Source: Eggerthellaceae bacterium (lineage in GTDB: Bacteria; Actinomycetota; Coriobacteriia; Coriobacteriales; Eggerthellaceae). From it: 40,374 nucleotides of DNA. Positions 1 to 40,374 of the stretch are shown here, piece after piece. The DNA lies in NCBI GenBank assembly GCA_017431165.1, contig JAFRLO010000045.1, positions 1-40,374 of the forward strand, given 5' to 3'. Positions within the stretch are counted from its first letter, which is position 1. The number at the start of each line of letters is the position of its first letter. A model generated the notes under the pieces. The model had not been told where the DNA came from and made no database searches. It worked only from the letters and a program-made list of their open reading frames with translations. The position numbers and the translations under genes were made by a program.

Positions 1-127
1 GCCACCAGAATCCTTCCAGCGGAGGCACTACATAATCAAAGTATCCATCGATCTGATGATCGCCTTTCTTACTCATCTTGATCGTAAAGGCAATTCCGTA
101 CAACAGACCTATGGCCTGTTTATATTC
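1..127 (-). pseudogene. GyrI-like domain protein fragment, 5'-truncated and cut by the window edge
   Basis: The minus-strand frame reads EYKQAIGLLYGIAFTIK, then GDHQIDGY and PPLEGFWW, the typical middle of GyrI-like small-molecule-binding proteins. The frame runs off the left edge. Upstream, the frame overlaps the last codons of the penicillin-binding protein gene and meets a TGA at 164-166. No ATG or GTG start precedes the conserved part, and the roughly 40 residues that normally come before EYKQAI are absent. The simplest reading is a deletion that joined the PBP 3' end to the interior of a GyrI-like gene. Initiation at the TTG inside LLYG cannot be excluded. The identification rests on remembered family sequence, not on a search. 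Confidence 0.55.
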
Positions 128-2355
128 TCCTCTTCCTTCGTGGACGAGTTCAGGCCCTTGATGTCAAGGTCAGTATTAGAGAAGGTGCGCCAGTAGTTGG
201 GATACCCAGCTTCAGGAAAGTCGCGCGATTCGGAATCGGCAAGGGCAGCACTCACGAAATCACTGAACACGTCAGCGACAGTACCTGAACACGAGACGCG
301 ATTGGTACGGTCTCCCATCCAGACCGCCACGGAAAGCTGCGGAGTGATGCCGCAGAACCATAGGTTAAGGTAATTCTCGGACGTGCCCGTCTTACCCGCC
401 GCAATCTGATCGATATCCAAGGCAGCCGCGGAACCCGTTCCATGGTAGGAATAAATGACACCTTCCATGATCTCGGTCGCCGCATGGGCGATCTCGGGCT
501 CTAGGGCCTTTTCACCCTTGGGATTCGTATTGTCGATGATGACATTGCCCTTGCGATCATACGCAATCTCGACAACCTCGGCTTTATAATGAGTGCCTCC
601 GTTGGCGATAGTCGCATAGGCATCGGCCATCTCAAGCGGCGTGACACCGCTCGTGCCTAAGGTAAGGGACGGCACTTCGGCAAGATCGGATTTGATACCC
701 ATGCGATGGGCGACCTCGGCTACCTTATCGGCACCGAGCACCCAGATAAGGCGTGAGAAGCCCGTATTCGAGGACACTTCGAACGCACCCTGCATGGTTT
801 GCGTGCCGTAGTTGATCTTGTCATAGTTATAAATCTTGTTATCGTAGCCGGGCAGCTGCACCATCGATCCGCAATCGATCGGCGTCTGCGGGCTGATACC
901 GCCCTCGAGTGCCGCGATCAACGTGAAGGTCTTGAACGACGAGCCTGCTTGGCGCTGCGCTTGAGCGGCGAGGTTCCACTGGTCTTCGTAATAGTCCTTG
1001 CCACCCACCATGGCCTTCACATAACCGTTGGAGGGGTCGACTGCCACGATTGCGACCTCGAGTGAATCGTTGACCCGATCCTCCTTATCGGCAGCAGCTT
1101 CTTCGGCTTTTTTCTGCATGTCGACATCGAGCGTGGTGTAAACGGTCATGCCGCCTTGGAACACATCCGCCGTCGACAGACCATAGTCGCTCGTCAGGGT
1201 CTCGCGCACATAGCTTGCGAAATAGGGATACCCGACAATGCCGTCGTTGGACTCCCACGTGACATTCAGTTCGATGGGCTCCTGTTTGGCTGCTTCAGCT
1301 TCCTCCTGCGTGATGGCGCCATATGAGACCATGCGATTGAGCACGATGTTTCGGCGATCGAGCGCATGGTCGGGGAAATCAATGGGATTGTTATACGTCG
1401 GCGATTGCGGGATGCCGACCAAAAGTGCCGCCTCAGCTAAAGTAAGATCCTTCGAGCTCTTCCCGAAATAGCGCCTCGAGGCAGCCTCGATGCCGTAAGC
1501 ACCGTTGCCGTAATTAATGGTATTGATGTAGAGGAGCAGGATTTCGTCTTTAGAGAACATGCGCTCCATCTGGATGGCGAGGAACGCCTCGCGTACCTTG
1601 CGCTTGAGCGTAACCTCCGACATCTCATCGGCAAGGATCGTATTGCGTACGAGCTGTTGCGTGATGGTCGATGCTCCCTCGAGCGTTCCGCCCGTCATGT
1701 TGTTTATCACCGCACGCGCAATGCCGATCGGATCGACACCGATGTGCAGGTAGAAGCGCTCATCTTCTGTGGCGACCGTTCCCACAGTGGCATAGTTGCC
1801 GACCTCTTCGAGCGAATTCAGCGGAATGCGGTACTCGAATTGGAAGCGTGCGAGTAAGGTCTCATGATCGCTTGCATACACCATGGTCGGCTGAATCGTG
1901 TTGTATGCGGACGCGTCGTCGTACTCGGGCAGATCTTGGAGCCAATAGACGCATACCGCACCGATGCCGACGCAAGCCACGATGAACACACCTAAGATGC
2001 AAGTGAGAATCTTCTTTATGATGCTTGCAGACTTGAACCACTCCGAAAAGCTTCTGCGTTGGCGTTTTGCCTTCGGCTCGGCAGCATCCTCGGTGGCTTC
2101 GGGATCATCGGAATCGAGGGTTCCGAGGATATCGTCCTGATCAAGCTCGGCTTCTGAGAACTCCTTCCCATCGAAATCGTCTTCTTCGGACTCATCTTCG
2201 TCGGTTTGGAGCTCATCGGATGCAACAGCGCCATGACGAGGCTTTTTCACCGCGTCATCAGAATCGCCGAACATCTCATCGAGCACATCTTCATTAAGAT
2301 CAAGCTCGTCGTCGATCCAATCCTCTTCAGATCCGTGCTTTGCATGAAAAGCCAT
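109..2355 (-). CDS. Class A penicillin-binding protein (bifunctional transglycosylase/transpeptidase)
   Basis: This enzyme polymerises lipid II into glycan strands and cross-links the stem peptides at the outer face of the membrane. The 748-residue protein has an acidic cytoplasmic tail (residues 1-110), one membrane segment (about 112-140), a GT51 domain with the EDERF motif (Glu197) and GASTITQQL (227-235), and a transpeptidase domain with SSFK (472-475), SSN (528-530) and KTGT (655-658). All catalytic motifs are intact. The start is supported by an AAAGGGGGC ribosome-binding site about 8 bases upstream. The long Asp/Glu-rich tail is typical of actinobacterial PBPs. The 3' end overlaps the GyrI-like fragment, so the last C-terminal residues may not be ancestral. 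Confidence 0.95.
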   Translation of the reverse strand: MAFHAKHGSEEDWIDDELDLNEDVLDEMFGDSDDAVKKPRHGAVASDELQTDEDESEEDDFDGKEFSEAELDQDDILGTLDSDDPEATEDAAEPKAKRQRRSFSEWFKSASIIKKILTCILGVFIVACVGIGAVCVYWLQDLPEYDDASAYNTIQPTMVYASDHETLLARFQFEYRIPLNSLEEVGNYATVGTVATEDERFYLHIGVDPIGIARAVINNMTGGTLEGASTITQQLVRNTILADEMSEVTLKRKVREAFLAIQMERMFSKDEILLLYINTINYGNGAYGIEAASRRYFGKSSKDLTLAEAALLVGIPQSPTYNNPIDFPDHALDRRNIVLNRMVSYGAITQEEAEAAKQEPIELNVTWESNDGIVGYPYFASYVRETLTSDYGLSTADVFQGGMTVYTTLDVDMQKKAEEAAADKEDRVNDSLEVAIVAVDPSNGYVKAMVGGKDYYEDQWNLAAQAQRQAGSSFKTFTLIAALEGGISPQTPIDCGSMVQLPGYDNKIYNYDKINYGTQTMQGAFEVSSNTGFSRLIWVLGADKVAEVAHRMGIKSDLAEVPSLTLGTSGVTPLEMADAYATIANGGTHYKAEVVEIAYDRKGNVIIDNTNPKGEKALEPEIAHAATEIMEGVIYSYHGTGSAAALDIDQIAAGKTGTSENYLNLWFCGITPQLSVAVWMGDRTNRVSCSGTVADVFSDFVSAALADSESRDFPEAGYPNYWRTFSNTDLDIKGLNSSTKEEENINRP

Positions 2356-2387
2356 GCATTGGCCCCCTTTTGACTTGCATGGAAACC

Positions 2388-2393
2388 ATTATA
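2388..2393 (-). promoter_or_regulatory. Putative -10 box for the PBP gene
   Basis: A perfect TATAAT lies on the minus strand about 33 bases upstream of the PBP start codon. No good -35 box stands 16-18 bases upstream, so this rests on the -10 match alone. Confidence 0.35.
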
Positions 2394-2464
2394 CGTCAAG
2401 CACCTTCAGTCCATAATAAAACCGCACTGTGCATACGTGCAGATGAATGACGCTCCGCATAGCC

Positions 2465-3877
2465 TTACAAAACGCTTGCTGCAAGCTCGTCTAAAGCGGT
2501 CTCGTCGGCGGCAAGCGCCACGAGCGCGCTATCGAGTTGCTCGGCGACCGCATCGTGGCCCGTTCCACCAAAGGTCGTCCGTGCCCGGACGATGCTTTCG
2601 ATATCGAGCGCGCCGGCGATATCGTCCTCGAACAGCTCGCTTTCTGCCCTGAAATCCTCTAGCGAAAGATCGGATAGGTCGCAGGAGCGCTGCTCGCACA
2701 GAAGCACGAGGTGACCAACCACCTCATGCGCCTGGCGGAACGGCATGCCCTTCTTGGCCAGGTAATCGGCCACGTCCGTCGCGGCAAGATAGCCCTTACA
2801 CGCCGCTTCGAACATGGCTTCTTCATGGGTCTCCATCGAAGCGATCATGCCGGCAGCGCAGACAAGGCAATCCTCAAGCGTCTTTGCGGCGTCGATCGCA
2901 CCTTCCTTGTCCTCCTGCAAATCCTTGTTGTATGCAAGCGGCAGGGATTTCATGGTGACGAGAAGCGCGACCAGATCCCCTACGACGCGGCCGGTCTTGC
3001 CGCGGATGAGCTCCGCGAAATCAGGGTTCTTCTTCTGCGGCATGATCGATGAGCCCGTTGAGAAAGCATCCGATAAGGTGATGAAACCGAACTCGGTCGT
3101 CGACCACAGGATAAGCTCCTCGCACAGGCGCGATAAGTGCATGCACGACACGCTGCACGCATACAGAAGATCGAGCAAGAAATCGCGATCGGATACCGCA
3201 TCGAGAGAATTCTGGATGACTGCGGCGAAGCCAAGGCTTTCGGCTGTGGCGAATCTATCAAGCGGATACGTCGTCCCAGCGAGCGCGGCAGCACCAAGCG
3301 GACAGGCGTCGGCAGCGAAGTACGCGGCGCTGATCCTCTCGAAATCGCGCGTCAGCATCCATACGTATGCGAGCAGATGATGCGAGAAGAGCACAGGTTG
3401 GGCATGCTGCATATGCGTATAACCTGGCAAGATCACATCGAAATGCTCTTGCGCCTGCTCGATGAGCACGCGCCTCAGCTCGATATTTGCATGCATCAGA
3501 TCGACGCAACGCTTCTTCGCGAACAGCCGCGTATCGGTGACGACTTGGTCGTTCCTGCTGCGGCCCGTATGGAGCCTGGCTCCCGCATCGCCGATCTCTT
3601 CCGTCAAGACCGACTCGACGGACATATGGATATCCTCATTGTTGATGTCGAACGGAAACTCCCCCGCCTCGATGCGCGCCTCGATGGAAGCGAGGCCTTT
3701 GTCGATGGCGGCTGCGTCATCCTTTGAGATGATGCCTTGCGCGGCGAGCATATGCGCATGAGCGCGCGAGCCCGCGATATCCTGATGGTAAAGCGCCTTG
3801 TCCACGGGAAGCGATGCGCCGAACTCTTGCGTGAACTCGCTCACATCCTCTTGGAACCGGCCTGACCACAATGCCAT
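2465..3877 (-). CDS. argH: Argininosuccinate lyase
   Basis: ArgH cleaves argininosuccinate to arginine and fumarate, the last step of arginine synthesis, as a cytoplasmic homotetramer. The 470-residue length is typical. Seen are the N-terminal LWSGRF motif, SRNDQV (about 107-112), the GYTHMQHAQP segment (about 152-161) and the fumarase/ASL signature GSSIMPQKKNP (275-285) with the catalytic serine loop. The gene starts 15 bases after the argR stop, with AAGGAG as ribosome-binding site, so the two form an operon with the repressor first. No other arg gene is present, so upstream steps must be encoded elsewhere or arginine metabolism is partial. Confidence 0.97.
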   Translation of the reverse strand: MALWSGRFQEDVSEFTQEFGASLPVDKALYHQDIAGSRAHAHMLAAQGIISKDDAAAIDKGLASIEARIEAGEFPFDINNEDIHMSVESVLTEEIGDAGARLHTGRSRNDQVVTDTRLFAKKRCVDLMHANIELRRVLIEQAQEHFDVILPGYTHMQHAQPVLFSHHLLAYVWMLTRDFERISAAYFAADACPLGAAALAGTTYPLDRFATAESLGFAAVIQNSLDAVSDRDFLLDLLYACSVSCMHLSRLCEELILWSTTEFGFITLSDAFSTGSSIMPQKKNPDFAELIRGKTGRVVGDLVALLVTMKSLPLAYNKDLQEDKEGAIDAAKTLEDCLVCAAGMIASMETHEEAMFEAACKGYLAATDVADYLAKKGMPFRQAHEVVGHLVLLCEQRSCDLSDLSLEDFRAESELFEDDIAGALDIESIVRARTTFGGTGHDAVAEQLDSALVALAADETALDELAASVL

Positions 3878-3892
3878 GTTTATCCTATCTCC

Positions 3893-4318
3893 TTATCCTT
3901 TGAACATCAGAATGGCCTGCTCGACCGAGCGTGCCGAATCCGGCGTATCCGCTACGAGCAGGATCGTATCATCACCTGCCACCGTGCCGAGCACGCCGGG
4001 AAGCTTCGCCTCATCGAGCGCGGCGCATACGCCGGCCGCACCGCCGACAGTCGCCTTGATGATGACGAGATTGCTCGCAGCATGCACCTCGACGACCAGA
4101 TCGCTCACCAATCTGCGCAGGCGGATCTCCTCGGGAAGGGCATATCGGCCAGTACGTGACTTAACGAGGCCTAAATCGGCGATATCCCGAGAAATCGTAG
4201 CCTGCGTGCATTCGAAGCCCTGCTTCTTCAGCTGGTCGGCGAGCTCCTGCTGTGTGCGGATCACGTTCTCGCGGACGATTGTCCGAATTGCTTGATGACG
4301 CTCCTGACGCTTTGCCAT
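3893..4318 (-). CDS. argR: Arginine repressor
   Basis: ArgR is an arginine-responsive hexameric repressor that controls arginine synthesis and catabolism genes. The 141-residue protein has the N-terminal winged helix (about 1-70, including RTQQELADQL and TQATISRDI) and the C-terminal oligomerisation and arginine-binding domain with the GTVAGDDTIL segment. Its ribosome-binding site AAGGAG stands 8 bases before ATG. It leads the argR-argH operon and is probably autoregulated: the AT-rich leader holds inverted repeats, though these do not match the classic ARG-box arm order. Confidence 0.96.
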   Translation of the reverse strand: MAKRQERHQAIRTIVRENVIRTQQELADQLKKQGFECTQATISRDIADLGLVKSRTGRYALPEEIRLRRLVSDLVVEVHAASNLVIIKATVGGAAGVCAALDEAKLPGVLGTVAGDDTILLVADTPDSARSVEQAILMFKG

Positions 4319-4351
4319 ATCACGTCTCCTTATTCCATAAAATTAGTTAAA

Positions 4352-4369
4352 TATTCACTTTTATGAATA
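4352..4369. promoter_or_regulatory. Inverted repeat upstream of argR (possible operator)
   Basis: The arms TATTCA and TGAATA are perfect and separated by six bases. They lie 34-51 bases upstream of the argR start in an AT-rich leader. ArgR boxes normally read TGAAT...ATTCA; here the arms are in the opposite order, so ArgR binding is only a suggestion. Confidence 0.35.
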
Positions 4370-4384
4370 CTAGCAGATAAAACA

Positions 4385-4419
4385 TGCTTATAAATGGAAA
4401 TAATTGCTTTTTATAAGCA
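4385..4419. repeat. 10-bp AT-rich inverted repeat between the glycosyltransferase and argR
   Basis: The perfect arms TGCTTATAAA (4385-4394) and TTTATAAGCA (4410-4419) flank a 15-base loop. On the minus strand the hairpin follows the glycosyltransferase stop codon by 25 bases and is followed by TGTTTTATC, so it may be a weak terminator. It may equally be an operator for argR. Confidence 0.4.
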
Positions 4420-4444
4420 GAAATATGTACGCTGTTGCCCGTTA

Positions 4445-5428
4445 TCAGGTGAGCGGCGGCATCGGCTTCCATGTCGGGTCGTGCATGATCACGCGAGAAT
4501 CCTTCCAGCCCTCGAACAGGCGCTCCGCTCCCGAACGAACGCACTTCTTATCGACGGCGAAGAGGCGGATGAATTCCTTGCAGAAGGTTAGGAAGGTGCC
4601 GAAGCCGAACGTGAAGCGGTTGAAATCGCCATGCTCCGCAAAATACCGCGCCATATAGCCGCGGTTGCGCATGATGTGGTAACGGTTCATGTCGGACGTG
4701 GAATTGAGCTGGCGAACACCGGCGATATCCCAATTGTTGATGTTACGCGTACGACGCAGGATGAAGTCGGATACAACGACAGGCGTCGTGACCTTGCTCG
4801 CCAGATATCCGTAGATGGTATCGTCCCAATAAATGAAGAAACGCGGATCAGGGATGCCGATCTTCTCCACGACCGAACGGGCGAAAAGCCCGCCTTCGAA
4901 GCACACGGTATTCATCACGCGATGGTCCGAGGTTTCGAAACCCTCGGGGGCAATCGGGTTCGGAATACCCAAAGGAACGAGGAAATGGTACTGCCAATAG
5001 AACGGCCCGCCATCGTAATCGTATCGACGACCTTGGATCACATCGTAGCGATCCGTCCATTTGGAGAGCTTTTGGATGGCATCCGGCTCGACCGCGACAT
5101 CATCGTCCATGAGCCAGAACCACTCGGCACCCAAATCGAAGGCGCGCTGAGTACCTGCGGAGAAACCGCCTGCACCGCCGCCGTTTTCCGGTTGCGGGAA
5201 GTACACGAAGTAACGGCGCTCGCCTTCCGCATCGAGCTCGGGTTCGCCCCAAATATCACGAGCAATCTGTTCGTACTCATCGACTATGAAAGAAGTGAGC
5301 GGGGAATCTTCATTGTCAGCGATGATGATGCGCCACGGCGCATCATCTAAGGAAACGAGGGAGTCGAACAAGGTCATAAGCAGCTCTTGGCGCTTAAAGG
5401 TCACTATGACGATCGCTAGCTTTTCCAT
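4445..5428 (-). CDS. Family 2 glycosyltransferase, galactofuranosyl/rhamnosyltransferase-like
   Basis: This is a GT-A fold enzyme that moves a sugar from a nucleotide donor to a cell-surface glycan. The 327-residue protein starts with the GT2 strand LAIVIVTFKR, has IIADNED at the nucleotide-binding site, a metal-binding DDD in WFWLMDDDV, and a late FIYWDDT segment resembling the acceptor/catalytic region of GlfT-like enzymes. There is no membrane segment, so it probably acts at the cytoplasmic membrane face. It is divergent from the WecA-like gene at 5701 and may work in the same envelope glycan pathway. The donor and acceptor cannot be read from the sequence. A TGCTACAAT extended -10 lies near 5500 on the minus strand. 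Confidence 0.85.
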   Translation of the reverse strand: MEKLAIVIVTFKRQELLMTLFDSLVSLDDAPWRIIIADNEDSPLTSFIVDEYEQIARDIWGEPELDAEGERRYFVYFPQPENGGGAGGFSAGTQRAFDLGAEWFWLMDDDVAVEPDAIQKLSKWTDRYDVIQGRRYDYDGGPFYWQYHFLVPLGIPNPIAPEGFETSDHRVMNTVCFEGGLFARSVVEKIGIPDPRFFIYWDDTIYGYLASKVTTPVVVSDFILRRTRNINNWDIAGVRQLNSTSDMNRYHIMRNRGYMARYFAEHGDFNRFTFGFGTFLTFCKEFIRLFAVDKKCVRSGAERLFEGWKDSRVIMHDPTWKPMPPLT

Positions 5429-5700
5429 GTGAATGCTTCCCCATCAAAAACGCGCACCCCACTGAGATGCACCGAAAACCTCATTTGTAAGCTGCATCAT
5501 TGTAGCACACGGAGCATATGCGCTATCCGTTCCCGCGAAACTTAACCACAATGCCACGATTCTTCGTGATTCCTTACGGCGAAAGCCCGAATACTTATAC
5601 GAATGACGCGACATATGCGATACAATGAATTGGTTTATGTGCTGAAGAGGTTTACGTGCAAAACCAAAGCGTTACCGGAAGGGATGAAACATAACAAGCC

Positions 5701-6990
5701 GTGCATTGGCTCCAATACATTCTGCTGTTTATCATCGCGCTTGTCGTCACCGTGGCTACCATCCCCTTGGTGAAACGCCTCGCCATACGTCTCGATGCCA
5801 TCGATTACCCCGATAAGCGCCGCGTCAACACCAAGCCCATCCCCCGCTTAGGTGGTGTCTCCATCTACCTCGGCATACTCGCAAGCCTCATCGTATTCAT
5901 GATCGGCGTAGAGTTCTTCGGATGGAGCTCTCCACTCGAATTCAGGGACGCGCAAGGGCCCAATCTGCCGCTTGTCTTCTTAGGCATCACCACCATCTTC
6001 GGCGTAGGCGTCGTCGATGATATCTTCACTTTAAAGGCGATGCCCAAGTTCATCGCGCAGATCATCGCTGCGATCTTCGTGGTCGCAGGCGGGTTGCTCT
6101 TCGATGGGTTCACGAATCCCTTCTCCTATGGCTACATCGATTTGGGAATCTTCGCCTACCCCATCACCGTGTTCTACCTTGTCGCATTCGCGAACATCAT
6201 CAACTTAATCGATGGCCTTGATGGACTTGCCGCCGGCATCACGGCGATTACCGCGATGACCATCTTCGTGTTCGCAATCGGGAAGAACGAAATCGAGGCG
6301 GCATTCATCTCGATCACGCTCATCGGCTCGTGCCTGGGATTCTTGCGGTACAACTTCAATCCCGCATCGATTTTCATGGGTGATTCCGGTGCTCTTCTTT
6401 TGGGATTCTTGCTCGGCGTCTCGTCTTTGTTCGCAGTAGCCAAATCCGCGCTCATCGTCTCGCTTCTCGTGCCGATCGTCACTGCGGGCGTTCCCATCAT
6501 CGACACTGCGACCGCGATCATCCGACGCATGCGCGCTGGCGTCTCCATCGGCACGCCCGATAAGGGGCACATCCATCATCGCCTTTTGCAGTCGGGCTTC
6601 TCACAAAGAACCACCGTGTTCATCATGTGGGGCTGGACGCTTGTTCTTGCCGTATGCAGCATCTTCGTCACGCTGCTCGAACCTCCGGGAAACATCATCG
6701 CAATCATTATCGCATTGGCGGTTACCGTGTTCGCGATATTCAAGCTGAAGCTTTTAGGTCCAGTGCTCACGCACCACTACAACCCGCGTACGCGTAAGGA
6801 CGGCTCCAAAGAGCCCGAAGATGACACGCAAGCTTCCCGTGCAAAAAGCGGTGCCCGTAAAAGAAAGGCTGCCAATCGAACGCCGAGAACGCGCTCTTCC
6901 GCATCCGCAAGAGACGCACGATACACGCCATCGAACAGAAGCTCTTCAGCCAACAGGAGAAATGGCGGCACGCGCAACCGATCCGAGTAG
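5701..6990 (+). CDS. wecA: Polyprenyl-phosphate N-acetylhexosamine-1-phosphate transferase (WecA/TagO/MraY family)
   Basis: The enzyme loads GlcNAc-1-phosphate from UDP-GlcNAc onto undecaprenyl phosphate, the first step of teichoic-acid-like or other envelope glycans. About ten membrane helices are visible. Family motifs are PRLGG (about 48-52), DDIFTLKAMPKF, the NLIDGLDGLA segment, FMGDSGA and HIHHRL. The last 70 residues are a basic, Arg/Ser-rich cytoplasmic tail, an extension beyond the usual length. The start is GTG: an in-frame TAA at 5692-5694 excludes earlier starts. The only ribosome-binding-like sequence (GGAAGGG) is further upstream than usual. The next gene, a polysaccharide deacetylase, follows after 38 bases and is probably cotranscribed. 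Confidence 0.9.
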   Translation: MHWLQYILLFIIALVVTVATIPLVKRLAIRLDAIDYPDKRRVNTKPIPRLGGVSIYLGILASLIVFMIGVEFFGWSSPLEFRDAQGPNLPLVFLGITTIFGVGVVDDIFTLKAMPKFIAQIIAAIFVVAGGLLFDGFTNPFSYGYIDLGIFAYPITVFYLVAFANIINLIDGLDGLAAGITAITAMTIFVFAIGKNEIEAAFISITLIGSCLGFLRYNFNPASIFMGDSGALLLGFLLGVSSLFAVAKSALIVSLLVPIVTAGVPIIDTATAIIRRMRAGVSIGTPDKGHIHHRLLQSGFSQRTTVFIMWGWTLVLAVCSIFVTLLEPPGNIIAIIIALAVTVFAIFKLKLLGPVLTHHYNPRTRKDGSKEPEDDTQASRAKSGARKRKAANRTPRTRSSASARDARYTPSNRSSSANRRNGGTRNRSE

Positions 6991-7028
6991 CGAACACGCA
7001 TCCTAGATCTTCGAGAGGAACGTTAAAG

Positions 7029-8147
7029 ATGACCAAACGCAGCACTTCATCACTCTCCCATCGCTCGACCAAGGGTCTGAAGATCGCGATTCTTCTGCTC
7101 ATCATCCTGTTCGTCGCAGAGGCGATCGGTGGATTTATCTACATCAACTCGAAAGCCGACAAGGTCGATGGCAACACATCGAGCCAAACGACCAACCCCG
7201 CCCCTGCCGATAAAACGAAGGGCGCTTCCTCAACCGATCGCATCGTCATGACCATAAACGGCAGCCATGACACCTATGTCCTGCGTGGAGAAGAATATGT
7301 GGAGGGCTATTGCCATGCCGTCGACCTCGATGAAGGCGATATCACCTCAAGCATCGAGATCAAGGGAAGCGTGAACGCGGATAAGGCAGGTGACTACACG
7401 ATCACCTACACCGCTACCAACTCGCAAAAACAATCAGCGAGCTGCGAGCGAGTCGTGCATGTGGTAGATGATATGGCCACAAACACGGTCGGCGTGCCCG
7501 TGCTGATGTACCACTATGTATATACGGCAAACGACATGCCCGATGAGCTTGATGCGAACTTCATCGAGGATGTCGAGCTCGAAGAGCAGCTTTCGTATCT
7601 GACCTCTAACAATTACTACTATCCATCGTACCAGGAGCTCTCAGAATACATCGCAGGCCGCCATTCGCTTCCCGAGAAGAGCATCTTCCTCACATTCGAT
7701 GACGGTGAGGGCGGATTTTTGGATTACGGCGTGCCCCTGCTTGAGAAATACAAGGTTTTCGCAACATCGTTCCTTGTGACATGGGATAACGCAGGTCCTT
7801 GCACCTCCCGCCCGAGCCCGTATATCACGTATCAGACGCACTCAGAAGATATGCACCGCGGCGGCGGCAACATCGGGCATGGCGGTCGCATCAGCGCGAT
7901 GAGCCAGCAAGAGATTTACGACGACTTGAAGATGTCGACCGACAAGCTCGGAACCAAGGAGGCCTTCGCCTATCCATTCGGCGATCATACCGATACGGCG
8001 AGCGCGGCAATCCGCGAGCTCGGGATTCTGTGCGCGTTCACAACCGAATACGGACTGGTCAACGTGGGCGATGACCCCACGGCCTTAACCCGCATCCGCG
8101 TGACCGGCAGCGCGGGCCTCGATCGTTATGTAGGCTCGCTTTCGTAA
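7029..8147 (+). CDS. Membrane-anchored polysaccharide deacetylase with N-terminal Ig-like domain
   Basis: This extracytoplasmic CE4 (NodB) enzyme is predicted to remove N-acetyl groups from peptidoglycan or another amino-sugar polymer. The 372-residue protein has a signal anchor (about 18-40), a Ser/Thr-rich linker, a DUF5011-like Ig domain (about 75-150, including GDYTITYTATN), and a NodB domain from about 158. The deacetylase motifs are MYHYV, FLTFDDGEGG with the metal/base Asp pair, a THSEDMH segment as a variant of the histidine motif, and FAYPFGDH. The AGAGGA ribosome-binding site stands about 9 bases before ATG. The gene follows the WecA-like gene, which links it to envelope polysaccharide maturation. 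Confidence 0.88.
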   Translation: MTKRSTSSLSHRSTKGLKIAILLLIILFVAEAIGGFIYINSKADKVDGNTSSQTTNPAPADKTKGASSTDRIVMTINGSHDTYVLRGEEYVEGYCHAVDLDEGDITSSIEIKGSVNADKAGDYTITYTATNSQKQSASCERVVHVVDDMATNTVGVPVLMYHYVYTANDMPDELDANFIEDVELEEQLSYLTSNNYYYPSYQELSEYIAGRHSLPEKSIFLTFDDGEGGFLDYGVPLLEKYKVFATSFLVTWDNAGPCTSRPSPYITYQTHSEDMHRGGGNIGHGGRISAMSQQEIYDDLKMSTDKLGTKEAFAYPFGDHTDTASAAIRELGILCAFTTEYGLVNVGDDPTALTRIRVTGSAGLDRYVGSLS

Positions 8148-8180
8148 AGCCACCAAAGAGCGCAAACCATTATTCAAAAA

Positions 8181-8212
8181 AAGCGAGCGGCCCTTTCTTG
8201 GACCGCTCGCTT
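8181..8212 (-). terminator. Intrinsic terminator of pheST
   Basis: The 10-bp arms AAGCGAGCGG and CCGCTCGCTT are perfect. On the minus strand the hairpin is followed by seven T residues (8176-8182 region), so it mainly ends pheS-pheT. On the plus strand it is followed by TTCGTTCATTT and may weakly terminate the convergent deacetylase gene. Confidence 0.85.
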
Positions 8213-8255
8213 CGTTCATTTCCCAGTACATCACGCTGGCTGATATGGCGCGCTT

Positions 8256-10754
8256 CTAACCGCGGATCTCTGCTCCCGTAGCACCCGATACCTTCTTGAC
8301 CAATTTCTCGTGGGCCTTCTCGACCTCTTCGCTCGTGAGCGTACGGTCGGCTGCACGGTACGTTAAGGCATACGCCATGGACTTCTTGCCCGTGCCCACG
8401 CGAACATCATCGCGATACACATCGAAGAGGGAGACGCTCTCGAGCAGCTTGCCGCCTGCGGAAGTCATGCACTGCAGCATCTTCTCGTTCGTGACCGATT
8501 CGTCAACCACGAAGGCAACGTCCACAGAAACAGCCGGGAAGGTCGGCACATCCACGTAATCGCGAGCGTGACGTGCGGCCTTGAGCAGCGCGTTGAGATC
8601 GAGCTCGAATGCAACCACGGGAGCTTGCGCATCGAAAGCTGCAACGGCCAGAGGATGGAGCTCGCCCACCCATCCGAGCGGTGTGCCTCCGGAAAGGACC
8701 TGCGCAGCACGACCAGGCTGCAGATGCGCCGCCTCATCGGTAGCAAGTGCCTTGAAGCGGAGCTTGTCGATGCAAAGCTCGCGGCAGAGGTTCTCAACAA
8801 CGCCCTTGCCATCGAAGAAATCGAACGGAGCGGGTGCGTTGTTCCACGTCGCCTCCCCGAAGGAGCCCGCGAGCACACCGGCGAGCTTCTCGCGCTCCTT
8901 AGGCTTCTTTCTGCCCTCGGCAGCGCTGAAGACAACGCCGATTTCGTAGAGCTGAACGTTTTTCACACCGCGGCTCTGGTTGTATGCAACGCTGCGCAAA
9001 AGGCCGGGGATGATGCTTTGGCGCATGACCGATTGGTCAGCGCTCATCGGATTGATAAGCTCGACAGCCTCGCCTAATCCGAGCGCCTCCGCACTCATCC
9101 TAAGATCGTCAAGCTCGCTTGGATCGGCGAAGGAATAGGTCATCGTCTCATTGAGACCGCTCGCACGCAAGGATGCATGGATGATGTCCTTGCGCTGCTC
9201 TGCAAGCGTACGCACCCCGAAACGTCCTCGTCCACCCGGAAGCGTCGGCTCGATGCGATCCATCCCGAAAAGACGGAGCACTTCCTCATACAAATCGATT
9301 TCGCGCTCAAGGTCGGGACGGAAGGTCGGAGCAACGACATTGAGGATGTCTTCATCTTCGCTCTCGGTCACTTCACAACCAAGACGGGTAAGGATGTCTT
9401 TAATCTCCTCAGGTGCGATGTCGGCACCCATCATGGCATTAAAGCGCGGAATACGGAAGATAAGATGGATCGGCTCGGTACGCTCTTCCCAGACATCGAC
9501 GATGCCATTTGAGCAATCGAGCTTGCTGCATGCCTTGCCGCCTGCAACCTCTATGATAAGCGCACATGCTGCATCGGAGATATCCGCGATGGGGTTATCA
9601 TCCACACCGCGCTCGTAGCGCATGGAGGACTCGCTGATAAGGCCGAGGTTTCGGCTCGTGCGGCTCGTATGCGCGCGACTGAAGGTCGCAGCCTCGAGCA
9701 AAATCTTGGTGGTCTCCTCAGTGACTTCGGTATCCATACCGCCCATGACGCCTGCAAGCGCAACCGCTTTCTCGGGCGTCGCGATGACAGTCATATCGCT
9801 CGTAAGCGTACGTTCCTCACCGTCGAGGGTTGTTAGTTTCTCTCCATCATAGGCAGGGCGCACGATGATATGCGCGCCACCGTCTTCAGAGCACAGCTTG
9901 TCATAGTCGAATGCGTGCAGAGGCTGGCCGAACAGATACAGGATGTAATTGGTAACATCGACGATGTTGTTGATGGAACGGCCACCGAGAGCGGTGATGC
10001 GCTCCACGAGCCAGTCGGGGCTCGGACCGATCTTCACATGCTCGATGACATGAGCCGTATAGCGCTTGCAACGCTCAGGGTCGGTGATGGTAACATCGAC
10101 TGGTTTGCCCGGGCACGTCTCCTTCTTGCATAGCGTAAGCGATGCAGCCATCTCGGATAGCGGATTGTCGTACGGCACACGGTACATGGCGCCAACCTCG
10201 CGGGCCATGCCGACCATGGACAGGCAATCGGGACGGTTCGGCGTTATCTCCAAATCGAGCACGGTATCACCGAGCTGGTAGTATTCTGCGAACGGCACGC
10301 CGATGGGAGCATGAGCCGGCAGAATCATGATGCCGTCATGATTGTCGGACAAGCCCAGCTCGCGCTCGGAGCAATTCATGCCGCAGCTTGTCACACCACG
10401 CAACTTCGACTTCTTTATCTCGAAATCGCCAGGCAGGACCGCACCAATCATCGCAACGACGATATGGTCGCCTTCCTTGAAGTTCTGAGCGCCGCACACA
10501 ATCTGCAAGGGCTCGGGGTTGCCATCCGAATCAACATTGCATGTTCCCACATCGACCGTGGTCACCCACAAATGGTCGGAATCGGGATGCGGGGTCTTGG
10601 TGAGCACCTTGCCAGTCACGATATGATCGAATTGCTCACCGAGCTTCTCAACGCCCTCGACGCCTGTGCCAGTCAAATCGAGCCTATCGCAGAACGCTTT
10701 GAGGTCATCAGGGATCTCGACGTATTCAGAGAGCCACTTCAACGATACCTTCAT
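8256..10754 (-). CDS. pheT: Phenylalanine--tRNA ligase beta subunit
   Basis: PheT is the beta chain of the alpha2beta2 synthetase that charges tRNA-Phe; it carries editing and tRNA-anticodon functions. The 832-residue protein has full length and all domains: an N-terminal EMAP-like tRNA-binding domain (about 40-155), the B3/B4 editing domain (about 210-400), B5 (about 410-480), the catalytic-like core, and the C-terminal ferredoxin-fold anticodon-binding domain (about 740-830, with VPTFPAVSVDVAFVV at its start). It begins 19 bases after the pheS stop and shares its transcript. Confidence 0.97.
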   Translation of the reverse strand: MKVSLKWLSEYVEIPDDLKAFCDRLDLTGTGVEGVEKLGEQFDHIVTGKVLTKTPHPDSDHLWVTTVDVGTCNVDSDGNPEPLQIVCGAQNFKEGDHIVVAMIGAVLPGDFEIKKSKLRGVTSCGMNCSERELGLSDNHDGIMILPAHAPIGVPFAEYYQLGDTVLDLEITPNRPDCLSMVGMAREVGAMYRVPYDNPLSEMAASLTLCKKETCPGKPVDVTITDPERCKRYTAHVIEHVKIGPSPDWLVERITALGGRSINNIVDVTNYILYLFGQPLHAFDYDKLCSEDGGAHIIVRPAYDGEKLTTLDGEERTLTSDMTVIATPEKAVALAGVMGGMDTEVTEETTKILLEAATFSRAHTSRTSRNLGLISESSMRYERGVDDNPIADISDAACALIIEVAGGKACSKLDCSNGIVDVWEERTEPIHLIFRIPRFNAMMGADIAPEEIKDILTRLGCEVTESEDEDILNVVAPTFRPDLEREIDLYEEVLRLFGMDRIEPTLPGGRGRFGVRTLAEQRKDIIHASLRASGLNETMTYSFADPSELDDLRMSAEALGLGEAVELINPMSADQSVMRQSIIPGLLRSVAYNQSRGVKNVQLYEIGVVFSAAEGRKKPKEREKLAGVLAGSFGEATWNNAPAPFDFFDGKGVVENLCRELCIDKLRFKALATDEAAHLQPGRAAQVLSGGTPLGWVGELHPLAVAAFDAQAPVVAFELDLNALLKAARHARDYVDVPTFPAVSVDVAFVVDESVTNEKMLQCMTSAGGKLLESVSLFDVYRDDVRVGTGKKSMAYALTYRAADRTLTSEEVEKAHEKLVKKVSGATGAEIRG

Positions 10755-10773
10755 GGTTTACCTCTCCTTATCT

Positions 10774-11835
10774 TTAGAACTGACGCAAGAAGCGCATGTC
10801 GCCTTCTAAGAGCATGCGCAGGTCAGGGACGTTGTATTTTAGGCATGCGACGCGCTCGACACCAACGCCGAATGCGAATCCTGAATACTCTTCCGGATCG
10901 ATGCCGGACATCTCGAGCACGTTGGGATCGACCATGCCGCAGCCCAAGATCTCGAGCCAGCCGGTTCCCTTGCACATGCGGCAACCCTCGCCGTGGCAGA
11001 TGCCGCAGCTCACGTCGACTTCGGCAGAGGGCTCCGTGAACGGGAAGTAGTGGGCGCGGAAGCGCGTCTTGCGCTCCTCGCCGAACATCTGCTTGCAGAA
11101 GTAATCGAGCGTGCCCTTAAGGTCTCCGAAGGTGATGCCGCGATCAACGACGAGACCCTCGATCTGGGTGAACTGGGGCAGATGACTCGGGTCAGCAACA
11201 TCGCGGCGATACACCTTGCCGGGTGCGACGATGTAGATGGGCGGTTTTTGCTGCTCCATCACATGCACCTGCACACCGGAGGTCTGCGTGCGCAAAAGCA
11301 CATCCGACTCGCCTTTAACAGCCGAGGCGTCACCCGAACGGTCGAGTACATAAAACGTATCCTGCATGCTGCGGGACGGATGGTCTTGAGGAGCATTGAG
11401 CGCGGTGAAGTTGTAGTAATCAGTCTCAACTTCGGGGCCGTACGCCACGCTGTAACCGAGTCCTAAGAAGATCTCGCATACCTCGTCGGTGATGCGGTTG
11501 ATCAGATGCCGCGTGCCCATCTGCTGGGAGCGTCCTGGCAAAGTCACGTCGACGGCCGCTGCATCGATGGCTGCCGCAAGCTCGGCTGCATCGAGCTCCG
11601 CCTTGCGGGAAGAAAGCGCTTCCTCGACGATCTTGCGCACGTCGTTCACGGTCTTGCCCACGCTCGCACGCTCTTCCTTTGGAAGCTGACCCATGCCGCG
11701 CAGATACGCCGTCAGCGTGCCGGATTTTCCGAGCACCGCGACGCGCACCTGGTCGAGGTCGCCCGAAGAAGCGGCCGCGGAAATAGCCTCGAGCGTTTGG
11801 ATTCGCAGCGATTCGAGTTCGTCTGTTATTGCCAT
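10774..11835 (-). CDS. pheS: Phenylalanine--tRNA ligase alpha subunit
   Basis: PheS carries the class II aminoacylation site. The start MAITDELESL is preferred to an in-frame start 15 codons upstream because AAAGGTG lies about 9 bases before it and the protein then has the normal 353 residues. There is an N-terminal coiled-coil tRNA-binding arm (about 5-85). The catalytic core follows, with the motif 2 region RRDVADPSHLPQFTQIEGL, the Cys-containing segment near ISCGICHGEG and the motif 3 region GFAFGVGVERVACL. The pair forms an operon. No T-box leader is visible in the 100 bases upstream. Confidence 0.97.
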   Translation of the reverse strand: MAITDELESLRIQTLEAISAAASSGDLDQVRVAVLGKSGTLTAYLRGMGQLPKEERASVGKTVNDVRKIVEEALSSRKAELDAAELAAAIDAAAVDVTLPGRSQQMGTRHLINRITDEVCEIFLGLGYSVAYGPEVETDYYNFTALNAPQDHPSRSMQDTFYVLDRSGDASAVKGESDVLLRTQTSGVQVHVMEQQKPPIYIVAPGKVYRRDVADPSHLPQFTQIEGLVVDRGITFGDLKGTLDYFCKQMFGEERKTRFRAHYFPFTEPSAEVDVSCGICHGEGCRMCKGTGWLEILGCGMVDPNVLEMSGIDPEEYSGFAFGVGVERVACLKYNVPDLRMLLEGDMRFLRQF

Positions 11836-11936
11836 ACCCTTAACACCTTTCAGAAACACGTTTCGCACATACCATGTCAATCTTTTGTATTGTATGCTTT
11901 TTCAGGTGACCTACGTGCATTTATCCTGCGGACTTA

Positions 11937-12995
11937 CTACAGGAAACGGTAACTTACCATACGAACGCCCCATGCATAGCAATTGTCGAAGCCGAACGCC
12001 TTCCACACGCCTGGCTGAAGATCGAGGCTTCTGCTTCCCGCGCCCATATACCCGCAATCATTGACGGTGGCAATCACGGTCATGCCGTTGTAATTGATCT
12101 CGACTGTCCTCCCGAAATACTGACGGTAGTTCTTCCATGCCATCGGCACCGCTACGCCCATGGACCAGTCGTCGCACACCGCACCTGTGGCAGTGATACC
12201 GGGATTCGGCGTTGTCGGATCGCTCTCTCCGCCGTATGCAGACGCATAACCCGTGAACCAACCTGTACTGCCAGGCTCTGCAACGTCACCTGAGCCCTCA
12301 TCGCCCGCACCGGGATTGGTGTTCCAGCCATCGTAGATCCCAGGATCGGAGTAGGCGTTATACATCGAGGCTGCCGCAAGCGCGAGTGCTTCAAGTCGCG
12401 CCTCCTCGGCCTGTGCATCCGCAAGCGTGTTCTTTGCCTCATCGACGATCGCTTGGGCTTCCGCCTGCTTCGCTTCGAGTTCGACGAGCTTCTTGTCTTG
12501 CTCATCGCGTTTCTCATTGAGCAGTTTCAGGAGGGCTTGGTATTCGGCGACACGCGCCTTCTGCTCGGCTATGATGTCCGCTTGATACTGCTGGATGGAT
12601 GCAAGGTATTCCAGATTGCGCAAAAGCTCCCTGAAATCCTCTGAGCTTAGAACCATATCGAGAATGCCGAGCGAGCCGCCGCGGTATTCGTAATTCGCAA
12701 GCGTTCCCAAGTCATTGCGGCCGGCGATGACCTTCTTTTGCGCTTCCATGGCCTGAGCCACCGCCTTGTCGATCTGAGCTTGGAGCGCATCGTATTCGGC
12801 TTTAAGCTGCGCGTACTCAGCCGTGACGGCCTCCATGTGGGCCTCGGCTTCAGAGAGAGCCTCTTGCGCCTCATCGACGGACGGAACAGCGTACGCACGC
12901 GGCATGCATACGCCGATGCACAACGCTAGAATCGCTCCGAAAACAACGAAAATGAGTCCTCGATGAGCATTTTTATGTCGTCTTGCAATTTGCAT
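11937..12995 (-). CDS. Secreted coiled-coil protein with C-terminal double-psi beta-barrel (3D/RlpA-like) domain
   Basis: This is a predicted exported cell-wall-associated protein. It has a signal peptide (1-37, cleavage near RAYA|VPS), a long helical coiled coil (about 40-215, rich in Ala/Glu/Gln, like the N-terminal part of PcsB/CwlO/NlpC-type hydrolase scaffolds), a Gly/Ser linker (about 220-240) and a small beta domain to the end. That domain contains GITATGAVCDDW, VNDCGYMGAGSRSLDL and a conserved final Trp/Arg region, resembling 3D/RlpA lytic-transglycosylase barrels, where an Asp is catalytic (VNDCG or SLDL). It is divergent from menG. No Shine-Dalgarno is seen; see the palindrome at the start codon. 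Confidence 0.8.
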   Translation of the reverse strand: MQIARRHKNAHRGLIFVVFGAILALCIGVCMPRAYAVPSVDEAQEALSEAEAHMEAVTAEYAQLKAEYDALQAQIDKAVAQAMEAQKKVIAGRNDLGTLANYEYRGGSLGILDMVLSSEDFRELLRNLEYLASIQQYQADIIAEQKARVAEYQALLKLLNEKRDEQDKKLVELEAKQAEAQAIVDEAKNTLADAQAEEARLEALALAAASMYNAYSDPGIYDGWNTNPGAGDEGSGDVAEPGSTGWFTGYASAYGGESDPTTPNPGITATGAVCDDWSMGVAVPMAWKNYRQYFGRTVEINYNGMTVIATVNDCGYMGAGSRSLDLQPGVWKAFGFDNCYAWGVRMVSYRFL

Positions 12996-13010
12996 AACAT
13001 TTAAATGTTA
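12995..13010. promoter_or_regulatory. 16-bp perfect palindrome at the start of the coiled-coil/barrel gene
   Basis: TAACATTTAAATGTTA reads the same on both strands and overlaps the first base of the start codon at 12995. Its left half also supplies a TAACAT -10 candidate eight to nine bases before the ATG, so a repressor bound here would cover the transcription start. No regulator is identified. Confidence 0.5.
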
Positions 13011-13030
13011 GCGGAAAATGACCTTTCCGC
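13011..13030. promoter_or_regulatory. Inverted repeat between the divergent menG and barrel-protein genes
   Basis: The perfect 7-bp arms GCGGAAA and TTTCCGC are separated by ATGACC and directly abut the 16-bp palindrome. The repeat would lie over the spacer and -35 (TTGCGG) of the minus-strand promoter. It looks like an operator rather than a terminator, because it sits between divergent starts. Confidence 0.45.
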
Positions 13031-13079
13031 AAAGAGCAGGGCCCGTTTCCGACCACTCGCAGCGATGATGTGAACCTGC

Positions 13080-13085
13080 TATACT
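13080..13085 (+). promoter_or_regulatory. Extended -10 box of menG, probably leaderless
   Basis: TGCTATACT is a full extended -10. The ATG of menG follows after eight bases, where transcription would normally start, and no Shine-Dalgarno precedes it. A leaderless transcript is the natural reading. Confidence 0.5.
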
Positions 13086-13093
13086 GCCAAACC

Positions 13094-13837
13094 ATGAGCA
13101 TCGATACTGAAACAGGCAAAGAAGCACCCGCGCAGATCTCCTCTGAGCGCGTGAAGGATATCCTCTCGTCCATCGCAAAGAAATATGAGCGCTTCAACGC
13201 GGTCTCGAGCTTCGGTGCATACAAGCTGTGGCTCAAGCACATGATGAAACTCGCCGATATCGGCCATGATGATGACGTGCTCGATGTCGCTGGCGGCACA
13301 GGCGATGTCGCCTTTGCAGTCGCACGTGCCAAACGCCCCCGTCATATCCAACTCACCGACCTCGTGCCCGAGATGCTCGAGGTGGCACGCTATCACGTGG
13401 AGCGCGAGAACAAGAACTGCGGCGTGCCGATAGATTTCCAGGTAGTGGACGCGCAGGACATGCCCTTCGATGATGAGAGCTATGAGGCGGTCACCATGGC
13501 ATACGGCATCAGAAACATGCCTGACCGCGAACGTGCGCTTTCCGAAATCTTCCGCGTCCTCAAGCCGGGCGGGCAGCTTATCTGCCTTGAGTTCTCCACA
13601 CCGACCAATGCGCTGTGGCGTGCGCTTTATAACTTCTACCTCGCCCACATGATCCCCTTCTGGGGCGGACTGATCACGGGTGATAAATCGGGGTTCGTAT
13701 ACCTCTCGAAGAGCATCAAGGCCTTCCCGGATCAGAAAACGTTCGCAGCGATGCTTCGAGCTGCAGGTTTTAGCGATGTATCGTGGAAGAACCTGACGGG
13801 CGGCATCGCCGCCGTGCATACCGCACGCAAGAAATAG
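13094..13837 (+). CDS. menG: Demethylmenaquinone methyltransferase
   Basis: MenG/UbiE uses S-adenosylmethionine to methylate demethylmenaquinone, the last step of menaquinone synthesis. The 247-residue protein has the SAM-binding motif VLDVAGGTGD (about 59-68), a post-motif Asp at LTDLVPEML, and the family signatures YERFNAVSSFG and YGIRNM. The start MSIDTETG is preferred to a start eight codons upstream because the extended -10 box lies between them. The gene implies an anaerobic respiratory chain with menaquinone. It is monocistronic here and converges on recN. Confidence 0.93.
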   Translation: MSIDTETGKEAPAQISSERVKDILSSIAKKYERFNAVSSFGAYKLWLKHMMKLADIGHDDDVLDVAGGTGDVAFAVARAKRPRHIQLTDLVPEMLEVARYHVERENKNCGVPIDFQVVDAQDMPFDDESYEAVTMAYGIRNMPDRERALSEIFRVLKPGGQLICLEFSTPTNALWRALYNFYLAHMIPFWGGLITGDKSGFVYLSKSIKAFPDQKTFAAMLRAAGFSDVSWKNLTGGIAAVHTARKK

Positions 13838-13879
13838 CACTCAAAGTGCCTGTCAAAAAACCTTTTTGAAATCAGATCT

Positions 13880-15532
13880 TTACGAGGCGTAAGAATAAGC
13901 CTGCGCCATGAGCTCTTCGGCATGCGCACGCGATGCATCCGTAAGCTCACCGGAGAGCATGCGCGCGATCTCGTCTACGCGAACATCCCCATAGATCTCC
14001 TCGATGAATGTGCGCGGATACGCCTCATCGGTCTTTTGCACCACATAGTGCGCATTGCCGTGCACGGCAACTTGCGCAAGATGCGTCACGGCGATGACCT
14101 GGTGCGTTTTTGCAAGATCGGCGAGCACCTCACCAAGCGCACGCGCCGCAGAACCAGCGACGCCTGCATCGATCTCATCGAAGATGAGCGTGTCAACCTC
14201 ATCGGCCTCGCCGAGCACTGCCTTTATCGAGAGCATCACGCGGCTGATCTCACCACCCGACGCGATCTTTACCAAAGGACGTGCTTGCAAGCCAGACCCT
14301 GGCTTGAACATAAATTCGACTGCCTGCGAACCTGTACGCGTCCATGACTCGAACTCGAGATCGGCAACTGCGCATTCAAGGCTCGCTGAGCCCATCTCGA
14401 GCCGCTGCATGTAGGCGTTAACCTCATCTGAAAAGCGAGGGGCAGCCTCTTCGCGCAAGCTTGCAAGCGCATCTGCCGCTGCCTCAAGCTCAGCCTTCGC
14501 GTCGCATACGGCCTTCTGCGCGCGCTCGCGTGCGAAATCCGTATCGTCTACTGCCTCCACGAGCCTTGCCGCAGCCTCGCGTGCAGAGAGCACGTCTTGC
14601 ATGCGCGGTCCATACGCCTTAAGCAAACCTTGTATAGCGCTTGCACGCTCTTGCATGCGCTCGAGCTCGTCTGGATCGAACTCCACGGTTAAGCGATAGT
14701 CGCGAACCTCTCCTGCAGCATCTTCCAAAAGATAGCCCGCCTCACGAAGCGAAGCTACATATGGCTCTAAACTCGCATCGATGCGAGATGCCCCTGAAAG
14801 CGCGCCTATCGCCGCCTCAAGCGCATCGATGACGCCCCCATCGCCGCTTAAAGATTCATGCGCGGTTTGCGCAGCGAGCGCGAGCGCCTCAGCATGCTCA
14901 GCACGGGAAAGCTCAGCTTTAAGCTGCTCGTACTCCCCTTCTTTCGGGTTAACCGCATCAATACGGCGAAGCACCAGCCGCGCATCATCGAGCTGCGCTA
15001 AATCAGCGGCGGACGCTGCATTCACGCGGTCGAGCTCAGCTTGCGCTTCCTTGAAGCTATCGAATGCTGCTTCATATTCAGCTTTCGCATCAAAGATGGC
15101 CTGGCCGCACCACGCATCGAGCATGCGAAGATGCGCCTGCGGGCGCATCAGCTGCTGATGCTCGTGTTGACTGCAAAGATCGATGGATGGAGCAACGCGC
15201 GAAGCGAGTTCGCTCACGCTTGCCATCATGCCGTCGATCGTCGCCTTCGAACGCCCATCGGATGTTACCGTGCGCGTGATGATGGTTTCTTCAGATGTGT
15301 CTTCTGCATCTGCCTGGGGCAAACGTAGAAACCGTCCTGCCACCGAAAGCTTATCCTCGCCTTCCCGCACTGCCATCTTGTCACCGCGCGCTCCCATCAA
15401 AAGCCCCAGCGCCGAAAGCAAGGCGGACTTGCCTGCGCCAGTCTCACCCGTGATGACGGTAAGCCTCGGCGAGAATTCAATCGAGGCTTGCTCGATGAGA
15501 GCGAGGTTTCTTACCTGGATCTCATCAATCAT
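13880..15532 (-). CDS. recN: DNA repair protein RecN
   Basis: RecN is an SMC-like ATPase that tethers broken DNA ends during recombination repair. The 550-residue protein begins MIDEIQVRNLALIE and has Walker A GETGAGKS (29-36), a long central coiled coil (about 150-360), the ABC signature region KIASGGEISRVMLS, and Walker B LIFDEIDAGVAG near residue 450. The start at 15532 overlaps the stop of the upstream flavoprotein gene by 8 bases, which points to translational coupling. An in-frame extension of 42 codons lies within the upstream gene and is not used. A weak AT-rich hairpin follows at 13855-13872. Confidence 0.95.
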   Translation of the reverse strand: MIDEIQVRNLALIEQASIEFSPRLTVITGETGAGKSALLSALGLLMGARGDKMAVREGEDKLSVAGRFLRLPQADAEDTSEETIITRTVTSDGRSKATIDGMMASVSELASRVAPSIDLCSQHEHQQLMRPQAHLRMLDAWCGQAIFDAKAEYEAAFDSFKEAQAELDRVNAASAADLAQLDDARLVLRRIDAVNPKEGEYEQLKAELSRAEHAEALALAAQTAHESLSGDGGVIDALEAAIGALSGASRIDASLEPYVASLREAGYLLEDAAGEVRDYRLTVEFDPDELERMQERASAIQGLLKAYGPRMQDVLSAREAAARLVEAVDDTDFARERAQKAVCDAKAELEAAADALASLREEAAPRFSDEVNAYMQRLEMGSASLECAVADLEFESWTRTGSQAVEFMFKPGSGLQARPLVKIASGGEISRVMLSIKAVLGEADEVDTLIFDEIDAGVAGSAARALGEVLADLAKTHQVIAVTHLAQVAVHGNAHYVVQKTDEAYPRTFIEEIYGDVRVDEIARMLSGELTDASRAHAEELMAQAYSYAS

Positions 15533-16865
15533 GCGCCTCACCAGACCCGATAAGCTTTTTCGCGGCGCACTGGCCCGCAAGCAATCCGCTTGACCATGCC
15601 CAATGCAGGTTATAGCCGCCGCAGGGACCATCGACATCGAGTGCTTCGCCCACCGCATAAAGACCAGCTTGTCCCTCTACGGCAAGCGTTTTGCTACTCA
15701 CGCATGCGACATCGATTCCGCCGCGACGGACTTGACAGAGATTGGAATCACCGATGCCTGCGAGTTTTAGCGAGAAGAAAGTCAGACGAGTACCGAGATC
15801 GCTTATCATCTCCTCGTCATCGGGTGCGCACAGATCATCAGGGCTTAAGCCGATCGGCTTCAAGGCCGCATCGACCACGCGGGGCAAGAGGAATCCTCGC
15901 AGCACATCGGCACAGGTCGGCGTACGACCAAGAAGCTTTTCTGCAGCGCGTGCGCGATTGCGGATGACATCGGCAGCCCATTCGTGATGGCCTAAATCGA
16001 AGAAATCGACGTTCAGTTCGTCACCAGGCTCGGCAATGCGCGACAGGTTGAATACGCAGATACCCGATACGCCGTATTTGCGGAAGAGGATCTCACCGCT
16101 TTCACTCCCGATGCACCCCATCGTATTCTCGTCTTCTTGACGCATGAGGATGACGTTGCATTTGACGCGGATGTTATCGAGTTCGCGTACTATGGGGATG
16201 TAGTCCTTGGTCACGCGCAAGGGACCAAGCATGGGTTTGAGCTCGAGGATGCGAAGGCCATCGAAAGCCGAGAGGTCCACGCTTTCTAAGGCGCGGCCCC
16301 CACATGCGATGATGACGGCATCAGCTCTTTCGAAGCGACCGTCTGCCATACGCAAGGTATATGGTTTTCCCTCTTCCCTGGGCGCTTCGATGGATTTCAC
16401 GGCACAGCCGCATGCCTCCTTAACCCCGAAAACTGAAGCGGCAGCACGCAACACATCGACAACGACGCTCGCCTTGTTCGCAAGCGGGAAGCGGCGGCCA
16501 TCCTCCTCCTGCCACCAGTCCATGCCAAGCTCTTCGAAGAAATCGGTTACGGGAGAAAAGCCCTCTTCTTTCTTTGGGCCATCGGGAACATGCGGCGCAT
16601 ACGTTCGCGCATCGAGCGCATCGTATACGCACCTTACGAAATCGGAGTTGTGGTAACGCCACAGGTCAAGATGCTCGTTCGTAAAATTGCATCTCCCATT
16701 GCCCGTCACCAAGATGGACTTGCCAACACGATCGGCTGCCTCGTAAATGGTGATGGCTGCATACTCGGAAGCATCGCTTCCGAAGGATTCGCGGAACTGT
16801 TTGCCAGCGGCGATAGCCGCCGTGAGCCCTGCCGCGCCTCCACCTATGATAGCTAGTTTCTTCAT
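15525..16865 (-). CDS. HI0933-family FAD-dependent oxidoreductase (YhiN/BaiN-like)
   Basis: This cytoplasmic flavoprotein belongs to the HI0933/YhiN family, whose general function is poorly known; some gut members have been linked to bile-acid dehydroxylation (BaiN), which cannot be concluded here. The 446-residue protein has the dinucleotide-binding motif IIGGGAAGLTAA near the N-terminus, GNGRCNFTN, the VIIACGG strand, and the C-terminal signature GGYNLHWAWSSGLLAG. The start MKKLAIIGG is preferred over an in-frame start 32 codons upstream: the family begins here, and TGCTATGGT stands six bases before it. It shares an 8-base overlap with recN. Confidence 0.9.
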   Translation of the reverse strand: MKKLAIIGGGAAGLTAAIAAGKQFRESFGSDASEYAAITIYEAADRVGKSILVTGNGRCNFTNEHLDLWRYHNSDFVRCVYDALDARTYAPHVPDGPKKEEGFSPVTDFFEELGMDWWQEEDGRRFPLANKASVVVDVLRAAASVFGVKEACGCAVKSIEAPREEGKPYTLRMADGRFERADAVIIACGGRALESVDLSAFDGLRILELKPMLGPLRVTKDYIPIVRELDNIRVKCNVILMRQEDENTMGCIGSESGEILFRKYGVSGICVFNLSRIAEPGDELNVDFFDLGHHEWAADVIRNRARAAEKLLGRTPTCADVLRGFLLPRVVDAALKPIGLSPDDLCAPDDEEMISDLGTRLTFFSLKLAGIGDSNLCQVRRGGIDVACVSSKTLAVEGQAGLYAVGEALDVDGPCGGYNLHWAWSSGLLAGQCAAKKLIGSGEAHD

Positions 16866-16871
16866 GCGTCT

Positions 16872-16880
16872 ACCATAGCA
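16872..16880 (-). promoter_or_regulatory. Extended -10 box of the HI0933-family gene, probably leaderless
   Basis: TGCTATGGT on the minus strand ends six bases before the ATG at 16865, with no Shine-Dalgarno between, so transcription would start at or next to the start codon. Confidence 0.4.
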
Positions 16881-16932
16881 CATAATGCACACCTCGCTCG
16901 GCATTTCAGGAGCGAAGAGGGCGTACAAAGCG

Positions 16933-16943
16933 CGTATAATGAA
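16933..16943 (+). promoter_or_regulatory. Putative -10 of the glpA-like operon
   Basis: A perfect TATAAT (inside GCGTATAATG) lies about 45 bases upstream of the ATG at 16983. No convincing -35 box is seen. The leader carries the AAGGGG ribosome-binding site. Confidence 0.45.
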
Positions 16944-16982
16944 GAACGCCACGTAGGACAAATAACGACAAGGGGCTCACTC

Positions 16983-18494
16983 ATGCATGACGTTTTGATT
17001 ATTGGCGCCGGCATCGCGGGCAGCGCGTGTGCGCACTTTCTAGCACGCTATGACCTTGACGTACTCGTCATCGATGCCGAGTACGACATCGCAGTCGGTA
17101 CGACGCGTGCGAACAGCGGCATCGTGCACTCCGGCTACGATCCCGAACCTGGCACGCTCAAGGCGAAGTACAACATCGAGGGCGCGCACATGTACCCCAA
17201 GCTCGCTGAAGAGCTTGGCTTCGAATTCAGGAAGAACGGCTCGCTCATCGTCGCATTCAGCGAAGAGGAGCGCCCCGCCATCGAGAAGCTTCTGGCTCGC
17301 GGCATCGAAAATGGTGTCGAGGGCTTGCGCATCATGGAATCCGAGGAGCTCCACCAAAAGGAGCCGAACCTCAATCCTGATGCCGTCGCAGCACTCTGGG
17401 CGCCCACAGGCGGCATTGTCGACCCGTATGGCGCATGCCTTGCATTCGCAGAGACCGCCGCACGAAACGGCGTTGTGTTCCGCTTCGGCACGCGTGCGGA
17501 GGATGTCGAGCTAAAAGACGGCATCTGGAACGTCACCGTAAGCTACAACGGCGATGCAACCGATGCTTTAAAAGGAACATCGGAGGTTTTGCAAGCCCGT
17601 ATCGTCATCAATGCCGCAGGCCTTGACTCCGGACGTTTGAACGGATGCGCGAGCAAAGCTGAAGATTTCAAGATCACCCCACGTGTAGGCGAATACCTCT
17701 TGCTCGACAAGGCACATGGCACTGCGTTCGATTCCACGATCTTCCAGGTACCCACCAAAAACGGCAAAGGCGTGCTCGTGTCCCCGACGATCGAAGGCAA
17801 CCTCATCATCGGCCCGAATGCTGTCGTCCGCGAAAGCGCAGATGACACCTGGACCACAAACGAGGGTCTCGCGCAGATCCTGCGCGAAGCGTCTAAAACC
17901 TGGACCAAGATTCCCTCGTGGGATGCCATCACGAACTTCGCCGGTCTGCGCCCAACATGTGTTGAATCCCCCGATTTCCATTTAGGCGAACCCGAGGATG
18001 CGCCAGGCTTTTTCAATATCTGCGGATTCGATTCACCGGGCCTTACCGCTGCACCCGCAGTCGGCAAGGACTTCGCGGAAAGAATAGCAGAAAAGCTCGA
18101 TGCAACCGAAAAGGCCGAATACATCGACCATCGCGATGCACCGCGCCACATCGCCAAGATGACCGACGAGGAACTTGCAGCCGCCATCGCGGAGGACCCC
18201 GCATGGGGAGCGGTCGTATGCCGCTGCGAATGCGTGAGCGAGGCAGAGATCGTCGAGGCCCTTCGCTCCCCCGTCCCCGCCAAGACGGCGGATGCCATCA
18301 AATGGCGTACCCGCGCCGGCATGGGTCGCTGCCAGTCGGGCTTCTGTTTGCCTATCACCATGCAGCTGATCGCTAAGGAACATGGAGTCGACCTCGCAGA
18401 CGTGAACAAGGGTCGCGATGGTTCATTCTTGACCTTCGGGCACCGCGGATGCTTCGACCGATTACCCGAGGTGGAGATGGGAGGTGCGCAATGA
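16983..18494 (+). CDS. NAD(P)/FAD-dependent oxidoreductase, anaerobic glycerol-3-phosphate dehydrogenase GlpA-like
   Basis: The product is a DAO-fold FAD enzyme of the GlpA type, predicted to oxidise glycerol 3-phosphate or a related 2-hydroxyacid. The 503-residue protein has GAGIAG (8-13), the GTTRANSGIVHSGYDP substrate-region motif, and a C-terminal BFD-like [2Fe-2S] domain (about 411-457) with the cysteine set CRCECVSEAE and GRCQSGFC. The ribosome-binding site AAGGGG is 8 bases from ATG. It overlaps the next gene by ATGA. The trio GlpA-like, FAD oxidoreductase and DUF1667 is a recurrent gene set in anaerobes and probably forms one membrane-associated complex, but the substrate is not certain. 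Confidence 0.88.
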   Translation: MHDVLIIGAGIAGSACAHFLARYDLDVLVIDAEYDIAVGTTRANSGIVHSGYDPEPGTLKAKYNIEGAHMYPKLAEELGFEFRKNGSLIVAFSEEERPAIEKLLARGIENGVEGLRIMESEELHQKEPNLNPDAVAALWAPTGGIVDPYGACLAFAETAARNGVVFRFGTRAEDVELKDGIWNVTVSYNGDATDALKGTSEVLQARIVINAAGLDSGRLNGCASKAEDFKITPRVGEYLLLDKAHGTAFDSTIFQVPTKNGKGVLVSPTIEGNLIIGPNAVVRESADDTWTTNEGLAQILREASKTWTKIPSWDAITNFAGLRPTCVESPDFHLGEPEDAPGFFNICGFDSPGLTAAPAVGKDFAERIAEKLDATEKAEYIDHRDAPRHIAKMTDEELAAAIAEDPAWGAVVCRCECVSEAEIVEALRSPVPAKTADAIKWRTRAGMGRCQSGFCLPITMQLIAKEHGVDLADVNKGRDGSFLTFGHRGCFDRLPEVEMGGAQ

Positions 18495-19828
18495 CGACGA
18501 AACTTACGACAAACGCCGCCAAGGCGCAGGCGACCAAGCTCACCGTTTTAGGCGAGATCAACCACATGGAAGTCGACATCGCCATCGTGGGCGGCGGTGC
18601 AGCAGGCTTAGCCGCTGCGAATGCAGCCTATGATGCAGGTATCACCAACGTAGCCATCTTCGAACGTGAAACTGCCACGGGCGGCATCCTCAAGCAGTGC
18701 ATCCACAACGGCTTCGGCCTGCACCGCTTCAAGGAAGAGCTCTCCGGTCCCGAGTACGCAGCTCGCGAGCATGAAGCCGCCGTTGAACGTGGCATCCAAA
18801 TCAACTACCAGGCATTCGTCTTAAGCATTGAAGAAGGTCCTCTGCTTCGCGTCATCAGCCCAACGCTTGGCATGACGCACGTGCATGCAGGTGCGATCAT
18901 CCTCGCGATGGGTTCCCGTGAACGCACGCGCGGCATGTTGCAGATCCCAGGCACGCGCCCCGCAGGCATCTATACCGCAGGCACCGCCCAGCATATGATC
19001 AACCTCGAGGGAATCATCCCCGGTCGCGAGGTCGTCATGTTGGGCTCGGGCGACATCGGATTGATCGTCGCACGTCGTCTCGCCTATGAAGGTGCCAACG
19101 TGAAAATGGTTTTGAACCGTTCACATTTCTCTGGCGGCCTTCGCAGAAACATCGTGCAGTGCCTCGATGATTACGGCATCCCTTTGCGTCTTCTGCATAC
19201 CATCACGAACGTCTATGGCAAAAACCGCGTAGAGGCAGTCGGTGTATCCCAAGTCGATAAGGCGACCAAGAAGGCAATTCCTGGCACCGAGGAGATCATC
19301 CCATGCGACACGGTGCTCCTAAGTGTCGGCCTCATCCCCGAAAACGAGCTTGCCCGTGCAGCTGGCATCGTCATGGACCGCGGCTCGAAGGGCGCACTTG
19401 TCGATCAGACCTATCAGACCTCGATCCCCGGCATTTTCTCCGCAGGTAACGTCCTTCATATCCACGATTTGGTGGACTTCGTGAGCGAGGAAGGCGAAGG
19501 AGCGGGTCGTGCAGCCGCCGAATACGTGAAAAACGGTGGCGCTGAACGCGCCGAGGTCGTGGAAGTGGTTCCCGGCAGCGGTGTGAGCTACGTTGTCCCG
19601 CAACGCGTCACGCCTGCCGCGCAGGGCAAAGTGCTCATGCGCTTCCGCGTACGCAACATCTACAAGAAGCCAACGGTGCATGTCCTCGCCGATGGCGTAG
19701 AGGTGAAGAAATTCAAGCGCCAGATCCTGATTCCGGCTGAAATGGCCGAAATCAAGGTCGATGCCGAGCTGATCGCAGGTCACAAGACAATCGAAGTCAC
19801 CGTGGAAGCAGGTGAGCCCAATGAGTGA
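18491..19828 (+). CDS. FAD-dependent pyridine nucleotide-disulfide-type oxidoreductase
   Basis: This is the second flavoprotein of the trio, predicted to pass electrons between NAD(P)H and the GlpA-like subunit. The 445-residue protein has two Rossmann motifs: IAIVGGGAAGLAAANAA (about 27-43) for FAD and VVMLGSGDIGLIVARRL (about 180-196) for NAD(P). Between them lie ATGGILKQCIHNGFG and GSRERTRG. There is no redox-active CxxC of the thioredoxin reductase type. The ATG lies in an ATGA overlap with the preceding stop, so translation is coupled; an in-frame extension of 14 codons inside glpA is not needed. Confidence 0.9.
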   Translation: MTTKLTTNAAKAQATKLTVLGEINHMEVDIAIVGGGAAGLAAANAAYDAGITNVAIFERETATGGILKQCIHNGFGLHRFKEELSGPEYAAREHEAAVERGIQINYQAFVLSIEEGPLLRVISPTLGMTHVHAGAIILAMGSRERTRGMLQIPGTRPAGIYTAGTAQHMINLEGIIPGREVVMLGSGDIGLIVARRLAYEGANVKMVLNRSHFSGGLRRNIVQCLDDYGIPLRLLHTITNVYGKNRVEAVGVSQVDKATKKAIPGTEEIIPCDTVLLSVGLIPENELARAAGIVMDRGSKGALVDQTYQTSIPGIFSAGNVLHIHDLVDFVSEEGEGAGRAAAEYVKNGGAERAEVVEVVPGSGVSYVVPQRVTPAAQGKVLMRFRVRNIYKKPTVHVLADGVEVKKFKRQILIPAEMAEIKVDAELIAGHKTIEVTVEAGEPNE

Positions 19829-20186
19829 GAAGACGTATAAGCACTTCATTTGCGTGAGCTGCCCTGTGGGCTGCGAGCTTGAAGTCACGATGGAAGATGG
19901 CGTGGCAACACAAGTCACGGGCTATACCTGCAAGCGCGGAATTGAGTACGGCATCGATGAAGCCACTGACCCTAAGCGCGTCGTCACATCGCTCGTGAAC
20001 GTTAAAGGCAAGCAGATGCCCTGCTCGGTACGCACGAACCAGGCGATTCCTAAACGCCTCATCCCCGATTGCGTGGAAGCGCTCCGCGGCATCGAGCTTA
20101 CGCCTCCTGTGAAGATAGGAGATGTGGTGCTAAAGGATGTTTGCGGCACGGGCGCGAACGTCATCGCGACGAAGAACTTCGATTAG
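19821..20186 (+). CDS. DUF1667 domain protein, small Cys-rich partner of the GlpA-like dehydrogenase
   Basis: The protein has 121 residues and matches DUF1667, found next to GlpA-like/FAD oxidoreductase pairs. It has a CVSCPVGCEL motif near residue 11 and further cysteines in YTCKRG, MPCSVR and DVCGTG, which suggests an iron-sulfur or zinc site. Start: ATG at 19821 with AGGTGA six bases upstream, overlapping the previous stop by 8 bases; a GTG three codons earlier is an alternative. Its exact role is unknown; electron transfer to quinone or assembly of the complex is inferred from context. Confidence 0.87.
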   Translation: MSEKTYKHFICVSCPVGCELEVTMEDGVATQVTGYTCKRGIEYGIDEATDPKRVVTSLVNVKGKQMPCSVRTNQAIPKRLIPDCVEALRGIELTPPVKIGDVVLKDVCGTGANVIATKNFD

Positions 20187-20189
20187 TGA

Positions 20190-20212
20190 GATGGGCGGCA
20201 TTGCCGCCCATC
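20190..20212 (+). terminator. Intrinsic terminator between the glpA-like operon and the ECF operon
   Basis: The 10-bp arms GATGGGCGGC and GCCGCCCATC flank a 3-base loop and are followed by TTTCATCT on the plus strand. It ends the glpA-like operon four bases after its last stop and sits 6 bases beyond the convergent S-component gene, so it may act on both. Confidence 0.85.
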
Positions 20213-20218
20213 TTTCAT

Positions 20219-20923
20219 CTAATCTCGTGGTTCATCAGGTGCTAAATCGTATTTATGCTTGATGCGCTCAAGCTTTTTGCGCCATGGAGCATAGAGTACA
20301 AGCAAGAAGACGACCGTGGAGATGCCACTCGCCAAATCCAAAGGCAGGCCAGCGCCATACGCAAGCAATGCGGACTGCCACGTGATGGGATGAACATAGC
20401 CGATGATGTACCAGGAGTTCAGGAGGAAACCATACTCGAGAATCGGCGCGAGCAGACCATATCCATACAGAATCGGTTTGCGCTCGAAGGCGCCATGGTC
20501 GGCAAGCACGCCTGCAAGATAGCCCATCAACCCGAACCCATACATCTGCCATGGGGTCCACGGACCTTGTCCTAAGAAGAAGTTGGACAAAAGCATCGCA
20601 AGCGCACCGACCATGAACCCAGAACGCCTTCCGAAGATCACACCCGCCATGATGGTGATGGCACCGACCGGCTGCACGTTCGGGACGACTGCGAAAACGA
20701 TGCGACCCGCAACGGCAAGTGCCGCAAGCACGACCGTGGGCATGATCTGCCGAAGCTGAGGACGCGATGCCTCGAAGCTCGCGAAGAACACGAGCACGCT
20801 CAATAAAACCACGACCATCGTGAGCAACGCGGACTGATCCACCTGCATGAACGCAGCAGAGAGTAAGCTCATCGGAACGATGATGAGCGCTGGTATCTCC
20901 AGTTTCTGCCAGATATTTGCCAT
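20219..20923 (-). CDS. ECF transporter S component, probably for corrinoid/cobalamin
   Basis: The S component is the membrane protein that binds the substrate for an energy-coupling-factor importer. The protein is about 234 residues with roughly six hydrophobic segments. Conserved parts are the GRIVFAVVPNVQPVGAIT segment, GVIFGRRSGFMVGALAML and FFLGQGPWTPWQM. These belong to an S-protein family that occurs with its own ATPase and T subunit, as in the predicted CbrTUV cobalamin set. The substrate is inferred from the operon's cobalamin riboswitch. The start MANIWQK is chosen because GAAGGG lies six bases upstream; an ATG five codons earlier (20938) is possible and would leave one base after the EcfA stop. 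Confidence 0.82.
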   Translation of the reverse strand: MANIWQKLEIPALIIVPMSLLSAAFMQVDQSALLTMVVVLLSVLVFFASFEASRPQLRQIMPTVVLAALAVAGRIVFAVVPNVQPVGAITIMAGVIFGRRSGFMVGALAMLLSNFFLGQGPWTPWQMYGFGLMGYLAGVLADHGAFERKPILYGYGLLAPILEYGFLLNSWYIIGYVHPITWQSALLAYGAGLPLDLASGISTVVFLLVLYAPWRKKLERIKHKYDLAPDEPRD

Positions 20924-20939
20924 CGTGCCCTTCGTCATG

Positions 20940-22427
20940 TCAGATGCCAGACTCCATTTCTGGACGAGTCCATGTCACAAAGAACCGATCGATCACGGGA
21001 CGATAGAACAGATTCTCTGCGAAGAACAGAGAAGTCGGCTCCGTGCTCACGATCTGCCCGTCGAAGATCATCGATGTGGTATCCGCGACACGCGATGCGA
21101 ATGCCAAGTCATGCGTGACAAGGAGAACCGTCGTACCATGCGCTGCAGCACGGCAAATCGCATCGGCAACGATGTACTTGGAACGGACATCCAAGCCCTT
21201 GGTCGGCTCATCGACCATAAGCAGCGCTGGTTTCGTGAGCATGATTTTCGCGAATGCCAAGAGCTGTTGTTGACCACCTGACAAGTCGTACGGGTGCTGT
21301 CCGAGCACATGGTCGATATGGAGGTTCTTCGCCAAATCCCTGATGTCCTCATCGGTATAGCCGCAACCCTTCTGCCACTCGGCAAGCTCTTCAGCTGCCG
21401 TATCGCACACGAACAGCGACTTAGGATCTTGCGGCAAAAGCGCCTGATTATCTTTAAGCAGATTCTTCAAAGAACCGCGGTCTATCTTCATGATGCCTGA
21501 CATCGTGGAAAGAAGCGTTGATTTCCCGGAACCGTTGCCACCAACAAGCGTATGAACCGAGCCCTTCTTCAATGTGAAATCCAACCCGCGCAGAACATAG
21601 GGCAATTCGCGTTTGTAGCGCACATACACGTCTTTGAACGTGACGGCAACATCCTCTCCCGAAAACGCGGGAGCGCATACACCCTCCGCTCGGAAATCCA
21701 CCGAGGATGCGCGTTCGTGAACCTCACGTCGATACTCTTCCACATCCCTATCTTGAACTTTCCCATCCTTCATGACAGCGAAGGCTGTGGCGTAATCGAC
21801 CACGGTCTCCGGCTCATGCGTAACCATGAGGATTGTCAGACCCAATTCGCGGTTGATGCGGAAGAGCGCATGCAGGAAGTTTTTTGAAGCCACAGGATCA
21901 AGTTGCCCTGTGGGCTCATCTAAAAGTAGGATACGCGGACGGAGCGCGAGAATGCTTGCAAGGGTCAGAAGCTGTTTCTGACCACCCGAGAGTTCGTTGG
22001 TCGCATTATCCAGCCATGGCTCAATGCCGAAGAAGTGCGCCACCTCAGCCACACGACGATGCATTTCATCTTGCGGGATCGCAAGGTTCTCTAACCCGAA
22101 TGCCATCTCGTGCCACACAGTGTCGCACACGATTTGATTATCAGGACTTTGCGACACATACCCGATAGTCTGTGCCGATTCGGAAGCAGAGAGCTCTTCG
22201 ATCGGTCTTCCGAACACGCGGATGGACCCCTCGCGCACACCTGTAGGAGCAAGCTCGGGCTTCATGTTGCGAAGAAGCGTGGTCTTGCCGCAGCCTGTGG
22301 CACCCACGAGCAACGTGAGCGAACCTTCCTTCACGGTCCAATCTACAGGGCCTAGGATGAGTCTGTCGCCATATGCAAACGTGAATCCGAAAACCTCGAT
22401 GGCAGGGACATTCCTTACAGGCTCCAT
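20940..22427 (-). CDS. ECF transporter ATPase, two fused ABC domains (EcfA-EcfA')
   Basis: This protein powers the ECF importer. The 495-residue chain has two complete ATPase domains. Domain 1 has Walker A GATGCGKT (42-49), signature LSGGQ (146-150) and Walker B ILLLDEP (166-172). Domain 2 has Walker A GGNGSGKS (296-303), LSGGQQQ and LLMVDEPTKGLD. Both H-loops (VTHEPE and VTHDLA) are present. Fusion of the two ATPases is usual in dedicated (group I) ECF systems. It overlaps ecfT by 13 bases. Confidence 0.93.
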   Translation of the reverse strand: MEPVRNVPAIEVFGFTFAYGDRLILGPVDWTVKEGSLTLLVGATGCGKTTLLRNMKPELAPTGVREGSIRVFGRPIEELSASESAQTIGYVSQSPDNQIVCDTVWHEMAFGLENLAIPQDEMHRRVAEVAHFFGIEPWLDNATNELSGGQKQLLTLASILALRPRILLLDEPTGQLDPVASKNFLHALFRINRELGLTILMVTHEPETVVDYATAFAVMKDGKVQDRDVEEYRREVHERASSVDFRAEGVCAPAFSGEDVAVTFKDVYVRYKRELPYVLRGLDFTLKKGSVHTLVGGNGSGKSTLLSTMSGIMKIDRGSLKNLLKDNQALLPQDPKSLFVCDTAAEELAEWQKGCGYTDEDIRDLAKNLHIDHVLGQHPYDLSGGQQQLLAFAKIMLTKPALLMVDEPTKGLDVRSKYIVADAICRAAAHGTTVLLVTHDLAFASRVADTTSMIFDGQIVSTEPTSLFFAENLFYRPVIDRFFVTWTRPEMESGI

Positions 22428-23341
22428 ACGATGCGCTCCTTAATCTCCAAAATGAAGGGAATAATCAAGAACAGAAGGTAAGGCAGGTAACCCCACCACA
22501 CAATAAGCTCGCTGAGTTCGGGATAGTAGGTGAACTGCGTGCATGCTGCAATGGCGCAAACCGTGCTTATCACGATGAGAACGCCCATGATAGCCGCCAT
22601 AACGCCATCGCGGGCGCGAAAGTCGCTTCTTTGATAGGTGGTGCGCTTCGGGGCAGCACCCCAACCACGAGCCCTCATGGCCTCGGAGGTGTCAAGGGAA
22701 TCTTCCATCCCCCACCCCATAAGCACCGTGAGATCACGCAAATACGTGCGGACAGAATCCGCTCGCTTCGCGAAAAATCCCTTGCTTGTACCACTATCAG
22801 GTATTCCTTGTGCACCGAAACCTACCTGATTATCCAGATTGGCAGAAGTGCAGAATTCCTGCGTTGAGCGTATCGACTTGGAGCATCGCATGAATTGCGG
22901 GACCAAGCGCAAAATCATCGTCACCATGAGCCCTATCGTGGGCATAACCCTACCCGTAAGCTGCATCATCTTATCGCTCGTGAGTATATGCGAGAGGTTA
23001 GAGAACCACTGCATGATAGATACAAGCATGATTCCCATGCATAGACCGTATACAAGGCTTTCCAAATAGAAAGCACTGTATCCGAACATGAACAGGACCG
23101 TCGATCCACTTTGCGAGAATATGGGGTTCAGAAGCGTGATGATCAAAAGCAATGGCAGCTGCCATGTAAGTGTTTTGAGCGCGGGACGCCACCCGCGCAA
23201 GAAGATGTTATAGGCGATCGCCATGATGAAATTCATGGCCAGAAAGACCGGATGGAACGCGGCCATAGTGAACACAAGCGCCGCAACCAGATAGATTGCG
23301 GCGATCGCGGGATGATATGTGTCAAAGGCTGTTCTGGTCAT
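22415..23341 (-). CDS. ECF transporter transmembrane subunit EcfT
   Basis: EcfT couples ATP hydrolysis to the S component. The 308-residue protein has several membrane helices (about 12-45, 55-75, 85-115, 240-265, 280-300) and a cytoplasmic coupling region containing EAMRARGWG, the EcfT/CbiQ signature, plus a second coupling-type segment near ILRLVPQFM. It is preceded by the DUF4430 lipoprotein gene (22-base gap) and overlaps the ATPase gene, so all belong to one transcript. An insert around residues 165-195 is poorly conserved in character. Confidence 0.9.
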   Translation of the reverse strand: MTRTAFDTYHPAIAAIYLVAALVFTMAAFHPVFLAMNFIMAIAYNIFLRGWRPALKTLTWQLPLLLIITLLNPIFSQSGSTVLFMFGYSAFYLESLVYGLCMGIMLVSIMQWFSNLSHILTSDKMMQLTGRVMPTIGLMVTMILRLVPQFMRCSKSIRSTQEFCTSANLDNQVGFGAQGIPDSGTSKGFFAKRADSVRTYLRDLTVLMGWGMEDSLDTSEAMRARGWGAAPKRTTYQRSDFRARDGVMAAIMGVLIVISTVCAIAACTQFTYYPELSELIVWWGYLPYLLFLIIPFILEIKERIVWSL

Positions 23342-23363
23342 TTAGGGCAAGACATGCCTTCCT

Positions 23364-23975
23364 TTACATGTCATCCATTTTCGTGACATAGTACCAACGA
23401 ACCCTATCGCCATCGCTGAGCACATACGATCCGCAAGACATCATCGGTGTGTAATCATTGACTGAATACATCCACCCGCTCGTTTTGCCGTAATCGTATT
23501 CCGAAAGACCATTGATGGAGCGAACATATTCGCTGCTACCACCGATAGGCAATCCCGTCGCCACTAAGGCATCGAAGACCGTAGCTCCCTCGCTTAGCTC
23601 GACGGTCATGTCCGCGAAATATCCGCGGTCGGCGTTTCTCGCATCAACGAGGACATGTATGGAAACGGTTGCGTATTCGGGTTCTGGCTCCGGCTCGGGT
23701 TCGGGCTCGGAACTTGATTCGCTAGATGGCGAGGATTCGGAAGAAGAATCCGACTCGCCCGAAGAGGGTTTCGCGGCCTCATCGGAAGAGGCCTTCTGTC
23801 CCTCGCTTTCTGTCGCGGACTCGCCGGATTTCTTCTCAACCTGCTCGGCAGGTGCAGCTTTGCTGTCCTTGGTAGTCTTGAACAGATCGCAGCCGCCCAT
23901 ACACGTGGAGCACAGGAGCACCAATAGACATGCGATAAATGTCCTCGTAAGTCTTTTCGGTGCTCCTGTTGTCAT
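23364..23975 (-). CDS. DUF4430 lipoprotein (transcobalamin/intrinsic-factor beta-domain-like)
   Basis: This is a predicted surface lipoprotein of 203 residues. The signal peptide ends in CMGGC (lipidated Cys near residue 29). A low-complexity Ser/Glu/Lys then Glu-Pro repeat linker (about 35-97) holds the domain away from the membrane. The DUF4430 domain follows (about 100-200), with GATVFDALVATG, KTSGWMYSVND and a Gly-rich end. DUF4430 is the bacterial relative of the C-terminal beta domain of vertebrate B12 carriers. In this operon it is the likely substrate-capturing partner of the S component, with the toroid of the giant protein as possible second half. The AAAGGA ribosome-binding site supports the start. 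Confidence 0.87.
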   Translation of the reverse strand: MTTGAPKRLTRTFIACLLVLLCSTCMGGCDLFKTTKDSKAAPAEQVEKKSGESATESEGQKASSDEAAKPSSGESDSSSESSPSSESSSEPEPEPEPEPEYATVSIHVLVDARNADRGYFADMTVELSEGATVFDALVATGLPIGGSSEYVRSINGLSEYDYGKTSGWMYSVNDYTPMMSCGSYVLSDGDRVRWYYVTKMDDM

Positions 23976-24016
23976 GTGCTAATTCCTTTACGCCTCTAAT
24001 CTAAGCGAATGATACC

Positions 24017-27000
24017 TTATACCAGCTTGTCCTCGGACGGAATCGCCAAGTAGTATTGGTCACCGGTGGTAGCACCGTCAGAATTCTTTACAGGTGCAAC
24101 CGGCCACGCCTTGCCACAGTAGCTCTTAGGCAGCGTTATCGAAATGGAGCCATCCGCCAGCGTGAAGAAGGATGCCTCACTCCACGTTGAAGCAAATCGG
24201 ATATCGGCATTCAGATAAAAGCCCTTATAGACCGTCGTGTTCTTGGGAACATAATGAATGACGACGTTGTCCCCATCGAGTGCGATCGTGGTGCCATCTT
24301 GCGGAGTGAACATACCGAACTGGGAGCCATCGGCCTTGATGAAGTTCACGGCCGTGCCATCGTATGCGAATTCGGCGGCAGCCTCGACGATATTGAACTC
24401 AGCAGTCTTAACGCCGGTATAGCCCGCAGACTCCACACCGGTAATCGTGTACACGACCTTTCCGACAGACGTGCCATCAGAGGTCGACGCAACTGACCCA
24501 TTGCTGACCGTGTAATCCTGATCTGCAACGAGAGTCTTGTCACCAACTTTAACCGTGATGGTTGGCTGATGCGCCTGACCATCGTAGAGCACAATCTCGG
24601 GCTCGAGCGTCACCGTAGCCGTGCTGAGGTTGATAAGCTGTGGCTGGTCACCCTCGATAGCAGCCTTAACATGCGCCACGTAAAGCTGTTGAATGGACGG
24701 AATCTCGCCAAGACCTGCAATCTGACAGGTGACGTTGTCAGCTGCGAAGTTGCCCTCAGCCGTGAACTGGCTGAGCCAAGACTCTTCATCCTCAGGATCG
24801 GCCATGTCGTTGTTGGCATGGTCACCGGCAACGACCATCAGCGGGCGAAGGATGACCTTCGTGTAACCGGCAGCCTTCACCTTAGCGATGACGTTGGAGC
24901 ATTCCGTGCTCTCGGGCAGACCCTCCACAGTGCCGATGAAGACATTGACGTAACCGAGCTGATCCATCATGGTCTGCATCTGCTCATAGGTCACGTTGGC
25001 AACATGCTCGGTGCCATGCCCCATCAAAACGATTGCGGTTCCGTCGGTAGCTGCGGCATCAACAGTCGCATAACCGGCATCGCGAGCCGCAGTGTTGGCA
25101 ATCGCCATGGCGACGGATTCCTTGTCGGCGTTGATGACGGTTGCGTCGGCGCCGACCTCACCGAGTAAGGGCTCGGCGACTTTGACGGACTCGAACTTGG
25201 ACTCATAAGGAGCGAGCGCTTCAATCAGCTCATCGTACTCGGCGCCATGCATCAGATGCGTCGGCTGGACGACGAGATTCTTCACACCGTTGGCAACCGC
25301 ACGGTCAAGAGCCTGATCGACATTGTCGATCTTCTCAAGGTCACGCGCATAGATGTGGTTGATGATGATCTGGGCGGTGAAGGCGCGGCGTACGGACCAA
25401 TCCGGATATGCCTCTTGGATGGCCTTCTCAATGCCACCAATCGTAGCAACGCGGCTGTCGTTGAATGAGGTGCCGAAGCTCACGACCAAAATCTCGTTCT
25501 CGCCGATACCGTCTTGATTCAGCGGATCATCAGCGGAAGCATCGCCCGTGTCAAGACCGAAATAGTCGTATTCCTCGACGAGTGCCTTTTCATCATTCGA
25601 AAGGGCATCCCAAGCGGCCTTTGCGGCCTCGCAGTCAGCCCACGTCGTATCGGTATAAACCTGCGACTGGATCTTGGCGATCATCTCATCGACGGTGTTG
25701 GCAGGAGCCGGATCGGTCCACGGATCGAAGACCAGCGTGCCGGTATCCTTATCGAGAGTCGCCTGGCGCCCGTACCAGTTGCCATTCCTCGCGGACTTGA
25801 ACGACATGACGAACGGCTCGCCGTCGCAGTACGTCCAGATGGTCTCAGGTTGACCGAACTTCTCGATACCCATCACCGGGATGGTGAACGTATTGGTTTC
25901 GGGATCGAAGACAATCGTTTCGGTAGCCTCGGCAGCCTCGGCCGGCATCCCGATGAACACTTCGCTCATAGCGGTGCTCTGCATCGGAAGAATGAGATCG
26001 GCCTTATAGCCATTAGAGTTCGGGCCGCCCACGGTCTTTAACGTAGCGGTTTCGGCAGGCTTGAACATCTCGACGTTGTTCGTCACAGCGATGGTCTGAG
26101 CAGCCTCGAAATCGCCAGTCACAAGCGTGCCGGCTTCGAGATCCAAGTTGAGCTGACGCGGATACAGAGCACGCGCGTAGGGGTTCTGACCATTGAGGTA
26201 TTTCTCATAATAGCTTTGGGAAATGGCTACAATGGGAACGTCCTTGCCCAATTCGTCGGCATTGATCTTCATGACGAATTCCCACTTGCCGTCTGCATTC
26301 TGAGCGCCAACGATCATATGGTCGGTATCGTCGCCGTAGGCAACGGCTTCCTCATAGGTGCCCTTGACGAGGAAGTGATAACCGGTGCCGCTGAGCGCGA
26401 AGGTGAGAATCGCAGAGCCATCGGATTGCGGAACAGCCGTGGCAGTCACGGCCTTGAACATGCCGGTGTTGTTGGTGATGGCAAGCTCGACAGGCTCGAG
26501 GATATTAGTGGTCAGCGCATACATGATCGGAGTCGGCATGCTGCTCGAGATGCCGCCGAAGTATGTTACGCCGTTCAGATCGACAGGAATCGCATAGTTG
26601 TTGTTACTGTCGCGATCGATGGTCTGTCCACCCGCCCAAACACTCGGATACGTGGTGAGCTTCTTGGCCGTGGCATCGCCACTCGTCACATAGACGTAAG
26701 CGGTTGCCTTACCATCCACGACTTCGATGGACTCGACCCACCAGTTCCTCACACGGCTCGAATCGCTCTTGCCCTTATTCGAAGAGGAGCTCACAGAGGG
26801 ATCGGTCGTGGTGGTGTACGTGCCATTGGCAAGCGTGGTGCTGTTATCGGTCTCGTAGGACCAGACAGACCACAAGGCGCTTTCAAGAACGCGACCCAAA
26901 GACTGGCCGGTTCCAGTATGGGTGCACTCAGCATCCAAAATCGCCTGGTCTTCCTCGCTCAGCGCTTGGAAGGCATCCCAAATAGCTTCAACGGACTCTT

Positions 27001-30000
27001 TATCGTCCGCGGTGAACTCGGTCGGATCGGCAGAAAGCGCTTGAATATCAGCCCTCACGTAATCGATGGGTTCGAGCATCCTATCGATCTTCCACAGCTG
27101 ATTCGGACCGCCGTTGGAAGTCCAGACGCCGACGTTCGCGCCGATTTCAGGCTCAGAGCCTGCGGCATCGAGAACGACTTCAGGATTGGCAACGGACTGG
27201 ATCATGAAGTATTCGTCCGAAATGGGAACGAGCACCCATTGTTGGTTCGCACCCTCGTTATAAGACCACGTGGAAACATTCGCACCGGCTTGGGGCTCTG
27301 CACCAGCCGCATCGAGGACGAGCTCGGGGTTGGCGACGTTGCGCAGTACATAGTAGCCGCTATCCTGCAGCTCTATGGTGAAAAGCTGATTCGCACCGCC
27401 GTTGTCGGTCCAAATGGAGACATTCGCACCGATCTCAGGCATGGCCGCAGCCACATCGAGGACGAATGCGGGATCGAAACCGCTCACCAGATGATACTGG
27501 GATTTGGAGCCCTTGGCGACGGGAGCGGGATAGATGTTGAGCACTCCGATCTCGAGAGAGCCAGTGATGGAGCCCTTGCCCTCGATGGTCACGTCGTATT
27601 CGTTAACGGCGCTCGGGGCGGTCTCGGAGCCGTTGTACTTAACAACATAGTCAGTACCCGCGACAAGCTCCTTGCCGTTCAGGGAAACGGTAATCTCGGG
27701 TGAGAGCGCCTCGCCGGTGGCATTCTTCTCCATACCGACTTTGGTCACTTCGGCATAAGCCAGATCATCGGCGGCGACGAGCGTCCACTGCTGGTTCTTT
27801 CCGCCATTGGAGGTCCAGATGGAAACATTGGCGCCGATTTCGGGCACCTCGCCCGCGGCATCGAGGACGAACTCGGGATTGGACGCGCTTGCGATGGCGA
27901 AGGTTGAGCCATCAGCGCTCGGGATGAAGGTCCACTTCTGGTTCATGCCCTTGTTGTAGGTCCATGTGGACACGTTCGCGCCGATCTCGGGCTCGGCACC
28001 CGCGGCGTCGAGGACGAGCTCAGGATTGGCCACATTGCGAAGCACGAAGTAGCCATCCTCGCTCTGCTCGATGGTAAACAGCTGGTTGGAACCACCATTG
28101 GAGGTCCAGATGGAAACATTGGAACCAGCCTCAGGCTCCGCCTTGGCCACATCGAGGATGAAGTCAGCATCGGATACCGACACGATGCGGTAGGCCTTAC
28201 CGGTCTCGATGCCCTCGGGAGCCTCGGAAACGTCGAAAGTGCCGACCTTCTTCTCGCCGAAGTACTTGCCGCCGTCAACCGCCTTCGCGGTTACGACATA
28301 CATACCAGGCGTAGTCGGGACGTCCTTGGATACGGTCTCGCCATCATCGTAGAACAGCTCGTAGTCAGTGCCCTCGGTAAGGGTCTCGAGACCCATAGTA
28401 AGGGTGACCTCAGGAGCGGCAACCTTGCCGTCGATGATGTTTTTGGCCATACCAGTGGCTTCGACGGTAGCGCCAGCGAGGCTACCGTCCTCGACGAACC
28501 ACCACAGTTGGTTCTTCTGGCCGTTGCCGGTCCACAGACCGACGTTGGCGCCAGCCTCAGGCTCGGAGCCCGCAGCATCAAGATACAGCGCATCGGAAAT
28601 GATGTTAACCATGTAGCCCATGTCGTCGCCTGCGCCAGCACCGAGAAGGGTAATGTTCCATTCCTGATTGGGTCCACCATTGGCAGTCCAGGTGGAGACG
28701 TTCGAGCCTGCTTGGGGCACAGCGCCCGCAGCGTCGAGCACGAGCTCGGGGTTGGCAACGTTGCGGATGACATAGCCGCCGCGGTCGCCGACCTCGAAGG
28801 TAAACAGCTGGTTGTCGCCACCGTTGTTCGTCCAGATGGAGACGTTGGAGCCGGCCTCGGGCATCGCCGCAGCGACATCGAGCACATATGCGTCATCGAA
28901 AGCGGAGACGATATGATACTTCGTGCCATCGATTTTCACGGGCGATGTCTTCAGATAAACATCGGACATATCGTAGAGGGAGGTCTCGCGCTCTACGAAA
29001 CGATTATAAGCAACCAGAGCGTAGAAGCCCTGTTCAGTTGCAGTTTGGTTATACGTCTTTCTATCGGTATCACTGAAACCGCCACCATCAACTGCGAAAG
29101 CGCACAACGCATCAAGCGCAGTCTTGCCATCCTTGATGAATCGAGAATCGGTGGTCGGGTCGATACCGAGTTCGGTTAGAGCAACGATGACCTGGGCAGC
29201 AGACTCAGAGCACTCTATTCCTGCATAATTCGGGAAACCACCGGTATCAAGCTGCATATCGGAAAGCTTTGCGAGTGCTTTATCGATGGCAGCCTTCACA
29301 TTGGCATTAGAATCGTAGTACTTTGCCAAAGACTGAACGGCCATAGCCGTCAGGTCGGTATCAGCAGCAGTACCCATGGCGTTCCAACCACCATCGGCAA
29401 ACTGGGCATCCAAAATGACGTCAATCAGTTTCTCGCGCGTGGTCTGTGTTGTACCAGCGGCAGACTCGGGAATCTCGTAATCGTGGGAATCAAATGCCAA
29501 GAGCGCGAAAATCGGAGCGTACACTCCTTGCCTGTCTATGAAGGCATAATCAGCCAAGGCCTCGGTCAGGTCATAGCCGCCGATATTGCTTGCGTCATAA
29601 CCCGCTGCGGTCACCGCGAGAATGATTCTTGCGTAGTCAGTGGCAGAGGCGCCCGAGCCGAGCGTGCCGTCATTTTCCTGCAGGGTCTGCGCAACATACG
29701 CATAATACGGGCCAAAACCCATGTATTGCCAGCCACGAGCCATACCTAAGACGAACCAATCGGTTTTCTGGCCCATGCCGTTTTCAAGGATGCCCCACAC
29801 ACGATCGCGAGTTGTCATGTAGATGTCGATGGCATCTTCTGGCATGACGCGCTCGTATTCGAAGGTGACGACATAGTACAAAGTGGAATTCCACGATGTA
29901 TCATATGGGCTTTGAATCTGAATGCAATCGAACTCGCCATCAGCATTGAAGTCCGTAGCAACAGTTGCGCTCGACTTGCCAGCATAAACATCTGGATAGT

Positions 30001-31150
30001 TCTGCGCACCATCAAGATAGGTTTTCCCATCCGCTGTGTAGTTATAGGCTTGGACATCATCGGAGAAGTAGAGATCAACGGATTCCGTACCCTGGGGGAT
30101 TTCGACCGTATATGCGCCAACAGTCGTCGCGGGACCATAAGTCGATCCAGTATAGCCATCCGCCGCGAAGGAGAGAACCGTGCACGCCTGGCCATCCACT
30201 ACAACAGTGAAAGAGGCAGTGTACTCGATCTTGATGGCATAGAGCATGGTCGAGGACCAGTTCTCGTCATAGGGTGTCTGAACCCAGATGTAAGCAGGAA
30301 GCTCACCCTTGCTGTCAGCATTGAAGGATGCCGTAACCTCGCCGATCTGGCCGTTGTTACCGTATCCCTTATTTTTGTCGGCAGCACCGGTGTCGATGTA
30401 TGAGGCCCACTCGTCATAACCGTAGGCAATCAGCGGAACACCCTTGAAATCGAGCTCCAGCGTCGAGGTGCCATACGGCACGGTCAGAACATAAAGATCG
30501 GAGGTGTTCTCAACCTGAACCCAATTACCGCTTTCATCCTGAACCCATTGAGAATAGGTGTAGCCATCCTCGATCAGGTCGGAGGGAGTGCCAACCGAAG
30601 GAACGAACGGACCGTCCCATGCGGGAGCCGCAGGAAGTTGGACGATGAAGCAATGGGCATTCTCGTAATCTTCCGTGCACAGGATGAAGATGTAAGCGTT
30701 GCTGAAGTCAAGAGAATACGCCGAGCTTTCAAGCTCGATGTTATCGTCTTCCTCAAGGAACTCCGTCAAATTAAACTGTGCATCAAGGCGGATAGGCGCC
30801 TCGTAGACGCTATCCCTTTCGGCGCCGGTCATATCTGCAAGTCCCATGAAATAATACGTGTTAGATCTGGGATTGAAGAGCTGGGCGCCTTCGTCCATCA
30901 GGTCCGCGAGATCGGTGAAAACGATGACATCGGCAGGCTCATCGAGGGCGATGTAATTGATATCCATCTCCTCCATGAACGTATACGTGCCGATGACGTC
31001 GCAATCCTCAATCGCAACGTCCTTTTTAACTGTGTCTGCTTTGGCTGTCGCCGGAGCGAACGCCATGCAGAGCGCGAAAGCCAGGAACAGCGATGAGATG
31101 AGCGCTATTCCCTTCTTCGCGAGTTGAGAGCATCTGAATGGTCTATCCAT
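24017..31150 (-). CDS. Giant secreted protein: alpha/alpha toroid, three ricin-like trefoils and a CbiK cobaltochelatase domain
   Basis: The chain has 2377 residues from ATG at 31150 (GGAAGGGGG just upstream); in-frame codons further upstream lie in the riboswitch leader. The order is signal peptide (1-37, cleavage after AKA) and two related N-terminal beta repeats (about 150-430). Next come an alpha/alpha toroid of terpene-cyclase/transcobalamin type (about 437-724, repeats ADGGWN, DTGGFP, DGGGFSD) and trefoils at about 742-889, 982-1127 and 1214-1359 separated by Ig/MBG-like modules. Unclassified beta modules follow (about 1430-1820, related halves ITNNTGMFK and VTNNVEMFK). The CbiK domain (about 1884-2165) keeps QPTHLMHG, LMGHGTEH and VAGDHANNDM. 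An MBG-like module and a C-terminal beta domain finish the chain. No sortase motif or membrane anchor is seen. It is the first gene of the riboswitch-controlled operon; capture of corrinoid, cobalt or tetrapyrrole at the surface is inferred. Confidence 0.88.
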   Translation of the reverse strand: MDRPFRCSQLAKKGIALISSLFLAFALCMAFAPATAKADTVKKDVAIEDCDVIGTYTFMEEMDINYIALDEPADVIVFTDLADLMDEGAQLFNPRSNTYYFMGLADMTGAERDSVYEAPIRLDAQFNLTEFLEEDDNIELESSAYSLDFSNAYIFILCTEDYENAHCFIVQLPAAPAWDGPFVPSVGTPSDLIEDGYTYSQWVQDESGNWVQVENTSDLYVLTVPYGTSTLELDFKGVPLIAYGYDEWASYIDTGAADKNKGYGNNGQIGEVTASFNADSKGELPAYIWVQTPYDENWSSTMLYAIKIEYTASFTVVVDGQACTVLSFAADGYTGSTYGPATTVGAYTVEIPQGTESVDLYFSDDVQAYNYTADGKTYLDGAQNYPDVYAGKSSATVATDFNADGEFDCIQIQSPYDTSWNSTLYYVVTFEYERVMPEDAIDIYMTTRDRVWGILENGMGQKTDWFVLGMARGWQYMGFGPYYAYVAQTLQENDGTLGSGASATDYARIILAVTAAGYDASNIGGYDLTEALADYAFIDRQGVYAPIFALLAFDSHDYEIPESAAGTTQTTREKLIDVILDAQFADGGWNAMGTAADTDLTAMAVQSLAKYYDSNANVKAAIDKALAKLSDMQLDTGGFPNYAGIECSESAAQVIVALTELGIDPTTDSRFIKDGKTALDALCAFAVDGGGFSDTDRKTYNQTATEQGFYALVAYNRFVERETSLYDMSDVYLKTSPVKIDGTKYHIVSAFDDAYVLDVAAAMPEAGSNVSIWTNNGGDNQLFTFEVGDRGGYVIRNVANPELVLDAAGAVPQAGSNVSTWTANGGPNQEWNITLLGAGAGDDMGYMVNIISDALYLDAAGSEPEAGANVGLWTGNGQKNQLWWFVEDGSLAGATVEATGMAKNIIDGKVAAPEVTLTMGLETLTEGTDYELFYDDGETVSKDVPTTPGMYVVTAKAVDGGKYFGEKKVGTFDVSEAPEGIETGKAYRIVSVSDADFILDVAKAEPEAGSNVSIWTSNGGSNQLFTIEQSEDGYFVLRNVANPELVLDAAGAEPEIGANVSTWTYNKGMNQKWTFIPSADGSTFAIASASNPEFVLDAAGEVPEIGANVSIWTSNGGKNQQWTLVAADDLAYAEVTKVGMEKNATGEALSPEITVSLNGKELVAGTDYVVKYNGSETAPSAVNEYDVTIEGKGSITGSLEIGVLNIYPAPVAKGSKSQYHLVSGFDPAFVLDVAAAMPEIGANVSIWTDNGGANQLFTIELQDSGYYVLRNVANPELVLDAAGAEPQAGANVSTWSYNEGANQQWVLVPISDEYFMIQSVANPEVVLDAAGSEPEIGANVGVWTSNGGPNQLWKIDRMLEPIDYVRADIQALSADPTEFTADDKESVEAIWDAFQALSEEDQAILDAECTHTGTGQSLGRVLESALWSVWSYETDNSTTLANGTYTTTTDPSVSSSSNKGKSDSSRVRNWWVESIEVVDGKATAYVYVTSGDATAKKLTTYPSVWAGGQTIDRDSNNNYAIPVDLNGVTYFGGISSSMPTPIMYALTTNILEPVELAITNNTGMFKAVTATAVPQSDGSAILTFALSGTGYHFLVKGTYEEAVAYGDDTDHMIVGAQNADGKWEFVMKINADELGKDVPIVAISQSYYEKYLNGQNPYARALYPRQLNLDLEAGTLVTGDFEAAQTIAVTNNVEMFKPAETATLKTVGGPNSNGYKADLILPMQSTAMSEVFIGMPAEAAEATETIVFDPETNTFTIPVMGIEKFGQPETIWTYCDGEPFVMSFKSARNGNWYGRQATLDKDTGTLVFDPWTDPAPANTVDEMIAKIQSQVYTDTTWADCEAAKAAWDALSNDEKALVEEYDYFGLDTGDASADDPLNQDGIGENEILVVSFGTSFNDSRVATIGGIEKAIQEAYPDWSVRRAFTAQIIINHIYARDLEKIDNVDQALDRAVANGVKNLVVQPTHLMHGAEYDELIEALAPYESKFESVKVAEPLLGEVGADATVINADKESVAMAIANTAARDAGYATVDAAATDGTAIVLMGHGTEHVANVTYEQMQTMMDQLGYVNVFIGTVEGLPESTECSNVIAKVKAAGYTKVILRPLMVVAGDHANNDMADPEDEESWLSQFTAEGNFAADNVTCQIAGLGEIPSIQQLYVAHVKAAIEGDQPQLINLSTATVTLEPEIVLYDGQAHQPTITVKVGDKTLVADQDYTVSNGSVASTSDGTSVGKVVYTITGVESAGYTGVKTAEFNIVEAAAEFAYDGTAVNFIKADGSQFGMFTPQDGTTIALDGDNVVIHYVPKNTTVYKGFYLNADIRFASTWSEASFFTLADGSISITLPKSYCGKAWPVAPVKNSDGATTGDQYYLAIPSEDKLV

Positions 31151-31239
31151 ATGTCCCCCTTCCTCTATACGTGCCACGCTTGCCAGAGCCGAGTTGTGCA
31201 AGCACCCTATTACAGAAGAAGGGCCGCAAAACAAAAAAA

Positions 31240-31264
31240 CTGCGCGCACATAGAGTGCACGCAG
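31240..31264 (-). terminator. Intrinsic terminator in the riboswitch leader (expression platform)
   Basis: On the minus strand CTGCGTGCAC and GTGCGCGCAG pair as a 10-bp stem with one wobble and a 5-base loop, followed by TTTTTTTGTTTT. It lies between the riboswitch aptamer and the giant gene, about 90 bases before its start codon, so it fits ligand-dependent transcription attenuation. Confidence 0.85.
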
Positions 31265-31329
31265 CCCGTATTCGCTACGTAAAAGCCAGGCAATCGCCCA
31301 GGTTGGACACACGGTGATTCGCCGCAAGA

Positions 31330-31500
31330 TCCAGCACGTCTCCTAGTGGGCGATCTGGCTTTCGGCGAGGGTGTGTTTTAATGCTACGACGACCGATTCA
31401 CAGTGGCGGGACCGCGTGGGAATCTCACCCACTTCTCCCATCCTAGAAGGTCTTTCTTCTGTACGCTCCATAGTATCGAAAACACCCCTGAATGAAAAGG
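31330..31500 (-). ncRNA. Cobalamin riboswitch
   Basis: The minus strand at 31432-31393 reads GTGGGTGAGATTCCCAC, then GCGGTCCCGCCACTGTGAA. This reproduces the conserved cobalamin aptamer core: a stem closing GGTGARAATCC, then the near-invariant CCCGCNACTGT. GGATGGGAG precedes it, as the conserved GGGA does in the family. Two B12-box candidates lie downstream: GAAAGCCAGATCGCCC and CTAGGAGACGTGC. Outer limits and the P1/P2 pairing were not resolved, so the ends given are approximate. The element heads the giant-protein/DUF4430/ECF operon and is followed by an intrinsic terminator. Confidence 0.85.
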
Positions 31501-31597
31501 GGAAATACGTTTCAAGTTGGACATTTTTGTCGGTTTTTGACTCGTTTTTTCGACAAGAGAAATACATGGTTTTTCTGATATATCCCATCGAAACAAG

Positions 31598-31625
31598 TTG
31601 GGCGGTGCAAGCGTACCGCCCAACA
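31598..31625 (-). terminator. Intrinsic terminator of the CAP/trefoil gene
   Basis: The perfect 10-bp arms GTTGGGCGGT and ACCGCCCAAC, with an 8-base loop, are followed by TTGTTTC on the minus strand. The hairpin starts about 25 bases after the stop codon at 31651 and separates this gene from the riboswitch operon. Confidence 0.8.
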
Positions 31626-31650
31626 AGAAAACTATCGAAGTTAACGTGCG

Positions 31651-34600
31651 TTAAGCCACGAGCTTCCAGAGCTGGTTCGGGCCCCCGTTGTCGTACCAGA
31701 TGGATACGTTGGCGCCGATCTTCGGCTCGGCACCCGCAGCATCGAACACGTACGTGATGTCCGATGCGGAGGCGATGCGGTAGTAGCCATCCATCTTCTC
31801 GCTCGGGATGAGGACCCATTTCTGGTTCATGCCCTTGTTGTAGGACCAAGTGGAGACGTTCGCCCCCACCTCGGGCTCCGCACCCGCGGCATCGAGCACG
31901 AGAAGCGGGTTGGCGACGTTGCGGAGCACGTAGAATCCGTCGCTTTGGACCTCGAGGGTGAACAGCTGGTTGTCTCCCCCGTTGTCCTCCCAGATCGAGA
32001 CGTTCGCGCCGATCGTGGGGACGACCTCGGCCACGTCGAGCACGAACCTGTCGCTGAAGCCGCTCGCCAGATGGTAAGAGGCGCCCTCCCTCGCCTCGGG
32101 GACCTTGTAGATCGCGAAGTCCTCGAGATTGACGATGCCGGAGCAATCGCCCGTGCCCACGAGCGTCACGGCGTAGGCGCCCGGCTTGGAGGGCGCGGCC
32201 TTCTCGGCCCCGTACCGGACCACGTAGTCCTCACCCTCGGCGAGCTCCTTCCCGTTGAGCGTCACCGTGATGTCGGGCGAGAGCGCCCCTCCCGTGTAAT
32301 TCCTCGCCATCCCCGAGACGGACACGTCGGCGTATGCGAGGTCATTGGCCTCGACGAAGGCCCACTGCTGGTTCAGGCCGCCGTTGCCGTACCAGAGCCC
32401 GACGTTGGCGCCGATCTCGGGCTTTGCGCCCGCGGCGTCGAGCCAGAGCGTCGGGTTGCCGACGTTGACGATGATGTAGTGCCCGTCACGGGTGTCGACG
32501 AAGCTCCACTCCTGGTTCCTGCCGCCGTTGTAGGTCCACGTGGACACGTTCGCGCCGACCTCGGGGAAGGCGCCCGCTGCGTCTAAGACGAGCTCGGGGT
32601 TGGCGACGTTGCGGATCACGAAGTCGCCGGCCGCGGTCTGCTCGAAGGTGAACAGCTGGTTCAGCCCGCCGTTGGACGTCCAGATGGACACGTTGGCCCC
32701 AGCAGTCGGATGCACCTCGGCCACATCGAGGATGAAGTCGGAATCGGATGCAGAGACGATGCGGTAGGCGGTGCCGTCGGTCTTGACGGGCAGCACGCTG
32801 ACCTTCGGGATCGCCTCGGTCCTCTTCTCGCCGCACACCGTGCAGGTGTAGGTCTTAATACCCTCGGACTCGGTGGTGGGCTCGGTCGTCACGACGCCCA
32901 CATCCCAGACGTGCCCCTTAGCGGGGACGGCCTGCTGGGCGACGAGGACCTCGCCGCAGATGGAGCAGTGCTTGCCCTCGGTTGAACCAGGCTCCGTGCA
33001 AGTAGGCTCGACCGCCGGGTCGACGACCTCAACATGCCCCTTTGCCTTGATCTCCTCGGTGTAGGACTCATCGCATCCGTCGCATTGGTACCTCGTCCAG
33101 CCCGCCTCGGTGCAGGTCGCATCCTGCTTTTCCGCGATGACGAAATGGTGCACATGAGATGCGGCCTCCATCGTCAGCGTTCCACCGACGTAATCGAACT
33201 CGTAATTCTTGGCTAAGCCGCCTGAAGGCACAAGCTCGTAGCTAGCACCCGGCTCGAGCTCGGCAGGGGCCTTCACAACCGGAGCAACGTAATCGTCGCC
33301 CAGCGACTCGGGCGTTTCTCCGTTCACAAAGCCCGTTACCGCGACATTCAGACTCGGCATCTCACCATATGCGACAACTTCATCAACATAAGTAGCCGTC
33401 AACATCGCAGGATAAATGAAGAACACGATGGTCCGCTCGCCTGTGAAGCGCCCCTTGCCAGTCGCAAGCACACTGTACTCGCCCGCATTCTTGATATCCG
33501 AAGCATCGATTTCAATCATCGCATCGGTTCCCTCGGGATGATAATAAAAGGACCCGAGCACGTAGTCGGTCCCCTCAAGAAGCGCTGATCCGTAATAATC
33601 CAGCACAATCTCGGGTACATTGGCCTTGCCGTTGTAGGTCGTACTATCGAAGTAAAGCACCCCGCCTACTCCCTCGCCAGAAATATCGATAAGCTCGCCA
33701 GGATCATCCGAATCCCCAATTTTGAACCCGAAAATGTAGTTGATATCGGGGCGTTCCGTGAAAGACGCAGTGACTGTGGCAGTCCCCTCGCCAAGTACGG
33801 TGAAGACTCCATAACCGCTCGTCTCCACAGTCCACGGATCCGAGCTTTCCCAGCCGAACGTCGAGGAATCGAGCAACGTCGGGTAATAGGTGTTGTTGTA
33901 CTGGCAAAGCATGAGGCTGCCGGTGTCCCCGATTGCGAATTCCCTGATATCGCCGGAATCCCAATCGTAGCCATCCGCATCGATTCCACGCAGATTCACA
34001 TTGCTCACATCGATATAAGCGGAATAGACCATCAAATCGGTAGAGTACTCGTATGTGCGCTCCATTTCCGGCAAATCGGAGAACAGTTCGACCCAATACT
34101 TTGCTCCATCCGGGGTCGTAAATCCGGCAGCAGCCATGGACGTAAAGCCCTCGTCTATCATGTTCGCGTAGTGTCCAGGCGAATTCGTCCAACACTCATG
34201 AACCTCCGCCACCGACTGCTGACCCGCCGCAATGTTCTCGCCAGCTGTGCCAACGCCATCGGGGAAGGCAGTAAAGCACGTCGAATTGTCGGGCCGCGTG
34301 TGGGAGTAGTACACCGCCAGCTCGGCAGCCCTCAGCTGCGCCGCCTGCTCGAGCTCGGCATTCCATACCAGATTCGGCGCACCCACCAAGGCGCGTTGTT
34401 CGTTCACCAAACCAAGGATCTCATCGATATCGTCGGCGGGCACATACGAGCCTTCGAAATTCAAAGGCACCACGGTTTCAGTAAACTCTCCGGGATCGAT
34501 TCCGAAAGCGGTTTCGGCAGCAGTCGTTAGGTTCAAAGGACCGGTCGAGGCATAGACGACCTCGCCGCCCTGCTCGATCATATAGACGAAGGGCAAGGCA

Positions 34601-35181
34601 ACTGAACCACCATCACTTTCGCCCGCATTCTCAAGCATCTCCCAGGCCCAGAAGGCGTAGCTATCGTCCAAATCAGAAGGCATTGCAGCAAATCTGAATC
34701 TGTCGGGATCGACTCCCAGATACTCGTCAAATCCCTCAAAGAAAGCCAAGGCATCGTTATCGACATCCATCACGACGAAATAGATTCCGTCAAAGCGCCT
34801 ATCATCGAGCATAGATTGGGCAGTCAACACGGCATTTTGGGTGTTAGTGCAGGTAGGACGACCGACAATGCAGATTACGTTACCCTTGGCATACAGACCC
34901 GAAAGATTACCGCAAAACGCTCCGTCGCTGTTATACAGTGCGACATCAATGGCTTGAACGTTCGAGGCACCAATAACCTCTACCCCTGAATCAACCTGCC
35001 TTGCAAGCTCCATTTTCGCGGCTGGCACCTGAACCTCGTCAGCCCACGCTGCGGCAGGCAGTATGCCCGCACAAGCAAGAGCGAAGACCACCGCAAAAAG
35101 AAACAAGCTGCTGCTTCTTCTGAGCCCTACAGCAGCCGTTGATGATGTTTGGAAGATTTGAGAATCGTCGTGCTTGAGCAT
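31651..35181 (-). CDS. Large secreted protein: thioredoxin-like, CAP domain, Cys-rich repeats and two ricin-like trefoils
   Basis: The protein has 1176 residues. It shows a signal peptide (1-48, cleavage near AWA|DEV) and a thioredoxin-like region (about 85-230) that keeps only one Cys of the usual pair (RPTCTNTQ). A CAP/SCP domain follows (about 252-370) with SHTRPD, GENIAAG and SPGHYANM. Next are a Big-type and MBG-type beta region (about 385-670), three Cys-rich ribbon repeats with CxxC pairs (about 677-790; CDGCDES, CSICGE, CTVCGE), trefoil A (about 804-945), an Ig-like module, and trefoil B to the end. It is a surface or secreted adhesin-like protein, target unknown. The start has AAAGGA about 9 bases upstream. 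The trefoil half is more GC-rich than the CAP half. Confidence 0.85.
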
Positions 35182-35226
35182 AGTGCTGAATCCTTTTGAG
35201 TAATTAATTGATTAAGGCTTTCCGAT

Positions 35227-35243
35227 GCGCAAGCATAGTATAG
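35227..35243 (-). promoter_or_regulatory. Putative promoter -10 region of the CAP/trefoil gene
   Basis: TATACT occurs on the minus strand in GCTATACTATGC about 60 bases upstream of the start codon. No good -35 box is visible at 16-18 bases. Confidence 0.3.
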
Positions 35244-35294
35244 CTGATGCGCCGAGCCTAACATGTGGTGCGTGCGACGTGCTCTCAGCACGTT

Positions 35295-35450
35295 TCATGA
35301 CGCCCCGAATCGCGCTCGCACGGAAGTTGTCGGCTCGGACTTCATCACAAGCCTTTGTGCACCCACAACCAGCTTCTCGGCGCCCTCATACACCAGCTTC
35401 CACACGCAATCGATGACCTCGTCAACAATGAAATCCTTGCGCGTTACATT
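35295..35450 (-). pseudogene. Possible C-terminal gene remnant at the island's left edge
   Basis: A minus-strand frame encodes DFIVDEVIDCVWKLVYEG, then AEKLVVGAQRL and a stop at 35295. Its codons are GC-rich at third positions (GAG, AAG, CTG, GTG, GCC), like the core genes and unlike the AT-rich island gene that overlaps its 5' end. It has no plausible start of its own. It looks like the tail of a gene cut by arrival of the island. The family is not recognised; a chance open frame is possible. Confidence 0.3.
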
Positions 35451-36109
35451 ACTCTTTTGCTCAGACAAAAATACTTTGATAGACCATCCCAAATCAAGTC
35501 CGCTCTTTCTTTAAGAGAATCAAGCTCGGACTTAAGGTCTTCAAGTCTAATCGTCTTTATTTGCGCCCCTGACTGCGTCTCATCAAGAATCGTGTAGGTC
35601 ATTTCTTCAAGATTAAGAGTATTATTTTGTTGTTTATCAGGATTTGTCAGCCCCTGTCTAAGATCTTCATCCATTCCCGCATATACGACATTAAACGTGC
35701 CATGGAACACGTCTTCGCGTATTAAGAATCTTCCCCGTTCGTCGATATGCTCTATGAAGTTTCGATAATCCTTTTCTGAAAGCAGAGGATAGGAATCCTT
35801 ATCAAAGCCATATTCGAATACATTGTTTCGAATTTGCTGACGATGAGCTTCGCTCATTCTCTCTTTTTCGCAAAAGCGATTATGAATCAACCCACATGCT
35901 TCAAAGAGAAGGTCTACGTTAGTATGGCACAAAAAGCAACTTGGTTCGCTCTCGTGAGAATAAGAAGAAATCATATTTAACGCATAAAGCGCTTTGTCGA
36001 TGTTGTACCGAATATAATACGCGTTCTCGAAATGGTATTCACTCTCTTTGGGATAGTCATCCACACACATATAGAATGCATCTGTTCCGGGATCGTATTT
36101 CATTCCCAT
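35444..36109 (-). CDS. HEPN-motif protein, putative RNase partner of the OLD-like ATPase
   Basis: The family is not firmly recognised. The protein has about 221 residues from ATG at 36109; a TTG at 36175 would add 22. Two helical segments resemble a HEPN bundle (ENAYYIRYNIDKALYALN and LLFEACGLIHNRF). The sequence DYRNFIEHIDER contains the RNxxxH motif of HEPN ribonucleases (R116-H121 in this numbering). A CFLC pair precedes it. No strong ribosome-binding site is seen, so coupling to the ATPase gene ending 88 bases upstream is likely. In this place it may be an RNase effector released or activated by the ATPase. Function is inferred from the motif and the neighbours only. Confidence 0.7.
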   Translation of the reverse strand: MGMKYDPGTDAFYMCVDDYPKESEYHFENAYYIRYNIDKALYALNMISSYSHESEPSCFLCHTNVDLLFEACGLIHNRFCEKERMSEAHRQQIRNNVFEYGFDKDSYPLLSEKDYRNFIEHIDERGRFLIREDVFHGTFNVVYAGMDEDLRQGLTNPDKQQNNTLNLEEMTYTILDETQSGAQIKTIRLEDLKSELDSLKERADLIWDGLSKYFCLSKRVM

Positions 36110-36197
36110 TATTTCGAATCCAGCTCTTTCTCCAGAGAAACATATAGCATGCAGCGCAATAATCGGCACACCCAATAATCAGCAGCATTTATTAACG

Positions 36198-38201
36198 CTA
36201 AATAAGTGATGACCGAGAGTCTTCGAAATCCTGGATTGCTATCTGAATGAATCTAAAAACCGGAATGAAAGCTTCGAAGCGGTCATCGCCAAATTGTTGA
36301 GCGTTGTTAAGGATATACTCAGCGAATGCCTTTTTTGAAATAGCATGATTAGTCATATTATCTAAATCAGTGGCATCAACGACGTGATTTGAATCGCCAT
36401 CAACAATAATGGTGTTTTTGACACGCTTAGAACCTTGATGCGATTCTTTCCAGATTAAGCCCTCTCCAGATCGCCCGAAGCAATCAAATTCACTTGATAG
36501 GAACAGCCGTCTCTTTATGCCATCCTCACACATAATCCAAGAACGCAGCACTTCGTCCTGATACAGTTGTTCGATGCAAACCCCTAGCTCACTCTGCTTG
36601 AAATCGGGTTTCGGAAGCACAAACGAATAAACCCCATTGCCATGTCGCTTAACCATTTCTTTGTCGCCAGCACAGAGCTCTTTATTGGTCTTGGCAATAT
36701 CTGAATCCGCAATGAATATTATCGGTCGGGATTGAGGGATTGCAGCTGCACTCTTGCAAACGCTTGTAAGTTTTTCGTTCCCCATTTCTATGTCGTCACG
36801 TTCCAGCAGTTCGAACCCTTTTTCAAAAAGCCCTTCCGAATTCGGAGCCCCCTCGAGCGCAAGGCGCGCCGCTTTTATGTGTCTCCAATCGGTTTTTCCC
36901 TCAGTTACAACAAGCGGATTTCCCACCACAGAGGATATTACTTGCTGGAGCTCCTTACTATGCAGTCTGGTTTGCGAATAGCAATCGTATGCTTTCTGAA
37001 ACTCTGCGAATGCCTCGACACCAATGAACTGGCCTTCTGGCAAATTGAGCACTGCTATTCCCTCGTCGCCAAATTCCTCAGCAAGCCCCAGCAGCAATAA
37101 CGGCGAATGCGTCGTGATGACAAACTGAACATGAGGGAACATTCTGAGCAGTTTCGGAAACGCCTCACGTTGTAAATCCGAATGTAAATGTAGATCCGCT
37201 TCGTCGATGATGACAACACCGCTTATTGATTCTGGCTCGCTGCCTATTCTTATCCCACCACGATCTGCATATCTCATTATCGTGGTAAACAATTCAAACA
37301 ACGCCAACTGACCTGTTGACAGAGAATTAAACGACGGGCATACGACCGAACCATCCGACAACAATCGAATCGAAAGGCGACTCTCGCTGGTATTCCTATT
37401 GTCAAGAAAAAAGAAAACATCCTGACCGAGAATCGCACTCATTATTTCATCGACGCGACTCCGCACATTAATAGATTCCAACATTGGAGCACCAGCTCCA
37501 CGGGCGAATGCGTATGCGTCATTCTTTTTTTCATCCCTGGGCATGAAATCAATCCTTGAATCGGCAATGAGATTTAGCAACCAGCTTTGCGTTTCGGCGG
37601 CACAATGCTGCACTATTATTGGATTGTCGAGTATATCAGCATACCTAGGCGAGGCAGTAATGCTCGATTCCTTTCTCGGTACATCCAGATAAAGATCGCC
37701 CATCCATGAAGGCTGCTCGTATCTGTTTGGACCAAAATAGCAAAACACAGAATTGACAAAAACCTCTTGGATTTGGTTTTTATTAAAAGTTACCTGCTTG
37801 TAGTTATTCACTCCTTTCCAGTCAAGGGAAAGATTATTGACATGAAGCGAATCACGAAGCGACTCAAAGGTCTCCTGACCAGTTTTGAAAAGATATTCAT
37901 TCCCGTCGTCGAAGCCAATATGAACTGCAAGGTATTTCTTTCCCACACTGACTTCAATTGGTCTTATTGTTTTGAAATACTGACTTCTCGAATTACCGAT
38001 ATCGGGTCGTACGTTCCCAAAGTGCGTTGCCGCCGCCTCAACAAGAGCATCGACAAGATGTGACAAAAACAGCGACTTCCCAGAGCCATTCTCGCCAACA
38101 ATGAGCAGAGGCTTGGGCAAACCGTCTCCATCGAACGGAAACTCAATATCTATATTATGAAGCGGCCCGACGTTTAAGTATGTTGCAGACTTGAAGTACA
38201 T
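36198..38201 (-). CDS. OLD-like ABC-type ATPase with C-terminal TOPRIM-like domain
   Basis: The 667-residue protein has an SMC/ABC-type ATPase domain: Walker A GENGSGKS (36-43), signature LSTGQ (294-298), Walker B VVIIDEAD (329-336) and H-loop TTHSP (His365). A TOPRIM-like domain follows, with VVTEGKTD (Glu434) and FIADSD (Asp499/Asp501). This order is that of OLD-family nucleases, which include Gabija GajA, and is comparable to PARIS components. Those systems sense phage or cut nucleic acid. No UvrD-like helicase (GajB) is next to it; its partner is instead the HEPN-motif gene. AAGGAG lies 9 bases upstream of ATG. The base composition is lower in GC than the core genes. Confidence 0.85.
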   Translation of the reverse strand: MYFKSATYLNVGPLHNIDIEFPFDGDGLPKPLLIVGENGSGKSLFLSHLVDALVEAAATHFGNVRPDIGNSRSQYFKTIRPIEVSVGKKYLAVHIGFDDGNEYLFKTGQETFESLRDSLHVNNLSLDWKGVNNYKQVTFNKNQIQEVFVNSVFCYFGPNRYEQPSWMGDLYLDVPRKESSITASPRYADILDNPIIVQHCAAETQSWLLNLIADSRIDFMPRDEKKNDAYAFARGAGAPMLESINVRSRVDEIMSAILGQDVFFFLDNRNTSESRLSIRLLSDGSVVCPSFNSLSTGQLALFELFTTIMRYADRGGIRIGSEPESISGVVIIDEADLHLHSDLQREAFPKLLRMFPHVQFVITTHSPLLLLGLAEEFGDEGIAVLNLPEGQFIGVEAFAEFQKAYDCYSQTRLHSKELQQVISSVVGNPLVVTEGKTDWRHIKAARLALEGAPNSEGLFEKGFELLERDDIEMGNEKLTSVCKSAAAIPQSRPIIFIADSDIAKTNKELCAGDKEMVKRHGNGVYSFVLPKPDFKQSELGVCIEQLYQDEVLRSWIMCEDGIKRRLFLSSEFDCFGRSGEGLIWKESHQGSKRVKNTIIVDGDSNHVVDATDLDNMTNHAISKKAFAEYILNNAQQFGDDRFEAFIPVFRFIQIAIQDFEDSRSSLI

Positions 38202-38288
38202 CTTTTTAACTCCTTATTTACTACGTCTTAAGCAACGACACCAGACGAATTCGCTTATCGAAGCTATTCTCAAAATCTCATTCTCTTA

Positions 38289-39386
38289 TTAAGCCCACTT
38301 GTATCGCGGTTTGTACTTCGTAAACTTACTCCATGGGATCAATCCCTCTTTTTGGAGGCGACCAATTACGACATATGGAGGCACTCCCTGGCTTTGCGCA
38401 TACGCGCAAATTGAAGGATAGGAATATGAACCGTTATTCAAGAACAGCTGGTAGCTATTTGGCTCAAGCAACGCTGCACTTGCAAAAGCATCCGCAGCTT
38501 TCTCTTTTCTGTCATCCTCAGGTCGTTGCGCATCAACGTAATCGCCAACTTTTGCAATATCCCCATTCACGATATGGCCAAGCTCATGAAACAGGGAAAA
38601 CCAAAAGATGTCGGCATATGCACGACGAATAGTAAGCACCATTCGAAACGTGCCGTCTTCCTTTCGTGAAATATAACCATGCACGGGTGCACCATGGAAA
38701 TTGTGCATGACGCTGAAATCTATCCCGAACTGCGCGAATAAATCCTCAAGAGGCTTTTGGGGGTCTTTGTTCTTGCTATTCAACATGATTCTTTTGATAC
38801 CCCAAACCAATTCGCCAATTCTCGCCCGGTCGAAAACAGAGCCCAAACGGGATGTTGCGCCTTGAACCTTGCAGAGGCAAAGCCATGCACCAAGAACATC
38901 AGAATTGATCGGAGCTTTGTCCGACATCCTGAATGCCCCAACTGGAGCCAACGATCCAAGAGCGGTCAAACTGCTAACCTGGAAATGCGCCCTAAGCATA
39001 AGAACGGTCTGCTCCGATGTCAGACCACCTGGAAGGACGGCTGTCTTACAAAGATAATCCACGACTTCGTGTATCGATGCTAGAACATTAAGTTCTTCAT
39101 CCCTAATGGACTCAGCCTCGCGCAACGCCAAAAGCTCCGCATCGTAATTGGCTTGCAGATTAAGCCAAAAGGAACTTGGCACGCCAAATGCATATTCGAG
39201 GCCCATAGCAAGCCCTTTGGAGATATCCTTCTTGCCTCGAATCACATCGCTCAGAAACGCCTCGGAAACACCCGCCCTCTGCGAAAGCTCCTTTTGGGTG
39301 ATGCCACGATCAACTAATAAATCTGCAATTGTCTCGCCAGGGTGAATCAATAAATCAGGGGATAAACCACGTTTCTTTACCGCCAT
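38289..39386 (-). CDS. HigA-type antitoxin fused to an ImmA/IrrE (M78) metallopeptidase
   Basis: The 365-residue protein starts MAVKKRGLSPDLLIHPGETI, the HigA/VapI-type beginning, with an XRE helix-turn-helix (about 18-75, QKELSQRAGVSEAFLSDVIRGKK). The C-terminal half is an ImmA/IrrE-like domain with the zinc motif HELGH (267-271) and a following acidic region. Such proteins bind their own promoter and may cleave a repressor or themselves on a signal. The ATG lies inside the toxin gene (32-base overlap), so translation is coupled. An in-frame extension of 12 codons is not needed. It is followed after 87 bases by the ATPase gene and probably shares its transcript. Confidence 0.87.
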   Translation of the reverse strand: MAVKKRGLSPDLLIHPGETIADLLVDRGITQKELSQRAGVSEAFLSDVIRGKKDISKGLAMGLEYAFGVPSSFWLNLQANYDAELLALREAESIRDEELNVLASIHEVVDYLCKTAVLPGGLTSEQTVLMLRAHFQVSSLTALGSLAPVGAFRMSDKAPINSDVLGAWLCLCKVQGATSRLGSVFDRARIGELVWGIKRIMLNSKNKDPQKPLEDLFAQFGIDFSVMHNFHGAPVHGYISRKEDGTFRMVLTIRRAYADIFWFSLFHELGHIVNGDIAKVGDYVDAQRPEDDRKEKAADAFASAALLEPNSYQLFLNNGSYSYPSICAYAQSQGVPPYVVIGRLQKEGLIPWSKFTKYKPRYKWA

Positions 39387-39693
39387 GATAATCGACCACT
39401 CCTTCCATCCTAATCTCTTCACTAATCATCACTGCATCGCCCTGCTCATTGGGCTCCATGATCAATCTCACATTGGCGTTTACGCGTAATGAATATTTAC
39501 CCGAATCCTTTCCTTTAAGAGCTTCAGGATGACCAAGATTCAACTTGAGGAAATCCCCAAAAGTAGGCGCCGCTTGCAAACGATCAACATGCTTTTTTAT
39601 TGCCTTTACCCACTCAAGTGGAATCCTCTTTTTCATTTCGCCATAGTCTTCGAAAAAGCGCTCAACACGTTTGTTGGCATATGTTATTCGCAA
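39355..39693 (-). CDS. higB: HigB/RelE-type toxin
   Basis: This small basic protein (112 residues) belongs to the RelE/ParE superfamily of the HigB group, whose members are ribosome-dependent mRNA endonucleases. Seen are the N-terminal KRVERFFEDYG, the PLEWVKAIKKHVDRLQAA helices and the SGKYSLRVNANVRLI strand pair. The toxin-before-antitoxin order is typical of higBA. The last 32 bases overlap the antitoxin gene. It is transcribed from the promoter at 39755-39783, which is covered by inverted repeats. Confidence 0.85.
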   Translation of the reverse strand: MRITYANKRVERFFEDYGEMKKRIPLEWVKAIKKHVDRLQAAPTFGDFLKLNLGHPEALKGKDSGKYSLRVNANVRLIMEPNEQGDAVMISEEIRMEGVVDYHGGKETWFIP

Positions 39694-39737
39694 GCTCTCA
39701 CCTCCAATCAGCCTTTAGCTCATACAATGGTTAACCG

Positions 39738-39793
39738 ATTGGCTAATAGAAAACATCTTAACACTATAATGCTAATTAGCCAATAGGCTAATT
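39738..39793 (-). promoter_or_regulatory. higBA promoter with overlapping operator repeats
   Basis: On the minus strand, -35 TTGGCT (39783-39778) and -10 TAAGAT (39760-39755) are spaced by 17 bases. The -35 lies in ATTAGCCAATAGGCTAAT, an inverted repeat with 7-bp arms. GCTAATTAGC (39771-39780) is a perfect palindrome. ATTGGCTAAT at 39738-39747 repeats the half-site downstream of the -10. These are likely sites for the HigA-type helix-turn-helix. Confidence 0.65.
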
Positions 39794-40194
39794 CAAGAGC
39801 AAAGCTTTAAAAACGAGCTCATGTATTTGCCGCGGACACCCCTGTGCTTGTGCACTGCGCCTGCTTGCACGCGCGCCTCCCGCGCATTCGCCCCCATGAA
39901 ATCCGCCTTGAACTGCGTGGTACTGATCTCGGGCGTCCTCGGCTGACACACGACCTCGACACCCTCGTCCTTAAGATAGTCAACCTTCCCTTCCCAGTCG
40001 TTCCCGATGACGAACTTGTTGATATGATACTCATGCACATCGATCTTCTTCTGATCCCACGACTCCTCTGGAATCGCCAGGTCGGCGGAGCAAATCGCCT
40101 CAGGCAACGCTCCCTTCTTTTCATACGGGGAATAGCATTTCTTCTGCTTCTCATTCCGGTCGAACTCATCGGTAGAAAGAGCAATGAATAATAT
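39793..40194 (-). pseudogene. tagD: 5'-truncated glycerol-3-phosphate cytidylyltransferase
   Basis: The minus-strand frame shows ALSTDEFDR, PEESWDQKKIDVHEYHI, FVIGNDWEGKVDYLKDEG and PRTPEISTTQFK, the C-terminal two thirds of TagD, which makes CDP-glycerol for teichoic acid. The frame opens after TGA at 40195-40197 and lacks the first ~32 residues, including the nucleotide-binding HxGH motif, so the product cannot be active. About 40 residues beyond the normal end extend to the stop at 39793. It is host-like in composition and lies at the right edge of the island. Confidence 0.75.
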
Positions 40195-40341
40195 TCAACT
40201 GATTAAGTCTCGAATGTGCCCCTGATTTGCTATCTTGCATTACCAAAAGACAATATGATCATCATCGTTTCTTTCTGCGTGAATATAAAATTGACATAAT
40301 GTGATTTACATACGAAAACGAAAAACGGAGGAGCCGAAGGA

Positions 40342-40374
40342 ATGCTACCAATTAATGATGCCGTAACAAATAAA
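40342..40374 (+). CDS. Start of a gene cut by the window end
   Basis: ATG at 40342 opens a frame of 11 codons (MLPINDAVTNK) that runs off the window. GGAGGA stands 9 bases upstream and a TTGACA-like element near 40293. The product cannot be named from so few residues. Confidence 0.55.
   Translation, partial: MLPINDAVTNK

Follow-up and report, generated by a model that had tools for sequence, protein, structure and literature searches.

We found that the DNA stretch under study, a window of 40,374 nucleotides from an Eggerthellaceae genome that is 66% complete, carries on its minus strand a genuine cobalamin riboswitch (31463-31302) divergent from the standard library models. It is a known kind of riboswitch whose expression platform appears to be a new variant. 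Past the aptamer lie an intrinsic terminator, an antiterminator hairpin and a strand, S, which can pair either with the 5' end of the RNA (strand A) or with the region of the ribosome-binding site (RBS; strand R) of the first gene of an operon. We tentatively favour, at somewhat less than an even chance, a ligand-OFF riboswitch over a B12-capture and import operon in which termination is backed by RBS sequestration.

A divergent cobalamin aptamer

The Rfam scan of the whole window at gathering thresholds returned no matches. At an E-value threshold, the AdoCbl riboswitch model RF01482 matched over its full length at 31463-31302 of the minus strand with 41.5 bits (E 2.6e-6), short of its membership cut-off of 50 bits; in the genome search RF00174 scored 27.2 bits against a cut-off of 31.5. 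The cobalamin aptamer core seen in the earlier note is thus borne out, and the minus-strand covariance-model hit that it predicted exists at this E-value, with nothing at gathering thresholds. Our own covariance model R1, built from seven leaders including the window itself, gives the window 112.6 bits. Clear members of R1 (>55 bits) turned up in about a dozen genera of the family, and a few more elsewhere in the order; the hosts of related leaders include Adlercreutzia agrestimuris and bacterium D16-34. Nine homologous leaders that can be aligned to the window (L051, L053, L055, L058, L059, L060, L075, L134 and L037) pass the RF01482 cut-off with 50.1-63.8 bits, leaders of sister genera among them.

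All hallmarks of RF01482 are present in the window: P2, P4, L5, P6, the B12 box and P13 with a CGnnnnn loop. The aptamer core spans 31340-31449 (-), as given by the RF01482 and R1 matches and by checking of the pairs. It is flanked, together with the B12 box, by P2 (31449-31443/31346-31340), a plain 7-bp helix CUUCUAG/CUAGGAG. The pairing was likewise checked for P4 (31432-31428/31420-31416), for P5/L5 GGUCCCGCC (31413-31405, with L5 inside) and for P6 (31403-31401/31357-31355), and the B12 box GCCAGAUCGCCCA lies at 31359-31347. The hairpin UGCGG-CGAAUCA-CCGUG at 31310-31326 aligns to the P13 hairpin of RF01482; its 7-nt loop starts with CG, and this L13 is the presumed partner of L5 in a kissing interaction. 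By eye, the P2 and P13 stems vary in a compensatory manner among relatives, the P13 stem reading GCGG/CCGC or GCAG/CUGC and again closing a loop of 7 nt that starts with CG. P1/P2 had been suspected of being non-standard, possibly marking a variant class; the ordinary RF01482 layout, with a plain P2 that covaries in relatives, resolves this doubt. We regard the element as a corrinoid riboswitch of the AdoCbl type: the gene context is consistent with a cobalamin ligand, and we infer this link.

The same genome contains a strong cobalamin-riboswitch match elsewhere (C22:11036-11254) and two more sub-threshold matches of this kind (G000:C22:26980-27088, L003 and L042; G000:C17:2596-2702, L076). 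Compact AdoCbl-II riboswitches (RF01689) are common in Eggerthellaceae (L029, L082 and similar loci among L024-L033); they carry CCAGUAACCGU and GAGCCCUGG beside the RBS and score poorly with RF00174.

The regulated operon

The first gene downstream (24017-31150 (-), ATG at 31150) encodes a secreted protein of 2377 aa with Pfam matches to CbiK (1.4e-68) and RicinB_lectin_2 (6e-68); it also weakly matches PDB 7xkx, a SQHop_cyclase_C protein (E 0.007). This very large product thus combines a CbiK cobaltochelatase domain with Ricin lectin repeats and with a segment that can only weakly be recognised as terpenoid-cyclase-like; it is unusual for a chelatase-like domain to be extracellular. The second gene (23364-23975 (-)) encodes a DUF4430 lipoprotein-like protein (Pfam DUF4430, 1.7e-17). 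It is followed on the same strand by a protein that lacks a family match and is placed as EcfT by position only (22415-23341), by fused ECF ATPases (20940-22427) and by an ECF S component (20219-20938), and the segment 20219-23341 (-) probably encodes an ECF transporter. On the other side of the riboswitch, a strong hairpin GTTGGGCGGTACGCTTGCACCGCCCAAC at 31624-31597 may terminate the lectin/CAP-domain gene that lies upstream (31651-35181).

The leaders of other genera also precede secreted proteins, whose Pfam matches mostly lie below the cut-off and include DUF4430, SQHop_cyclase_C and Cobalamin_bind (PF01122, E 0.009). The protein behind leader L130 has a clear DUF4430 match (1e-15), and some of the relatives' proteins have prenyltransferase-like matches. 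As these matches are mostly sub-cut-off, the likeness of the regulated secreted proteins to intrinsic factor and transcobalamin is a lead, not proof. The best explanation of the operon's function is B12 capture and import. The riboswitch is linked to secreted, partly B12-binder-like proteins of the Eggerthellaceae.

Terminator and antiterminator

A terminator scan and folding both place an intrinsic terminator hairpin of 13 bp at 31237-31267 (-), adjoined by a tract of exactly seven U (31239-31233), in agreement with the seven T residues reported before. The antiterminator hairpin ACGUAGC-GAAUACGG-GCUGCGU (31259-31280 (-)) is supported by the conservation of its loop and by its covarying arms. 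Because GCUGCGU is common to both hairpins, they are mutually exclusive, and the leader has the full make-up of an intrinsic-terminator platform: a GC-rich hairpin, an adjoining U-tract and a mutually exclusive antiterminator. A match to the trpB motif at 31299-31228 (24.4 bits, cut-off 59) was dismissed as a chance match to the terminator.

Most members that bear a terminator keep the GAAUACGG loop (G033 has GAAAAUGG), and the arms around it vary (GUAGC/GCUGC, GUGAC/GUCGC, GCGGC/GCCGC). The arms pair better with their own partners than with swapped ones (67 pairs vs 62.3, p 0.003). Among the loci compared, the loop together with pairing arms and a terminator occurs solely at corrinoid riboswitches. 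Scanning the collection for the antiterminator core returned 13 stretches, six of which are riboswitch leaders (L130, L132, L133, L134, L137, L139); no aptamer was seen in the remaining stretches. A search for the pattern GYGAATACGGGY in 138 genomes gave mostly chance matches, in numbers similar to those of a reversed-pattern control, and its matches are informative only if pairing arms and a terminator are present. The hairpin with the GAAUACGG loop, followed by a terminator, is also found after classical cobalamin riboswitches (L014, L018, L130), some of them in further families of the order. The CCG of L5 is complementary to the CGG of the GAAUACGG loop, and both are nearly invariant; we considered that L5 might kiss this loop.

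An activating riboswitch, comparable in sign to the A. halodurans cobT case, in which P13 stabilised by the ligand would free the antiterminator and turn the operon on, goes against the usual repression of uptake genes by B12. The 3' strand of P13 can indeed pair with the 5' arm of the antiterminator in several genera, but the test does not set this pairing apart from chance (p 0.18), it is weak in the window (-2.6 kcal/mol), and we rejected it as a candidate. Activating corrinoid riboswitches exist (PMC10653944), yet for the window we consider activation very improbable.

Competition for the B12 box

The earlier note sought the alternative fold of the expression platform in a pairing of the B12 box with a strand downstream of the aptamer. 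The complementarity of 8+5 bp is present, and the complement UGGGCGAUUGCCUGGC lies exactly where it had been placed (31300-31285 (-)); the B12 box is shifted by one base, to 31359-31347. The pairing energy is -22.5 kcal/mol; shuffling of the downstream DNA gives -14.8 +/- 2.5, with 1% of the shuffled sequences doing as well. When the leader is folded without ligand, this pairing is predicted to prevail. The competitor strand also folds locally into the hairpin CUGGGC-GAUU-GCCUGG. Conservation argues against a role as a switch: in the sister species the loop of this hairpin changes from GAUU to GUCA and two pairs with the B12 box are lost (-19.4), and in other genera the pairing is no better than in shuffles. 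Moreover, the competitor overlaps neither the terminator nor the antiterminator, and in constrained folding the terminator has a probability of 0.83 when the competitor is formed and of 0.86 when the aptamer is, so that the calculation lends the competitor no support as an antiterminator. We therefore regard control of the terminator by this fold as improbable. The competitor is at most a lineage-specific alternative fold; in the window's genus it may trap the free aptamer in an unfolded state.

A strand with two alternative partners

The A strand UACAGAAGAA (31454-31463 (-)) forms the 5' end of the RNA and the 5' arm of a long-range helix, P0, with 10 bp to 31220-31211. It has a weak continuation, AGACC, to 31449, and A:S in the window overlaps P1/P2 weakly. 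By eye, the A strands of relatives lie directly 3' of -10-like boxes. The S strand CCCUUCUUCUGUA (31211-31223 (-)) is positioned just past the terminator and can pair with either A or R; with the R strand UAUAGAGGAAGGG (31157-31169 (-)), which contains the Shine-Dalgarno region, it forms 13 contiguous pairs.

Both pairings track the species of origin. In 14 leaders, one set of representatives, partner-swap tests that ignore the species tree gave p 0.0005 for A:S (0.002 when GC-corrected; A partners were scored against the region holding S) and p 0.001 for S:R (0.003 when GC-corrected). With the window or A. agrestimuris removed, p is at most 0.021, and six control comparisons are not significant (p 0.11-0.75). 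Compensatory changes such as AGAAGAC/GUCUUCU to ACAAGAC/GUCUUGU are seen by eye in relatives. The RBS of relatives often resembles the 5' strand, as in G096 (A GAAGAAGAC, R AGAAGGAAGACGGUG); in A. agrestimuris the A strand is AACAAGAC and the R strand GAAACAAACGGUG. For an RNA ending just after S, folding predicts A:S with a probability of 0.96, and for the full-length RNA of the window it predicts S:R, with the RBS sequestered, at a probability of about 1. Such a pattern would suit kinetic competition between the two pairings.

Each of the three species of the genus has an orphan cobalamin riboswitch (L041 at G000:C41, about 6660-6365 (-); likewise L036 and L037) that shares the A and S strands with the window. 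It has no same-strand gene downstream, and its own terminator sits where an antiporter-like gene running towards it has its 3' end; it is possibly a free-standing cobalamin-responsive RNA.

The two parts of the platform are distributed unevenly across genera. A strong U-tailed terminator with weak S:R is found in G156, L130 and G122 (the tail of the last is moderate), and G013, G003 and G117 have strong S:R but lack a good terminator. Both are strong in the window, G158, A. agrestimuris, G096 and G049, where a U6 tail was read by eye and the terminator scan picked another end. The window would thus have a dual platform, intermediate between terminator-only and RBS-pairing-only relatives.

A simpler account is possible, though we rate it below the dual platform: a plain terminating corrinoid riboswitch in which only the aptamer, the antiterminator and the terminator matter. 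A:S and S:R would then arise incidentally, from 5' ends and RBSs rich in purines and a spacer rich in pyrimidines, or A:S would merely protect the 5' end of the mRNA. The strong U7 terminator and the covarying antiterminator agree with this account, as does the energy of S:R in the window, which lies within the best 12% (11.7%) of 265 RBSs (predicted starts from the loci compared) and is unexceptional since RBS sequences are purine-rich; S:R is also missing in some members of the class. On the other hand, the species-specific matching of S to both A and R, with its non-significant controls, and the strong S:R kept in members that lack a good terminator count against this account.

Proposed mechanism

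The aptamer, the terminator, the antiterminator and S with its alternative partners are elements whose presence and conservation can be read from the aligned leaders. In the ligand-OFF dual platform that we favour, the operon would be off when cobalamin is plentiful. Binding of the ligand would favour the terminator through the L5-L13 contact, and transcription would stop. In transcripts that read through, a stabilised P1/P2 adjoining A would weaken A:S, leaving S to pair with R and hide the RBS. When the aptamer is empty, the antiterminator would form and A would capture S, keeping it off R, and the gene would be transcribed and translated. Termination would therefore serve as the first gate and RBS sequestration as the second. 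We infer how P1/P2 is coupled to A:S, which way the operon responds and what state the antiterminator takes. Several points count against the model: thermodynamic folding predicts the terminator alike in the aptamer and non-aptamer states, the P13 3' strand pairs with the antiterminator no better than by chance, S:R is absent in some genera and in the window of ordinary energy for an RBS, A:S overlaps P1/P2 only weakly there, and the swap tests take no account of the species tree. A broader version is somewhat less probable than the ligand-OFF model itself, namely that the two platforms act in series, the GAAUACGG loop is recognised, either by a factor or elsewhere within the RNA, S toggles between the 5' end and the RBS, and the relatives display a passage between transcriptional and translational control.

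Comparison with known systems

Few cases have been worked out of how corrinoid binding leads to termination or translation, and many mechanisms of corrinoid signal transfer are still to be discovered in the expectation of the authors of PMC10653944. The lineage described here offers terminator-only, RBS-pairing-only and combined leaders, which makes the passage between the modes testable; default Rfam cut-offs miss such riboswitches. We did not meet the window's platform arrangement in the literature searched, itself only part of the whole.

With RF01482 the window shares the organisation of the aptamer, the B12 box, the CCCG of L5 and the 7-nt L13 loop starting with CG. It differs in scoring below the cut-off and in a long insertion in P6, and its elaborate expression platform is not part of the family model. 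Another close parallel is the metE riboswitch of Priestia megaterium, for which L5-L13 kissing and a P13-based antiterminator are established (PMC10653944). Both have the kissing loop (presumed in the window), P13, a terminator and an antiterminator that shares the 5' arm of the terminator. However, the antiterminator of P. megaterium is made from the 3' strand of P13, whereas in the window a local hairpin of its own, whose loop is conserved, takes this part, and the window adds a second, RBS-directed pairing after the terminator. RBS sequestration as the OFF state, as proposed for the window, is shared with E. coli btuB and env8HyCbl, which are described as translational (PMC10653944); in the window, by contrast, S would sequester the RBS from a position past a terminator, and the RBS would compete for S with the 5' end of the RNA.
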